Below are positions 1 to 64,000 of a stretch of DNA of 64,000 bases, in pieces (the stretch's first letter is position 1; every line of letters begins with the position of its first letter). Where the stretch lies: positions 2,196,001-2,260,000 of the forward strand of contig NZ_CP011971.1 of the NCBI RefSeq assembly GCF_001579945.1, in the 5' to 3' direction. This stretch comes from Steroidobacter denitrificans (lineage in GTDB: Bacteria; Pseudomonadota; Gammaproteobacteria; Steroidobacterales; Steroidobacteraceae). A program made the position numbers and the translations under genes. The notes below the pieces were generated by a model, which had not been told where the DNA came from, did not search any database, and saw only the letters and a list, made by a program, of their open reading frames with translations.

Positions 1-1
1 A

Positions 2-628
2 GGCCTTGTCGGACCCACGGGCTGCGGCAAGTCGACTACCGTCGATCTTATCCTGGGGCTGATCTCTCCCAGCGGAGGAGAATTTCTGGTTGACGGAACG
101 CAGATTACGGCTGCGAATATTCGGCAATGGCGGCAGAACGTAGGATATGTGCCACAAACAATCTATATTTCCGATGACACTATTGCGCGAAATATCGCTT
201 TCGGTGTACCGGATGAGGAAATCGATATAGCTAAAGTACGCGAGGCAGCTCGCCTGGCAAAACTTGCCGAGTTTGTCGAGAACGAACTCCCAGACCACTA
301 CGACACGGCAATCGGTGAGCGCGGTGTGCGTCTCAGCGGTGGACAACGTCAACGCATAGGGATCGCTCGCGCTCTGTATCGTGATCCGTCCATTCTCATT
401 ATGGACGAGGCGACCAGTGCACTGGATGGCGTCACCGAGGAACACATTATGGACGCGGTGCGCTCCTTGTCCGGCAAGAAGACGATCATCCTGATTGCTC
501 ACCGCCTCACGACCGTAAGGGATTGTGACGTCATCTACCTACTGGAACACGGCTCCATCGCCTCTCAGGGTACCTTCGATGAGCTTATGCGCGATTCCTC
601 CTGGTTTCGAGTATCGGCTGGAGGTTGA
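2..628 (+). CDS. ABC exporter, ATP-binding domain (5'-truncated)
   Basis: The gene enters from the left edge; the frame is open from base 2. What remains is almost a whole ABC nucleotide-binding domain: Walker A GPTGCGKST (about bases 11-37), Q-loop region VGYVPQ, signature LSGGQ, Walker B ILIMDEATSALD and the H-loop IAHRL. The signature run LSGGQRQRIGIARAL is typical of exporters in which a membrane domain is fused N-terminally to the ATPase, so the missing part is probably a six-helix membrane domain. Such half-transporters act as dimers in the inner membrane. Its position just upstream of cell-surface glycan genes suggests export of a lipid-linked or surface substrate, but nothing in this fragment identifies the substrate. 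Confidence 0.9.
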   Translation, partial: GLVGPTGCGKSTTVDLILGLISPSGGEFLVDGTQITAANIRQWRQNVGYVPQTIYISDDTIARNIAFGVPDEEIDIAKVREAARLAKLAEFVENELPDHYDTAIGERGVRLSGGQRQRIGIARALYRDPSILIMDEATSALDGVTEEHIMDAVRSLSGKKTIILIAHRLTTVRDCDVIYLLEHGSIASQGTFDELMRDSSWFRVSAGG

Positions 629-733
629 TCGGGCTGTGCGTGGAAGATCAAGACCTCACCCGATACATTAGGATGCATCCATCGATGCGCCGTCTCCGTG
701 GAACGCTGCTGCACTATCGAAAGGGGCTTCGTC

Positions 734-2494
734 ATGCGCAAATCCATGCTGACCACTGCACAGCTTCTATGCCTGCTTGGCTTGATGGCCATTTTACAGG
801 CATGCAGTTCCGGGGGCAGCACGACAGCTGCAACCAGCGCTCCGCTCCCTTCGGATGATCCGCCACCGATACGCAGCTTGAGCATCGCCCCCCTCGACGG
901 GAAGCTTGAGATCAGCGAAACGCTGCAAATGTCCGCCCGCCTCCTCTATCCGGACGGAACCAGCGAGGATGCAACGACGAGGGTGACATGGCAGTCCTCG
1001 GATGACCACATTGGATCGTTCGATACCACGACGTCGAACGGACGATTAAGCGCCAAGGCGCCCGGCTCGATCCAGATCACGGCGTCCCTCGATGACCTGT
1101 CCGCGCAAGCCATTGTGACCGTGCTCTTGTCGCCCGGGACGACACGGGGACCTTTACGGGTCAGTAGCGTGAATCCCCGCTATTTTGAAACCGACCAGGG
1201 AGTTTCTATTCTTCTCGCCGGTTCGCATACCTGGGCCAGCTTGCAAGACAATGGAACGACCAGCACCCCACCCCCCTTCGATTACACAACCTATCTACGT
1301 TTTCTGAGTGATCATGGCCATAACTTCTTTCGGCTTTGGGCCTGGGAGCAATCACGATGGGTCGTGACGGCAACGAATGACCAGAACTGGCTGGCTCCAT
1401 CGGCCTTTGAACGGACTGGACCTGGCCTCGCGCTGGATGGCTTGCCGAAATTCGATCTGACGCGCTTCAATCAGGGTTATTTCGATCGCCTGCGTGAACG
1501 GGTAGAGCAGGCTCGAGAACAAGGTATCTACGTTGCGGTCATGCTGTTCAATGGCTTCAGCGTCTCCAAGTCGAAACCGTCATCGCCACCCGGCAATCGG
1601 AATCCCTGGCATGGGCATCCCTTCAACGCAGCCAATAACGTCAACGGCGTCAACGGCGATCCCGATGGCAATGACAGCGGCGAGGAGACGCATGAGCTGG
1701 CTGTGGAGTCGGTAACGACCTATCAGGAAGCCTACGTTCGCAAGATGATCGACACACTAAACGACCTGGACAATGTGTTATACGAGATCAGCAACGAGAG
1801 CCATGGCAATTCACAGGATTGGCAATATCACATGATCGAGGTGATTCACTCCTACGAGGCAACCAAGTCAGCGCAGCACCCGGTGGGGATGACGGTGGAA
1901 TGGCCGGGCGGCGACAATGATGAGCTCTTGGCCAGCCGGGCAGCATGGATATCGCCTCTGGGTGAAATAAAAAATAGGCCGGTGGCCACCGGTGCAAAGG
2001 TCATCCTGGCCGATACCGATCATCTTTGCGGGATCTGCGGAGACCCTGGCTGGGTGTGGCGATCCTTTACGGCTGGAGAAAACCCACTGCTGATGGACCC
2101 TTATGATCTCTCGAATATCGTGGGTGGACTGCCGAACGTGAATATCGACGATCCGGGGTTGGTCGGTGCGCGCAGGAATCTAGGCTACGCCATCCGCATG
2201 TCACAGCGAATGAACCTGGGGCGAGCCTTACCGAGACCTGAGTTGACGAGCACCGGCCATTGCCTCGCCGATATGACCGGGCCAACCCCAACGCTGTTAG
2301 CGTACTCGCCAGGAGACGAGGAGATCATCGTGGACCTGGAACAGCTGCCGGAAGATCTTTTGCTCAACGTCGAATGGCTTCGACCGGCTACAGGGGTGAG
2401 CATCGGTGCCGGCACTACCACCGGCGGTGCGCAGCGGATGTTCCGGCCGCCGTTCCCTGGCGACGCCGTACTGTTGCTTCATGGTGCCCCGTAA
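734..2494 (+). CDS. Lipoprotein glycoside hydrolase-like protein with Ig-like domain
   Basis: 586 aa from the ATG at 734, which has AAGGGG eight bases upstream; an earlier in-frame ATG at 698 would add 12 residues before the signal peptide and is less likely. A lipoprotein signal peptide ends in the lipobox LQAC and is followed by a low-complexity Ser/Thr/Gly linker. Residues about 45-135 look like a bacterial Ig-like (BIG2) domain. The rest resembles a TIM-barrel glycosidase of the DUF4038/collagen-binding type: the motif YEISNES near residue 350 matches the Asn-Glu of the acid/base strand in clan GH-A. The C-terminal WLRPATG...FRPPFPGDAVLLL resembles the small collagen_bind_2 domain. Inferred role: surface-anchored hydrolase that trims the polysaccharide made by neighbouring genes. 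Substrate unknown. Confidence 0.75.
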   Translation: MRKSMLTTAQLLCLLGLMAILQACSSGGSTTAATSAPLPSDDPPPIRSLSIAPLDGKLEISETLQMSARLLYPDGTSEDATTRVTWQSSDDHIGSFDTTTSNGRLSAKAPGSIQITASLDDLSAQAIVTVLLSPGTTRGPLRVSSVNPRYFETDQGVSILLAGSHTWASLQDNGTTSTPPPFDYTTYLRFLSDHGHNFFRLWAWEQSRWVVTATNDQNWLAPSAFERTGPGLALDGLPKFDLTRFNQGYFDRLRERVEQAREQGIYVAVMLFNGFSVSKSKPSSPPGNRNPWHGHPFNAANNVNGVNGDPDGNDSGEETHELAVESVTTYQEAYVRKMIDTLNDLDNVLYEISNESHGNSQDWQYHMIEVIHSYEATKSAQHPVGMTVEWPGGDNDELLASRAAWISPLGEIKNRPVATGAKVILADTDHLCGICGDPGWVWRSFTAGENPLLMDPYDLSNIVGGLPNVNIDDPGLVGARRNLGYAIRMSQRMNLGRALPRPELTSTGHCLADMTGPTPTLLAYSPGDEEIIVDLEQLPEDLLLNVEWLRPATGVSIGAGTTTGGAQRMFRPPFPGDAVLLLHGAP

Positions 2495-2570
2495 ACGCGA
2501 TCTGTCTCGGCATCCAAACACCCTGAATGAACGAGGCATGGATAGCAAGCCGGGAACCGAAACGCAACTC

Positions 2571-2601
2571 GCGGCGCGAGCGGATATCCGACTCGCGCCG
2601 C
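2571..2601. terminator. Strong hairpin between convergent genes
   Basis: A perfect 10-bp stem, GCGGCGCGAG (2571-2580) with CTCGCGCCGC (2592-2601), encloses an 11-base loop that itself contains GGATATCC. It lies between the convergent hydrolase (ends 2494) and repeat-protein (ends 2653) genes. Only a weak T-run follows, so a bidirectional terminator or RNA 3'-end stabiliser is likely but not certain. Confidence 0.5.
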
Positions 2602-2652
2602 CTTTGAATATCACCCCGCTCCTTCTGAAGTCCGACTAAAGACAACTGACTT

Positions 2653-4302
2653 CTAAGGCAAGGGCTGCGGCGTGCAGTTTCTTACCGAGACGCTGAAGCC
2701 GCCCTGCCAATCATCAGACTCGATCAGCACGCCGTCTTCCGGCGCCGTCAAATTGATGACATGGGTATCTCCCGGCCCAAGCCACTTCTCACGCCACACA
2801 TTGCTGCCGCGCTGCCATTCGACGATCAAGGCCGTACCGGATGTAACCGTAACCTCACAACCGTTGGCCCAGGGTCCCATATACGGATAGAGCAAGGCAC
2901 CTGAAGAGGAATAAACCGTCCTCAACTGATCGCCGGTTCGCGCATTGTCCGAGTACGCAGACCAGTACGGCCAATTGATCACGGTACCGTTCCAGTCCGG
3001 ACTGTTGTTGCAGCCGAAAGTCTCGCAACGCCAGGATGCGGCTACCGATTCCATGCTCTCACCGCCAGGCGGTACGGGGGGCATCTGCGGCACATCGATC
3101 CGATAGGTAAAGGCGGCAGAACTCTGTACACTCAGTACTTCACCCGAGGCAAGTCCCTGGACGAAGTAGGAACCACCGGCGCTCAACGTCGCCAGCGGGC
3201 GGTGGTTGCTATGAGTCGGCAGCCCGGCGTACAGAGTCGCCGACCCGCTGTCCAGCATCACGAAAGTACCGTTGGCCACTCTCGACGGCAGGTAGGCGCC
3301 ACTGGACAGACTGTAGCCCAACCAGCGATGCAGCGGCTGGGCACTCGACGGCCACACCAGCGCGTGAGCGCTGACGGAAGGTCCGTAAGGGCAAGGGCTA
3401 CCGACGCACGCCCCGCTCACCGAGGCGGAAGCAAGCGACTCTTCATCCTCATCCTCATCCGGCTCCGGCGGAAGCTGCGGCGTGGGCAAATCGATCTGAT
3501 AGGTAAAGCCTTCCCCACTGCGCACACTCAGCACTTCACCCGGCGCGAGTCCCTGGACGACGTAAGAGTTGCTACCGCTCAACGTGGCTAGTACGCGGTG
3601 GTCAACCGAACCTGAAAATCCTGCAAACAGCATCGCAGTACCACTGTCGACCGAAATCACTGCTCCATTTGCAAGCTCCGATGGTAAAAACATCGCTTCG
3701 GATGCCGTATACCCTATCCAATGATCCACAGCCTCGGCGGCAGGCCATACGACAGCATGAACACTCACGGACGCCCCCAGTGGACAAGGACTGCCGGTAC
3801 AGGTGCCGGTCACCAGCGCTGAAGCGACTCCTGTTCCTGGAGGTTCCGGCAGCGACGGTTCGGACAGGATAATTTGATATGTAAAGTCGGTGTAGCCCTG
3901 GACGCTCAATACTTCACCCTGGGCGAGACCTGAAACGGCATAGGAAGCGCCGCTGCCGAGGGTAGCCAAGGTGCGATGGGTAGCAGCGTTCGGCGCCCCT
4001 GCGAACAATGCGGCAGTTCCTGTCTGAATCGTAATGGTGGTTCCATTGGCGACGACCGCCGGGAGATAGATTGTCTCCGATGTCACATAGCCCAGCCGAT
4101 CACTCAACGCCTCAGCCGACGGCCACGCGATCGCATGAGCACTGAGCGACGGCCCCCAAGGGCAGGGACTTCCACTACACGACCAAGTCACGCCTTCCGA
4201 GGTACCCTGAATGCCGGTTTGCGCAAAGCTCGAGAAGCTCAGCAGCACCCCTGACAAGAAGGAGGTCAAGATAAAAGGAACATGTCGATGTCGGTTTTTC
4301 AT
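2653..4302 (-). CDS. Secreted protein with four internal repeats, function unknown
   Basis: 549 aa with a clear Sec signal peptide (basic MKNRHRH, hydrophobic core, cleavage near SSFAQ). The mature part holds three closely similar units of about 110-120 aa, each opening with a CxGSPCP-type cysteine pair, then a WP segment, a ...LGY or IGY...LP..VANG stretch, and GEVLSV followed by FTYQI or FTYRI. They are separated by Pro/Glu/Asp-rich linkers. A fourth, divergent C-terminal unit keeps the motif CETFGC, a WP motif and a final Cys. Repeated Cys pairs suggest one disulfide per unit, so a rigid beta-rich rod outside the cell is plausible. There is no PEP-CTERM tail, lipobox or membrane anchor. 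I do not recognise the family. A sigma-54 promoter about 40 bases upstream ties it to the XrtA/PrsR regulon by inference. Confidence 0.75.
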   Translation of the reverse strand: MKNRHRHVPFILTSFLSGVLLSFSSFAQTGIQGTSEGVTWSCSGSPCPWGPSLSAHAIAWPSAEALSDRLGYVTSETIYLPAVVANGTTITIQTGTAALFAGAPNAATHRTLATLGSGASYAVSGLAQGEVLSVQGYTDFTYQIILSEPSLPEPPGTGVASALVTGTCTGSPCPLGASVSVHAVVWPAAEAVDHWIGYTASEAMFLPSELANGAVISVDSGTAMLFAGFSGSVDHRVLATLSGSNSYVVQGLAPGEVLSVRSGEGFTYQIDLPTPQLPPEPDEDEDEESLASASVSGACVGSPCPYGPSVSAHALVWPSSAQPLHRWLGYSLSSGAYLPSRVANGTFVMLDSGSATLYAGLPTHSNHRPLATLSAGGSYFVQGLASGEVLSVQSSAAFTYRIDVPQMPPVPPGGESMESVAASWRCETFGCNNSPDWNGTVINWPYWSAYSDNARTGDQLRTVYSSSGALLYPYMGPWANGCEVTVTSGTALIVEWQRGSNVWREKWLGPGDTHVINLTAPEDGVLIESDDWQGGFSVSVRNCTPQPLP

Positions 4303-4342
4303 ACAGTTACTAAAAGCCGATGGTTACTGCCAGAGACCTAAA

Positions 4343-4357
4343 GCAAGTATCACGCCA
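4343..4357 (-). promoter_or_regulatory. Sigma-54 (-24/-12) promoter for the repeat protein
   Basis: Read on the minus strand the site is TGGCGTGATACTTGC: GG and GC separated by exactly ten bases, with TGGC and TTGC matching the consensus TGGCAC-N5-TTGC at nearly every conserved position. The GC element ends about 40 bases before the repeat-protein start codon at 4302, leaving room for a short leader. The window encodes a sigma-54 activator, PrsR, at 39.5-40.9 kb. Confidence 0.7.
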
Positions 4358-4480
4358 ATCTCGTTATAGCTAGGTTCCATGGGGTTTTACGGGATCTCTA
4401 GGAGGACTCGGCAAATCAGGCTGTCAAGAAAATCGACTACGGGAACATCCTGGCGAAACCAGAGGCAGTGCAACAAATGT

Positions 4481-4550
4481 GAAGTGAGTATCACTTCCGG
4501 AGACCTGACGCCTCGGCGCCTACCCGAACACATCGAAGTGTGTGATACAC
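4481..4550. promoter_or_regulatory. Two related palindromes, candidate activator sites
   Basis: GAAGTG-AGTAT-CACTTC (4481-4497) is a perfect 6+6 inverted repeat with a 5-base spacer. GAAGTGTGTGATACAC (4535-4550) begins with the same GAAGTG and contains GTGT-N5-ACAC. Both lie roughly 125-190 bases upstream of the -24/-12 promoter at 4343-4357, the usual distance for enhancer-binding proteins. They also lie upstream of the divergent acyltransferase gene at 4629. Nothing else is evident in the 326-base gap 4303-4628. Confidence 0.45.
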
Positions 4551-4628
4551 GATAGCGACAGTACCGCCTCGTTTACTTCACCATTTGATTTCACATCCCC
4601 GAACGCCGATCGTTTCTGACGTAATCAT

Positions 4629-5711
4629 GTGGCCAAGCAATATCCAAATATCATCCATGATGGCTCTGCCGTGAACGAAATAGCTTATCTGCAGCCCGTC
4701 AAACGTCTTCTCTCGGCGCCGTATTGGGCGCTGCGCGGACGATTGGCCCAGTTTCCCGTGTGGCTTGGCGATGCTACAAAGGCTCTTGTCATACTGATCA
4801 TCCTGAGGCCAGCGGCAGACTGGCTACCGCGAAACTGGGCCTTCGCGCTGGCCAGGCTGTGTGGGCGACTGCATGCTGCGACGCCATTCTATGGACGCGC
4901 CAAATGTCGTGCCGTCAGGCGGACCCTGACGAACGATCCGGCGGAAGCAAAGCGCTTGGCTGCCCGTATTCTATCGCGGCATTTCCTGGACTTCGTAATA
5001 CTGCGGAGATATCTCAACGGTCGGGAAAATATTAAGGAATGGCCGGTCGTCGAATCCAATACACAGATCGTGGACACACTTAGATGCTCCAATTCGTCAT
5101 ACATCATCGCCCTCGGTCATTTCTCCCGGCATGCATTCATGTCGATGTACGATCGTCGCATTGTTCCCCAGCGGGTCATTTCGATCATAGACCCTCCGGT
5201 TCCAAGGTCCCTGAACCCCCAAAAAATATGGCTTCGCGCTCATTTCGGGCAGATGTGGCAATATCTCAAACACGAGCGGCCCGACATGCAGTTCGTGTCT
5301 CCTGGAAACAGCAATCTACTCAAGACGCTTATACGCGGCATCAGGGAGCCCGGTAATGCGCTATTTGTATCCGTGGATGCTCCATGGGCGCGTGATCGCT
5401 CCGGCAGCATCATACGACCGTTTGCCGGACGGAAAAACGCGAGCTTCGCCACAGGAACGGCAAGGCTATCCAGAATGACGCAATGTCCGATGGTTCTGTG
5501 CATTCCGTACCTAGACGATCGCGGTCAAATCCATCTTGACTGGGTCAGATTGATCGAGCCTCCCGATCCGAAGGATGCGGAAGCCGACGTTATCAATACC
5601 AACCTTCTACTCGACGATATCGAACGCGCTATCGGATTGTACCCTGATCAGTATGTCATCGATGTTCTCAAAGACAGGAGATGGGATGCCCAGGCACAGC
5701 GCTGGGAATAA
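4629..5711 (+). CDS. LpxL/HtrB-like acyltransferase family protein
   Basis: 360 aa from a GTG at 4629; an ATG at 4627 is out of frame, and an in-frame GTG at residue 15 is an alternative start. The protein has the layout of the lysophospholipid/lauroyl acyltransferase superfamily. A hydrophobic N-terminal segment (around residues 45-75) is followed by IALGHFSRHAF near residue 160, which corresponds to the catalytic HxxxxD/E block, although the acidic residue is replaced here. Then come a GNALFVSVDAPW segment, where LpxL proteins bind lipid, and a C-terminal YPDQYVIDVLKDRRW. It opens the plus-strand glycan run. Inferred role: acylation of a lipid or glycan precursor at the inner membrane. The missing acid residue leaves catalysis open. 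Confidence 0.65.
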   Translation: MAKQYPNIIHDGSAVNEIAYLQPVKRLLSAPYWALRGRLAQFPVWLGDATKALVILIILRPAADWLPRNWAFALARLCGRLHAATPFYGRAKCRAVRRTLTNDPAEAKRLAARILSRHFLDFVILRRYLNGRENIKEWPVVESNTQIVDTLRCSNSSYIIALGHFSRHAFMSMYDRRIVPQRVISIIDPPVPRSLNPQKIWLRAHFGQMWQYLKHERPDMQFVSPGNSNLLKTLIRGIREPGNALFVSVDAPWARDRSGSIIRPFAGRKNASFATGTARLSRMTQCPMVLCIPYLDDRGQIHLDWVRLIEPPDPKDAEADVINTNLLLDDIERAIGLYPDQYVIDVLKDRRWDAQAQRWE

Positions 5712-5941
5712 TCAATGAAAATAATGGATGCAACGTGCGAGAGCGGCACTGGAGAAACAGGCCAGGGGATTCGACCTCAAATCGTTCAATCGGCTGTTCT
5801 TCGAACCCTTGTGAGCCCACTGATCCCCACATACCGTAACCAGGCTGCATCCTCGTGACGGGCATCACATAGCATCCATTTGCACATGGCATACTGTTGC
5901 AATCGAGGTTTGTCCCTCGCTTCCTCGTCCAAGATTTTCCT

Positions 5942-7225
5942 ATGAGTGACATGAGAACTGCTCACGCCGCGCCGGACATGACTCAAACCAGGTACCATAC
6001 TCCGCCATGTCGGTTTTGCGGGCACGCATTGCATGTGAGTTTCATCGATCTCGGCATGTCGCCGCTTTGCCAGACACACATCACGGCCGAGCAACTCAAC
6101 CAGATGGAGCCCTTCTATCCCTTGCATGCCTACGTCTGCGAGAAATGTTTCCTGGTGCAGCTCGAAGAGTTCGTCACGCCGGATGATATCTTCACGGAGT
6201 ATGCGTATTTCTCCTCGTATTCGGACTCCTGGGTAGCGCACGCCAAGCGTTATTGTGAAGCGATGCAACAGCGCTTCTCCCTCGGGCCGACGAACCTGGC
6301 CGTCGAGATCGCCAGCAACGACGGGTACCTGTTACAGCACTTCGTTGCCATGGGCATCCGGACTCTTGGTGTGGAACCCGCCGCGAACATCGCCGAGGCA
6401 GCCAGAACGAAAGGTATACCGACGGTGAACCGCTTCTTCGGCCGCGACAGTGCCGCTGAGCTGCGCGCGGAACATGGTCCCGCCAATCTGCTACTCGGGA
6501 ACAACGTACTGGCCCACGTTCCCGATCTCAATGATTTCGTGGCCGGCATGAAGGTCATGCTCGCCGACGATGGCGTCATCACCATGGAATTCCCCCACCT
6601 GCAACAGCTCATGGACCAGAATCAATTCGACACGATCTACCACGAGCATTTCAGCTACTTCTCGTTTACGACGGTGGAACGGGTCTTCGCGGCACATGAC
6701 CTGGTGCTGTTCGACGTCGAAGAGCTACCCACCCACGGCGGCTCGCTACGTATCTACGGACGACATACCGCGGATACTTCGAAACCGGTCGGTACACGTG
6801 TGACAGCGTTGCGACAGCGGGAGGCCACGGCGGGTTTCACCACGCTGGCGAAATATACTGGGTTCAGCGAGCAGGTCAGGGAGACCAAGCGGCGCATCCT
6901 CGAATTTCTGATCGAAGCGAAGCGCGCTGGAAAATCCATCGCCGGCTACGGCGCTCCCGGCAAGGGCAATACGCTGCTCAACTATTGCGGAATACGCACC
7001 GACTTTCTGGACTTCACCGTCGACCGGAATCCTTACAAGCAAGGCAAGTTCACCCCCGGAACCCGGATTCCCATCCTGTCACCGGATGCCATCAAAGAGC
7101 GACGGCCTGATTATCTCTTCGTACTGCCTTGGAACCTGATCGACGAAATAGCCGCGCAGTGCGAGTACATTCGCGAGTGGGGCGGCCGGCTCGTGGCGCC
7201 GATTCCTACCGTACACGTGCTTTAA
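5942..7225 (+). CDS. SAM-dependent C-methyltransferase (NDP-sugar type)
   Basis: 427 aa from ATG 5942; a TTG 45 bases upstream would add residues with no family similarity. Three domains match sugar C-methyltransferases of the TylC3/NovU type. The N-terminal zinc-binding region has CRFCG near residue 20 and CEKC about 50 residues later. The central Rossmann methyltransferase has AVEIASNDGYLLQHF for SAM binding and the family-typical NNVLAHVPDL. The C-terminal domain contains YHEHFSYFS and GYGAPGKGNTLLNYC. These enzymes methylate a carbon of a dTDP-keto-sugar, giving branched deoxysugars. The gene lies nine bases before the next glycosyltransferase start, so it probably makes an unusual sugar for the same polymer. 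Confidence 0.85.
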   Translation: MSDMRTAHAAPDMTQTRYHTPPCRFCGHALHVSFIDLGMSPLCQTHITAEQLNQMEPFYPLHAYVCEKCFLVQLEEFVTPDDIFTEYAYFSSYSDSWVAHAKRYCEAMQQRFSLGPTNLAVEIASNDGYLLQHFVAMGIRTLGVEPAANIAEAARTKGIPTVNRFFGRDSAAELRAEHGPANLLLGNNVLAHVPDLNDFVAGMKVMLADDGVITMEFPHLQQLMDQNQFDTIYHEHFSYFSFTTVERVFAAHDLVLFDVEELPTHGGSLRIYGRHTADTSKPVGTRVTALRQREATAGFTTLAKYTGFSEQVRETKRRILEFLIEAKRAGKSIAGYGAPGKGNTLLNYCGIRTDFLDFTVDRNPYKQGKFTPGTRIPILSPDAIKERRPDYLFVLPWNLIDEIAAQCEYIREWGGRLVAPIPTVHVL

Positions 7226-7233
7226 CGAAATTG

Positions 7234-8475
7234 ATGATTCCGGAATCATCTGGATCTGCATCGCAGCCGATGGACGTCTACGACCCCGCCTTGCCGCGCC
7301 GCCGAATCGTCCTCCTGACAGCCGCTGCCACTTGGAGCGGCGTCGAGGTACATACCTTGGGCCTGGCACGGGCGCTGCGAAAGCATGGCCACGATGTCGT
7401 AATCGTCGAACTGGGTCGTGATATCTATTCCGCCTCCTCGGGTCCCGAGTCCAGCAAGATCGTACGGGTCGATATTGGTAACGAGCCCATCAACGCCCTG
7501 TCATCCTCGTCATTTTTGACATGGGTAAAGCTATTTCGCAGGATCGACTGTGATATAGCCATCTCGATCAAGGGAACATTCAAGTTCGGCAGTCTCTCCA
7601 TGGAGGCTGCTGCGCTCTGGTGCTTCAAGAAATTCATGGTCATCGAACACATGCAGGCCCCGCTCGGCAAGCGAACCCATACGAGATATCTCGGTGGCTT
7701 GATTCCTAGTGTCGGCCTATGGTGGTATCGCGGAAGATTAGCAGGATACTTGCGATCGATTGCTCCGCAAAAAATCATCTGTGTAAGTCACGCGGCAGCA
7801 CTCACCTTGCGTGAGGACTACAGATATCCGCCAGCAAAGCTCGTTACCGCACATAACGGGGTTGACACCGACGTGTTCCTACCCGACGCCGCCGCACGGA
7901 CACGAAGTCGGCAGAAGTGGAATATCCCTGACGATGCCTTCGTCTTCGGCTCCGTTGGACGCCTCAGTCCGATGAAAAACCACGTGCAACTCGTGCGCGC
8001 ATTCCATCGCTTATGCACTGACGGTATTCCGCGGGATCTGCGGCTTGTCATTGTTGGTGAAGGTCCGGAAAGAGATTCGATCGAAATGATGATCCGTTCA
8101 CTCCGCCTCGAGGATAAGGTTACGCTTGGTGGATTCTCCGCCAGCCCTGAGGCCATCGTTCCCGCGTTCGATGTATTTTGCCTCTCAAGTCTTCCCGGAG
8201 AGTCATTGCCACTGTCCCTGCTCGAAGCCATGTCGTGCCGGATTCCAGCCATCGCATCTACCGTAGGCGGCATCCCGGAAGTGCTAAGCAATGAAAGTCT
8301 CGGCTGGCTGATTCCACCCGGCGATGACAATGCATTACTGAATGCCATGCGCAAGGCTGCCATACACCCCCCTGTGTTGCTCGAGCAGATGGGTACAAAT
8401 GCTCGCCAGGAAGTCCAGAACCGCTTTCGGGCCTCTGAAAAATGGGCAGAGCTGGTCGAGATCATCTGTCGATAG
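7234..8475 (+). CDS. Glycosyltransferase family 4
   Basis: 413 aa from ATG 7234, just past the methyltransferase stop; ATG 7270 is a second option. GT-B fold: the N-terminal domain has the acceptor-side motif TAAATWSGVEVHTLGLARAL, and the C-terminal domain shows GSVGRLSPMKNH, LVIVGEGPE and the nucleotide-sugar EX7E region with LPGESLPLSLLEAMSC followed by VGGIPEVL. It transfers a sugar from an NDP donor to a growing lipid-linked glycan at the cytoplasmic face of the inner membrane. Co-directional with the genes on both sides. Confidence 0.88.
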   Translation: MIPESSGSASQPMDVYDPALPRRRIVLLTAAATWSGVEVHTLGLARALRKHGHDVVIVELGRDIYSASSGPESSKIVRVDIGNEPINALSSSSFLTWVKLFRRIDCDIAISIKGTFKFGSLSMEAAALWCFKKFMVIEHMQAPLGKRTHTRYLGGLIPSVGLWWYRGRLAGYLRSIAPQKIICVSHAAALTLREDYRYPPAKLVTAHNGVDTDVFLPDAAARTRSRQKWNIPDDAFVFGSVGRLSPMKNHVQLVRAFHRLCTDGIPRDLRLVIVGEGPERDSIEMMIRSLRLEDKVTLGGFSASPEAIVPAFDVFCLSSLPGESLPLSLLEAMSCRIPAIASTVGGIPEVLSNESLGWLIPPGDDNALLNAMRKAAIHPPVLLEQMGTNARQEVQNRFRASEKWAELVEIICR

Positions 8476-8552
8476 GCAGGAACTCACGTGTCATTCCGCC
8501 CGCGACGATATCAAGTCTTGTCACTGCCGCACTATTTCAGTGAGCTCTACTA

Positions 8553-9884
8553 ATGAAGGCGGTCCTCATCACGCCCTATGGCGGGGCTAACCTGGGGGAT
8601 GCCGCCATACAGGAGGCGGTGATCTACAATCTCCGTGCACGAATGGATGGAGTCGGCATCCGGATGGCGACGCTCGCGCCGGAACGCACCGAGGCTCTGC
8701 ACGGAATACCTTCATTCCCCTTGACGGCACTGGAGATTCCCCACTATTCCGAGGGCATCCGGGCGCGGCTACTGCCGCAGCGGCCATCCCACGCGAATGC
8801 TGACCCCACGAAAGCCGACCAATCTTCGTGGCGTTCCCAGGCAAAAGCTCTGCTGCGCAAGATGCCATGGATCTTCCATGTGCTTCGCTCGGGCAAGCAG
8901 ATCCTTCGGACGTGCATTGGATTTCCCGGCCTTTTATTCCGCGAGATGCGGCATCTGATCGCGGCGCAGCATTTCGCGCGTGGCGCCGACTATTTCATCG
9001 TGTCCGGGGGCGGCCAGATCGACGACTACTGGGGCGGACCATGGGGCCATCCGTATACCTTGATGAAATGGAGCTTCCTTGCACGCCTGACCGGAGCACG
9101 CCTCGTGTTCCTGAGCATCGGCGTATGCTCGCTGCAATCGGCGCTGAGCAGGCAATTCGTGAAGTCCGCCCTGCGACGTGCCGCCTATCGTTCGTACCGC
9201 GACGAGATTTCCAAAAGGCTACTGTCGCACCTTGCTTTCACGCTCAACGATCCCGTCTGCCCTGATCTCGCCTTCTCGTTTCCCCCTGCTCGCGCGCGGG
9301 TTCAGGCTCCGCCGCGCAAGGAACGGGTCGTTGGCATCAGCCCCATCGCCTATCTCAGGTCGAACTGGCCCAAGCAGGACGGTTCTACGTACGACGCATA
9401 CATGCGGGCGCTGACGGCATTCGCCATCGGCCTCATCCGGCGAGGGTATGCTGTCGTGCTGTTTTCCAGTGACGGCGCTGACTGGCACCCGGTCCACGAA
9501 ATGCATGCCGCCCTGTTGGCCATGCCAGAGGTAAATCACGACAATCTCCGTTCGGTGCTCCCGACAACCGTGGATGAACTGTTCGCGGTCCTGGCACAAG
9601 TCGACGTCGTGGTCGCCAGCCGGCTTCATGGCATCTTGCTGGCACATCTTGCGCACAAGCCCGTAGTAGCCATCTCGTACGATCGAAAAGTCGACACTCA
9701 TATGGCTTACATGGAACAGACATCGTACCGCCTCGACATCCACTCGGTGGACGCGGCAGCCATCGACAGAACCTTTCAGGATTTTCTCGGACAAACAAAA
9801 GAAAACAGCCGCTCCGTGTCGGCATCATCCGCACGCCTGTCCGAGTTGGTTGCATCTCAGTACGATACGCTTATCCAGGCGTAG
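8553..9884 (+). CDS. Polysaccharide pyruvyl transferase family protein
   Basis: 443 aa. The N-terminal ITPYGGANLGDAAIQEAV is the glycine-rich GDxxI block of the PS_pyruv_trans family (WcaK/AmsJ/CsaB). The middle has SGGGQIDDYWGG, and the C-terminal part has the typical ASRLHGILLAHLAHKPVVAISYDRK. Members add a pyruvate ketal from phosphoenolpyruvate to a hexose, giving negative charge to exopolysaccharides. The next glycosyltransferase starts three bases after its stop, so the two are almost certainly translated from one message. Confidence 0.87.
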   Translation: MKAVLITPYGGANLGDAAIQEAVIYNLRARMDGVGIRMATLAPERTEALHGIPSFPLTALEIPHYSEGIRARLLPQRPSHANADPTKADQSSWRSQAKALLRKMPWIFHVLRSGKQILRTCIGFPGLLFREMRHLIAAQHFARGADYFIVSGGGQIDDYWGGPWGHPYTLMKWSFLARLTGARLVFLSIGVCSLQSALSRQFVKSALRRAAYRSYRDEISKRLLSHLAFTLNDPVCPDLAFSFPPARARVQAPPRKERVVGISPIAYLRSNWPKQDGSTYDAYMRALTAFAIGLIRRGYAVVLFSSDGADWHPVHEMHAALLAMPEVNHDNLRSVLPTTVDELFAVLAQVDVVVASRLHGILLAHLAHKPVVAISYDRKVDTHMAYMEQTSYRLDIHSVDAAAIDRTFQDFLGQTKENSRSVSASSARLSELVASQYDTLIQA

Positions 9885-9887
9885 TAC

Positions 9888-10880
9888 ATGAGCACTTCAA
9901 TCCCTCTGGTCAGCGTGGTGACCCCGTTTTACAACACCGACGCGTATCTCGCCGACTGCATCAAGAGCGTGATCGTGCAATCGTACGGGAACTGGGAGTA
10001 TATTCTCGTCAACAATAAGAGTACCGATCGATCTGCGGACATTGCCCGTGAATACGCCCGGACCGATAGTCGTATTCGTGTCGTCGAGACACCTGAATTT
10101 TTGTCCCAGGTTCAGAACTATAATTTTGCCCTGCAACAGATCTCTTCGAGAAGCGCTTACTGCAAGATTGTCCAGGCCGACGACTGGATATTCCCTGAAT
10201 GCATCTCGCGTATGGTCGAAGTCGGTGAAACTCATCCGTCGACGGGAGTGATCAGCGCCTATCGGTTGTGCGGCACGCAGGTCAGAAATGTCGGCCTGGA
10301 TTGCAGGACGGATTTCTTCATGGGCCGGCGCGCAGGCAGGGCTCAATTGCTGCACGGGGGTAATTATTTCGGCTCTCCCAGTTCTGTCATGTTCCGCGCG
10401 GAAATTGTCAGAAAAATGCAGCCCTTCTACAGGGAGAACATTCCCTGTGAGGACACAGCTGCCTGCCTCGATGTGCTGAAGAACCACGATCTCGGTTTCA
10501 TTCACCAGATCGGCTCCTTCGAACGTGAGGACAATCCATCCATATCGGCTCGCCTGCGCTTGGTGGACCCGGACTGGCTTTTGTCACGGTTCATCCTGAT
10601 CCTCGACTATGGCAGGGATTTCCTGACCGAGGCCGAATTCAGCGAAACATTCGCCGGCATCCGACACGACTATTTTCGTTTTCTAGCCAGAAATACCTGG
10701 CTCTTCAGAGAATCCGCCTTCTGGACCTATCATCTGGAAGGGATGCGTTCCAGCGGTTACGTCTTTCGATATCGTTCCATGATCAAGCCGCTGCTCATGG
10801 AATTTGGAAATATGCTCGGCAATCCGAAAAACTCCATTGCGAGCCTGTTGGCACGAATACGTCATCGGGCCGGAACCTGA
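9888..10880 (+). CDS. Glycosyltransferase family 2
   Basis: 330 aa. N-terminal GT-A fold beginning LVSVVTPFYNTDAYLADCIKSV, with NNKSTDRSADIA as the nucleotide-binding block and QADDWIFPE as the metal-binding DxD equivalent. A central CEDTAACLDV occupies the ED catalytic-base position of this family. The C-terminal 80 residues are charged and helical, without convincing membrane segments, so it probably docks at the membrane rather than spanning it. Inferred to add one sugar of the repeat unit. Confidence 0.87.
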   Translation: MSTSIPLVSVVTPFYNTDAYLADCIKSVIVQSYGNWEYILVNNKSTDRSADIAREYARTDSRIRVVETPEFLSQVQNYNFALQQISSRSAYCKIVQADDWIFPECISRMVEVGETHPSTGVISAYRLCGTQVRNVGLDCRTDFFMGRRAGRAQLLHGGNYFGSPSSVMFRAEIVRKMQPFYRENIPCEDTAACLDVLKNHDLGFIHQIGSFEREDNPSISARLRLVDPDWLLSRFILILDYGRDFLTEAEFSETFAGIRHDYFRFLARNTWLFRESAFWTYHLEGMRSSGYVFRYRSMIKPLLMEFGNMLGNPKNSIASLLARIRHRAGT

Positions 10881-10927
10881 GCTTTTCTGGAACGAAATAT
10901 CTCTCTGGAACTCAAATCAGATTCAAA

Positions 10928-11986
10928 ATGACCGGTACACCGGAAATTTCCTTCGCCAGCCTGCCGCTCGTCAGCGTCATCATTCCCACATTCAATCGGG
11001 CATCTCTGCTGCAATCCGCCATCGAATCCGTACTCGATCAGGATGGCGTCAATGCCGAAATCGTCGTAGTTGATGATGGATCAACGGACAGTACCCCGGA
11101 AATAGTGCGTCCTTATGTCGACAGAAAACAGATCATTTATCTACGGCGTACGGAATCGAAGGGACCTGCGGCGGCGCGTAATCTGGGTATCAATGCCAGC
11201 CGCGGAGATTACATCAGTTTCCTGGATTCAGACGACACCTTGAGCAGCGACAGCCTGTACCTCAGGTTGTCAGCACTGCAACACCGGCCGGAGATCGGCC
11301 TGCTGTTCAGCGACTACGACGAAGCCCGCCTGGAGAATGAGGGTCGCGTCGTTTTCCGCCGGAATGCCTTGTCGGCTCGCGAGCAGTTGCAACTGGAAGC
11401 CCGCAGTCACGTGGAGGAAGTCGATGGACGCCTGCATCTCTTCTCCTCGACAATATTCCACGATCTGCTCGTGCTTCGCAGGCTCGTATGGACGGGCACG
11501 GTCATGATTCCAAGGCATGCCTTGCAAGCAGTAGGATCTTTCAACGAGACCCATCGGATCGCGGAAGATATCGATCTGTGGTTTCGCATCGCGCGCCGGT
11601 ACAAACTCGCTTATCTGGATAAGTCCACAGCCACATATCTTCTGCATGGAGATGGCATCACCAATAATTTCGGCCTGTACTACAGTTCGACGGTTTCCGT
11701 CCTGTCGAATTTCCTGGCGAGCGCGGAAATACCGCGGACATACAAGGATAAGATCAAGAAGAAAATAGCCGCCTATTGCTACACTCTGGGCGCTCATTAT
11801 CTTGCTCAAGCCGATTACGCCCAGGCTCGCCGCTATTATCGCAAAGCGTTGCGGCACGACCGGGGCAAACTCGGTCATTATGGGTTCACGCTCTTTACAC
11901 TCTTGCCTGCTCCCGTCATCGATACGGTACGATCCTTGCGCCGCTCAGCAAGGAAGCGGCTGGGAACCGCCGGGAACTCCACTTGA
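10928..11986 (+). CDS. Glycosyltransferase family 2
   Basis: 352 aa. Canonical GT2 blocks: LVSVIIPTFNRASLLQSAI, IVVVDDGSTDST, a GPAAARNLGI acceptor loop, SFLDSDDTL as the DxD-type metal site and AEDIDLWFRIA as the catalytic ED block. The C-terminal part (about residues 250-340) contains a helical stretch ending in a basic tail (RSLRRSARKRLG), suited to membrane association. Last gene of the plus-strand run that begins with the acyltransferase; it converges on the next GT2 gene with about 125 bases between, where no clear terminator hairpin is seen. Confidence 0.87.
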   Translation: MTGTPEISFASLPLVSVIIPTFNRASLLQSAIESVLDQDGVNAEIVVVDDGSTDSTPEIVRPYVDRKQIIYLRRTESKGPAAARNLGINASRGDYISFLDSDDTLSSDSLYLRLSALQHRPEIGLLFSDYDEARLENEGRVVFRRNALSAREQLQLEARSHVEEVDGRLHLFSSTIFHDLLVLRRLVWTGTVMIPRHALQAVGSFNETHRIAEDIDLWFRIARRYKLAYLDKSTATYLLHGDGITNNFGLYYSSTVSVLSNFLASAEIPRTYKDKIKKKIAAYCYTLGAHYLAQADYAQARRYYRKALRHDRGKLGHYGFTLFTLLPAPVIDTVRSLRRSARKRLGTAGNST

Positions 11987-12112
11987 AATCATGAATGCGC
12001 CCTGGTCGATTGAAATCGACGCACCCTCTTCGCCACGGTAGATCAGGTATCGCACGGCCACCCGGTTTTTTTTCGCCGGCATATGAGCAACCTCGACGAG
12101 GTAAGCCGTGGT

Positions 12113-13105
12113 CTATGGCTTCACTGCACTCAGGACGCTTTTTACCAGCTCTTTGGCCACCCGCAAGTCAGGTGGATGCCCAAACTTCAGAGCAGTCCAG
12201 ATATGGCGCAATGCCCGTCCGGGAGCGTTGGGATGATCGAATTCGGCAAAGGCCATGTGAAAATTGGCAATCTGGCGTTCCAGCAGGCGGCGATTCTCCG
12301 AACTCGCCTCGTCCACAAGCAACTTCTCGCGGCTGGCGATCTTGTACTGCAGTATGTGTCCGGTACGCCGGGACATGTTGGATTCATGCATGCGGCGCAA
12401 AAAACCGGTCGCTGCGATGATCCCCAGGCCGCCATCACGGGCCAAGCGGTAGATCAAATCCAGGTCTTCACTCGCGCGTAGATTCTCGTCGAAGGGCTGC
12501 ACCCGCTCGAAGACGGATCGACGCATCATGGGAGATCCGGCGATGGCATAGTTCTCGGTAATGAGAATCCGGGTCGCAGTATATGCATCGAGCAGGAACT
12601 CCTCCCCACCGTATCGCGCCGCCTCTCGACGCAACTGGTCGCAGGATGCAAAGTGGGTCTGCGACGCCTCGCCATGCTCATCGAAGTTGCGATAGTCCAT
12701 CAAGACCGTATCACAGCCGGGGTTACGGCGTAGAAAATCGACCTGGCGCTGCAACTTGTCCGGCACCATGAGATCGTCTGCGTCGAAAAACGTTACAAAC
12801 TCTCCCTGAGCCAGGCGCAACCCGTGATTTCGCGGCGAGGAGCAACCACCGCTGTTGGGCTGCCACAGCAAGGTAACCTTGGGTGCGTATGCTCGAACGA
12901 CCTCAGCGGTGTTGTCGGTCGAGCCGTCGTCGACGACAAGTACCTCGGTCGCATCGTATGACTGTCGGAAGATGCTTTGGAGCGTCTCGCCGATCAGGCC
13001 CGCAGCGTTGTATGCTGGAATGATGACGGAAACGAGGCCAAGCCTGCTCACATCACCGCATACCGGCGCCACGGAATCCAATTCGCTGCGAGATTCTCCC
13101 TCCAT
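12113..13105 (-). CDS. Glycosyltransferase family 2
   Basis: 330 aa from the ATG at 13105, chosen because GGAGGAGGT lies directly before it. In-frame ATGs at 13120 and 13129 and an earlier start at 13201 are possible but lack a ribosome site. GT2 blocks: LVSVIIPAYNAAGLIGETL, VLVVDDGSTDNTAEV, FFDADDLMVPDK (DxD-type) and ASEDLDLIYRLA (ED base). It is transcribed away from the asparagine synthase gene, sharing its 287-base upstream region. Sugar specificity cannot be read from the sequence. Confidence 0.87.
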   Translation of the reverse strand: MEGESRSELDSVAPVCGDVSRLGLVSVIIPAYNAAGLIGETLQSIFRQSYDATEVLVVDDGSTDNTAEVVRAYAPKVTLLWQPNSGGCSSPRNHGLRLAQGEFVTFFDADDLMVPDKLQRQVDFLRRNPGCDTVLMDYRNFDEHGEASQTHFASCDQLRREAARYGGEEFLLDAYTATRILITENYAIAGSPMMRRSVFERVQPFDENLRASEDLDLIYRLARDGGLGIIAATGFLRRMHESNMSRRTGHILQYKIASREKLLVDEASSENRRLLERQIANFHMAFAEFDHPNAPGRALRHIWTALKFGHPPDLRVAKELVKSVLSAVKP

Positions 13106-13392
13106 ACCTCCTCCAGACATGATGAACATACACTCGCAGTTTTTCGCGACGTGCGGCGATACGCCATGATATCGCCGCCGATACTCGCTGGTGTGACGCA
13201 ACTCTGAAAAGGTAATACTAGCTTCAGTGTATATTGCGCTCAGCTGTCATCGCCGAAGTCAAAGTAACCCGCTTGGGCGAGGAAGACGACATTGATGATC
13301 ATACGCAGCGCCGCATAAGCAAAGTCTGGCCAAGCGGTCCATTTCCAGCAGGCAGATTCTCGCCCGGACACCAGCAAGGAATATCTGACCAC

Positions 13393-15300
13393 ATGTGTGG
13401 AATCTGTGGCTTTCTAGGGGTTGGCGCAGGCTTCAATGAGGAGATGCTGCACCGGATGAATGCCCGCATCGTCCGTCGCGGCCCGGATGGCGCCGGCCAC
13501 TATTTTGACAGCCGAGTCGGCCTGGCCATGCGCCGCCTGGCAATCATCGACCTCGGCGGCGGCCAGCAACCCATATTCAACGAGGATAAATCAGCCTGCG
13601 TCGTATTTAATGGCGAAATTTACAATTACCGGGAAGTTCGACGTCAACTTCAGGCAAAGGGACACCGTTTCAGCACGGACAGCGACACCGAAGTCATCGT
13701 GCACCTCTACGATGAATACGGCGCGGACCTGCCTAGGTATCTGGAAGGCATGTTTGCGTTCGCGCTCTGGGACCTGCGCAGGCAAACCTTGCTCCTGGCA
13801 CGCGACCGGTTGGGAATCAAGCCCCTTTACATCGCCCGGCTTCCCCAGGGAGTACTGTTCGGATCGGAAATGAAATCGCTGCTGGAAACCGGATTGGTTC
13901 CCAATGACATTGATCTGCAGGCGGTCGATGAGTACCTCACCTACACCAATATCCCCTGCCCTCGCACCATCTACCGGGCCATCACGCAGCTTGAACCTGG
14001 CACCACCCTGACCGTCCAAACCGACGGCACCGCAACAGCAACACAGTACTGGTCAGTACCCGAGGTCTCCGAGGAATCCCGCTCAGAAGCCGAATGGATC
14101 CTCGCCTGTGAGACAAATCTACGTGCAGCAGTCGAGAGCCACCTGGTGAGCGATGTCCCGGTCGGAGCATTTCTGTCCGGCGGCGTGGACAGCGGCCTAC
14201 TGGTCGCTCTCATGGCCGATATCCTGGGCCGGCCGGTGGAGACCTTCACCGTAGGCTTCCAGGGAGCCGGTTCTGCCTTTATCGACGAGCGCACGTACGC
14301 TCGGGCACTGGTGGAGCGCTACGGACTCAGCCATCACGAAATCGATACCACGCCCAACTTCGAAGAGATCGTCTGGGACATCGTCGAAGCTTTCGACCAG
14401 CCCTTTGCAGACGACTCGGTCATCCCATCCTACTATGTATCCAAAGCAGCCTCCCAGCACGTCAAGGTGGCCATGACAGGCCTGGGCGGAGACGAACTGT
14501 TCGGTGGCTACCGCCGGCATCTTGGACTGCAACTCGGAGAGTACTATGCCCGGATACCATCCTTGTTACGTCGAGGCCTCATCGAACCGCTCATCCGCCA
14601 GCTACCGGATTCGCGAAACTCCAGTGACACTATCGATCATTTGAAGCGCTTCATCCGTTCGGCCGGTCAGCCTGCCGAGCTTCGCTATCAGGACTCGATG
14701 GCAACGCTGGCCTGGGAGCAGCGCCGCAAGCTATTCACGCCCGATGTCACGAGTGCTATCGATTCCCGCATGACTTCCAATATCATCACCTCAGCATTTG
14801 GAAGCAATGCCGACGGTAGCGTCCTGGAACGGGCGCTTCGAACAGACCTGCGCACCTACCTGCTAGACGATATATTGACGCTGACCGACAGGCTCAGCAT
14901 GTGGCACTCCCTCGAGCTTCGAGTACCTTTCCTGGACCATCGGTTTGTCGAGCTCGCCGGACGAATCCCGGCGAACCTGAAGATACGCGGCTCAATACAG
15001 AAATATCTTCTCAAGAAGATTGCGGAACGGTGGCTACCCCGTGACATGATCTACCATAAAAAACAAGGCTTCGAGGCACCGATGGGGCGTTGGCTACGGG
15101 GACCGCTGCTGCCTTTCTTCGATTCCATAGTGAACGCCTCCACTTTGGCAAACATAGGGCTATTCAATACCGAAGAAATACTGCGGCTGCGCAATGAGCA
15201 TATCGCCGGACGACAGAAAAACAATAAAGTGCTGTTTTCCGTTCTGATGTTCTGCCTCTGGCACCAGCGTGCCAACCATCCGACTCCTGTCACCGCTTAG
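13393..15300 (+). CDS. asnB: Asparagine synthase-type amidotransferase (XrtA-associated)
   Basis: 635 aa from ATG 13393. This start is fixed because glutamine amidotransferases of this class need Cys at position 2 after Met removal, and the product begins MCGICGF; the open frame upstream is not used. The N-terminal class-II glutaminase domain shows RRGPDGAGHY, AMRRLAIIDL and FNGEIYNYRE. The synthase domain has the PP-loop SGGVDSG near residue 262 and the conserved TGLGGDELFGGYRRH. Length and context match the exosortase-A-associated amidotransferase found in XrtA exopolysaccharide loci. Inferred role: amidation of a sugar-linked acid or amino acid in the polymer rather than bulk asparagine synthesis. 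Confidence 0.87.
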   Translation: MCGICGFLGVGAGFNEEMLHRMNARIVRRGPDGAGHYFDSRVGLAMRRLAIIDLGGGQQPIFNEDKSACVVFNGEIYNYREVRRQLQAKGHRFSTDSDTEVIVHLYDEYGADLPRYLEGMFAFALWDLRRQTLLLARDRLGIKPLYIARLPQGVLFGSEMKSLLETGLVPNDIDLQAVDEYLTYTNIPCPRTIYRAITQLEPGTTLTVQTDGTATATQYWSVPEVSEESRSEAEWILACETNLRAAVESHLVSDVPVGAFLSGGVDSGLLVALMADILGRPVETFTVGFQGAGSAFIDERTYARALVERYGLSHHEIDTTPNFEEIVWDIVEAFDQPFADDSVIPSYYVSKAASQHVKVAMTGLGGDELFGGYRRHLGLQLGEYYARIPSLLRRGLIEPLIRQLPDSRNSSDTIDHLKRFIRSAGQPAELRYQDSMATLAWEQRRKLFTPDVTSAIDSRMTSNIITSAFGSNADGSVLERALRTDLRTYLLDDILTLTDRLSMWHSLELRVPFLDHRFVELAGRIPANLKIRGSIQKYLLKKIAERWLPRDMIYHKKQGFEAPMGRWLRGPLLPFFDSIVNASTLANIGLFNTEEILRLRNEHIAGRQKNNKVLFSVLMFCLWHQRANHPTPVTA

Positions 15301-15307
15301 CCAGATC

Positions 15308-16276
15308 ATGTCGAATGTTCTGTTCCTGACCTGGATTCAACATCGTCGCACGCGACATCTGTGCGAACGCCTTGATATTCCTCTGGTAGAACTAGTCTCT
15401 AAACGTAGAGGCATATTTCGCTACATAGAACTTACAATAAGAACACTTCAATCCTTGAAGACACGACGGCCACGCGTACTTATTGTTCAGAGCCCATCCG
15501 TAGTTTTATCTCTGTTATGCTTACTACTACGATCAGCTTTTCGTTATCGACTGATCATTGACGCGCATAACGAGGCTGTTGAGCCTTACCTGCATTCTTC
15601 GATTTTGATGCGATTTATTACCCGTCTGATTCTCAACAAATCCGATACTGTTATCGTTACGAATAAACAGTTAGCGAACCGCGTCGCCCAACAAGGTGGG
15701 CATCCCATCATCCTACCTGACGGTATACCAACCCCCCCTCCAGTAACAAAGATTAAGCTGAACGGCAGGTTCAATATTGTTTTGATCTCCACCTTTGCAG
15801 GTGACGAACCTTTCAATATCGTCGTAGATGCAATGCATCTAGCAGAACCAGAAATCCAGCTCTACGTCACCGGCAATCCAGAGAAACTAACCGAAAAAAT
15901 ACGTAACTCTCTTCCAGAAAATATAACTCTCACCGGCTTTCTTAGTGAAAATAATTACTGGTCAATCCTCGCATCTGCTAACGCAATCATGGATTTGACA
16001 ACGATGGATAATTGTTTGGTCTGCGGCGCCTACGAAGCTATTGCGCTAGAACAACCACTATTACTCTCAAAAAACGCTGCGAGCATGGAGCTTTTCTCCG
16101 ATTTCGCCGTGTTTACAACAAACACAACTCAAGGACTAATTTCGGCAATTAACCAGCTTCGACTTCGCCACCAAGACATCCGCACTGCCTTTCCAATTGC
16201 ACGGCAACTTTTTGAAAAAAAATGGAACGCTCATGCGGAGGAGTTACTACGTTTAACTCGGCCGAGCGATTTTTAA
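15308..16276 (+). CDS. Glycosyltransferase (GT-B, family 4-like)
   Basis: 322 aa from ATG 15308, seven bases after the asparagine synthase stop; a longer frame would overlap that gene. The fold is GT-B-like: an N-terminal membrane-association region (RYRLIIDAHNEAVEP), then VIVTNKQLANRV, FNIVLISTFAGDEPF, LYVTGNPEKL and a C-terminal NCLVCGAYEAIALEQPLLLS, which takes the place of the EX7E donor site. Base composition falls here (the row at 15481 is 38% GC by count, against 62% at 15061). The gene therefore marks the left edge of the low-GC block. Confidence 0.8.
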   Translation: MSNVLFLTWIQHRRTRHLCERLDIPLVELVSKRRGIFRYIELTIRTLQSLKTRRPRVLIVQSPSVVLSLLCLLLRSAFRYRLIIDAHNEAVEPYLHSSILMRFITRLILNKSDTVIVTNKQLANRVAQQGGHPIILPDGIPTPPPVTKIKLNGRFNIVLISTFAGDEPFNIVVDAMHLAEPEIQLYVTGNPEKLTEKIRNSLPENITLTGFLSENNYWSILASANAIMDLTTMDNCLVCGAYEAIALEQPLLLSKNAASMELFSDFAVFTTNTTQGLISAINQLRLRHQDIRTAFPIARQLFEKKWNAHAEELLRLTRPSDF

Positions 16277-16284
16277 TGATACTT

Positions 16285-17394
16285 CTATTGTCGCCCACCG
16301 AGTAACGCATCGTATGCGCGATATAAACAACTTCTAACCTTCCCATCAACGTGCTGAACTGATCGAAGCTCAATACTTGCCTGGCTCAGGCGCTGCTTAT
16401 AGTCAGCCTTCTTACCCTCGCCTGCCAAGAAGTCATATATTTTGACGCCATCATGCGCAGCATCCTCAATCGAAAATCCCAAGTGAAGCAATCCTAGAGA
16501 GAGTTTATTATCGAAAGTCTGATCAAATCCCATTTGCAAATTGTATTGTCGTTTTTCAATCCTGACGTCATATAAAATTGAGATCGGTCGCCCCCCTACT
16601 AGCAGCCGTGACATCCTTAATATTCCACGCTTCATAGCTGCTAAGATAAAATTAGAATGAAACTCCAACCTCTCACCGCTAAAGGCGGGACTTCCCCATC
16701 GGGTGGCATGCAATAAATTTAGCTCATGCAACGCATGTAGCGCTTCCTCTCTCGTGTTGATAAACAAGAATTCCACCCTTCCATGTCTTTCTAATCTGCG
16801 CCTCAAATTAAGAAGCGATCGCCGTGCAGAGGCGCTTATGTTCGATAAATAAACCGAGAATCCTCCATCGATATCGGCCTGATAACTAATTGATGCGTCT
16901 ACGGATCGAGTATAACTAGCGCAGCCAAATCGATGCTCCAATGCCTCCACCCACATATTTGGGGCACGGGTGGAGACAATTATTATTTCAGGATGCGCAT
17001 ACAGTTCCTTGATGTATTTTATACAAGCTTTTTGAACACCAAGGTAAGCGTCCTTCGTAGCAACAATATCCAGATATTCGCTAAGTTGCACATCGGGATT
17101 CCGCCAACTCATTCCTACAAGCTGAACAGTAGTCGTTGGAAAAAATACTTTTCTCGACTCACTCCGACAATAAAATGGCGCGATACCGACCAGCATATCT
17201 TTACAATATATCGCCAGAACGCATAACTTCGCCTCGAGCTTCGATCCAAAAATACGCCACCATAACGTTGTCCACATCCAAGAATTAAATAGTGGATCAG
17301 CATTAGATGCAGACATGATGCGATGGTATTCTTTATCGGATGCAAGCCAGTCGACCTCGCTCCACCGCTCGACCCTGTAATCAATATCAGTCAT
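16285..17394 (-). CDS. GNAT-superfamily protein, BcsL/CelD (FemAB-like) type
   Basis: 369 aa from ATG 17394; a TTG 18 bases upstream is less likely. Residues about 170-320 fit the acetyltransferase_6 domain of CelD/BcsL proteins: ISASARRSLLNLRRRLERHG, a middle LHELNLLHATRWG, and the C-terminal LGLLHLGFSIEDAAHDGVKIYDFLAGEGKKADYK. Related FemAB-like proteins occur in XrtA exopolysaccharide loci and in cellulose operons, where an acyl or aminoacyl transfer to the polymer or a carrier is proposed. It is paired with the next GT4 gene on the same strand and converges on the GT gene before it with only eight bases between. The acyl donor is unknown. Confidence 0.75.
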   Translation of the reverse strand: MTDIDYRVERWSEVDWLASDKEYHRIMSASNADPLFNSWMWTTLWWRIFGSKLEAKLCVLAIYCKDMLVGIAPFYCRSESRKVFFPTTTVQLVGMSWRNPDVQLSEYLDIVATKDAYLGVQKACIKYIKELYAHPEIIIVSTRAPNMWVEALEHRFGCASYTRSVDASISYQADIDGGFSVYLSNISASARRSLLNLRRRLERHGRVEFLFINTREEALHALHELNLLHATRWGSPAFSGERLEFHSNFILAAMKRGILRMSRLLVGGRPISILYDVRIEKRQYNLQMGFDQTFDNKLSLGLLHLGFSIEDAAHDGVKIYDFLAGEGKKADYKQRLSQASIELRSVQHVDGKVRSCLYRAYDALLGGRQ

Positions 17395-17455
17395 CCAAGA
17401 TCTCGACGCCAATGATTCGCACCAGATACGTATTCGCCATTGGTTTTTCGGCGCT

Positions 17456-18559
17456 TCAATTTGACAAATACAAGTCGCGATAGAGGTTGATATACGCGTC
17501 TCCCATCGATTTCGATGAGAATCGTTCGGACAATTCTGCTTTTGCCGTTGCAGCCAACGATAGTCGAAACTTATCGTCGTTATATAGGCGAAGTATTGCT
17601 GAACGAATTGATAACGGGTTGGCCGGCGGGATCAATAGAGCCGTCCTTTCGTGCTGAAGAACTTCAGCTAATCCGCCTACGTTGCTAGCGCAAACTGGAG
17701 TGCCGGCACACACCGCCTCTAGCAGGGTATATGGCAATCCCTCATGCTGCGAAGGTATGAGGAGAAGGTCTGCGTGTGCCGCAAATCTTGCTCCATCTGA
17801 TCTGAACCCGTGGAAGACAATCGATGCTTCCCGCGGGCCGCGTTTAGCCAAAGTAGTAAGTGTATAGTACAAGGGACCGTCGCCAACAATATGCAACTTG
17901 ATCTTATCTGGAACGTCCAGATCTTGCATGGCATCAATCGCATATTGCACACCCTTCACATTCTCTAACCGCCCGAGCACCACTAAATTGAAATACTCCT
18001 TTGAGAACTCTTCAGGGCGTATAAGATTAGAAATTCGTGAAGAATCTATACCATTATGAATGATCCTAGAGGCCATGCCTTCGTGTTCGGTCAAACAGGA
18101 TAGCCGTAGTTCCTCGGTTACATAGACAACGGTAGCTTCGACTCGTCGAGAAAGACTGTTCTCGAGTTTTCTATAAACATTGCTAGTCAGCCGCTGTAGC
18201 ACACTCCCCCTTCCAACTTCAACTCGACCATGCTCGGTCTTTACAAGCGTGAATCCTTTACGAGGGCGTGCCAACGCCGCCAGAATGGTCGCCTTGTAAC
18301 CATGCGTATGAACAACATTATAGGTTTGTAGAACAGACCGCAGATCGAACAAGGCTTGAAAATCGAAGCGCCTGCCATTTCCGGTTATGTATGGGTCCGC
18401 ACCCAGCGCTCGTGCTTGTGTAGCCAACTCTCGATCATGCAACAAGATTAGTTTACATGTGATCGATTGATTTTGTAGATGATCGAGTAGGCTAAGAATC
18501 TGGCGTTCAGCGCCTCCAAAAAATTCGCCTGGTGCTACAATAGCTAGCTTGAGATTCAT
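17456..18559 (-). CDS. Glycosyltransferase family 4
   Basis: 367 aa. A clean GT4: N-terminal IVAPGEFFGGAERQILSLLDHL is the acceptor-side loop, VVHTHGYKATILAAL the second strand, and the C-terminal donor domain has LVVLGRLENVKGVQYAIDAM, LHIVGDGPLYYTL and SQHEGLPYTLLEAVCAGTPV with VGGLAEVL. Transcribed toward the GNAT gene. Composition is low-GC like its neighbours, suggesting the whole block was acquired together. Confidence 0.88.
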   Translation of the reverse strand: MNLKLAIVAPGEFFGGAERQILSLLDHLQNQSITCKLILLHDRELATQARALGADPYITGNGRRFDFQALFDLRSVLQTYNVVHTHGYKATILAALARPRKGFTLVKTEHGRVEVGRGSVLQRLTSNVYRKLENSLSRRVEATVVYVTEELRLSCLTEHEGMASRIIHNGIDSSRISNLIRPEEFSKEYFNLVVLGRLENVKGVQYAIDAMQDLDVPDKIKLHIVGDGPLYYTLTTLAKRGPREASIVFHGFRSDGARFAAHADLLLIPSQHEGLPYTLLEAVCAGTPVCASNVGGLAEVLQHERTALLIPPANPLSIRSAILRLYNDDKFRLSLAATAKAELSERFSSKSMGDAYINLYRDLYLSN

Positions 18560-19021
18560 TTATTGGATCCTCTTCGCCGTTAACGCATCATCACCGTGTT
18601 GCCAATTAGCGACAGCGAAAACAACAGAACAACTGTGGACCCGAATAATTGACATGAGGCTGGTGGTGAATCTGCCTGTCGCATCAAAGATACTATTGCG
18701 CGCCCAAAAGTAGCCTTCCATACTCCGTTTCGCTCGAAGGGCAAAGCTGCTGTAAGGCGGTGACGCAAAGCTTCCGGTCAACCGGCCAGCTCACAATTGA
18801 GATCTAAGTTGTGGGGTTATTAGAGGGAATGGGTCATGGATCACAGATTTTATTCATGCTTTCTGCTTGAGTGCATACCATTGGTTGGACTGCGTCTTTC
18901 AATACCCTTCCCGATTTTATCGTGCGCATCGACACCAAGACCACTTTGAGCCAACTGGCTTAGTAGTTTGGTATTGATAACAGCCACAATTTGAACTGAT
19001 AGCAAGTTCTGAGAAGTACTC
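18560..19021. other. 462-base intergenic region
   Basis: Divergent promoter region between the GT4 gene (minus) and the secreted TIG-domain gene (plus). A 74-codon minus frame ending at 18560 starts only with TTG and resembles no family I know. No sigma-54 element, clear -35/-10 pair or strong hairpin was found by eye. Confidence 0.4.
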
Positions 19022-20119
19022 ATGACAAAATTTTCCTTATCCACAGGCATGGCTTCGGTCATATGCACCATTAGCTCGATCGTCCTTGTACCCACCACCC
19101 AAGCCGCGCCTACAATCACCACTGTCTCTGGAACCGCAGCTCACGGTGAATTGATCACTGTAAGTGGTTCGGGATTTGGCACCCGTGGCGCATATAACAA
19201 TAGTGGCATATCATGGAAATCGGGTAAATTTCTCAATTTTCGGTTCAAGGATTTCGAAGATCGTCAACTCAATTCGGACGGCTTCTATGCGCAACGAGGC
19301 GGCAGTTCCTGGTCAGCAAATTCATCGGAGCTATCCGTCCAGTCTGGGGGCCCAACCAACTCAGGCGGTTATCTCCGCCGTGCCTTTTCTTCATCGGAGA
19401 GTGGGGGCGTCTCAACAGACGTATCTGGCGCGGGAAATCAGCTATATACGACCTTCAAGTTTATGATGCCATCCAACACGCAGTCTGGAAAATTTTTTCG
19501 ATTTTACGCTAATTCACCTCAGAACAATATTTACCTCTCCGCTGGATGCGGAACCTCGTACCAGGTTCGCGGCTATTCAGAATGCACCGCCGGAACATGC
19601 AGCCCAACGACAGAATGGGGATCCGGCCCTTCACTTCAGGCTGGCAAATGGCACCGGATCGAAGTTTGGGCTGACGCTAGCTCCAACACGTTCTCAGTAT
19701 CTGTAGACGGTACTCAGGCTTGGAGCAAGAACAACTGGCTAGCATCCACTCTTGGCCTGAATTCACATACCATAGATTATCCAAACATGATCGATAGCGC
19801 AGAACGAGGCTGCGGCACCGCTGGTTCTTACAACATCGATGATATTTTTATCGACTTCACGCGGGCTCGCATAGAGATAGGCGACGCAGCCACATGGTCG
19901 GCGGTTCGTCAAAAGGAAGTCCAGCTGCCTATTTCTTGGGCAAATGGATCCGTTCAGTTCCGCGTAAATACCGGTGAGTTTTCCTCCGGAAAGCAGGCAT
20001 ACTTATACGTGATCGACTCCAGCGGTAACGTCAACAGTCAGGGATATCCGATAACGATCGGCACCACCAGCAAAGCTTTGGCCTCGCCGACTCCTCCGAC
20101 TAACGTATCTGTTCAATAG
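19022..20119 (+). CDS. Secreted TIG-domain, lectin-like protein
   Basis: 365 aa. A Sec signal peptide ends near TTQAA. Residues about 30-70 look like an IPT/TIG fold (PTITTVSGTAAHGELITVSG, then GFGTRG). The remaining 240 residues are rich in Ser, Gly, Asn and aromatics. They read like a concanavalin/LamG-type beta-sandwich: LYTTFKFMMP, GKWHRIEVWADASSNTFSVS and YNIDDIFIDF are typical strand patterns of polysaccharide-binding or lyase folds. Two Cys pairs (CGTSYQ...CTAGTC, GCG) may form disulfides. No lipobox or PEP-CTERM tail. Monocistronic, with its own terminator. Inferred role: extracellular binding or trimming of the glycan; no catalytic residue can be assigned. Confidence 0.65.
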   Translation: MTKFSLSTGMASVICTISSIVLVPTTQAAPTITTVSGTAAHGELITVSGSGFGTRGAYNNSGISWKSGKFLNFRFKDFEDRQLNSDGFYAQRGGSSWSANSSELSVQSGGPTNSGGYLRRAFSSSESGGVSTDVSGAGNQLYTTFKFMMPSNTQSGKFFRFYANSPQNNIYLSAGCGTSYQVRGYSECTAGTCSPTTEWGSGPSLQAGKWHRIEVWADASSNTFSVSVDGTQAWSKNNWLASTLGLNSHTIDYPNMIDSAERGCGTAGSYNIDDIFIDFTRARIEIGDAATWSAVRQKEVQLPISWANGSVQFRVNTGEFSSGKQAYLYVIDSSGNVNSQGYPITIGTTSKALASPTPPTNVSVQ

Positions 20120-20142
20120 TTATTCTGCTTTGTTCACTATAT

Positions 20143-20176
20143 AACAAGGCCCAGGTAGTCATACTTGGGCCTTGTT
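20143..20176 (+). terminator. Rho-independent terminator
   Basis: A perfect 11-bp stem, AACAAGGCCCA (20143-20153) with TGGGCCTTGTT (20166-20176), has a 12-base loop and is followed by GTTTTA. It lies 24 bases after the TIG-domain gene. The converging minus-strand gene ends at 20212, so the hairpin may serve both. Confidence 0.8.
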
Positions 20177-20211
20177 GTTTTACGAAATCTCTCCTACTCC
20201 CTGAGGCACTA

Positions 20212-21627
20212 CTATACGCTGTCCCTAATGAACGATTTTAGAATTTCATACTCCGGCGTCAACTCTACCTGCTCTACATAAACATCATACACTGCAAAAG
20301 GTGCACTTTTAATGAGCGCAATATTCTTGGTGTAGGGTTCCCTATTATCTATAGCTAGTCCGCGGAGCTTTTCATTTAGGATGCGCCATGCATTCCGATA
20401 TCCGGTATTGAGCAAGGCCCATTCCCTTGGCTTAAAAGTATGTGCCTCATCACGTATTCTGCACAGTGCGCTCGGAAGCTCATTATCACTCGCAAGTATT
20501 CCCGTCTCTGCCGTGATATGACTTTTGTTAAACCCCCGATTCTCGCGAGAAATAACAACTGGAACCCCCGAGAAAAGACATTCGTATACGCCTCGATTCG
20601 CCCCTTCTCTCCGCGTTAGCATTACACCTGCACGAGAACGACGAATTATTCTCGCCACCTCTTCTCTCGGAATACACTCGTGAAACGCAACATTGGTAAG
20701 TCCATAGGAACGAGCTAAATCTTCAATATGCGATTGATTCCGGCCTTCCCAGGGATACCCAATCAAGGCTATCGGAGCATCTGCAAGTCCTGCCTCTGCT
20801 AAGGCGGAAAAGAAGATTGAATGCCGCTTAACCGGCGACCAACTAGCAACCATTACGAAATCGAACTCCTTGTGCTCCGCTTGAGCCGAAAATACGTAAG
20901 GATCAATCCAGTCTCCCGCACCGATCCGAAGCGGGTGCAAATGGCCATTCAGAGACCTGACATACTCAAAATCGAGTTCATCCTGAGCGAGGATAACAAC
21001 ATCGAGGCCGGGATGAATCAGAAGAAGGAATGCATCATCTTGATAACCCCAGGAACTTGGCTCCACAACAATCCGGTAGCGGTTACAAAGAGAATCTAAA
21101 TCAAACAGAGCGACGAAACTACTAATAGACTCTGTGTACTGGAGATAGAGAACCCCTTTCTCCCCGGTACCAGCATTGAATCGTTTAAGAACTAACAGAT
21201 TACCCTGCCGGTGATCACTGTCGTTCTCTCGCGGAAATTTCATTGCTGCAGCTAGTGCACTGCCATGCCGAAGATATAGATTACGCCGACCGCGTGCCAT
21301 TGAGCTCCTCAGATAAGACTGACGAACTCTATTCTCAATATTTTTACCACTATAGCCTTTCGCATCGCTGATCACGCATGCGTGTAAATAGGAAAGCTCA
21401 GAACTGATCTTGAAACCCTCCAACAGCCGTACAGCCCGACACACATACCGCGCACGACTGAACCAGTCGCCATACCACCCTGCTATTTTAGCTGTAGATA
21501 CGGCGGCTTTCTCGAACAGATTACGACCAAGCGTCGACGCTACCGCATATTCCTTCAGCGCATAGCGACTCCATCCGTATTCCGCTAGAACGGATCTCAG
21601 ATCAACAACCTTCGGATCGCTATTCAC
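20212..21627 (-). CDS. Glycosyltransferase (GT4-like)
   Basis: 471 aa. The N-terminal half is unassigned. The C-terminal half (from about residue 260) is a GT-B donor domain: FDFVMVASWSPVKRHSIFF, APIALIGYPWEGR, then VAFHECIPREEVARIIRRSR and MLTRREGANRGVYECLFSGVPVV, where an E-x-G...E-C-L arrangement takes the position of the EX7E motif. It overlaps the O-antigen-ligase-like gene by eight bases, so the two are translationally coupled. Low-GC block member. Inferred to act on the same lipid-linked intermediate. Confidence 0.75.
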   Translation of the reverse strand: MNSDPKVVDLRSVLAEYGWSRYALKEYAVASTLGRNLFEKAAVSTAKIAGWYGDWFSRARYVCRAVRLLEGFKISSELSYLHACVISDAKGYSGKNIENRVRQSYLRSSMARGRRNLYLRHGSALAAAMKFPRENDSDHRQGNLLVLKRFNAGTGEKGVLYLQYTESISSFVALFDLDSLCNRYRIVVEPSSWGYQDDAFLLLIHPGLDVVILAQDELDFEYVRSLNGHLHPLRIGAGDWIDPYVFSAQAEHKEFDFVMVASWSPVKRHSIFFSALAEAGLADAPIALIGYPWEGRNQSHIEDLARSYGLTNVAFHECIPREEVARIIRRSRAGVMLTRREGANRGVYECLFSGVPVVISRENRGFNKSHITAETGILASDNELPSALCRIRDEAHTFKPREWALLNTGYRNAWRILNEKLRGLAIDNREPYTKNIALIKSAPFAVYDVYVEQVELTPEYEILKSFIRDSV

Positions 21628-22987
21628 GAGTCTTACTCGTCACACATGTAGCAATAAAATGGCTGGTCTTGTCTCGCGCTACCTTATTGATCCTAACCAT
21701 TGCTACTGTGACACCAGCCAAGAACCACCAGTAGACCTCATAAAGATCCATTCCAAATGCGCCGAGCGCCAGACGAATAACCAGGAAAGTCCACGTTGCT
21801 TTTGAAGCGGCCAATAAAAACTTCAGATCACTTGCATGAGAAGATACAAGTGAATTTTTCTCTACATCTGATAGGCTTTCTATTTGCTCAGTTGTATCTC
21901 GCTGTATGCCACGCAGAACCCTCCATATGCATAGCAAAAATCCGAAGAAAATCACCCCGCCTTGAATGCCTATATTTGTTAGAACTTCCAAATAAAGATT
22001 ATGTGTATCCTGAAATCTTCCGAAAAGTTCCGTGCGAACGAGAGGAAACGCGCCAACCCCAATACCCCACGGATACCGGACAAACACATCGATAGCATCA
22101 TTTAAAATTTCCTTACGCTGCCCGATCGAAGTGTCCTCGCCAGCTTGGGATTCATCTTCGAAGATACTCTCGAATCTACCTAAATAATCTTCGGAGATAA
22201 ACGGAACCGACATAAGAAGCAGTGCACACATGACAAAAATCGACCTGAGTCGCTTCTTGGATAGCCAGACGATAGCCAATATAGCGACGATGAATGCCAA
22301 GTATCCCGTTCTCGATCCCGTCCTTAATATAACGTTTCCACAAAAAATTGATTGCACACCAAGAATTACCTGTCCGTACCATGGAAGCAAAGGGAAAAAA
22401 TAGTATAGATAGGGTAATGTTCCAAGCTGAGTTCCCGAAAATGAATTTGGATGCATGTAGTTAGGAGTTGCTCCATGCAATCGTGGAATTTCCTGGTTGT
22501 ACCAGATCAAACTACCGTCGAGTGATCCAACGAATCCTTCTTGACCCATCTTTAGAAAAGCCAATAAGAAGGCACCGAAGAACCATCGCAGATCTTTAGG
22601 TGTAGTAATAAAACTAGCGATACAAAGCCCAAATATCGAGAACTTGATTGTTCGATTCCACATCACGTCCCAAGAGTAAGCCACATATTGGGAAAGCAGA
22701 ACCATTACCAGCATGACACTTAGCAATGCTACGGACCAAGCCAAGACGCTTCCTGTATCTTTATCTTTTCTGCGCAGGAATAATGTAAGTGCAGTGGGAC
22801 CGAGAACCAGCCCCATTAACATTTCAAATCTGATCTGACCGAGGAATGGAAATCGCACACCGCCCTGCAAATACAGAAACAATGTGTAAAATAAAAATAC
22901 ATAAAATAGTATGCGCGGAACGCATGAATATTTTGGAATTAGCGATATACCCTCGCGACGCTTTGACTTGTATGTTATCGCGCTCAC
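21620..22987 (-). CDS. O-antigen ligase/Wzy-type polymerase membrane protein
   Basis: 455 aa with about ten hydrophobic segments, e.g. ILFYVFLFYTLFLYL, VALLSVMLVMVLLSQYV, YLAFIVAILAIVWL and IFVMCALLLMSVPF. The periplasmic loop with RTGSRTGYLAFI and the later DVFVRYPWGIGVGAFP and DTHNLYLEVLTNIGIQGG match the Wzy_C/O-antigen-ligase signature, in which Arg and His residues bind the undecaprenyl-linked glycan. Only one polymerase-like gene is visible in the window, so it is the likely repeat-unit polymerase for the exopolysaccharide. It could instead ligate the glycan to a lipid. Coupled to the downstream glycosyltransferase. Confidence 0.82.
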   Translation of the reverse strand: MSAITYKSKRREGISLIPKYSCVPRILFYVFLFYTLFLYLQGGVRFPFLGQIRFEMLMGLVLGPTALTLFLRRKDKDTGSVLAWSVALLSVMLVMVLLSQYVAYSWDVMWNRTIKFSIFGLCIASFITTPKDLRWFFGAFLLAFLKMGQEGFVGSLDGSLIWYNQEIPRLHGATPNYMHPNSFSGTQLGTLPYLYYFFPLLPWYGQVILGVQSIFCGNVILRTGSRTGYLAFIVAILAIVWLSKKRLRSIFVMCALLLMSVPFISEDYLGRFESIFEDESQAGEDTSIGQRKEILNDAIDVFVRYPWGIGVGAFPLVRTELFGRFQDTHNLYLEVLTNIGIQGGVIFFGFLLCIWRVLRGIQRDTTEQIESLSDVEKNSLVSSHASDLKFLLAASKATWTFLVIRLALGAFGMDLYEVYWWFLAGVTVAMVRINKVARDKTSHFIATCVTSKTRE

Positions 22988-23058
22988 GCTAACTTACCTG
23001 GATTCATATTCTGAGACTCGTTCAAACTCGTATCTCGTGACGTATATGATTCACGACA

Positions 23059-24096
23059 TCAGGGCACCTGTCTCTTTATCCGGCTTTTCACCACGGTGCT
23101 GACCCTCTTTAGGCCATCCGCAGCCTTAATGAAATCCCAGTAATCGTACCCCACACCAAAGCGGCGAACTGCATAGAAGTCATCTAGCAAACTGTCGTCA
23201 AAGTAGGCTACGCATGCCATCTTGTATCCGGCACCCTTCACAAGATTTCCGACGCCTTCAGGCTGGTCTTGCACTGCTCCGTATGGATACGCAAATGTAT
23301 CTACGGGTATCTGAAGCCTATCCTCAAGCTCATACTTTGATTTCACCAGCTCTTTTACGGCATCGTCGGTCGACAGCGATGTAAATCGCCGATGAGAAAC
23401 GCCATGAGAGCCAATATAGATCCCTGACGACTTCATCTCATTTAACGCGGACCACGTCACCGGCCGCGCACCAGCCGGCGGTTCTTGAGGAATTCTGACA
23501 CCTGCCGATTTAGCCAGTGATGCTATCGTTTCAACCCGGACCGCCTCGGATTGCATAAAGCATCGATCACATATGTGATTCCAAGCGCTATCTATAGCCT
23601 CAGGACTATCGATAAAAATGCAGGTACTCCCAGCTGCATCTTCAATCTCAATCGAACTCTTACATGTGGTGGACAGAATGTAACGAATTTTGTCTGGCCA
23701 ATGCCACATTCGTCCCGACACAAAATCGGTTACCACGAATAAAGAAGCAGGAATATCGAACTCCATGAACGCCGGGAATCCAACATCATAGACATCCTGG
23801 TAACCGTCATCAACGGTTACCGCTACTGTTGACGTCTTCCAGGAAACACCTTCCGTAAGGCCACGATATAATTCTTCAAGCGAGATTACATTGCATTTCG
23901 AATGCAAGAAGGCTAATTGTGATCGCAATTCATCGCGACTCACTTTTCCCAATGTCGGATGTTCACTGAATCGGTGATACATCAGAATGATTGGTTGGAT
24001 ATTCCATACGTTATCTATAAGGCGTTTCGCACCGCACTTGCGCAGCGCTGTCCATACCCGCATCTTAATCCGATCGAATTGCAGATTAATTGCCAT
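23059..24096 (-). CDS. Polysaccharide deacetylase (NodB family)
   Basis: 345 aa. NodB-fold motifs are in order: TVDDGYQD (TFDDG motif, with Asp-Asp as base and metal ligand), SHGVSHRRF (the HxxxH metal-binding motif), and AYPYG (the groove motif). No signal peptide is evident at the N-terminus (MAINLQFDRIKMRVW), so it may act in the cytoplasm or be exported another way. Inferred to remove N-acetyl groups from a hexosamine of the polymer. Overlaps the upstream GT2 gene by 11 bases. It is distinct from the second deacetylase at 28.9 kb, which belongs to the XrtA set. Confidence 0.86.
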   Translation of the reverse strand: MAINLQFDRIKMRVWTALRKCGAKRLIDNVWNIQPIILMYHRFSEHPTLGKVSRDELRSQLAFLHSKCNVISLEELYRGLTEGVSWKTSTVAVTVDDGYQDVYDVGFPAFMEFDIPASLFVVTDFVSGRMWHWPDKIRYILSTTCKSSIEIEDAAGSTCIFIDSPEAIDSAWNHICDRCFMQSEAVRVETIASLAKSAGVRIPQEPPAGARPVTWSALNEMKSSGIYIGSHGVSHRRFTSLSTDDAVKELVKSKYELEDRLQIPVDTFAYPYGAVQDQPEGVGNLVKGAGYKMACVAYFDDSLLDDFYAVRRFGVGYDYWDFIKAADGLKRVSTVVKSRIKRQVP

Positions 24097-25009
24097 TCTG
24101 CTTCAAACTCCTGGATCGAGATGGAAGAGCTAGCTTTGCAAGCTCTTGCCAGGCACGAAAAAACCTAGGATCAGTACGAATCGCATACAAATAGTTCAAA
24201 GCTGCTTCGCGTTTTAACCCCCCCAGTATTGCGCAGCAAATACCGTGCTCGACATGAGAATCCGCGTATGCCCGTCGAATCACCCGTTTCGAAAGCAAAC
24301 CAGGATTATTATTTATAAATTTTTTCATTATTCGAAATGCATGCTCGTATCGTCCGCGCCAGTTTCTTGACATCTGTCCAGGCCAGACCCTATATAAGTA
24401 CAGCGGCTCTCGAATAAAACAGAATCGCCAATGAACAGCAACTCGCAACCAGAGATCCCAATCAATCCCCATCGCCAGGTCTTCGTCAAATAGACCTAAC
24501 GTATCCAGAACATCTTTCCGAACTATGGCTGAGCCGAACGGTACGAAATTTTCGACAAATAATTTATCGATAACATCACCACTCGGACCATTACCTGTAA
24601 TCTCTCCTGTACGCCTCCCTTCTGGATCGATCGTGGCAACTTGGCTATATACCACCCCGATCCTGGCGTCAGAATCAAAGGCAGGTAACTGCTTTTCCAG
24701 TTTATCTTTGACCCACAGATCATCCGCATCGCAAAACGCTATAAATCGTCCCCGGGCGGCGCGCAAACCGGCGTTTTTAGCGCGAGGCTGACCTGCATTT
24801 TTTTGACGAATAAGATGCACACGGGGATCATGCATAAAAGATTCAACAACTGCAGCTGTATTGTCTGTCGACCCATCATCTACAACTATAATCTCTAAAT
24901 CAGGCATGCTCTGTTCAAGAACAGACCGGACCGCTGCCTCAACGTAGCGCCCCGGGTTATAGGCTGCAACAACGACACTTACCGCAGGTGCAGCACCCAA
25001 AGATTTCAT
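24086..25009 (-). CDS. Glycosyltransferase family 2
   Basis: 307 aa. GT2 blocks: AVSVVVAAYNPGRYVEAAV, IIVVDDGSTDNTAAV, GQPRAKNAGLRAARG, AFCDADDLWVKDK (DxD-type) and MGIDWDLWLRVA (catalytic base region). Its ATG overlaps the stop of the CapK-like gene by four bases (ATGA type), and its own end overlaps the deacetylase start, so three genes are tightly coupled. Low GC. Confidence 0.88.
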   Translation of the reverse strand: MKSLGAAPAVSVVVAAYNPGRYVEAAVRSVLEQSMPDLEIIVVDDGSTDNTAAVVESFMHDPRVHLIRQKNAGQPRAKNAGLRAARGRFIAFCDADDLWVKDKLEKQLPAFDSDARIGVVYSQVATIDPEGRRTGEITGNGPSGDVIDKLFVENFVPFGSAIVRKDVLDTLGLFDEDLAMGIDWDLWLRVAVHWRFCFIREPLYLYRVWPGQMSRNWRGRYEHAFRIMKKFINNNPGLLSKRVIRRAYADSHVEHGICCAILGGLKREAALNYLYAIRTDPRFFRAWQELAKLALPSRSRSLKQNGN

Positions 25010-26346
25010 GATTGCATTACCTTGTTTATAGAAAATCTATACTTTCCAGTTTTCTCCTGAGGCAACGAGCTGAGCTCGTTAATTTGGATTCTCATTACAT
25101 CGCCGAACACTCTCTTCAATTCATCATGCAGTAACACTTTTGACTGAGGAGTGTACAACCGTCCCGGAACAATATTTACCTGTAACTCATCTCGTAATTC
25201 CTGGATAAGCTGCATCTGATCGAGGCCCTTGATATCTGTCAGGGTGCGCTCAACAAGCGAAACACCAGCTACTAGTGTTCCATCGGCCTTCTGCAAAAAA
25301 TCCGCTACTCTTCCAATGATTTTATCAATCATAGGAAGCCCTCGACCGCAATCACAGACACCTTCCACACCTACCGCCATATCTTCGACGCGATACCGTA
25401 TCAGAGGCATGGTGTAATTTATGAGGTCCGTGACTACGACTTCGGCTTCTTCACCAGGCAGCGCAGGCTGCCCATCTCGTCGGAGGAGTTCGACAATGAC
25501 ATGCTCGCTGTTGACATGCATCTTTCGGTGCTCTGGACACTCTGCCGAAATTAGTCCAACTTCCTCACATCCATATCGATTGCTTACCTTGCAGCCCATC
25601 ACCTGCTCGATGACCGAGCGCTCATGATCAAGCAACATCATAGAGGTCGCGATGATCCCAACAGGCCTTACCTCTTCTACTCCTAAATTCTCCAGGTAGC
25701 GCGCTAACATGTATATCGAATGTGAATGCCCGAAAATTACTTTCGGACGCTGCCTTTTCCACATTGATACGAAGTTGCATACCGATTGTTCATTAATTGC
25801 CATCGTATCGAGATATACGAGCCTGTTCAGAAAGGAGCTTCGCACCCAATCTTTAAATCCTGCCGTCCGAGGTGGATTTCCCCAAATTCCAGCTGTCTTC
25901 GTACCCAGGTCGCGGCCTGCCCAACGGTCACTCCGCATAGCTGCTGCATTTCTATGCTCTTGACATCTTTTATCAAAATATAGAGTCAGAGCTCGCCCAG
26001 TAGAACCTCCTGTACGTGATTCATAGATCGTTTCTTTCCCGAACGACTTCGACAAGAAATCATTCAGCCCCTCGCGTACATCACTTTTTGATACAAGCGG
26101 CAATTTACGTAGATCTGCTATATCTTCAATACGTAAGTTTAGATCTCGATAGAAATTTGCGTAGAACGGACAGCTTTTGAAAGCATGCTGAACGATGGAT
26201 TGGAGACGATTGATTTGTAGCTCTCTAAGCCGCTCAGGTGACCAATACTGGGATTTTTCCAGGCGCTTTAACTCTGCCAGTCGGTCAGCACGTTCTCTGA
26301 TATCCCACAATGGGTAGAACACATGTTTTGAAAGTGCCTCCATCAT
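25006..26346 (-). CDS. CapK/PaaK-like adenylate-forming enzyme
   Basis: 446 aa from ATG 26346, which has TAGGAG seven bases upstream; a longer frame to 26448 lacks a ribosome site. Family features: the N-terminal LQSIVQHAFKSCPFYANFYRD, the P-loop-like SRTGGSTGRALTLYFDK, NRYGCEEVGLISAEC in the adenylate-binding region, and the C-terminal LPLIRYR-like MPLIRYRVEDMAVGV plus DCGRGLPMIDKIIGRVADF. This fits phenylacetate-CoA ligase-like CapK proteins in capsule and XrtA loci, which are thought to activate an acid for attachment to the polymer. Likely first gene of the 20.2-26.3 kb transcript. Substrate unknown. Confidence 0.8.
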   Translation of the reverse strand: MMEALSKHVFYPLWDIRERADRLAELKRLEKSQYWSPERLRELQINRLQSIVQHAFKSCPFYANFYRDLNLRIEDIADLRKLPLVSKSDVREGLNDFLSKSFGKETIYESRTGGSTGRALTLYFDKRCQEHRNAAAMRSDRWAGRDLGTKTAGIWGNPPRTAGFKDWVRSSFLNRLVYLDTMAINEQSVCNFVSMWKRQRPKVIFGHSHSIYMLARYLENLGVEEVRPVGIIATSMMLLDHERSVIEQVMGCKVSNRYGCEEVGLISAECPEHRKMHVNSEHVIVELLRRDGQPALPGEEAEVVVTDLINYTMPLIRYRVEDMAVGVEGVCDCGRGLPMIDKIIGRVADFLQKADGTLVAGVSLVERTLTDIKGLDQMQLIQELRDELQVNIVPGRLYTPQSKVLLHDELKRVFGDVMRIQINELSSLPQEKTGKYRFSINKVMQS

Positions 26347-26601
26347 TGCCGCTCTCCTACCTTGATAAGACCCATGAAGTTCCTTACCGGCTTCACGCAC
26401 CTTCGAATAACAAGAAGCCGATCGCAGTTTCGGCTGTTCGCATACCATTCGTTAGTAACAATCGAAGATAGTTACTCAAATCTCTCGGCAGGCCATAGTT
26501 AAGACCTGCGATATCCTAGAACCACAGCACAAGCCCAATATACGGACGAAATCCATCTCAGAAGATTAACCGGGCTGCGATATTCCTGATCGTTCGTTGA
26601 C

Positions 26602-27750
26602 CTATGTCGTCACTGCGTGAAGTTGCAGATATAGATCCATGTGATGCCTCACCATTTCGGCTGGATTAAACATACTAAGTGCACGTACAAAAGAAGCTTG
26701 CCCCATCTGTTGCATCAAAATCGGATCGGCCAGTAAACCATCTATGGCACCGGCGATAGAATCCACATCGCCTATAGGAACTACGAATCCATTTTTTTTG
26801 TGCTTCACTAACTCCGAATTTCCTCCCGCATTGGTACATACGACGGGCTTACCAGCCAGCATGTACTCGATGATCGCATTAGAGAGACCTTCAGTCTCAG
26901 AACACAACAAGCAGATATTTGCTAAGGATAATATCGGCATGGGATCTTCTATCTGGCCGATCATATGGAGTTGTTGAGAAATCTTGAGTGAAGCCGCAAG
27001 GGACTTCAACTCTGCCTTATGTGAAGGACCATCGCGTCCAGGACGATCCTCGCCGATCACGATAAGATGCGCGTCTTGCTTACCATTTCCTCGCTTCGCT
27101 AATGCATTGATCACATCGTCAATGCGCTTCAGCGGTCGCAAATTAGCAACGACGATAAGTATAGGAGCGTTCTCTGGAATTCCTAACGACCTTCTAAGAG
27201 CATCATCAGGGCTAAGGCGATCTCGTCTGAGACCGTTATAGATGACGCGTATTTTTTTTTCGGGATAATCCTCCCGACTTTCGACAACTGATTTAACCGC
27301 GAGAGCGTTAGCAATAACCGTATCTACGAATCGCCGGTTGAATCGTAACAGCTTCAGATTAGCCTTCGTATACCAGAACCCCAGATCGCGACGAGATACG
27401 ATCACTTTGATACCTGCCAGCTTCAGCAGCGGCGGAAACACGATCGCACTGTCGTTGAAAAAAATATGCGCGATACGGTAGCCTTCTCGACGTGCCCAAC
27501 GCACGATCTTCAGGATGCGCCACAGCCCGCCGGGGCTACGCAGACTGTGCACGTTCAGCACTCGTATCGGTGCGTCCTTGACGTGTTCCAGCAGCCAGAC
27601 AGAAGGCCGCAACAGCACGATCGCGGGGTCCACCTGGCTGCGATCCAGCTGATTGAACAACAGCCAGAACTGTCCTTCCGTGCCCGCCTGAGGATCGGTA
27701 AAGGCGTCCAGGATGTACAGCAGCTTGAGCTTCTCCGACGGCCGGCTCAT
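26602..27750 (-). CDS. Glycosyltransferase family 4
   Basis: 382 aa from ATG 27750, whose ATGA overlaps the stop of the upstream GT2 gene; a longer frame to 27969 runs inside that gene. GT4 motifs: LLYILDAFTDPQAGTEGQFW, NDSAIVFPPLLKLAG, the donor-side VVANLRPLKRIDDVI, LIVIGEDRPG and SETEGLSNAIIEYMLAGKPV with NAGGNSELV. Base composition changes within the gene: counted rows give 68% GC at 27481 but 50-52% at 27361-27421 and 43% at 27241. This suggests a recombination junction inside it, between the conserved XrtA core and the variable glycan block. Confidence 0.86.
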   Translation of the reverse strand: MSRPSEKLKLLYILDAFTDPQAGTEGQFWLLFNQLDRSQVDPAIVLLRPSVWLLEHVKDAPIRVLNVHSLRSPGGLWRILKIVRWARREGYRIAHIFFNDSAIVFPPLLKLAGIKVIVSRRDLGFWYTKANLKLLRFNRRFVDTVIANALAVKSVVESREDYPEKKIRVIYNGLRRDRLSPDDALRRSLGIPENAPILIVVANLRPLKRIDDVINALAKRGNGKQDAHLIVIGEDRPGRDGPSHKAELKSLAASLKISQQLHMIGQIEDPMPILSLANICLLCSETEGLSNAIIEYMLAGKPVVCTNAGGNSELVKHKKNGFVVPIGDVDSIAGAIDGLLADPILMQQMGQASFVRALSMFNPAEMVRHHMDLYLQLHAVTT

Positions 27751-28898
27751 CCCACCCTCGGCTGCCACAGCACCTGCTTCTGGCCGCGCAGGAAGCGGAT
27801 GAACGCCACGGCGGAGGCCCAGTTCAGCAGCGCGAAATAGAAACAATAGCGGCCCAGTGCGGACTGGCCGATGACACGCGGTCCGGTCAGCGAAGCCAGA
27901 ACGAACAGGGCAAAGATGATCTGACCGGCTGCACCGACGCGATACACCCACCCCGCGGGCAGCAGCCACCAGTTCAGAATCACGGCAGCCGCCAGGGGAA
28001 GGAAACTCAGATACCGCAGCAGCTTGTGCGACCAGAGCTGCCAGGCGAATATCCCGCTACGGAGCGGATTGAGCAGAGCTCTCTTGTCCCACAAGGCCCA
28101 TAATGCACGCAAGGCTACGCGTACCCGCATACGATACTCCGAGCCTCCCGTGGACAGCGCATCCTCGGCAAGCTGCGCCTGCGGCTCGAACACCACCCGG
28201 TAGCCCTGCTCCACCACGCTCAGCGGCAGCACGAAATCGGGCAGCTGATCCGCCCGCATCGGGCGATACAGGCTGCGGCGCACGGCGTCCACGCCGCCAT
28301 CCACACCCACCACCGAGCCGATTCGGGTTTCAGCCTCTCGCAACGCATTCTCATAGCGCATGAACGCGCTGCAGCCGTCCCCGACCATGGAACCGTCGGG
28401 ATTCACATAGATCATCCGGCCGGTGACATAGCCGATCTCGGCGTCGGCAAAGTTGCGTACCAGCTTGCGAATCGTGTCCGGGCGATAGATGGAGTTCGCA
28501 TCCGAAAAAACCACCACGTCACCGCGCGCCGCCGGAATCGCCAGATTCAGACCGGCGGTCTTCCCCTGGCGCGGAACCTGGCGAATCAGCCGTAGCCGAT
28601 CATCCTCGGACGCGATGCGCGCCACGATTTCATCCGTGCCGTCCACGGATTCGTCGGATACGACGATGACATCGAGCTGCTCTCGCGGATAGTCCTGCTC
28701 GAGCTTGTTGCGAACCGTCGCTTCGATGTGAGCCGCCTCGTTGAAGGCCGCCGTGATCACCGTGACTTTCGGCCAATGGTCATCGCGGGCGGCAACGGGC
28801 CGGGCACGAATTCGCCCCGCCAGCCCGACCGCTATCGGGTACAGGACGTAGGGGTATACGCCCAGCAGCAATACAATCCAGAAGATCCATTCGAGCAT
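27747..28898 (-). CDS. Membrane-anchored glycosyltransferase family 2
   Basis: 383 aa. An N-terminal helix (WIFWIVLLLGVYPYVLYPIAV) precedes the GT2 domain: VTVITAAFNEAAHIEATV, VIVVSDESVDGTDEIV, GKTAGLNLAIPAARGD, VVFSDANSIY (DxD position) and LAEDALSTG (catalytic ED). There are two to three C-terminal membrane helices near LLRYLSFLPLAAAVILNWW and onward. The layout resembles processive or lipid-carrier GT2 enzymes, so it could extend the chain at the membrane. Co-transcribed with the XrtA deacetylase 18 bases upstream and coupled to the GT4 gene downstream. Confidence 0.86.
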   Translation of the reverse strand: MLEWIFWIVLLLGVYPYVLYPIAVGLAGRIRARPVAARDDHWPKVTVITAAFNEAAHIEATVRNKLEQDYPREQLDVIVVSDESVDGTDEIVARIASEDDRLRLIRQVPRQGKTAGLNLAIPAARGDVVVFSDANSIYRPDTIRKLVRNFADAEIGYVTGRMIYVNPDGSMVGDGCSAFMRYENALREAETRIGSVVGVDGGVDAVRRSLYRPMRADQLPDFVLPLSVVEQGYRVVFEPQAQLAEDALSTGGSEYRMRVRVALRALWALWDKRALLNPLRSGIFAWQLWSHKLLRYLSFLPLAAAVILNWWLLPAGWVYRVGAAGQIIFALFVLASLTGPRVIGQSALGRYCFYFALLNWASAVAFIRFLRGQKQVLWQPRVG

Positions 28899-28916
28899 AG
28901 GGAGCGTAGTTTGGCC

Positions 28917-29780
28917 TCACGCGGCCAGCAGGCCTGTGTCCGCCAGCACATTCCGGACCGTCGTGAAGGGGAATTGGCCGATCAGCTGCCGCAGGCGATC
29001 CTCGGTCCGGTGCAGGTTGGTGTAGTGTCTGAACCGTGAAAACCAGCTCGCCTCGATGCGCGGCTGTGCGGGGTCCACCTCCCAGGGATGCAGGTAGAAC
29101 ATGAATGCGCCATTGTCGCGATTGACCTGGCGCAGTCCCCATCGGGTCAGCCAATAGGGCAACAGCCGGAAGTAGCCGCCGCCGGCGACCGGCAGACTTG
29201 TCCCCAGGATTCTGGCCGTCGACGGTGGAAATTCCACCAGCTGCTTTCCTGCCGGCGTACGGATAAGCTCGGGCCTCCTGGGCGCATCCGGGATGCCATA
29301 GACATCGTGCCGAATGGGAAAGATGCTTGAATCATATTCGAAGCCCAGATCATGAATGATGTCCAGTGCCCATAGGGACTGCCGGGTGATGGACCAACTC
29401 GCCGCTCGATAGCCCTGGATCTTGACGCCGAGGATCTGTTCCAGCAGATCCTTCGACTCGCGCGTCTCGGCGGCGAACACTTCCGGTGTCTGCCGATACA
29501 CCAGTTCGTGGCTCATCCCATGACAGGCAACCTCGTGACCTGCACCGTGGATGGCACGAATCAGATCCGGACTGCGCTTGGCCACCCATCCAAGGATGAA
29601 GAATGTCGCCTTGATGTCGCATTCGGCGAACAGTTCCAACAGGCAGCGCGTACTGCTCTCCGCACGATATTCCATGCTGGACCAATCCTCCCGCCGGATT
29701 ACGCGTGACAATGCTGCAACGTGGAAATAGTCCTCCACGTCGACCGACATGGCGTTTCTGGGCGAGTTCGCAGGATGCAT
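28917..29780 (-). CDS. XrtA-system polysaccharide deacetylase (DUF3473 type)
   Basis: 287 aa. The N-terminal NAMSVDVEDYFHV replaces the usual TFDDG with the VDVED form of the PEP-CTERM deacetylase family. ATFFILGWVAKR, GHEVACHGMSHEL (HxxxH metal site), GYRAASWSIT and the C-terminal FYLHPWEVDPAQPR followed by the DUF3473 region complete the family pattern. No signal peptide. Established context: members of this family sit in exosortase-A exopolysaccharide loci. Inferred role: N-deacetylation of the polymer or its precursor. Only three bases separate it from the outer-membrane protein gene upstream. Confidence 0.9.
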   Translation of the reverse strand: MHPANSPRNAMSVDVEDYFHVAALSRVIRREDWSSMEYRAESSTRCLLELFAECDIKATFFILGWVAKRSPDLIRAIHGAGHEVACHGMSHELVYRQTPEVFAAETRESKDLLEQILGVKIQGYRAASWSITRQSLWALDIIHDLGFEYDSSIFPIRHDVYGIPDAPRRPELIRTPAGKQLVEFPPSTARILGTSLPVAGGGYFRLLPYWLTRWGLRQVNRDNGAFMFYLHPWEVDPAQPRIEASWFSRFRHYTNLHRTEDRLRQLIGQFPFTTVRNVLADTGLLAA

Positions 29781-29783
29781 GCC

Positions 29784-31145
29784 TCAGCCGGCACCCAGGG
29801 AATATACGAATGTCATGCCTACGCGATTTTCTGTGGAGCCGCTGGTCACATTGGATGCTTTCCTGTGAAAATACTGATAGTTGAATGTCAGTCCCATCCT
29901 TCTGCCCAATCGCCACAGTCCCCCTAGGCGTGCTTCGATTTCATCGTCATCGAAGCCTGACGCATCATATTCCTGCTGGTAGTAGCGGCCTTGCAGCGAG
30001 ACGGAAAGCGTCCGGCTGAGCTCACGCCTGATAAGGGTGCTCCAGGTCACCACGGTACGATCGAGATCGGTCGCTCTTTCGTATCGCTCCTCCGACCATT
30101 CGACTCCGAGCCGCAAGGTGGTGCGGTTTCTTTGCCAGTTATAGCCGGCGCCGAACGACCGATACTCGAAGGCATCGTCCGTTGCCTGCGTGAGCGTCGC
30201 ATCGCGTAACTGCCCCTCGAAACGAGTACGGCGATCCAGTGCATCACGGAACACATCTCCCGCATCGGAAAACCGTGTTCCGGCGCTCAGAAAGACGCTG
30301 GATGAAGGTGACAGCCTGCGCGTCAAATCGAGTTCGGCAAGCAAGCCGCTCGAAGTCTCTCCCTGTATTTCCACTTCCGTATAGCCGACACTGGCGTTCA
30401 GTCCGGTCCGTGCCCCTTGAGCGGAATAATTCAGGTAGGCGGCTTGACGATCGATATCCGTATTGATCGATTCCTTATCGAACTCGACGCGGTCGCTGCT
30501 GACATTGATCGACAATACATTGGTGTCGGTGAGCCGCCGGCCTAAAGTCAACGTGCCGCTATAACGGGTATTGTCGAAAGCCAGATCTTCATAGGTGTTG
30601 TCCGAGTATCGTCCCGACAGGCGCAGGAAATTGGCGCCACCCAGTCCCAGCGTGAAATCGGGACCGGTGGTAAAGTAGTTGACATATTCGCGATTGTCGG
30701 CAGTCTCGGCCGACAGGGGATCGGTACGGATCTGGCCGAAGCTTTCCAGGAAAACCCACTGGATGCGCTCCGGTACGAGCTCGAGCGTAAGATCACCGTC
30801 GAAATAGCCTACGACTTCGTCATCGAAGGTGTTGTCGAAATAGTTCAACCAGGCCAGATCGGCGGCCACATTCGATCGTACCCGCCGCCCCTCATGGTCC
30901 AGCATGAGCGTAAAGCCCACCGAGCCGATGGTCTCCTCGATTTCATCCCCGCTCGCCAGCACCCGCGTGACGTTGTCGGAATAATCCACGCCGGCGTTGA
31001 GGTCCAGGGCGTAGATGGTCCGTCGCGACCTTTCAGCCTGCAGCGTATCTTGCGCCTGCGCCTGGACAATGCCGACGGTCAATCCGAACGCAACCGCACC
31101 GATGCGCCAGTGCGTCCTTCCACGATGCCGATTTGATTTAGCCAT
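29784..31145 (-). CDS. XrtA-system outer-membrane beta-barrel protein
   Basis: 453 aa from ATG 31145, which has AAGG upstream and gives a clean signal peptide ending IVQAQA; a GTG at 31178 overlapping the kinase stop is the alternative. The mature protein is a run of alternating-residue beta strands with Asp/Asn-rich turns (DLNAGVDYSDNVTRV, GLNASVGYTEVEI, TTLRLGVEWSEERYE) and ends GMTFVYSLGAG. That pattern fits an outer-membrane barrel of the PEP-CTERM-associated hypothetical OMP family. Inferred role: outer-membrane passage or anchoring of the polysaccharide, alongside the Wza-like protein. No enzymatic motif. Confidence 0.82.
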   Translation of the reverse strand: MAKSNRHRGRTHWRIGAVAFGLTVGIVQAQAQDTLQAERSRRTIYALDLNAGVDYSDNVTRVLASGDEIEETIGSVGFTLMLDHEGRRVRSNVAADLAWLNYFDNTFDDEVVGYFDGDLTLELVPERIQWVFLESFGQIRTDPLSAETADNREYVNYFTTGPDFTLGLGGANFLRLSGRYSDNTYEDLAFDNTRYSGTLTLGRRLTDTNVLSINVSSDRVEFDKESINTDIDRQAAYLNYSAQGARTGLNASVGYTEVEIQGETSSGLLAELDLTRRLSPSSSVFLSAGTRFSDAGDVFRDALDRRTRFEGQLRDATLTQATDDAFEYRSFGAGYNWQRNRTTLRLGVEWSEERYERATDLDRTVVTWSTLIRRELSRTLSVSLQGRYYQQEYDASGFDDDEIEARLGGLWRLGRRMGLTFNYQYFHRKASNVTSGSTENRVGMTFVYSLGAG

Positions 31146-31174
31146 GCTGATGAAACCTTGTGTTCTTATAGGCG

Positions 31175-32263
31175 TCACGTTTTTGAATCGCCATACCCAT
31201 AGTAATATCCCGCCGAGGCAGCGTCCGTGCTCTGATTGAGCAACAGGCCGATCGATTTGTCCTCGCCGAGATGGCTGATGGCATCGAGCACCGACTGCTG
31301 CGGCGTACAGTTCGCCCGCACCACCAGGACAACCTGGCCGGCGACCTCAGCCAGTACGCGCGACTCGCTGGTCAACAGCAAGGGTGGCGAATCGATCACG
31401 ATTATCCGCCTCGGATTGTTGCCGGCCAGCTGTTTCATGATCTCTTCCATGCGATGACTGGCCAACAGCTCTGTGGTGGTCTCCGAACTCGTGCCGATCG
31501 GCAGCATGGCCAGCGTCGGCACATCGGTCGGGATGATCAATGTTTCCGGATCCAGCGATTCGTCGCGCAACAGTTCCAGCAGACCGGGTTCGCCGGCGAC
31601 GCCGAGGGCGCGGTTCAAATGAGGCTTGGGCGCATCGGCGTCGATGAGTAGCACCGACAAGTCCTTCTCCAGCGCCAGACTCAGCGCCAGGTTCACGGAG
31701 GTGAAGGTCTTGCCCTCCCCCGGCATGGCGCTGGCCACCATGATGAGCTGGCCACGCGGTAATTTCTCGGCGCCGCCGCGTCCGATGGCATTGGCGATCA
31801 AGGGACGCTTGATCTGCCGATACTGATCGGCCAGGGTCCGCTCCTGGTGCTCGGGTGGCAGCAATCCCTGGGAGCGCAGCGCCTGACGATCGATCTTGAC
31901 CACTCGGTCGCTGCGCATCCGAGTGCGCTCGGCAATGCTGGTCGAGTTGACATCATGCGTCATTGCGGACGCGACACTCTCCATCCGGGTCGTTTCCAGG
32001 AACGCAGCAAGTGCAGCCCCCGGCTGGTCGAGTTCCGCCAGCCGCATCGCATCGTCGTTCGCTTCGGCTGCATGGGTATCGATCGATGCGAGTGCGCCCG
32101 CCGGAAATATCGGCTTGAGCCGTGCCGTATCATCCAGCGGGGAGGTGCTCTGCATCGGCGTGGGAGAAACCACTGGCGTGCCGGGATGGTGACCGGACTG
32201 CGGCAGTGACGCTTTCGCAGCCGCCTTCTGCATCTTCTTGAGGGCCTGTTCTACCAGACTCAT
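31175..32263 (-). CDS. XrtA-associated tyrosine autokinase (BY-kinase)
   Basis: 362 aa. The C-terminal BY-kinase domain has Walker A VASAMPGEGKTFTS (near 177-190), Walker A' LLIDADAPKPH (205-215) and Walker B IIVIDSPPLL, and ends with a short Tyr cluster, GYYYGYG, the usual autophosphorylation tail. The N-terminal about 120 residues are a variable linker, so the kinase is separate from its membrane partner, the chain-length protein encoded ten bases upstream. Cycles of tyrosine phosphorylation in such pairs set polymer length and export. Compact spacing shows it belongs to the same operon. Confidence 0.92.
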   Translation of the reverse strand: MSLVEQALKKMQKAAAKASLPQSGHHPGTPVVSPTPMQSTSPLDDTARLKPIFPAGALASIDTHAAEANDDAMRLAELDQPGAALAAFLETTRMESVASAMTHDVNSTSIAERTRMRSDRVVKIDRQALRSQGLLPPEHQERTLADQYRQIKRPLIANAIGRGGAEKLPRGQLIMVASAMPGEGKTFTSVNLALSLALEKDLSVLLIDADAPKPHLNRALGVAGEPGLLELLRDESLDPETLIIPTDVPTLAMLPIGTSSETTTELLASHRMEEIMKQLAGNNPRRIIVIDSPPLLLTSESRVLAEVAGQVVLVVRANCTPQQSVLDAISHLGEDKSIGLLLNQSTDAASAGYYYGYGDSKT

Positions 32264-32273
32264 GTCGCAGCCC

Positions 32274-33866
32274 TCAGCCGATCAGCCGTTGCATCAGGCG
32301 GGCGCCCGTGCTCTGGAACAGCAGCACGCCGGCGAACATCACCAGCAGCATCACAGCCGCTCCTCCGAATGCGAGTTCCCGCCTGCGATCCTGGGATTTC
32401 TGCCGATCCAGCCAGGTCATACTGACCGCGCCGAGCACCGGCAGGCCCGTCACCTCGTTCAGCACGCGTACATTGGTGAACACCGGACGCATCTGGTGCA
32501 GCAGGTAGGCCAGCCCGCCGCCGGCACCCAGAGCGGCCACCAGCACCATGGCCAGCAGGCGCGGACGGTTCGGTGCGGCGGGATTGAACCCGGCGGCCGG
32601 CGGGTCGATGACCTCGAAGCGCACCACGCCGGTCTCCTCGGCCTGCTCCGACAGCTTGGCCTTCTCCAGCCGGTCGACCAGCGCAGTGTATTGCGCGCGC
32701 GTCACGTCATAGTCGCGATTCAGGCGCGCGAACTCGGCCTCCACTTCCGGCACGGTATCCACCATCTGACGCAGCCGCGCCACTTTTCGCTGACTATCGG
32801 CCAGCTCACCACGCAGCGCCGCGATCTCCACTTCCGTCTGGTTCAGACTCAGATGGATGCTTTGATAGACCGGATTGGCGGCCGCGCCGGCCGAGGCGGC
32901 AACACTGGAATCGCCGCGCTGCAAGGCGGCGATCTCCTCGCGATGACGTTCCTTGAGCTGCTCCAAGGTTTCCCGCGTGGCCAGCACGTCGGGATGCTTA
33001 TCGGTAAAGCGCAGCAACAGATCCTCCAACCTGGCCTGCGTCTCCTGAATACGGCTGGCAGTGTCGCCGCCGCTGGGCCCCCGGGCAGCGGCGGCGGGAG
33101 CAGCGACGCTGGCGACGAACGGAGATTCACCGCTGAGTTGACGCTGCAATTCGTCACGCCGGCTGATCGCAACACCGAGAGCCGTCTGCGCCTTGCGCAC
33201 CGCATCCATTTCGTTCTGCAGCCGTGAAAAGTAATCGCCCTGTTCGCCCGGCATCAGACCGACATTGCGCTTCTTGAAATCCGCCAGTCGTGTCTCAGCC
33301 TCCGACAGCCGTCGTTCATAATCGCCGATCTGCTCGCGCAGGAAGCGCTGCGCCGTCTCCGAGCCCTCGCGCTTGCCGCCGAGCGTGTCTTCCACGAAGG
33401 TGTTCAGCAGCTTGTCCACCACCTGCAGACTCTTGTCGCGGCTATGGTCCTGGTAGGAGATCACGAACAAGCCGCCGCTGGCATCGCGCCCCTGCGCACC
33501 CCCCTGGATCACGATTCGACTGCGCAGCCTGTCGATCAGGGCGGCGCGCTGCTGGGGCGTGATCGCAGTGGAATCCAGATCCGTCTCACGGGCGACGCGC
33601 TCGAGCTGCGGACGGCCCAGCATGGCCTGACGCACCATGTTGAGCTGGGAGTCCACATCGCTCTCCACGGCCAGCCCCTGCAACAGCGGACGCAGCGCAG
33701 TGCGCGTATCGACGAATACCCGGGCGCTGGCCTGATACATGTCGGGCATGGCAAACACCGCCACCCAGCCCAGCAGGCAGACGGCCCACGCCACGCCCAG
33801 GGCCAGCCAACGAAACCGCCAGGCTCCGCGGACCTCGTCCAGGGTTTGTTCGATGATCGGGCTCAT
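32274..33866 (-). CDS. XrtA-system chain-length determinant (Wzz/PCP type)
   Basis: 530 aa. One membrane helix at residues about 15-35 (WLALGVAWAVCLLGWVAVFAM) and one near the C-terminus (VMLLVMFAGVLLFQST) bracket a periplasmic region with long coiled coil (about 160-400, rich in Glu, Arg, Leu and Ala, e.g. RLQNEMDAVRKAQTAL). The start MYQASARVFVDTRTALRPLL matches the polysaccharide co-polymerase family in its longer, XrtA-type form. It partners the tyrosine kinase encoded downstream, controlling chain length at the inner membrane. Confidence 0.9.
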   Translation of the reverse strand: MSPIIEQTLDEVRGAWRFRWLALGVAWAVCLLGWVAVFAMPDMYQASARVFVDTRTALRPLLQGLAVESDVDSQLNMVRQAMLGRPQLERVARETDLDSTAITPQQRAALIDRLRSRIVIQGGAQGRDASGGLFVISYQDHSRDKSLQVVDKLLNTFVEDTLGGKREGSETAQRFLREQIGDYERRLSEAETRLADFKKRNVGLMPGEQGDYFSRLQNEMDAVRKAQTALGVAISRRDELQRQLSGESPFVASVAAPAAAARGPSGGDTASRIQETQARLEDLLLRFTDKHPDVLATRETLEQLKERHREEIAALQRGDSSVAASAGAAANPVYQSIHLSLNQTEVEIAALRGELADSQRKVARLRQMVDTVPEVEAEFARLNRDYDVTRAQYTALVDRLEKAKLSEQAEETGVVRFEVIDPPAAGFNPAAPNRPRLLAMVLVAALGAGGGLAYLLHQMRPVFTNVRVLNEVTGLPVLGAVSMTWLDRQKSQDRRRELAFGGAAVMLLVMFAGVLLFQSTGARLMQRLIG

Positions 33867-33893
33867 GGCGAGCTCATGGTTGTAAAGGCGACC

Positions 33894-34556
33894 CTAGAAA
33901 AACGATTCCGGCACGACCAGGACATCCCCAGGCCGCAAGGCGAGGTTGTACTTCATCGCACCGCGGTTCACGAGATCATCGAGCTTGACCCTGATCTCCT
34001 GCTGCCCGCCAGCCTCCATGCGCACGATCTTGGCGCGATTGCCCGCGGCAAAGGGTCCCAGCCCACCCACCGCCAGAACGGCATCCAGCACCGTCATGCC
34101 TTCACGATAAGGCAGGGATTGCGGCGTGGCGACCTGGCCGATGACCTTGACCTGGCTGAACGTGCTGACCGCCTGGGTCACGATGATGTTGACCTGCGGG
34201 GAGCGTACATACTCGCCCAGCACTCCTTCGATGTCGCGCGCCAGTTGCGAGGGCGTCTTGCCCACGGCGATCATGTCTTCCACCAGCGGGGTGGAGATCT
34301 TGCCATCGGGCCGCACCGGCACGGTGGTGGACAATTCCGGATTGCGCCAGATGAATACCTGGAGCGTGTCACCCGGACCGATGATGTATCGATTGTCCTC
34401 GGCCGGCGCAGCCTCACCCGGCGCTGCGCCAGCGGACGTTTTCTGGGCAATGCTGTGTGCCGGCGCGATGGCCAGCAGACAGAACAGGATGCCCGCACAG
34501 GCTCGCCGGGCAGCGAACAGGCAACGATTGGCCATCATCGACATTGCAGTGCCCAT
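33894..34556 (-). CDS. Wza-like polysaccharide export protein (XrtA type)
   Basis: 220 aa from ATG 34556; ATGs at 34544, 34538 and 34535 are also possible. A signal peptide (FAARRACAGILFCLLAIAPAHSIA) is followed by the export domain YIIGPGDTLQVFIWRNPELSTTVPVRPDGKISTP-type block and SLBB-like repeats (VKVIGQVATPQSLPYREGMTVLDAVLAVGGL), ending LRPGDVLVVPESFF. There is no lipobox Cys, so it is the shorter, non-lipidated type. Such proteins form the periplasm-spanning or outer-membrane channel for exopolysaccharide. The 193 bases between it and prsT upstream show no recognisable signal. Confidence 0.9.
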   Translation of the reverse strand: MGTAMSMMANRCLFAARRACAGILFCLLAIAPAHSIAQKTSAGAAPGEAAPAEDNRYIIGPGDTLQVFIWRNPELSTTVPVRPDGKISTPLVEDMIAVGKTPSQLARDIEGVLGEYVRSPQVNIIVTQAVSTFSQVKVIGQVATPQSLPYREGMTVLDAVLAVGGLGPFAAGNRAKIVRMEAGGQQEIRVKLDDLVNRGAMKYNLALRPGDVLVVPESFF

Positions 34557-34749
34557 ACAGGAAAAACCGAGACGCCTGGAAAACCTTGAATTTATCAGAT
34601 GCCCGAGGCTACCGGAGGGCGTCCTTGGTGAACTACTTCTCATTCGTCGTATGCATTCGTGCAGGTGCATGGCGGCCTCGTGACTGAACATGCGAATGAC
34701 TCGCGAGCATTCGGTAAGGGCGTGAAAAAACTGCTTCGTGACATGAGCG

Positions 34750-37713
34750 CTACGATTGCGGCAGGCTGTCCAGCAACTCGCGCGCCTGCGCCTGACTGGC
34801 GAAGGGTGCGGCATCCGCCCGTACCCGCAGCATCGCTTCCAGGCGCTCGCGCGCCTGACGTGGCGAGCCGCTCGCCGCCAGGGCCGCGGCATGGTGATAC
34901 TCCAATTCCCGGTAGGCAGGATCGGCGCGCGCGGCCTGCTCGCTTCCTGCGGCCTGACGGGCAACCTGGAGCGCGGATTCCAGCACCTTCAAACCTGCCG
35001 CCGGCTTCTGGTTGCGCACCAGGATCCAGCCGTAGGTATCGGCGACCGCGGCAACCTGCGGCGCCAGGACATGCGCCCGGCGCGCCGTTTCTTCGGCACG
35101 GATATCACCCTGCGTCTGGTAGAGCCAGGCCAGATTGTTCAACGCCAGCGCGTCGTCGGGACGTTCGCGGATGACGATCTCATATTCGCCGATGGCGCGC
35201 TCGGTCAGTCCCATGTCGAGATACGCCTGCGCCAGCACGGTGCGCACGGTATTGTCGCCCGGCTGATATTGCAGCCAGGTGCGCAGCGGCTCGGTCGGCT
35301 CGCGCAGCCCCCCCTGCTGCCTGGCGCGGTAGGACTTCAACGCCAGGGCGGCGGAGAGCTGTCGCGCCGAGGCGGCGTCGTAGGCGGCGCTGGCCTGGGC
35401 GTGGCGCCCCAGCGCCATCAGTACGTCGCCCTCGAGCGTGATCGCCGCGGGATCGCGCGGCAGCGCCTGTCGCAGCGCGCTGGCGCGCGACAGGGCCACC
35501 TCCGGCCGCTCCTGCCGCAGGTCGATCGCCGCCAGCATGCCGACCGTAGGCGGCCACTGCGGTTGCAGTACCAGGGCTGCGTTCAGCGCCTCGCGGGCAG
35601 CGGCGGCATCCCCCATCGCCAGCTGCGCGCGCGCCACGTCCAGCCAGTAGCGGGCGCGATCCTCGTTACTGCTCTCCATCCGCGCCGCCAGGTCGGTCGC
35701 CTGCCGAAAACGCGCCAACGCCTCGCCATGGCGCCCGGCCTCCAAAAGAATTTGGCCGACGGCGTCGGCGATCTCGGCGTGCTCGCGGGCGGCTTCGGCT
35801 AGTTCCTTGAGCACCGTATCGGTCTTGGCGGGATCGTGTACCTGTGCATACAGGCGCGCCAGCCTCAATCTGGGTGCGAACGCATCCACGCGCAGGCGGC
35901 GGGCCTGCTCCAGCAATTCGATGGCGCGTGCCGTCTCACCGTTGCGCACTGCCAGGTCCGCCAGCACCAGGCGCACCGGCATGTTGTCCGGATGGCGCCC
36001 CAGCAGATCTTCCAACCATTGCGCGGCCGCTTTGGGCTGGCCTGCCGCCACTTCGATACGCGCCCGGTTGATGAAGGTGGCCGTATCTTCGGGTGCTATC
36101 TGCGCCGCCGCCGCCAGCAAGGCCCGGGCTTGATCGAACTGTCGCTGATGGCCATGGAATTCGGCTGCAAAATTCAGCAACGCGGCGTCTCCAGGATGGC
36201 CGGCCAGCAGGTCTTCGATTCGGCGCTGTGCAACCTGCGTGCCCTGTACCATGCCGATCGCGGTGACGCGCAAACGTTCCAGCGGCATATCCAGAGGCGA
36301 CTGCGGCACACCTTCCAGCAATGTCAGTGCCTTGCGATTTTCACCGTTGCGCAGATAAGCCGCTGCCAGTTCGAGCTTGAGCTCGCGGTCCCGCGGCCGG
36401 CTCGCCACGGCCTGCTCGAGACGGGCGATACCCGCGCGGGTCTGGCCCTGCTGCAATTGCGCGATGCCCAGCAGTGCATCCAATTGGGGATCGCGTCCGC
36501 CCCCCGCTTCATCCAACGCCGTGAAGTTCTCCAGCGGCCGCCCCGCGGTGCCCCCACCCCCTGCGACCAGGCTGCCCGGAGCCGCCAGCAGTACCTGCAT
36601 GGCCGCCTCGGGCCGCCGCAGGCGCAGCCGCACCTGGGCCAGCAGCTTGCGCGCCTCGATGTTCTCGGGGGTGCGCTGCAGCGCCTGCGCCAGCTGCAAC
36701 TCGGCCTGGTTGAGAGTGCCCTGAGCCAGCAACGCCGCACCCAGCAGGAAGCGTGCCTGGGCTAGTTCGGGCGCCGCGGCCACCAGGCGCTGCAATTCGG
36801 CCACCGCTGCGTCATAGTCCTGCGCGGCCATGGCCAGACGCGCGGCGAGCATGCGCGTCACAGGTGCCTGCGGAAATACCGACTGTAGTTCGCGCTGAGC
36901 CGCACGCGCCGCCTCCAGATTGCCCCGGGCCATCCGCGTTTCCGTCAGGCTGACCAGCAGGCTCGCCCGTTGCAATGCATCCAGCTGCGTGGCGGCATGA
37001 GGACGAGCCGTCTCCAGAACCCGCTCGGCCTGTTCGAAGTCGCCGCGCCGCACATACAGGCCTGCCATGATCAGTCGAGTCTCCGCCCACCGAGGCTGCG
37101 ATTCATCCAGCTTCTCGACCAGCCGCTCGAGTTGGGCCAAGGCCGCTGCCAGCTCTCCCTGGGCGGCACGCGCCATGGCCAGGCCAGTAGCGGCCTCCAC
37201 CGAGGCCGGATGCGTCTGCAGCGCCTGTTCGAAAGTCTTTTGCGCCTGCTCGGGCTGTTGGATATCCAGCAGCGCGCGGCCTCGGTAGATCAGATCCAGC
37301 GGCGCCGGCAGCGGCAGCTCGTCTGCATCCATCTGCGCCAGCAGCTCGCGCGGCTGGCCGCTCGCCAGGCGAAGCTTCGCGGTCAGCTCCACCGTCTCGG
37401 CAACAGGCGCGCCCGCCTGGATGGCGCGTTCCAGCTCGCGCCGGGCATCGATCAGCTCACCCCGCCGCAACAGTACACGCGCAAGCAGCAAGCGGGCCTG
37501 CGCATGGTCGGCCTGGGACTGCAATGCATTGCGCAGCTCGATTTCCGCGGCCGCGTAGTCATGCTGCGCGATGCGCTGCTCGGCGCGTTCCAGCCGTGCG
37601 TTCGCATCCAGGAACAGCTCGCAGCCGGCCAGCAGCAGCGCCGCTGTACACAGCGCGGCAGCGATGAATCTGCAACGTTCGCGCCTCGCTCCAGGCATCT
37701 TGTCTTGCTTCAT
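34750..37713 (-). CDS. prsT: XrtA-system TPR-repeat lipoprotein PrsT
   Basis: 987 aa from ATG 37713, which has GAAGG upstream; a GTG at 37737 overlaps the exosortase stop. A lipoprotein signal peptide ends in LLLAGC. The whole remainder is tetratricopeptide repeats, with the A/L/Y spacing seen throughout (e.g. DYAAAEIELRNALQSQADHAQARLLLARVLLR-type units), at roughly 34-residue period. PrsT proteins of this size occur next to xrtA and epsI in PEP-CTERM exopolysaccharide loci, and were named for protein sorting. Role inferred: outer-membrane-anchored scaffold linking the export apparatus or sorted proteins. GC-rich (the row at 36901 is 72%). Confidence 0.9.
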   Translation of the reverse strand: MKQDKMPGARRERCRFIAAALCTAALLLAGCELFLDANARLERAEQRIAQHDYAAAEIELRNALQSQADHAQARLLLARVLLRRGELIDARRELERAIQAGAPVAETVELTAKLRLASGQPRELLAQMDADELPLPAPLDLIYRGRALLDIQQPEQAQKTFEQALQTHPASVEAATGLAMARAAQGELAAALAQLERLVEKLDESQPRWAETRLIMAGLYVRRGDFEQAERVLETARPHAATQLDALQRASLLVSLTETRMARGNLEAARAAQRELQSVFPQAPVTRMLAARLAMAAQDYDAAVAELQRLVAAAPELAQARFLLGAALLAQGTLNQAELQLAQALQRTPENIEARKLLAQVRLRLRRPEAAMQVLLAAPGSLVAGGGGTAGRPLENFTALDEAGGGRDPQLDALLGIAQLQQGQTRAGIARLEQAVASRPRDRELKLELAAAYLRNGENRKALTLLEGVPQSPLDMPLERLRVTAIGMVQGTQVAQRRIEDLLAGHPGDAALLNFAAEFHGHQRQFDQARALLAAAAQIAPEDTATFINRARIEVAAGQPKAAAQWLEDLLGRHPDNMPVRLVLADLAVRNGETARAIELLEQARRLRVDAFAPRLRLARLYAQVHDPAKTDTVLKELAEAAREHAEIADAVGQILLEAGRHGEALARFRQATDLAARMESSNEDRARYWLDVARAQLAMGDAAAAREALNAALVLQPQWPPTVGMLAAIDLRQERPEVALSRASALRQALPRDPAAITLEGDVLMALGRHAQASAAYDAASARQLSAALALKSYRARQQGGLREPTEPLRTWLQYQPGDNTVRTVLAQAYLDMGLTERAIGEYEIVIRERPDDALALNNLAWLYQTQGDIRAEETARRAHVLAPQVAAVADTYGWILVRNQKPAAGLKVLESALQVARQAAGSEQAARADPAYRELEYHHAAALAASGSPRQARERLEAMLRVRADAAPFASQAQARELLDSLPQS

Positions 37714-37733
37714 CGGCCTGCCTTCAATTGGCT

Positions 37734-40860
<3,127 letters not shown>

Positions 40861-40864
<4 letters not shown>

Positions 40865-42984
40865 GTTGTTGCTGCCTCATGTGCATCGGCCGGGCCGGCT
40901 GGCTCATCGTGTACCGTATCGAGGTGCGCCGTCTCGGCCCAAAGCGGCAGGGTAACCGCAAAACGAGTGCCCTGTCCGGGACTACTGCATACTTCCACCT
41001 TGCCGCCGATGGAGCGGACATACTCGCGCGCCTGATAGGCGCCGATACCCATGCCCTTGGCGCCCTTGGTGCTGTCGAACGGCCGGAACAGGCGCTGGCG
41101 TAAAAATGTCGCGTCCATTCCCGCGCCGGTATCCTGCACGATCAGCGTAGCCTGCGAATTCGAGGAATCGAGGCTCACCTCCACCCGCCCATCCTCGCCG
41201 GTCGCATCCTGCGCATTGCGCAGGATATGCTCGATGACATTGGTCAGCCGCTCCCGATCGGCCTGCACGAACACCTCGCCGGCGCTCCGCACCGCCGGTG
41301 CCGGCCGGCGCGATGCACAGCGACGGACGGCCTCGAGCGTGAGCTCCGCCAGATCCACCCGCAACGAACGTTCGCTCGCCGCTGTGCCGCGCAGCTGCTC
41401 CATGAGACGGGTCATGCGCGCCACCGTATTGTCGATCGTGCCGAGAGCATCGTCGATGAACTCCGGTTTGTGCCGGTGGCGTTGAGCGTTGTCGATGATC
41501 AGCTGCAGTTGCGCGATCGAGTTCTTCAGATCGTGCATCATGAAGGCGGTCAACCGGTTGTAGGCTTCGAACTGGCGCGCCTCGGCCAGCTTGCGGTCGG
41601 CCTCATGCTGCGCGATATGGGTGGCCACGTGGCGTCCCACGGTCTTGAGCAGATCGCGATCCTCATAAGTCAGCTGGAACGGCGGTGGCGGCTCGTACAG
41701 GACCACGAAACCCACCAGCTGATCGAGCTGCAGCAGCGGCGAGACGATGCGCATCTGCGGATGGTTCCTCAGCCAAGCCGGCAATATCAGGTTCTCGTAC
41801 AGGACCGGCTGTTCGCGAAGCTCGCGCGTATCGATGATCCATTCCGTGCGCGCCAGAAAGCGTGGCAGCGCTTCGCTGGAATCGATGGCGGCGAGTTGCG
41901 CCATGCTGTCCAGCCGCATGGGCCAGGCCGCGTGGGGCACGAAGCTGCGTCCCTCCTCCTCGCGCAGGAACAGCAGCCCTCCGGGACTGCCAAAGATCTG
42001 CGCGATGGCACGCAGCGCCGTACGCGGCACATCCGCTTCATCCTGTGAAGACAGCGTCTTGATGAAGCGCAGCCACTCCAGGCGATAGTCGTACTTGTTG
42101 CGATAGAAATGCTTGCTGATGAACACCTGGGCGCGCCGGCGCAGCATCGGCGAGCCCAACAGGCTGGCCAGCACCACCGCGGCGCCGGCAAGAAAAATGA
42201 TCTGGGCCACCCTGCCCCAGCTGCCGCCGACCATCTGCACGTAGTAGCCGCCGATCGACATGAGCACCAGGTAGACGCCCACGGCCATGAACGTGGTGGT
42301 ATAGAACACCACCTGGCGTGACACGAACACCTCCAGCGACCAGTGGGGATTGCGCCGCGCCGCGATGGCGATCAGCGGCACGGCGAACGCATTGATCAGC
42401 CCGCGCGCATTCCAGCTGTCCACGGCGATGTTCCCCAGCAATTCACCCTGGGAATACATGAACAAGTCGTAGGCGAACAAGCCGCCGACGCCGATACAGA
42501 AATAGCGCAGCGAACCGCGGGCTGCCTCGCCCGCATTGCGATAGATCTGCTCCAGCAGAATCAATGCCGCCAGCGACAGTATCAATCCCGCCCGCGACAA
42601 CAACAGGGTCGGATTGAGCCGCACACCGGCCTGGGCCAGCAATGGTGCCGACAACAGCAGGACCAGCAGGACCCCACACGACACACGGGCCGCAAGACTC
42701 AGACTCCGTGGCAGTGCGGCGCCCCCCACGCAGGTCAGGGCATAGATCCAGGCGGCATCGCGCAATATTTCCACGGCATACAGCAACAGCACCGGGATCG
42801 CGCCGCTATGGTGCTCCACCGTCAGCACCGCGGCCCATACTGCCGTCATGGCGCTGGCCGCGATCAGCCAGGCGCCGGTGCGCCTGCCGTTCCAGCTCGT
42901 CGCCAACAAAACCGTCAACAACATAAAACCGAGCCCGGCGGTGCCGTAACTGATCATGCCCGCCAGGTTCATGACACCGTTCAT
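40861..42984 (-). CDS. prsK: PEP-CTERM sensor histidine kinase PrsK
   Basis: 707 aa. About eight N-terminal membrane helices (to roughly residue 280) form the sensor; no known ligand pocket can be assigned. A GAF-like region (about 300-450) follows, then the dimerisation/phosphoacceptor block AFMMHDLKNSIAQLQ with His near 484, and the ATPase domain with IEHILRNAQDAT (N box), VQDTGAGMD (G1) and TKGAKGMGIGAYQAREY (G2). It phosphorylates PrsR, whose gene overlaps its stop by four bases. Seven bases separate it from the sugar transferase gene upstream. Confidence 0.93.
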
Positions 42985-42991
42985 GGCGCTT

Positions 42992-44395
42992 TTAGCGAGC
43001 GCCCTTTCGCCACAGGATCACCTCGACCGTCTGCACCAGGATGGCAAGATAAAACAACAGGCTGTGATTCTTGACGTAGAACAGGTCGTATTGAAGTTTT
43101 TCGATCGCATCCTGCTCCGAGGATCCGTATGGATAACACAGCTGCGCCCAGCCGGTAATCCCCGGCTTGATCGAATGGCGCTCGCGATAATACGGGATGC
43201 GCTCGTTGAGCTGACCGACGAACTCCGGGCGTTCCGGGCGCGGTCCCACGAAGCTCATTTCCCCGCGCAGAACGTTCAGGATCTGCGGCAGCTCGTCGAT
43301 GCGTGTGGTGCGGATGATCGCCCCGACCCGGGTCACCCGGCTGTCGTTCTTTTGCGCCCAGCATGCTCCGTCGCGCTCGGCGTCCTGGCGCATGCTGCGG
43401 AATTTCAATAGCTGGAACGGCTTGCCATGTTGTCCCACGCGCACCTGGCGATAGAACACCGGCGCACGCAGTCCCTCGGTCAGCTTGATCGCCAACGCCG
43501 TGACCAGCATGAACGGTGCCGCCACGATCAACAGCGCCAGGCTTGCGCCGATATCGAAGCTGCGCTCCAGGGCGCCGTGCAGGCGTCCCTGGCGAAATCC
43601 GTCCGAGAAAATCATCCAGGAGGGATTGAGGATGTCCAGATGCAGCTTGCCGGTTTCCCGTTCCAGGAAACTCACCAGGTCCACGACCTCGATGCCTTCC
43701 AGGCGGCATTCCAGCAGCTGCTCCATCGGAAAGTGCCGGCGGCGATCGTCCATCGCCACCACGATCTCATCGACCCGCCGGCTGCGGCACCAGGCCAGCA
43801 GACTTTCGTGTTCCTGCAGACGAACCAGATGCGGTACGCCGATGTGGTCATCGCCATCCGCGGGAATGTAGCCCACCACATTGAAGCCGCGACGGTCTGA
43901 ACGGCGCCGCAGCCCTGAAATGCTTTCCGCCCGCCGGCCGGCTCCGTAGACCAGTACGCGGCGCTTGAAAACATCATCCTTGACCAGGGTGTCGAACAAG
44001 ATCCGCACCACCATGACGCCGCCCAGCGCCAGTGCCGTCGCCAGCAGCAATGCGCCGCGGCCCATGTACAGACCCGGCATCAGGTAAAACATCACCGCCA
44101 CCACCAGCGCGCCGCTGATGACGCTGGCGGCGACTCGCGCCAGCATGCCGGGCAACCGGGAGCGCTGGCGTGAGTTGTACAGGCCCATGGCGGCCATGCT
44201 GATGAACATGACGCCGGCAAACAATATCGCCCGGGACAGCAGGGACCCCAGTCCCTGCTCGACCTCCTGGATGTGGACGGTCTCGAAGCGCGCCAGCGCC
44301 CCCGCATAGGGCGCCAGGAAAAAAATGACCGCTTCCACCGCAGCCAGAATCGCCAGGTGCAACTGCCAGTAGTGCTGAAAAATCCGGATCGCCAC
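42992..44395 (-). CDS. XrtA-system priming sugar transferase (EpsB/WbaP-like)
   Basis: 467 aa from GTG 44395, chosen because the product then begins VAIRIFQHYWQLHL, like family members; upstream in-frame ATGs at 44470 and 44464 and a start at 44569 lack ribosome sites. Four N-terminal membrane helices are followed by a CoA-binding-like domain (RVLVYGAGRRAESI...), a fifth helix (SLALLIVAAPFMLVTALAIKL) and the catalytic sugar-transferase domain with LLKFRSMRQDAE, RTTRIDELPQILNVL and FVGPRPERPEF. It transfers a sugar-phosphate to undecaprenyl phosphate, the first step of repeat-unit synthesis. First gene of the XrtA transcript that runs to 26.6 kb. Confidence 0.9.
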   Translation of the reverse strand: MAIRIFQHYWQLHLAILAAVEAVIFFLAPYAGALARFETVHIQEVEQGLGSLLSRAILFAGVMFISMAAMGLYNSRQRSRLPGMLARVAASVISGALVVAVMFYLMPGLYMGRGALLLATALALGGVMVVRILFDTLVKDDVFKRRVLVYGAGRRAESISGLRRRSDRRGFNVVGYIPADGDDHIGVPHLVRLQEHESLLAWCRSRRVDEIVVAMDDRRRHFPMEQLLECRLEGIEVVDLVSFLERETGKLHLDILNPSWMIFSDGFRQGRLHGALERSFDIGASLALLIVAAPFMLVTALAIKLTEGLRAPVFYRQVRVGQHGKPFQLLKFRSMRQDAERDGACWAQKNDSRVTRVGAIIRTTRIDELPQILNVLRGEMSFVGPRPERPEFVGQLNERIPYYRERHSIKPGITGWAQLCYPYGSSEQDAIEKLQYDLFYVKNHSLLFYLAILVQTVEVILWRKGAR

Positions 44396-44691
44396 GAAAC
44401 GTTCAATCCTCGGGACCTGGGAATGATGGGAACCGCCTCTGTGCCGAGGCGCAGCAGCATCCATTGCCATCGAGCGGCGGTATCCGCGGATATCGTCACC
44501 CGCTCGCCGCCCGATACCGTCGCGAACCACCGCGCTTATCAAGTCTAGGCGGTTGCGCAATCGGAGCACGTGAATACAGTCACATCATGACCGTCAAATA
44601 ACCGGCAGTCATTGCCGCGACACCGCGTTGGTTCCCCTTGGGTCTTGCAAATTCCATTGTTTCGGAGCCGAAGTAACTGCACGACCGGCCA

Positions 44692-44708
44692 AATGATTGA
44701 CAATCATT
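44692..44708. promoter_or_regulatory. Fur-like box upstream of bfd
   Basis: AATGATTG-A-CAATCATT is a perfect 8+8 inverted repeat with a one-base centre, followed by CTCATT, so it extends as a second Fur hexamer array. It lies 106 bases before bfd at 44814. This matches iron-repressed ferredoxin genes in other proteobacteria. The rest of the gap 44396-44813 shows no other clear signal. Confidence 0.7.
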
Positions 44709-44813
44709 CTCATTTGTATCTACGATACCAACCGACCCTGGAACCAGCCCGACACTCGCCCGCGGAGCACTGCCTTTCGCGGCGGACGAGGGCCCTCGAA
44801 GAGGCCGAAGCGA

Positions 44814-45002
44814 ATGTACGTCTGCATGTGTCATGCGATCAGCGATCGACAAATTCGTGAAGTCGTCGAGCGCGGTGCAGTGTCGCTGAGCGAGGTTCAA
44901 GCCCATCTTCCGGTGGCGGATTGTTGCGGCTGCTGCGCCCAGACCGCGCAGGACATCATCGACACCCACCGGAACACCATCCGGCAGGCGATCGCCGCCT
45001 GA
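44814..45002 (+). CDS. bfd: Bacterioferritin-associated ferredoxin
   Basis: 62 aa from ATG 44814, with GAAGAGG upstream; a longer frame from 44697 has no similarity. The four [2Fe-2S] ligands are Cys4 and Cys6 (MYVCMC) and Cys38 and Cys41 in the CCGCC cluster, the same spacing as E. coli Bfd. Bfd passes electrons to the heme of bacterioferritin to release stored iron. It lies behind a Fur-like box and is followed by bfr after 184 bases, so both are likely co-regulated by iron. Confidence 0.9.
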   Translation: MYVCMCHAISDRQIREVVERGAVSLSEVQAHLPVADCCGCCAQTAQDIIDTHRNTIRQAIAA

Positions 45003-45186
45003 GGCCATCCACCCCGCGCCTCCGCCCACTCGGCGCACTAATCAGCTGATCGGTATCGTCCTTGGCATTGAGGCCCGGACTTCGATCGATACAGCCAGCT
45101 ACGGCACTCCCTGTTGCCAATCAATCTTGATTTGCCCAAGATTGAACTGACGCGCATCACCTCAGGAAAATTCCAAGGAGCTCGAC

Positions 45187-45660
45187 ATGCAAGGCAATCC
45201 CACCGTTCTGCGTCATCTCAACGCCACCCTCAAGAATGAGCTGACCGCCGTCAACCAATATTTCCTGCATGCGCGCATGTTCGAGAACTGGGGCCTGAAG
45301 CATCTATGCGAACACACCTACAAGGAATCGCTCGATGAAATGAAGCATGCCGACATGCTGATCAAGCGCATCTTGTTTCTCGAGGGGCTGCCGAATCTGC
45401 AGGACCTGGGAAAGCTCCTGATCGGCGAGGACGTCAAGGAAGCGCTGGAATGCAACCTGAAGCTGGAAATGCAGGGCCATCCGGAAGTGCGCAAGGCGAT
45501 CGCGGACTGCGAGCAGGCGGGCGACTATGTGTCCCGGGAATTATTCGAGAAAATCCAGGAGTCGGAAGAAGAACATATCGACTGGCTGGAAACGCAGCTG
45601 GAATTGATCGAGCGGATAGGCATCCAGAACTACTGCCAGTCGCAAATGGAGCCGGGTTGA
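45187..45660 (+). CDS. bfr: Bacterioferritin
   Basis: 157 aa with AAGGAG upstream of ATG 45187. All key residues sit at the standard positions: ferroxidase Glu18, Glu51, His54, Glu94, Glu127 and His130, and heme-ligating Met52. Length is the usual 155-160. The product forms a 24-subunit iron store; the presence of both Met52 and a full ferroxidase centre makes it a heme-binding, catalytically active subunit rather than the inactive partner type. Confidence 0.95.
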   Translation: MQGNPTVLRHLNATLKNELTAVNQYFLHARMFENWGLKHLCEHTYKESLDEMKHADMLIKRILFLEGLPNLQDLGKLLIGEDVKEALECNLKLEMQGHPEVRKAIADCEQAGDYVSRELFEKIQESEEEHIDWLETQLELIERIGIQNYCQSQMEPG

Positions 45661-45728
45661 GGACCAACGAGCAACCGGCCCGGCCGATGTGCCGGCCGCA
45701 GCCGGTCGGCCGATTCAGCCGATGATGT

Positions 45729-46428
45729 TCAGCCGATGGTCTTGGAAGCTATATTCGACAATGCGCTGGTCAGACCCTGCGCATTGACCGCAACCACCGC
45801 AAAGTACCAGGTTCCCTCGCTCAGATTCTCGACCATGTAGGAATTCAGCGACGGATTGTTGAGCACGATCGATAGATCCAGAGCCCCGGCGGCGCGGCCA
45901 TAATGCAGCTGGTAGCCTGACAGGTCGGTCAACACGCTGCCGTCGCTATTCTGCGTCGGCGGCAACCAGGAAACGGTCGCCACGCCCGAGGCGACCTCGC
46001 TCACGGTAATCGAGAAAGCCCCCAGGGAGGCACGGGCTTGACCGTCGGATACCTGGATCCTGATGCCGCTGTAGATGCCGACATCGGCGCTGCCGGGCGT
46101 ACCGGTCAGCCGCCCTGTGGCCGCATCGAAACTGGCCCAGCTCGGCAGATTCGACACTGTGAATGTCAGCGCATCGCCATCCGCGTCGCGAGCGGTCGGC
46201 TGGAAGCTATAGGACTGGCCGGCGAGGACCACTCCCCCCCGGCTGCCCCTGGATGGTCGGTGCGGAATTCGCCTCATTCCGGCCGGCATCCGCAGGCGAC
46301 TCGGTCGCCATCGCCGTATCCCTGGAACCGCCATCGCCTGCGCCACCGCCGCCACCGCAGGCAACGAGCATCAGGCTGCTCAACAGCATACAGACAAATT
46401 TCCCAGCCGGTCTCTGCATCGATCGCAT
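45729..46428 (-). pseudogene. Ig-like/fibronectin-like lipoprotein, frameshifted at a G-run
   Basis: The N-terminal frame starts at ATG 46428 and has a lipoprotein signal peptide ending LMLVAC, then a Gly-rich linker up to NSAPTIQGQPGG. The C-terminal frame (to 45729) continues with VVLAGQSYSFQP, a putative-Ig domain (DADGDALTFTVSNLPSWASF) and a fibronectin III-like domain. The two meet at a run of seven G on the minus strand (46234-46240). Removing one G joins them as GQPGGVVLAGQSYSF, exactly the expected family sequence. It could be a sequencing error, a true pseudogene or phase variation by homopolymer slippage. No function beyond extracellular binding can be proposed. It converges on bfr. 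Confidence 0.7.
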
Positions 46429-46924
46429 AAGGCTCCGCCAAAGTGGATTCCGACCGGCATCCGGCTGATCGTCTCCAGCGGCTCGGTGCTTGCTCGAGCG
46501 CCAGCCGAAGGGTTTCGATCAAATCCGCGGGGTCGATCCGGATCGTTGTAATCACGGCCACCCGCACCTGGTGAATCATGGTCGGCGGCAGTCTGCGGAA
46601 ATCATTATCAAGATTCATGCCATATTGATTTATTATTTGATATTCAATCAGTTATGCTAAACTCACCCTACCTGTCATGCCAATGCATAACCTTTTTGTC
46701 GGCGAACGGAGACAGCAGACCTCAAGCCTGTCTGAAAGATAATCGTAGCCTATTGATTTCAAACAGAATCAGAGTATGTCGCCAATGCCAGACATGAAAT
46801 TCATGACCTTCCCTGACTGCGCCGCCTGCGGCGGCTTGCCACATACCGGCGGCTTGTCGCATGCTACAATGTTACATCTACGTATCGTACCAGGCGCCGC
46901 CGAGCAAAAACCCCGGCTTTCCTT
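46429..46924. other. Intergenic region before the tRNA pair
   Basis: About 500 bases without a convincing gene. An AT-rich stretch at 46620-46660 (several ATATT and TTATT blocks) could hold the promoter of the lipoprotein gene. A 114-codon minus frame here is judged spurious. Confidence 0.4.
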
Positions 46925-46953
46925 GACAGCACCCGGACCCTCCAATACATTGC
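46925..46953 (+). promoter_or_regulatory. Sigma-70 promoter of the tRNA-Ala/Glu transcript
   Basis: TTGACA (46925-46930), a 17-base spacer and TACATT (46948-46953) form a near-consensus -35/-10 pair. The tRNA-Ala 5' end begins 16 bases after the -10 box. Confidence 0.75.
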
Positions 46954-46968
46954 GCGCCTCTCGCGTGG

Positions 46969-47044
<76 letters not shown>

Positions 47045-47065
47045 TCATTGTTGATGATCCTGCGT

Positions 47066-47141
47066 CCCCATCGTCTAGAGGCCTAGGACACCGCCCTTTC
47101 ACGGCGATAACGGGGGTTCGAATCCCCCTGGGGACGCCATT
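47066..47141 (+). tRNA. tRNA-Glu (TTC)
   Basis: 76 bases with encoded CCA. Acceptor GTCCCCA pairs with TGGGGAC; anticodon loop CTTTCAC gives anticodon TTC; T-loop GTTCGAATC. Just after it lie the palindrome CAAGTT-AG-AACTTG and a repeated GTTAGAAC (about 47150-47167). Confidence 0.96.
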
Positions 47142-47225
47142 TAAAACAAGTTAGAACTTGTTAGAACCTGGAGCGCAAAGCTCATCCATCCTTGATAGCT
47201 GCTACGAAGAAGATATGCTGGCCTC

Positions 47226-47441
47226 ATGAGTACGTTGGCTATCAAACAGATGTCTTGGGATGAGAAGCTTCGTGCGATGGAGGAGCTATGGGAATCTATA
47301 AGTCGTGAGGAATCTCGGCTGCCCCCCCCTTCTTGGCATGGAGTTGCCTTGCAAGAAACGATCGCGCGCTACGAGGCTGGACAAGAACAACCGCGCGACT
47401 GGTCCGATGCGAAACGCGAATTGCGCCAGCACGTCGAGTAA
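47226..47441 (+). CDS. Addiction-module antitoxin component
   Basis: 71 aa, the length typical of the unstable-antitoxin family that pairs with ParE/RelE toxins. Features: MSWDEKLRAMEELWESI, with the LxxMEELW-type start of this family, then P..W..VAL.E...RYEAG and a C-terminal WSDAKRELRQ, which contacts the toxin. The toxin frame begins at its stop codon. Inferred to neutralise the toxin and repress its own transcription. Confidence 0.85.
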   Translation: MSTLAIKQMSWDEKLRAMEELWESISREESRLPPPSWHGVALQETIARYEAGQEQPRDWSDAKRELRQHVE

Positions 47442-47728
47442 AAATCAAGATTCTCCCTTCGGCGATCTTCGATTTAGACCGCGGCCGGATGTTTTATGCC
47501 CGGCAGGGTAAGAACGTCGGCGACTATTTTCTCGACTCTCTATTCTCTGACATCGATTCTCTAGAGCTATACGCTGGCGTGCATATGAAGGTATTCGACC
47601 ACCATCGGATGCTCGCCAGACGTTTTCCCTATGCGGTGTACTACAGGATCAATGCCGACATGTGCATTGTCTCTCGTGTCCTTGATTGCAGACAGGAACC
47701 GAACCAGGTGGCAGAGACCCTGAAATAA
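47438..47728 (+). CDS. RelE/ParE-family toxin, start codon non-canonical
   Basis: About 96 aa. The product reads VKIKILPSAIFDLDRGRMFYARQ and ends VSRVLDCRQEP, the ParE/RelE fold with the usual C-terminal Arg residues. Family members start at this point, but the codon here (47438-47440) is GTA, not ATG or GTG. The nearest in-frame ATG upstream is at 47333, deep in the antitoxin gene. The toxin may start at GTA, ATC or ATT at low efficiency, from the upstream ATG, or be silenced by a G-to-A change. Its gene overlaps the antitoxin stop, so coupling is expected. Confidence 0.7.
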   Translation, partial: VKIKILPSAIFDLDRGRMFYARQGKNVGDYFLDSLFSDIDSLELYAGVHMKVFDHHRMLARRFPYAVYYRINADMCIVSRVLDCRQEPNQVAETLK

Positions 47729-47766
47729 GGCTTTACCGCATCAGCATTTCTCAGCACCGCCGATGT

Positions 47767-49263
47767 TCACACCTCGTCGGCAACGGATGCGTCAAGACAC
47801 TGCCCGGCCCGAGGTGTCGCCGCAATCGCGCGCCGGCTCCAGAATTCTGCATTCCTGATGCCGAGCGCATCCGGATCGAACTGCGGATCCAGACCCGCTT
47901 TCTTCTGCGCCTCGTAATCCCTGAGCGCCAGCAGCGCCGGCTTTTGTAGAATAAGGATGGCGCCAAGATTCAGCCATGCCATCAAGCCCACGCCGATATC
48001 GCCCAGCCCCCAGGCAAGCTCGGCGCTGCGCATGGCGCCATAGGTGACCGAGGTCATGATGGCGAGCTTGAGCAACAATATCGCCCAGCCGCGATGCACT
48101 GATCGATTGATGTACTGCACATTGGTTTCGGCCATGTAGTAGTACGCCACGATCGTAGTGAAGGCGAAAAACGTCAGCGCCAGCGCCACGAAACTTGCGC
48201 CGAATCCCGGCATCACCGACTCGACCGCCGCCTGCGTATAGCCGGGTCCCGTCTCCATGCCCGGCAGGCTGTTCACGATCATGGAACCATCCGGGTGATT
48301 CACATTGTACTGGCCGGTGGACAGGATCATGAACGCCGTCGCCGAACACACCAGCATCGTATCGACATAAATCGAGAATGCCTGCACATAGCCCTGCTTG
48401 GCCGGGTGGGAAACCTCCGCCGCGGCCGCCGCATGCGGACCGGTGCCCTGGCCGGCTTCATTGGAATAGACACCCCGCCTGACGCCCCACTCCACCGCCA
48501 GGCCCAGTACCGCACCGAACGCCGCTTCCGCGCCGAAGGCGCTGCGAAAAATCAGCGCCAGAATATGCGGCAGCTCACTAATATTGATAAGCATGATGAC
48601 CAGCGCGGTAAGGATGTAGGCGAGCGCCATGAACGGCACGACGACCTGCGCAAACGCGGCGATGCGTTTTACCCCACCCAGAATGATCGTGCCCAATACG
48701 ATCACCGTCACGACCGCGGTCACCGCGGTCGGAACACCCCATGCATTCTGCATGCTCACGGCGATGCCGTTCGCCTGCACTCCGGGCAGCAGTATGCCGG
48801 TGCCCAGGACGGTAACGATGGCAAAAGCGGTTGCGTACCACTTCAGCCCCATGGCCTTCTCGATGTAATAGGCCGGACCGCCCCGATACTGGCCCTGATC
48901 GTCCTTCTCCTTGTATATCTGCGCAAGAGTCGATTCTATGTATGCCGTGGAGGCGCCCAGAAACGCGACCACCCACATCCAGAAGACGGCGCCAGGCCCA
49001 CCGAAGGTGATCGCCGTCGCGACACCGGCGATATTGCCGATACCGATGCGCCCCGACAGCGATATGGTCAGCGCCTGAAAAGGCGATACACCGGCCTCGG
49101 AGCGATGACCGGCCAACATCAGCCTGATCATCTCCTTGAAACCGCGCACCTGCATGAAGCGCGTTCGTATGGAGAAATACAAGCCGGCGCCCAGACACAA
49201 GGCAATGAGCGCCTTGCTCCAGATAAGGCTGTTGAGAAAATCCACCGCTGCAATCATCGGCAT
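47767..49263 (-). CDS. Sodium:alanine symporter (AgcS/AlsT family)
   Basis: 498 aa with about eleven membrane segments. Family signatures: GLYFSIRTRFMQVRGF near residue 30, GRIGIGNIAGVATAITFGGPGAVFWMW (first Na+ site region), GGPAYYIEKAMGLKW and EWGVRRGVYSNEAGQGTGPHAAAAA in the conserved mid-region. It imports alanine or glycine with sodium. The tail after about residue 440 is soluble. It ends 39 bases from the toxin gene on the opposite strand. No regulatory site was identified. Confidence 0.92.
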   Translation of the reverse strand: MPMIAAVDFLNSLIWSKALIALCLGAGLYFSIRTRFMQVRGFKEMIRLMLAGHRSEAGVSPFQALTISLSGRIGIGNIAGVATAITFGGPGAVFWMWVVAFLGASTAYIESTLAQIYKEKDDQGQYRGGPAYYIEKAMGLKWYATAFAIVTVLGTGILLPGVQANGIAVSMQNAWGVPTAVTAVVTVIVLGTIILGGVKRIAAFAQVVVPFMALAYILTALVIMLINISELPHILALIFRSAFGAEAAFGAVLGLAVEWGVRRGVYSNEAGQGTGPHAAAAAEVSHPAKQGYVQAFSIYVDTMLVCSATAFMILSTGQYNVNHPDGSMIVNSLPGMETGPGYTQAAVESVMPGFGASFVALALTFFAFTTIVAYYYMAETNVQYINRSVHRGWAILLLKLAIMTSVTYGAMRSAELAWGLGDIGVGLMAWLNLGAILILQKPALLALRDYEAQKKAGLDPQFDPDALGIRNAEFWSRRAIAATPRAGQCLDASVADEV

Positions 49264-49317
49264 CCTCCCTCGATGTCCGAGACGAGCTTCTTGGTTCTTA
49301 TACGCGCCGCCTGGTCC

Positions 49318-49953
49318 TCATACGCGGATCCGCGGCACTGCCGCCTGCGTGCAGTCGCACCCGTGCGGAACATGGATTTCCGTGGAGAGCGGCTCGTCCG
49401 GCAAATCATCGGGAACATCCACGTCATGCGACAATCCCGGCAGATGCTCGACCGTTACGCTCGCCCCGCAGGCCCTGGCCGTTTCCAGATGTGCTTCCAG
49501 ACTGGCCACCCCGAAGTGCGGCTGAATACGCGCCGGCAGCCGCAGCCATAAGGCGTTCGTTCCTTCCTTGTGCCGATCCGGGACGACGACGACGTCGTGA
49601 TCGCGGCCGACCTCGATCAGCCGTTCGATCTCCGCCGCCGTGACGTAGGGAACATCGCCGGCAACCACGATCGCGGCATCGAAGCGATGGGTGATGTGCG
49701 TGAGCGCGAGTTCGACAGCCGCATTGAGACCCCTGCCTTCATCGCGGATGCGTTCCACTCCTGGTAGATTCAGGTCGTCGTCGGACGTCACGAGCACGAT
49801 CCGCTCCACACCGCGCGCTGTGCGCAGCACGCCGACCACATGCTCGAGCATCGAGCGGACCAAGGAGGCGCGCTGGTGTGGTGACAGGACGGCAGACAGC
49901 CGCGTCTTTCCCTCGCCAAGGGCTCGCACAGGTACGATGGCGCATACGTTCAC
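49318..49953 (-). CDS. cofC: CofC-type phospholactate guanylyltransferase (F420 synthesis)
   Basis: 211 aa from GTG 49953, which has GGAGGG five bases upstream; an ATG at 50034 abutting the npdG stop would add 27 low-complexity residues. CofC features: the N-terminal AIVPVRALGEGKTRLS nucleotide-binding block, VLVTSDDDLNLPGVERIRDEGRGLNAAVELA, AAIVVAGDVPYVTAAEIERL and VPDRHKEGTNALWLRLP, as expected in the archaeal/actinobacterial family. It activates a 2-phosphoacid (lactate or PEP-derived) with GTP, the precursor of the coenzyme F420 side chain. Directly downstream of the F420 reductase gene. Confidence 0.87.
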   Translation of the reverse strand: MNVCAIVPVRALGEGKTRLSAVLSPHQRASLVRSMLEHVVGVLRTARGVERIVLVTSDDDLNLPGVERIRDEGRGLNAAVELALTHITHRFDAAIVVAGDVPYVTAAEIERLIEVGRDHDVVVVPDRHKEGTNALWLRLPARIQPHFGVASLEAHLETARACGASVTVEHLPGLSHDVDVPDDLPDEPLSTEIHVPHGCDCTQAAVPRIRV

Positions 49954-50034
49954 GATGCCCTCCACAAACGTACCTGATCCGCTACGGGACGCCGCTGGCG
50001 CAGCATGGGCGGCGCCGCTTGCCGCCCCATTCAT

Positions 50035-50712
50035 TCAGGCCGTAGGACGCTCGTTCAGTGTACCCGTGATCTCGATGCCGGCGCCATCGCTGCTGTAGGT
50101 CTTGTTGATGAAAATGAGCACCGAGGTCAGCGCCTCCGCGGCAGCCGAATTACAGAGCGCACCGCCATGCAGGCCGCGCAGCCCGCAACGGCTCACCACG
50201 TCGATGGCGACATCACGCGCTGCTCGTTCGTCGCCGAAAACCAGTACATCGCAGGCGATCTTTTCATCCGTCGCCAGCTTATGTGCCGGGACATTGTGGA
50301 ATGCGGAAACGAGGCGCACCGACGGACCGAGAATCTTCTGTGCGGCCACGGCCGCACTGCCCTCCTCCGGCAGCTGCACGCGCATCACCTTGGGCGGCAT
50401 CAGCGGTACCGTTGTATCGATCACGATCTTGCCGGACACCACGCCGGCGATCTCCGTCAACGTGGCGCGCTGCGCCGCATATGGAACCGTGACAATGACT
50501 ACATCCGCCGCGGCGGCCGCGGCGGCATTGGCATCCGCTGCGACCTCCTTGCCGGTTTCGGATGCCAGGGCCTTGGCGGCCTCCTGCGCCCTGCCCGCAT
50601 CGCGCGAACCGACAATGACTTTCGTGCCCGCCAGCACGAGGCGGCGAGCGATGGCTGCACCTAGTTGTCCGGTGGCCCCGATCACCGCGATCACGTGGTT
50701 CGACGTCGACAT
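50035..50712 (-). CDS. npdG: NADPH-dependent F420 reductase
   Basis: 225 aa from ATG 50712, with CAGGAG seven bases upstream. A Rossmann domain opens with VIAVIGATGQLGAAIARRLV, then VIVGSRDAGRAQEAA, where the Ser-Arg favours NADPH; VVIVTVPYAAQ and VSAFHNVPAHKL complete the pattern of F420:NADP oxidoreductases. It interconverts reduced F420 and NADPH. With cofC downstream this makes a two-gene F420 cassette; fbiB/cofE, fbiA/cofD and fbiC, needed for the full pathway, are not in the window. Confidence 0.87.
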   Translation of the reverse strand: MSTSNHVIAVIGATGQLGAAIARRLVLAGTKVIVGSRDAGRAQEAAKALASETGKEVAADANAAAAAAADVVIVTVPYAAQRATLTEIAGVVSGKIVIDTTVPLMPPKVMRVQLPEEGSAAVAAQKILGPSVRLVSAFHNVPAHKLATDEKIACDVLVFGDERAARDVAIDVVSRCGLRGLHGGALCNSAAAEALTSVLIFINKTYSSDGAGIEITGTLNERPTA

Positions 50713-50837
50713 GCAAGTCTCCTGTTTTTTCCTGTGCTGTCCGGTGGGGCCCGCGCCTGCTCCGCCGCCTGGACGAGACACCCGATCCTTTCAGTTTACG
50801 TCATGGATTACCAACATGCGACCTGCGCCAGGGCAAC

Positions 50838-50868
50838 TTGACCTTCCCGCGATGGTAAGATTCAGGCT
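50838..50868 (+). promoter_or_regulatory. CueR-like operator/promoter of copA
   Basis: TTGACC (50838-50843) is followed at 19 bases by a weak -10-like CAGGCT. The spacer holds ACCTTCC...GGTAAGA, an imperfect dyad resembling the E. coli copA operator ACCTTCC...GGAAGGT. A 19-base spacer is the mark of MerR-family promoters. Located about 40-60 bases before copA at 50905. Confidence 0.55.
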
Positions 50869-50904
50869 GTCCGCATACGAACTTCCGACATTGGGAAACA
50901 AACC

Positions 50905-53400
50905 ATGAGCATGTCCGGCATCCGCAGTGCTGGTGCCGCGTCGGCTGCGATCAGTCTGCCCATCGAGGGGATGACCTGCGCCAGCTGTGTGCGCCGCATG
51001 GAGGCCGCTCTGGCCAAGGTCGACGGCGTGAGCAGCGTATCCGTCAATCTTGCCACCGAACGAGCCGATATCCGCCTGGATGGCCCGGCCGATCGCATGG
51101 CGCTGATCCAGGCGGTGCGGCAAGTGGGCTATGAGGTGCCTGCCGGCACCGTCGAGTTGACGGTCGAGGGAATGACCTGCGCATCATGCGTGGGTCGCGT
51201 CGAGCGGGCGCTGCAAGCCGTTCCCGGCGTCGCACAGGCGACAGTGAACCTGGCGAGCGAGCGCGCCACCGTGCGCGGCGTGGCTGCCCCGGCGGACCTG
51301 CTGGCGGCCATCGAGAAAGCCGGCTACGAGGCCAGCCTCATCGACCCGACCGCCCCGGCCGGGGAGGCCGAGGATAAGAAGGACGCCGAGTTGCTCGGAC
51401 TCAAGCGCGACCTGATCCTGGCCAGTGTGCTGTCGCTGCCGGTATTCGTGCTGGAGATGGGCTCGCATCTGTTCCCCGGCATGCACGACTGGATCGCAGC
51501 CGGCATCGGCATCCAGACAAGCTGGTATCTGCAATTCATACTGACCACGCTGGTCGCGCTCATGCCGGGCCGGCGCTTTTATACGAGCGGATTTCCGGCG
51601 CTGCTGCGCCTGGCGCCGGACATGAACTCGCTGGTTGCGGTCGGTACGGCAGCCGCCTACAGCTATTCGGTCGTCGCCACCTTTGCCCCCGGCCTGCTGC
51701 CTGCCGGGACGGTAAACGTCTACTACGAGGCGGCCGCCGTCATCGTGGCCCTGATCCTCCTGGGACGCTTTCTCGAAGCACGCGCCAAGGGGCGCACTTC
51801 GGAGGCCATCAAGCGGCTGATCGGCCTGCAGGCCAAGACCGCACATGTCACGCGTAATGGCCGCATCCTGGACATTCCGATCAACCAGGTGGTCCTGGGC
51901 GACAGGGTCGAAGTGCGTCCCGGCGAGCAGATTCCGGTCGATGGCGAAGTCACCGAGGGTCGCAGCTTCGTCGATGAGTCCATGATCACCGGCGAACCGG
52001 TTCCCGTCGAAAAGACGGTTGGCAGCACCTTGGTCGGCGGTACCGTCAACCAGCAAGGCGCCTTGACGCTGCGTGCCACCGCCGTGGGCGGCCAGACCAT
52101 GCTGGCGCAGATCATTCGCCTGGTCGAACAGGCGCAAGGCTCCAAGCTGCCGATCCAGGCCGTGGTGGACAAGGTGACCCTGTGGTTCGTACCCGCGGTC
52201 ATGTTGGCCGCATTGTTGACTTTCCTGGTCTGGCTGATCTTCGGCCCCTCACCGGCGTTGACCTTTGCCCTGGTCAACGCCGTGGCCGTACTCATCATCG
52301 CCTGCCCCTGCGCCATGGGCCTGGCCACGCCGACCTCCATCATGGTCGGCACGGGCCGCGGCGCCGAAATAGGCGTGCTGTTCCGTAAAGGCGAAGCATT
52401 GCAGTTGCTCAAGGATGCCCGGGTGGTGGCCGTCGACAAGACCGGCACCTTGACCGAAGGCCGTCCCGTACTGACCGACCTGCAGATCGCCGCAGGCTTT
52501 GATCAGCGCGAAGTACTGGCCAAGGTCGCTGCGGTGGAGTCGCGCTCCGAGCACCCGATCGCCCGCGCCATCGTCACCTCCGCCGCGGAACAAGGAATCA
52601 CACTGCCTGCACTGGCCGGGTTCGAGTCGGTCACCGGCATGGGCGTGCGAGCCATGGTGCAGGATACTCGCGTGGAAGTGGGTGCCGATCGCTTCATGCG
52701 CGCATTGGGTCTGGACGTCAGCGAGTTCGCCGACGCCGCCGAACGCCTGGGCAGCGAGGCCAAGTCGCCGCTGTATGCCGCCATCGATGGCCGGCTGGCG
52801 GCCATCATCGCCGTAGCGGACCCGATCAAGTCCAGCACACCCAAGGCGATCGCCACCCTGCATCAACTTGGCCTGAAAGTGGCCATGATCAGCGGCGACA
52901 ACGCGCGCACTGCGCAAGCAATCGCCAAAAAATTAGGTATCGACGAAGTGGTGGCCGAAGTATTGCCCGAAGGCAAGGTCGAAGCAGTACGCCGGCTGAA
53001 GTCGACCCACGGCCGGACCGCCTTCGTGGGTGACGGCATCAATGACGCACCGGCGCTGGCCGAAGCCGACGTGGGGATGGCGATCGGCACCGGCACCGAC
53101 GTGGCGATGGAATCCGCCGACGTGGTGCTGATGTCCGGCAATCTGCAAGGTGTTCCCAATGCCATCGCCCTGTCCAAGGCCACCCTGGGCAATATTCGCC
53201 AGAACCTGTTCTGGGCCTTTGGCTACAACACGGCGCTGATTCCGGTGGCCGCGGGCGTGCTGTACCCCGCCTATGGAGTGTTGTTGTCGCCTATCTTCGC
53301 AGCCGGCGCGATGGCGCTGTCCAGCGTCTTCGTGGTCACTAACGCCTTGCGCCTGCGCCGCTTCCAGCCGCCGCTGGCAATAGCCGATACCGTTCAATAG
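50905..53400 (+). CDS. copA: Cu(I)-exporting P1B-type ATPase
   Basis: 831 aa. Two N-terminal heavy-metal domains each have GMTCASC (residues 22-28 and 89-95). The transport domain has the metal-binding CPC (467-469, [12 protein letters not shown]), the phosphorylation site DKTGT (511-515), SEHPIA and GDGIND. The TGEP motif and HP dipeptide are typical of P1B-1 ATPases exporting Cu+ to the periplasm. Preceded by a CueR-like operator, so likely copper-induced. Its stop codon TAG lies within the start of a downstream heptamer repeat. Confidence 0.95.
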
Positions 53401-53491
53401 GCAACAAGCAACAAGCAACAAGCAATAGGCAACAAGCAATAGGCAATAGGCAATAGGCAATAGGCAATAGGCAATAGGCAATAGGCAATAG
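53401..53491. repeat. Heptamer tandem repeat, 13 copies
   Basis: Thirteen consecutive 7-base units: ten GCAATAG and three GCAACAA variants, the variants clustered at the left end. The repeat starts directly at the copA stop. Read on the minus strand the frames are open and give repeated Tyr/Cys/Leu/Pro peptides, which explains spurious ORFs there. Typical of variable-number repeats. Confidence 0.92.
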
Positions 53492-53568
53492 GCATGCTTC
53501 AGGATGAAGCTTCCGTTGTCCACTCATCAAGCGTCAATCCGCCGGACGCACGCACTCGTGGAATCGCC

Positions 53569-53850
53569 ATGCCGACTCGTCTTCGAACGGGTCTCCATCC
53601 TGGTGAAGAGCTCCGCGAGTGGCTTACCGATATCAACGTGACGGACGCCGCGAAGCAGCTTGGCGTGACGAGTGTTGCGCCCTCACGCGTGCTCAATGGC
53701 GCTGCGGCCATAAGTGCCGATATGGATCTGCGGCTTTCGAAGGCGCTCGGGACCACGCCCGGTACGTGGTACTCGATGCAGGCGCAGCGACGATTTCGTG
53801 CGAAGGTGCAGCCGCTGTCCCTCAATTGGTGCATCAGGCCACCTCCTTGA
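53569..53850 (+). CDS. Orphan HigA-type antitoxin
   Basis: 93 aa from ATG 53569; the frame upstream to 53494 starts at the repeat edge. It opens RLRTGLHPGEELREWL, with the HPGE start of HigA, then an HTH TDAAKQLGVTSVAPSRVLNG and ISADMDLRLSKALGTTPGTWYSMQAQ. The tail RFRAKVQPLSLNWCIRPPP is altered relative to family members. No HigB toxin precedes it; only the heptamer repeat does. Its 3' end overlaps the converging ParA gene by 17 bases. Likely a remnant or a solitary regulator. Confidence 0.7.
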   Translation: MPTRLRTGLHPGEELREWLTDINVTDAAKQLGVTSVAPSRVLNGAAAISADMDLRLSKALGTTPGTWYSMQAQRRFRAKVQPLSLNWCIRPPP

Positions 53851-54823
53851 TACCGGTACGATTTGCAATTGCTGTCACCAGCGCAGAAAAATCGTCATAA
53901 CACTGCTGCACATTGGCCTGGTGGGCACCGATAGCCCCATCAGCACTACGCAAGCTGAACATTGGCTTGCGCGCCTCCATCGCCATCGGCATCAAGCTGC
54001 GATAGTGCTTGATCCGCTGAATCTGGTTGTCATCGGCACCCGTTAAATCTCCAGAGTCCACGTCCAGAACGCTCTCCCGGTAGGTGATCGGCAATCGCTT
54101 CTGCCACTTGGCGTAAGCTTTAGTGGGGCGTCCGAGCCGCTCGGCATGCTGCATCAATACATAGCCCACCGGGCTCATTTCACCCTGCGGCATTGCTCCT
54201 AGAGCATTTGGTGCTTGAGGTAGTGCCGATGCCCAAGTGCCGCGCCACTTACGCAAGGTCGGCCCCAGATTCTTTAAGCCCTGAAGTGAAAACAAATCTG
54301 GTGCCACCGGCATCACGACATGACTGGAAGCCACCAGTGCCGAACGGTTGATCGCACCCAAATTTGGCCCAACATCGACCAACACTAGACCAGCCTGATG
54401 TCTTCGGGCCGCCTCCTCGATGATCCGCCAGAATGCAGTGGTGACACGAAACGCCCGTGTATCTCCTTCAAGGCAGCGTGGCCATTGAATAGAGAGATCA
54501 TCTTCAATACGGGACAAGGCCAGATCACCCACCAGCAAACCCAGACGGCTGCTCAAAGGCTCGATATGCGCTGCACGCACATCTCCCGTGCCTTCGAACA
54601 AGGGCGCAAGTGCGCCATTGATAGTAAGCGGATGGTCATTATCCGGCCACAAAGCCTCAAGCCGTGATTCATCCAGCGCCATGATCGAGAGATTGGACTG
54701 CGGATCGAGATCCACGGCCAACACACGCTGCCCCTGCTCGGCAAACATGAAAGCACAGTGATAAACCAGCGAGGTCTTGCCGACGCCCCCCTTGTTGTTG
54801 AAGAACGCGATACGAGGCGTCAT
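53834..54823 (-). CDS. ParA-type ATPase
   Basis: 329 aa. Deviant Walker A FNNKGGVGKTS (residues 8-18), AVDLDPQSNLS as the A' motif and LVLVDVGPNLGAINRSAL as Walker B are those of ParA/Soj proteins. No helix-turn-helix precedes the ATPase, and no parB gene or obvious parS sites lie beside it. Its start overlaps the AlbA-domain gene by four bases, so the two are translated together. Without ParB, a DNA-partition role is doubtful; it may act as a switch for the partner protein. Confidence 0.85.
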   Translation of the reverse strand: MTPRIAFFNNKGGVGKTSLVYHCAFMFAEQGQRVLAVDLDPQSNLSIMALDESRLEALWPDNDHPLTINGALAPLFEGTGDVRAAHIEPLSSRLGLLVGDLALSRIEDDLSIQWPRCLEGDTRAFRVTTAFWRIIEEAARRHQAGLVLVDVGPNLGAINRSALVASSHVVMPVAPDLFSLQGLKNLGPTLRKWRGTWASALPQAPNALGAMPQGEMSPVGYVLMQHAERLGRPTKAYAKWQKRLPITYRESVLDVDSGDLTGADDNQIQRIKHYRSLMPMAMEARKPMFSLRSADGAIGAHQANVQQCYDDFSALVTAIANRTGIKEVA

Positions 54824-56022
54824 GATGTTTCCCCCTGGATGATCGCAGCCACCACGCCGGGTTGCACCTCAAAGCGTAGTCTCTGCCCAAGCGCCTTGCG
54901 GGCAATGGCAATGCCCGCGCCGAAGCGCTGTACATAGCCGAGCGCTCGCAACGCCTCAGCCAAATTGGGATTACGGTAATCCGTGATGCCGGGCTGACCA
55001 AAGTTTTCCGGCGTTACGCTGCCAAACGGCCCCCCGGGATTGTGGATTTCGATGCAATCGTCAAACCAGTACACCCGCACCGGTGTGTTGGTCACTTCGT
55101 AACTGCGGTGCATGAAGGCGTTGCGCACCAATTGACGCAAAGCCTCCAATGGATAGGCTTCGCGTCTATCCTCGGTGTCGACGTCGCTGAAGCGCACACC
55201 GCGCTGGTTGTGCGCCGCGAGTTTTTCTTCCAGCCTTCGAATCTGGTCCGCCACCGTGCCGTGAATCGCCTCTTCATCGGAAACGGGTGCGGTCAGATCG
55301 TTACCCGCCAATCGTAGAAATTGCGTATACGCCCCCGGCAACCAATCAGCGGGCGACTTGCCGATTACCAGGAAGCCGAGCACCGTAGGCACCGGCTCGC
55401 TGTCGTTCAACACCATCTTGGTTGCAGCCAACTTCTGCTCGTAGCTGCGCTCGTTCGCCTCCAGCACGTCTCGGGCCACAAGCGCGGGCAGGTATTCCTG
55501 TTCAAAACGCAGCCGATCAAGTTCGATCAATTCTGCATCATGAATAGGTTGAACATCGAAAGGCCGATCTCGGTGGCGGCGTCGCTCGTTGAGGATGCGC
55601 TCATCCTGCGCTGTGGCCAACCCTCGCCGCGGCCCCCAGCGCACGTGGACACGCCCTTTGTACCGAACTGGAGGGGTGTCGCAAGGCCAGACAGTAATCA
55701 CCGCAATTTCTGCGTCCGAAAGCACTCGCTTTTCTGCCAGAAGCGTTGGCGGCGGCACGATGTTACCGTCCGTCTTGATGTCGGCAAGGCTGCGCAGCAG
55801 CTCGTCCGTGACAGCGAAGCCAGGCATGGGCGTGCCCTTGTCATGCACGCCGATCAACACCACACCTGGCGCGTTATGCCCGGCGAGATCGTTGGCAAAG
55901 GCACACACAGCTTCTCGAACCTTTTGCGGAGAATCTCCCTGGAAGGATTGCTTGCGCTCGGCACGATCCGATTCCAGATCAGCCATCATGACTTCGAGTT
56001 GTGCATCGCTAAAGTAGCTCAT
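54820..56022 (-). CDS. AlbA/Schlafen-domain protein with GHKL-type ATPase domain
   Basis: 400 aa. The N-terminal AlbA_2/Schlafen-like domain carries Glu17, Glu22 and Lys24 in the ExxxxExK pattern, then VLIGVHDKGTPMPGF. The middle (about 150-240) is charged and helical. The C-terminal part holds a GHKL-like ATPase, LRQLVRNAFMHRSYE (N box) and IEIHNPGGPFGSV (G1), followed by RNPNLAEALRALGYVQRFGAGI, as in RecG-like transcription regulators. Overlaps the ParA gene. Similar proteins occur as regulators and in defense loci; the exact role here is unknown. Confidence 0.8.
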   Translation of the reverse strand: MSYFSDAQLEVMMADLESDRAERKQSFQGDSPQKVREAVCAFANDLAGHNAPGVVLIGVHDKGTPMPGFAVTDELLRSLADIKTDGNIVPPPTLLAEKRVLSDAEIAVITVWPCDTPPVRYKGRVHVRWGPRRGLATAQDERILNERRRHRDRPFDVQPIHDAELIELDRLRFEQEYLPALVARDVLEANERSYEQKLAATKMVLNDSEPVPTVLGFLVIGKSPADWLPGAYTQFLRLAGNDLTAPVSDEEAIHGTVADQIRRLEEKLAAHNQRGVRFSDVDTEDRREAYPLEALRQLVRNAFMHRSYEVTNTPVRVYWFDDCIEIHNPGGPFGSVTPENFGQPGITDYRNPNLAEALRALGYVQRFGAGIAIARKALGQRLRFEVQPGVVAAIIQGETS

Positions 56023-56117
56023 CGCTTGTACCCCCCATCGTCATCGAACAAGGAACCCTGCGCGTGCTGGACTGAGGCGCTTGCCCCGGAATTCTTCTCG
56101 TAGCATCAGTCCAAGCA

Positions 56118-56348
56118 TTACTTCCGATCCTCCTTGTTCGATGCCTTACTCGCGGCGCGTTCGGGCCTGCCCGCCGATTGCTGCTTGATCCAGCTCTCGA
56201 TGTCACCGCGCGAGAACCGCCACGTTCCACCGAGCTTGAACGCAGGGATCTCCCCGCTCGCTGCGAGCCGATAGATCGTGCGTTTGCCCGCCTTCAGGTA
56301 GGCTGCAACCTCGTCCAAGGTCAGGATGTCGCCATCAGGCTCTGCCAT
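56118..56348 (-). CDS. Excisionase-like helix-turn-helix protein
   Basis: 76 aa from ATG 56348, with AGGA eight bases upstream. ILTLDEVAAYLKAGKRTIYRLAASGEIPAFKLGGTWRFSRGDI-type sequence is the MerR-like excisionase/HTH_17 family, with a basic C-terminal tail (RPERAASKASNKEDRK). It binds DNA as an excision factor or a repressor. The AlbA-domain gene follows after 95 bases on the same strand, so it may control that module. No integrase is nearby. Confidence 0.82.
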   Translation of the reverse strand: MAEPDGDILTLDEVAAYLKAGKRTIYRLAASGEIPAFKLGGTWRFSRGDIESWIKQQSAGRPERAASKASNKEDRK

Positions 56349-56578
56349 TGCCGTTCCTATGCAGACGTTGAAATATAATTGCCAAGTCTTGCCGATTCTC
56401 ACACAAGACGGCGACGCCGACCAGCCGAGGCCTGTGCCCGAACTTCAATCGTTTTCAGGGTGGATCGTGTAATGGTGGAGCGACCGCACACGGATAGGCC
56501 CATCGAAGGGCTGCCGGAATACGGCGCCGAACATACTTGGCGCCGCACTTGCCGCGGCTGTAGATAACTTGAAAAAGT

Positions 56579-56655
56579 TGGGGTGGACGATGGGACTCGA
56601 ACCCACGACGGCCGGAATCACAATCCGGGGCTCTACCAACTGAGCTACGTCCACC
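56579..56655 (-). tRNA. tRNA-His (GTG)
   Basis: 77 bases on the minus strand including the encoded G-1 (complement of C at 56655) and CCA. Anticodon loop TTGTGAT gives GTG; acceptor GTGGACG pairs with CGTCCAC, with discriminator C opposite G-1, the tRNA-His identity feature. It starts a three-tRNA array with Arg and Pro. Confidence 0.96.
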
Positions 56656-56672
56656 ATATGCCTGCGCGCTGA

Positions 56673-56749
56673 TGGCGCGCCCGGCAGGACTCGAACCTGC
56701 GACCCTCGGCTTAGAAGGCCGATGCTCTATCCAGCTGAGCTACGGGCGC
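56673..56749 (-). tRNA. tRNA-Arg (TCT)
   Basis: 77 bases with encoded CCA. Acceptor GCGCCCG pairs with CGGGCGC; anticodon loop CTTCTAA gives TCT; T-arm GTTCGAGTC. Same orientation as tRNA-His, with 17 bases between them. Confidence 0.96.
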
Positions 56750-56791
56750 ACAAGCGTTCAAAGCTTGGCCGGGTTTGCAGGATTCGTCAAA

Positions 56792-56868
56792 TGGTCGGGG
56801 CAGCAGGATTCGAACCTGCGACCCTCTGCTCCCAAAGCAGATGCGCTACCAGACTGCGCCATGCCCCG
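56792..56868 (-). tRNA. tRNA-Pro (TGG)
   Basis: 77 bases with encoded CCA. Acceptor CGGGGCA pairs with TGCCCCG; anticodon loop TTTGGGA gives TGG; T-arm GTTCGAATC. First of the His-Arg-Pro array in transcription order. The 234 bases between it and the TonB receptor gene hold no other gene. Confidence 0.96.
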
Positions 56869-57102
56869 TCCGCCGCCCGCTCGAGGGCAGCTTCAACGGC
56901 CATAGCTCGCACGGGCGGCGCATGATACGTATGACACGCAGAAGCGTCAATTTTCGTCCCTCGAGGCCTGCTCGGCACCGCATCATATCGTTTTCAACGT
57001 GATCGGCGCCTTCGTTGCGCTCCTGCGGGAGTCGTTTCCCTGAACAAGACCACCAAGCGGCGGGCGGCGTCACTCGCTTCGCGGCAGGCGCGATCCGAAC
57101 CG

Positions 57103-59385
57103 CTACCTGCCGAACGCCCAACTCAAATTCACGGACAGGCTGCGTCCGGGATGCACGGCGTAAGGGACCAGCGGATCGTCGGCGGCGCGATTGCGCACAT
57201 CGATCCAGGTGATGTAGCGTTCATCGGTGAGATTCGTCAAGGCGAGATTGAGCCGGCCGCGCGCACCGATCTCGACATATGCGAACGCATCGAGCGTCAT
57301 GTAGTCATCGGTACGGTACAGCGGCACGTCGATCTGCGTCACCCGGTTCTTGGCAGCCACGGCAGTCGCCGCCAGACGTGCGCCCCAGCCGGACGGCGCG
57401 TCGTAGTTGACGATCAGATTCACCTGCATGGGATCGACCGAATTCAGCGGCTGATTCGCGGTGAGGTCATCGCCACGCGCCCAGGCGGCGTTCAGGTTCA
57501 GTGACCAACCCTGCAGCGGCGAGGCTCCGGACGGCTCGGCGAACCGGTCCAGCGCCGCCAGATCGAGGCGGGCGGCCAGATCGATCCCGTAGATGCGCGC
57601 GCGCGCCAAGTTACGCGACTGAAACAAGGTCATGCCGGTCGCCGGATCCAAGCCGATGTTCATGCGCGATTCGATGAAATCCTCGAACCGAGTGTAGTGT
57701 CCACTCAAGGTTGCACGCCAGGCATCACCGCGGGTACGCAAGCCGATCTCGTAGCCGTCGCTGGTTTCAGCTTTCAGATCCGGATTCGGTACCGCGCGAT
57801 AATTGAACAGCGCGATCTCCAGGCCGATGTTCACTTCCTCGAGCGGCGGCGCACGAAAACCACGCGCATACTGGGCAAAAGCACTGGTGCGCGGCGTAAG
57901 CTCATAGGAGACAGCCAGCTTCGGCGCCAGCGACTGATCGTCCAGCTTCACCGGACGAGCGCTGGGGTTGTCTTCGCGATACATCGCATCTTCGCGCGGA
58001 CGCAGCCGATACAGATCCATTCTCAGGCCCGGCGTGAACCGCCACCGGCTGTCGGCCAAACGTAACTCGTCCTGGATATAGATACCCGCCTCGACGCGCC
58101 GCGTGATCGGAAAATCGCGCAGCGGTAACACCTCGCCCAGGATCACATTGCTGACCAGGCCGGTGTCGAGGTTGCGCTCCCAGCCATCGCGTTTCTCGGT
58201 CGCCTGTCCCATTTCGAAATCGATGCCGTAGACCAGCTGATGCAACCAGCTGCCGGCATTGACAGCCTTGGTAGCAATGACGCTCGCCCCCCAGGCCTCG
58301 TCCCGAAAGGTGAAGCTGCGATGCAGTTCTGTCGACGCACGCGGCGCAGCAGGGCGCCTGGTCTCATCCGTCAACTGCTCGGTAAGCGTACGCATTACGT
58401 GCAGGCGCCAGGTCAAGTCATCCGCCCAGGCCGCTGCGGGCGCCAGGGATTGCTCTACCGCAAACCGCAGATGCTCGGCCCTGTCGTCGCCTGTCATGGC
58501 CGTGGTGTTCACGAAACGCGGCGGCGTCCCCAACAATGCGTTGACGACCGTCTTGTCGCGCGTACGCCCCGTCTCCAACGTCACTTCTATCGTGTTGCCC
58601 GCCCCCCCGGTTCCGAACCCCGGCAACACCAGTTTTGCAAGCACCTGATCCATGCGGCTGCGACGCGGATTCGGCTTCAGACCGCCGGCGATATCCGCCT
58701 CATGGTTGTCGCGATGCACATAACCGAGCAGCATTTCGGCGGATCCATGCCGCCAGGCATTCAGAGCGGTGGCCGACCAGCCTTCGGTTTCACTGCGGTA
58801 GCCCGCGCGCAGTTGCGCGCCCATCGTCTCCGATGCCGACAACAGATCACGGGGATCGATGGTCTGCATTTGCACCACGCCGCCGATGGCGTCGCTGCCA
58901 TAGAGGGCGGAGGCCGGCCCGCGCAGGATTTCCACGCGTCGAATGAAATCGGTATCGGTGTAGATACGGCCGCTGTCGGCAAGCGCACCGATCGAAAAAC
59001 TTTGCGAGACCGGCACGCCATCGACATGGGCAACGATACGATCGCCGCCGATACCCCGGATCGCAAAGCTGTCGATGCCGAAGCGTACCGGATCGTTTCG
59101 AACCGTAATACCGGGCTCGTAGCGCACCAGGTCACGGATGTTGGTCGTCAGGACCCGCTCTATTTCATTGCGATCGATGATCGTGACCGTTGCCGCGGCA
59201 TGCTGCAGCGGCGTGTAATGCCGCGACACGACCATCACTTCCTCGAGAACGGCACGCCCCGCTTCCGCAGAAGAGCCGGCCTCGGCTGCCCCCGCTCCGG
59301 CGCAGCACAGCAACCAAAACGCTGCCGCCGCCACGGATGCCGTCAGTGCAGACACCCGTGATGACAGCAGCGTCATGGATTTCAT
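57103..59385 (-). CDS. TonB-dependent receptor (heme/hemoglobin-type)
   Basis: 760 aa from ATG 59385 (alternatives 59439 and 59376), with a signal peptide ending GAGAAEAG. The plug domain is VMVVSRHYTPLQHAAATVTIIDRNEIERVL and then GIGGDRIVAHVDGVPVS. The barrel carries FAQYARGFRAPPLEEVN and NPDLKAETSDGYEIGL, the FRAP/NPDL boxes of heme and transferrin/lactoferrin receptors. It ends in the aromatic C-terminal strand LSVNLSWAFGR. The ligand cannot be read from this. Placed 49 bases after nirS, so it may supply iron or heme for the cytochrome cd1 enzyme; that link is inference. Confidence 0.85.
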   Translation of the reverse strand: MKSMTLLSSRVSALTASVAAAAFWLLCCAGAGAAEAGSSAEAGRAVLEEVMVVSRHYTPLQHAAATVTIIDRNEIERVLTTNIRDLVRYEPGITVRNDPVRFGIDSFAIRGIGGDRIVAHVDGVPVSQSFSIGALADSGRIYTDTDFIRRVEILRGPASALYGSDAIGGVVQMQTIDPRDLLSASETMGAQLRAGYRSETEGWSATALNAWRHGSAEMLLGYVHRDNHEADIAGGLKPNPRRSRMDQVLAKLVLPGFGTGGAGNTIEVTLETGRTRDKTVVNALLGTPPRFVNTTAMTGDDRAEHLRFAVEQSLAPAAAWADDLTWRLHVMRTLTEQLTDETRRPAAPRASTELHRSFTFRDEAWGASVIATKAVNAGSWLHQLVYGIDFEMGQATEKRDGWERNLDTGLVSNVILGEVLPLRDFPITRRVEAGIYIQDELRLADSRWRFTPGLRMDLYRLRPREDAMYREDNPSARPVKLDDQSLAPKLAVSYELTPRTSAFAQYARGFRAPPLEEVNIGLEIALFNYRAVPNPDLKAETSDGYEIGLRTRGDAWRATLSGHYTRFEDFIESRMNIGLDPATGMTLFQSRNLARARIYGIDLAARLDLAALDRFAEPSGASPLQGWSLNLNAAWARGDDLTANQPLNSVDPMQVNLIVNYDAPSGWGARLAATAVAAKNRVTQIDVPLYRTDDYMTLDAFAYVEIGARGRLNLALTNLTDERYITWIDVRNRAADDPLVPYAVHPGRSLSVNLSWAFGR

Positions 59386-59488
59386 ATATCGACTCACACG
59401 CTCACCCCGTGCCTTCAACCTCCCTGGCGGCGGTGGCAAGGAGCGGGGGCGGATCGTTGCGATCCGCCCCTCATCACCCGAACTTGAA

Positions 59489-61720
<2,232 letters not shown>

Positions 61721-61796
61721 TTATCGCAACGCCCAGGTGCTGTCTGCGCGAATTTCACCTGCGGATTAAGGGATGGCACGTGGGGGATGGCACGTG

Positions 61797-61815
61797 GGGG
61801 GATGGCGCATCCCCC
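61797..61815. terminator. G/C hairpin between cysS and nirS
   Basis: GGGGGATG (61797-61804) and CATCCCCC (61808-61815) form a perfect 8-bp stem with a GCG loop, just beyond the cysS stop at 61823. No T-run follows on the minus strand. The left arm is the last unit of a short direct repeat, GGGATGGCACGTGG, in two copies (about 61769-61796). Confidence 0.4.
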
Positions 61816-61822
61816 TTCGGAG

Positions 61823-63439
61823 CTAATCCCTGCGCCAGCGAGTCGTACCGTCGGGTCTGTCCTCCAGGGAGATGCCGGCCTGCGCCAGCTCATCCCGAAT
61901 CCGGTCGGAAGCCTTGAAATCGCGCGCTGCGCGGGCGGCACGGCGCGCCTCGATCGAGCGCTCGATATCCTCGGCACCGAGCGGCGAGACCATGCGCGCG
62001 CCGGTCAGATCATCTGTTTCCCTGATGGCGACATCCGGCGCTCCCTCACTCGCTACCGCCTGGACCGTCTTTCCACCGTCCGCCTTTTCCTGATATCCCT
62101 TTACCGGGTCGGTCTTTCCCGGATCGGTTTTTTCTGCACCCGTCTCTTCCGGATCGGCCTTTCCTGGGATCTTTTTTGCCGGGATCGCCGTTGCCGGTAT
62201 CTTCGCAGGTATCGATCTGGATTTATGCAGGAACACCTCGGGCGGCAACTGCAATACACCCAGCACACCGGCGAGACGCTTCAGTTCCGCGGCAAGCGCA
62301 CCGGCGGTGGCGGTCTCGCCTGCGCTCTTGGCCCGATTGATCCGGGTCGCCAGCGTCTGCAATGCCGCCAGCGCCTCCGGCGTATTGAAATCATCGTCCA
62401 TCGCCGCCTCGAACGCCCGCGTCGCCTCGCCAGGCTCATGGCTGGGAGCGGGTTCGACATCGCGCAAGGCGGTATACAGACGCACCATTGCCGCATCCGC
62501 CTGCTCGATCTGGGACAAGGAATAATTCACCGGTCCGCGATACTGGCTGGACAGCAGGAAAAAACGCAGCACTTCGGGATCGCGCACGTAGCCGGAATCC
62601 AACACATCACGAATACGAAAAAAATTGCCCAGCGACTTGGACATTTTTTCGTCATCGACATTGACGAAACCGTTATGCATCCAGAAATTCGCGAAGTCCT
62701 CCCCCGTGGCGGCGCAGGACTGGGCGATTTCGTTTTCATGATGCGGGAATTTCAGATCCATGCCGCCGCCGTGGATATCGAACCGCGGTCCCAGCAGGTC
62801 CAGCGACATGGCCGAGCATTCGATATGCCAGCCGGGCCGGCCCTTTCCCCAGGGCGAGTCCCACGCCGGCTCACCGGGCTTGGCCTGTTTCCACAAGACA
62901 AAATCCAGCGGATCGCGCTTGGCCTCGTCGACCGCCACGCGCGCACCCGCACGCAAATCGTCGAGCTGGCGGCCCGACAACCGCCCGTAGGGCTCGAATG
63001 CCGCAACCGAATACATGACATCGCCGTTCGACGCCACGTAGGCGTAGCCCTTGTCGATGAGCCGGCGGATCATCTCGATGATGCCCGGCACATGTTCGGT
63101 GGCTCGAGGCTCGTGATCAGGACGCAGGATGCCCAGACGATCGTAATCCTCGTGCATGGCGGCAATGAAGCGGGCGGTCAGCGCCGTCACGTTCTCGCCG
63201 TTCTCAGCCGCGCGCTGGATGATCTTGTCATCGATGTCGGTGATATTGCGCACGAATATCACCTTGTAGCCACGATAGCTCAAGTAGCGGCGCACCACGT
63301 CGAAGGCGATCTTGGAGCGTGCATGGCCGATATGGCAGAAGTCATAGACCGTATCGCCGCACACATACATGCGCACGATGCCCGGTTCCAGCGGACGAAA
63401 CGTTTCCTTGCGGCCGGTATAGGAATTGAATATCTGCAT
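61823..63439 (-). CDS. cysS: Cysteinyl-tRNA synthetase with low-complexity insertion
   Basis: 538 aa from ATG 63439. The family-typical [17 protein letters not shown] begins there; a longer frame to 63556 has no similarity. HIGH motif at residues 36-39, KMSKS at 265-269 and zinc ligands Cys27, Cys208, His233 and Glu237 are all intact, so it is active. Between LPPEVFLHK and [17 protein letters not shown] there is an extra stretch of about 80 residues (407-486) rich in Pro, Lys, Asp and Ala, with GKTDP and GKADP repeats. It replaces the short loop other CysRS proteins have here. The insertion lies after the DALR domain, away from the catalytic core. Confidence 0.95.
61982..62221. repeat. Degenerate repeats in the cysS insertion
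   Basis: A run of imperfect copies of TTTCCCGGATCGG-like sequence on the plus strand, clearest at 62100-62185, encodes the PGK(A/T)DP-type repeats of the cysS insertion on the minus strand. Confidence 0.6.
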
Positions 63440-63586
63440 GAGACTCTTATGACTGCTTGCCGCGGGCCGTTCGCACCGCGGATCGTTCTTGCGGACCTGT
63501 CGTGACGCCGCCTTGACTCGCCATTGGCCTTGATTCGCCGTTGTTTGACTCGTCATTAGATCGCGGCACGCACCGGCCGCGCCGTA

Positions 63587-64000
63587 TCACCCGCCGGCAC
63601 CCGCCCGCTGCATCGCCGCAGCGAGACGAGTCTGCACTTCTTCATCCGGCACCAGCGACAACAATCCCGCCAGTTCCGGACCATGAGTCGCGCCGGTGAG
63701 CGCAGCGCGTAGCGGCATGAACAGCGCGGGCCCCTTGCGGCCGCTGGCCTGTCCCAGCTCGCGCAGCCGTTGCTTGAACTCCAGTCCCGGCCGGGCGAAG
63801 ACCTGTGCGGCCATGGCATAGAATGCTTCGCCGGCCGCCTCGATCGCCGCCACGGCGTCCGGCATGAAGTTCGTGAGCCGCCCAAAAGCCACCTCCGCCC
63901 AGGGCTGGGCATCCCGGGCGAATTCGACATTCGGCCGCACGGCGGCGGCGAACGCGGCGGCGCGCGGCGCCTCCAGACCGGGCGGCAGAAAGGCGCCGAT
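63587..64000 (-). CDS. gltX: Glutamyl-tRNA synthetase, C-terminal part
   Basis: The gene continues past the right edge; the frame stays open to base 64000. The 137 residues seen are the C-terminal anticodon-binding domain: [66 protein letters not shown] and [18 protein letters not shown], which match bacterial GluRS ends. The gltX-cysS order with a gap of about 150 bases is common in gammaproteobacteria, so the two may share a transcript. Confidence 0.9.

Follow-up and report, generated by a model that had tools for sequence, protein, structure and literature searches.

Sequence comparison points to a PrsR-type sigma-54 promoter upstream of a secreted-looking repeat protein without a PEP-CTERM tail in Steroidobacter denitrificans

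The stretch of DNA analysed here (the window, 64,000 nucleotides) belongs to the Steroidobacter denitrificans genome, which consists of one contig of 3,467,246 bases. Within the window lies an XrtA exopolysaccharide cluster, of which the following components, all encoded on the minus strand, scored above their curated cut-offs: PrsT, a TPR-repeat protein (34750-37737; TIGR02917, 414.6 bits, cut-off 312.2); the exosortase XrtA (37734-39500; TIGR03109, 208.4 bits, barely over the cut-off of 208); PrsR, a sigma-54-dependent response regulator (39497-40864; TIGR02915, 706.8 bits, cut-off 502.6); and PrsK, a histidine kinase (40861-42984; TIGR02916, 719.2 bits, cut-off 300). The genome encodes a single RpoN and two PEP-CTERM proteins above cut-off. 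Also on the minus strand lies the gene for a 549-residue repeat protein (2653-4302), which has a signal-peptide-like start as judged by eye and lacks a PEP-CTERM tail. An intergenic region of 326 nt separates its ATG, at position 4302, from a divergent gene on the plus strand (4629-5711), the product of which weakly matched an LpxL-type model (TIGR02207, score under the cut-off).

According to the account of Haft et al. (2006; PMC1569441), 99 of 167 proteobacterial PEP-CTERM genes are preceded by motif 1, a 17-nt sequence ending in TTTACA, and then by a sigma-54 motif 2, the spacer between the two having a mean of 62.8 nt and a range of 32 to 92 nt. PrsR was proposed in that account as the motif 1 protein, and a few sites were also reported ahead of other genes (PMC1569441). 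The S. denitrificans genome encodes PrsK, PrsR and RpoN, the set of regulators that a promoter of the Haft type calls for.

A sigma-54 −24/−12 element, TGGCGTGATACTTGCT, was read directly on the minus strand at 4357-4342, with 39 bases between it and the ATG of the repeat-protein gene. It has both the GG of the −24 position and the GC of the −12 position, and it scored 17.4 bits against a motif 2 model derived from PEP-CTERM genes of the family. The initial annotation had based its sigma-54 promoter on an exact GG-N10-GC spacing 40 bases ahead of the ATG, and that reading (TGGCGTGATACTTGC, minus strand, 4357 to 4343) proved to be accurate. Taken alone, the element is weak evidence for a promoter; a crude consensus scan of the 64 kb returned 37 matches this good or better, its own site counted. 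The sigma-54 call becomes significant because a 17-nt PrsR-type motif, AGTCGATTTTCTTGACA, is present on the same strand at 4438-4422, a site that the initial annotation overlooked and that sits between the promoter and the palindromes to which that annotation gave the regulatory role.

This predicted PrsR operator (motif 1, 4422-4438) scored 18.4 bits and was also matched by the composite pattern used genome-wide. The spacer between it and motif 2 (4358-4421) is 64 nt long, which is within the published range and close to the published mean. Motif 1 has the expected length of 17 nt and ends in TTGACA, its one departure from TTTACA; TTGACA is found in a minority of family sites, G having a frequency of about 19% at that position in the family model. 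Both this ending and the A at position 1 counted against the PrsR reading. These assessments were made with our own family model and not with the published logo, which is a figure. The composite score of the two motifs was 31.0 bits, and the runner-up anywhere in the window reached 14.2 bits. A lone look-alike of motif 1, CGTCGAAAAACGTTACA (12781-12797, plus strand, 18.6 bits), has no good motif 2 and falls within an ORF on the opposite strand (12113-13201).

The family model was rebuilt from 92 PEP-CTERM upstream regions, all of the same family, of which three were removed before training as duplicates or as shorter than 120 nt. The composite model took up 49 of the 89 training regions, and the 40 that were not taken up imply that the regulon is non-uniform. 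In this model motif 1 reads [TC]GTCG[GA]-N5-[TC]T[TG]ACA and motif 2 reads TGGC[AC][CT]G-N4-TTGC, with a mean spacer of 64.3 nt. The query promoter was kept out of the training set, but both PEP-CTERM genes of the query's genome were in it. Training started from a seed, namely the pattern GTCG[AG]-N5-TTTACA together with four motif 2 strings close to the consensus, and for this reason the strand distribution of TTTACA, the scores of held-out regions and the controls carry more independent weight. TTTACA occurred 31 times on the coding strand of the 92 upstream regions and three times on the other strand. When the query's genus was excluded, which left 52 training regions of which the model took up 33, the score of the query was 32.7 bits, and a single window tile among 782, the query's own, reached 20 bits. 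Ten of the 37 held-out PEP-CTERM regions of the query's genus reached 20 bits under the same model and two reached 28, and none of the 37 reverse strands reached 16 bits. By these scores the query matches the model better than the majority of PEP-CTERM genes in its genus, many of which lack the site.

Other DNA of the same genome was scored as well. Among 41 further loci (247,708 strand-bases), which came from pattern searches and lean towards motif 1 since 30 of them were retrieved with a motif 1-like pattern, the top site, at 27.4 bits, was a promoter belonging to one of the genome's two PEP-CTERM genes, and the second-best, at 20.8 bits, was located within open frames. The strict composite pattern had four matches in the whole genome and none in the reversed control. 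Two of the four belong to the repeat-protein gene and to the PEP-CTERM gene at another locus (L011), and the other two overlap ORFs and stay below 8 bits with the model. When the family PEP-CTERM regions and 60 composite sites from elsewhere in the family were considered together, the lengths separating the two motifs were seen to concentrate around 53, 63-65 and 74-76 nt. Such steps, each of approximately one helical turn, suggest that PrsR has to lie on a given face of the DNA to meet the polymerase.

A search of the 149 other family genomes found a homologue of the repeat protein, 52% identical and encoded in another genus, in one of them, and a search of 368 further genomes sampled from the class, with at most three candidates scored per genome, detected none. 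The homologue and the query share their promoter arrangement, with TGCCGGTTTTCTTTACA, 53 nt, TGGCACGGAGCCTGCA and a further 53 nt preceding the ATG (28.3 bits); this is the one homologous promoter with upstream DNA available for comparison. The spacers of the two promoters differ by 11 nt, again close to one helical turn. An exosortase A-like fragment (36.2 bits over 93 residues, below cut-off) was found 1.2 kb from the ATG of the homologue.

The composite site could in principle be a chance match, the gene being transcribed from a sigma-70 promoter that escaped detection, but this is scarcely credible. GG-N10-GC sites are common when taken alone, as the scan of the window showed, and although no sigma-70-like site was found in 2500-4750, this is little evidence because shuffled sequences give just 1.0 such sites on average. 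However, none of 5000 Markov sequences of equal composition reached the composite score of the query, their maximum being 18.7 bits; the top composite score in 30 random 64-kb strands was 22.1, and the own-genome loci contained nothing above 20.8 bits besides the PEP-CTERM promoter. A sigma-54 promoter that is served by some other activator of the NtrC type is also quite improbable. Activators of this type have the promoter architecture in common, a loose first look at the genome gave 47 TIGR02915 candidates, and an ORF of 452 residues that by eye encodes an NtrC-type response regulator (L011, 10-1368, plus strand) adjoins, in convergent orientation, the PEP-CTERM gene of that locus. Nevertheless, PrsR was the sole one of ten scored candidates to be found at E 1e-140 and above the curated cut-off, and the composite site tracks PrsR across the 150 family genomes compared: strict-pattern sites numbered 171 versus 21 in the control for the 52 genomes with PrsR, and 29 versus 20 for the 69 genomes in which neither PrsR nor PEP-CTERM matches were found. 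The remaining 29 genomes, which have PEP-CTERM matches and in which PrsR was not found, gave 48 sites versus 8, an excess that speaks against a strict link to PrsR and that may be caused by incomplete assemblies. A related enhancer-binding protein could also have motif 1 in common with PrsR.

The operator itself had been placed by the initial annotation in two GAAGTG palindromes, 125-190 bases upstream of the promoter. One of these was confirmed as a perfect dyad, GAAGTGAGTATCACTTC at 4481-4497 (GAAGTG-AGTAT-CACTTC, with 7-bp arms around GTA), but the other (approximately 4534-4550) has one GAAGTG and lacks the matching half; the second site as a whole (4528-4550) carries GAAGTG and GTGATAC, and its only dyad of at least 5 bp is ACACA-N6-TGTGT at 4528. 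Enhancer-binding proteins can act from such distances, and the perfect dyad is within their reach; even so, we regard its role as the PrsR operator as most improbable. The genome contains a single copy of GAAGTG-N5-CACTTC; when up to two mismatches were allowed, 55 places matched versus 101 for the reversed control. The pattern was present in none of the 92 PEP-CTERM upstream regions, and in three of 234 loci, all of them covering the query. Scored as motif 1, the two sites gave −30 to −39 bits. At the homologous promoter, another ORF stops 13 nt upstream of motif 1, and thus there is no intergenic room for distal palindromes. The initial annotation had itself stated that its proposal would fall if other PrsR targets had no such palindromes upstream, and the exact pattern was found neither elsewhere in the genome nor in the family's PEP-CTERM upstream regions. 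In addition, 136 dyads with 7-bp arms and gaps of 0-12 were counted in the window, corresponding to 0.69 expected per 326-nt intergenic region (a rough rate, the window being mostly coding), and the dyad at 4481-4497 is not more than chance would provide. With the dyad a genome singleton at chance level, missing from the PEP-CTERM regions and strongly negative as motif 1, the palindromes were rejected as the PrsR operator. One could alternatively envisage that the dyad and the GTGATAC repeats bind a second regulator, which would repress or loop the promoter or would serve the divergent, acyltransferase-like gene at 4629. GTGATAC is common to the −24/−12 element (4347) and both palindrome sites (4488 and 4542), these being three of its seven copies in the window, and the dyad is located between divergent genes. 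Such dyads and triples are, however, common by chance (some 7-mer occurred three times in 118 of 391 window tiles of 326 nt), GTGATAC was not enriched in the 92 PEP-CTERM upstream regions (three and one on the two strands), and a search of the other 149 family genomes returned nothing for the divergent gene at E 1e-20. The GTGATAC triple is not supported as a significant motif, and a second regulator seems unlikely. The dyad is not needed for an explanation by PrsR and RpoN, and no function is assigned to it.

The product of the regulated gene contains three repeats (R1-R3) with pairwise identities of 54-56% and a divergent repeat, R4, which scored above shuffles against R1 and R2 but not against R3. 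It had no match in NCBIfam or Pfam. The protein ends in ...SVRNCTPQPLP, where a PEP-CTERM substrate would have a C-terminal PEP motif, a membrane helix and a basic tail, and it is absent from the TIGR02595 matches of the genome; a homologous fragment also terminates in NCTPQPLP. The structure model of the full-length protein was poor (pLDDT 52), and that of the last domain was good (pLDDT 85). Compared with known structures, the last-domain model showed a weak cupin-type likeness, with a best E of 0.0032 and a query TM-score of at most 0.42 among the 50 matches listed; several of the weak matches are named or known as cupins. None of the matches listed fell below E 0.001, the viral library likewise gave none below that value, and the best sequence match to a solved structure had an E of 0.079. 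The last domain carries no name in Pfam or NCBIfam. In a scan of named genomes, it was observed to stand alone in two Phycisphaeraceae MAGs (L141, 209-649; L142, 3980-4396; L143, 3986-4387), in short proteins that are 50-53% identical across phyla and have, by eye, no obvious signal peptide. A role of the product in the matrix or in binding is our inference.

A regulon member without the tail is probably not exceptional, because, of the 60 composite sites picked by hand from elsewhere in the family, 32 precede ORFs in which a PEP- or SEP-type tail was recognized by pattern and 28 precede other ORFs. The 60 were picked from among the sites listed, coding-looking ones being avoided, and the downstream ORF was taken as the longest nearby; six of the 28 other ORFs extend past the end of the retrieved sequence, and the choice of ORF may be wrong for some of the 28. 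Of the ten among the 28 that were scanned with Pfam, one had no match; the names given to the rest include a polysaccharide export protein, an S41 peptidase and a 2OG-Fe(II) oxygenase. Composite PrsR-type promoters were also observed to recur before pairs of tail-less proteins that are similar by eye and are encoded in different genomes, each pair within one genus: a protein of 164-173 residues (L175/L232), a 2OG-Fe(II) oxygenase-like protein (L181/L230, L181 by Pfam) and a 61-residue ORF (L188/L194).

Taken together, the motifs, the composite score and the lack of a PEP-CTERM tail lend strong support, by sequence comparison, to a promoter of the PrsR type ahead of a secreted-looking protein, and we put at about 0.9 the probability that the minus strand carries at 4342-4438 a promoter dependent on PrsR and RpoN, in which motif 1 is the PrsR site and from which a tail-less secreted product is expressed. 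The initial annotation very probably identified the promoter and the regulon correctly and misplaced the operator. In the mechanism that we favor, PrsR, the gene for which lies at a distance of 35 kb in the same exopolysaccharide cluster, would in its phosphorylated form occupy motif 1 (4422-4438) and reach the sigma-54 polymerase positioned on motif 2 (4342-4357). ATP hydrolysis by PrsR would then open the promoter, and transcription would begin about 30 bases ahead of the ATG. The repeat protein would be produced alongside the PEP-CTERM matrix proteins and secreted and, because it has no PEP-CTERM tail, would escape sorting by the exosortase. A broader proposal, that PrsR of the family drives a second, exosortase-bypassing class of secreted matrix proteins and that a GTGATAC-binding regulator gates activation by PrsR at the query promoter, seems unlikely.

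Under the PrsR reading, a gene without a PEP-CTERM tail joins the predicted PrsR regulon on evidence that suffices for the design of a direct test. The relocated operator keeps footprinting from being aimed at the palindromes alone, and the family-specific operator model, in which the motif 1 consensus is followed by a spacer near 53, 64 or 75 nt and then by the motif 2 consensus, can be used for listing the regulon.

The repeat-protein gene would thus be a new addition to a known regulon, that of PrsR, with its predicted operator moved to 4422-4438. Control of PEP-CTERM genes by PrsK and PrsR in Zoogloea is mentioned, as a second-hand report, in PMC9012009. In the Haft et al. account (PMC1569441), the closest counterpart is the same order of motif 1, spacer (64 nt here) and motif 2, here 39 nt from the start codon, in a genome with PrsK, PrsR, PrsT and an exosortase; unlike the PEP-CTERM genes described there, the gene of the query has no PEP-CTERM tail. 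The pepA gene of Aquincola tertiaricarbonis, which is RpoN1-dependent and has a mapped start and −24/−12 element, resembles the query in having that element upstream of a matrix gene, and a predicted enhancer sequence farther upstream is mentioned (PMC9850573); however, pepA is a PEP-CTERM gene that was examined by experiment. In Desulfovibrio vulgaris, a different organism, DAP-chip with the PEP-CTERM response regulator DVUA0057 enriched five predicted PEP-CTERM target regions and several others (PMC3333781); the legend there describes the binding site motifs of these regulators as not validated, and the likeness to the PrsR proposed here lies in binding to PEP-CTERM target regions and to others besides.
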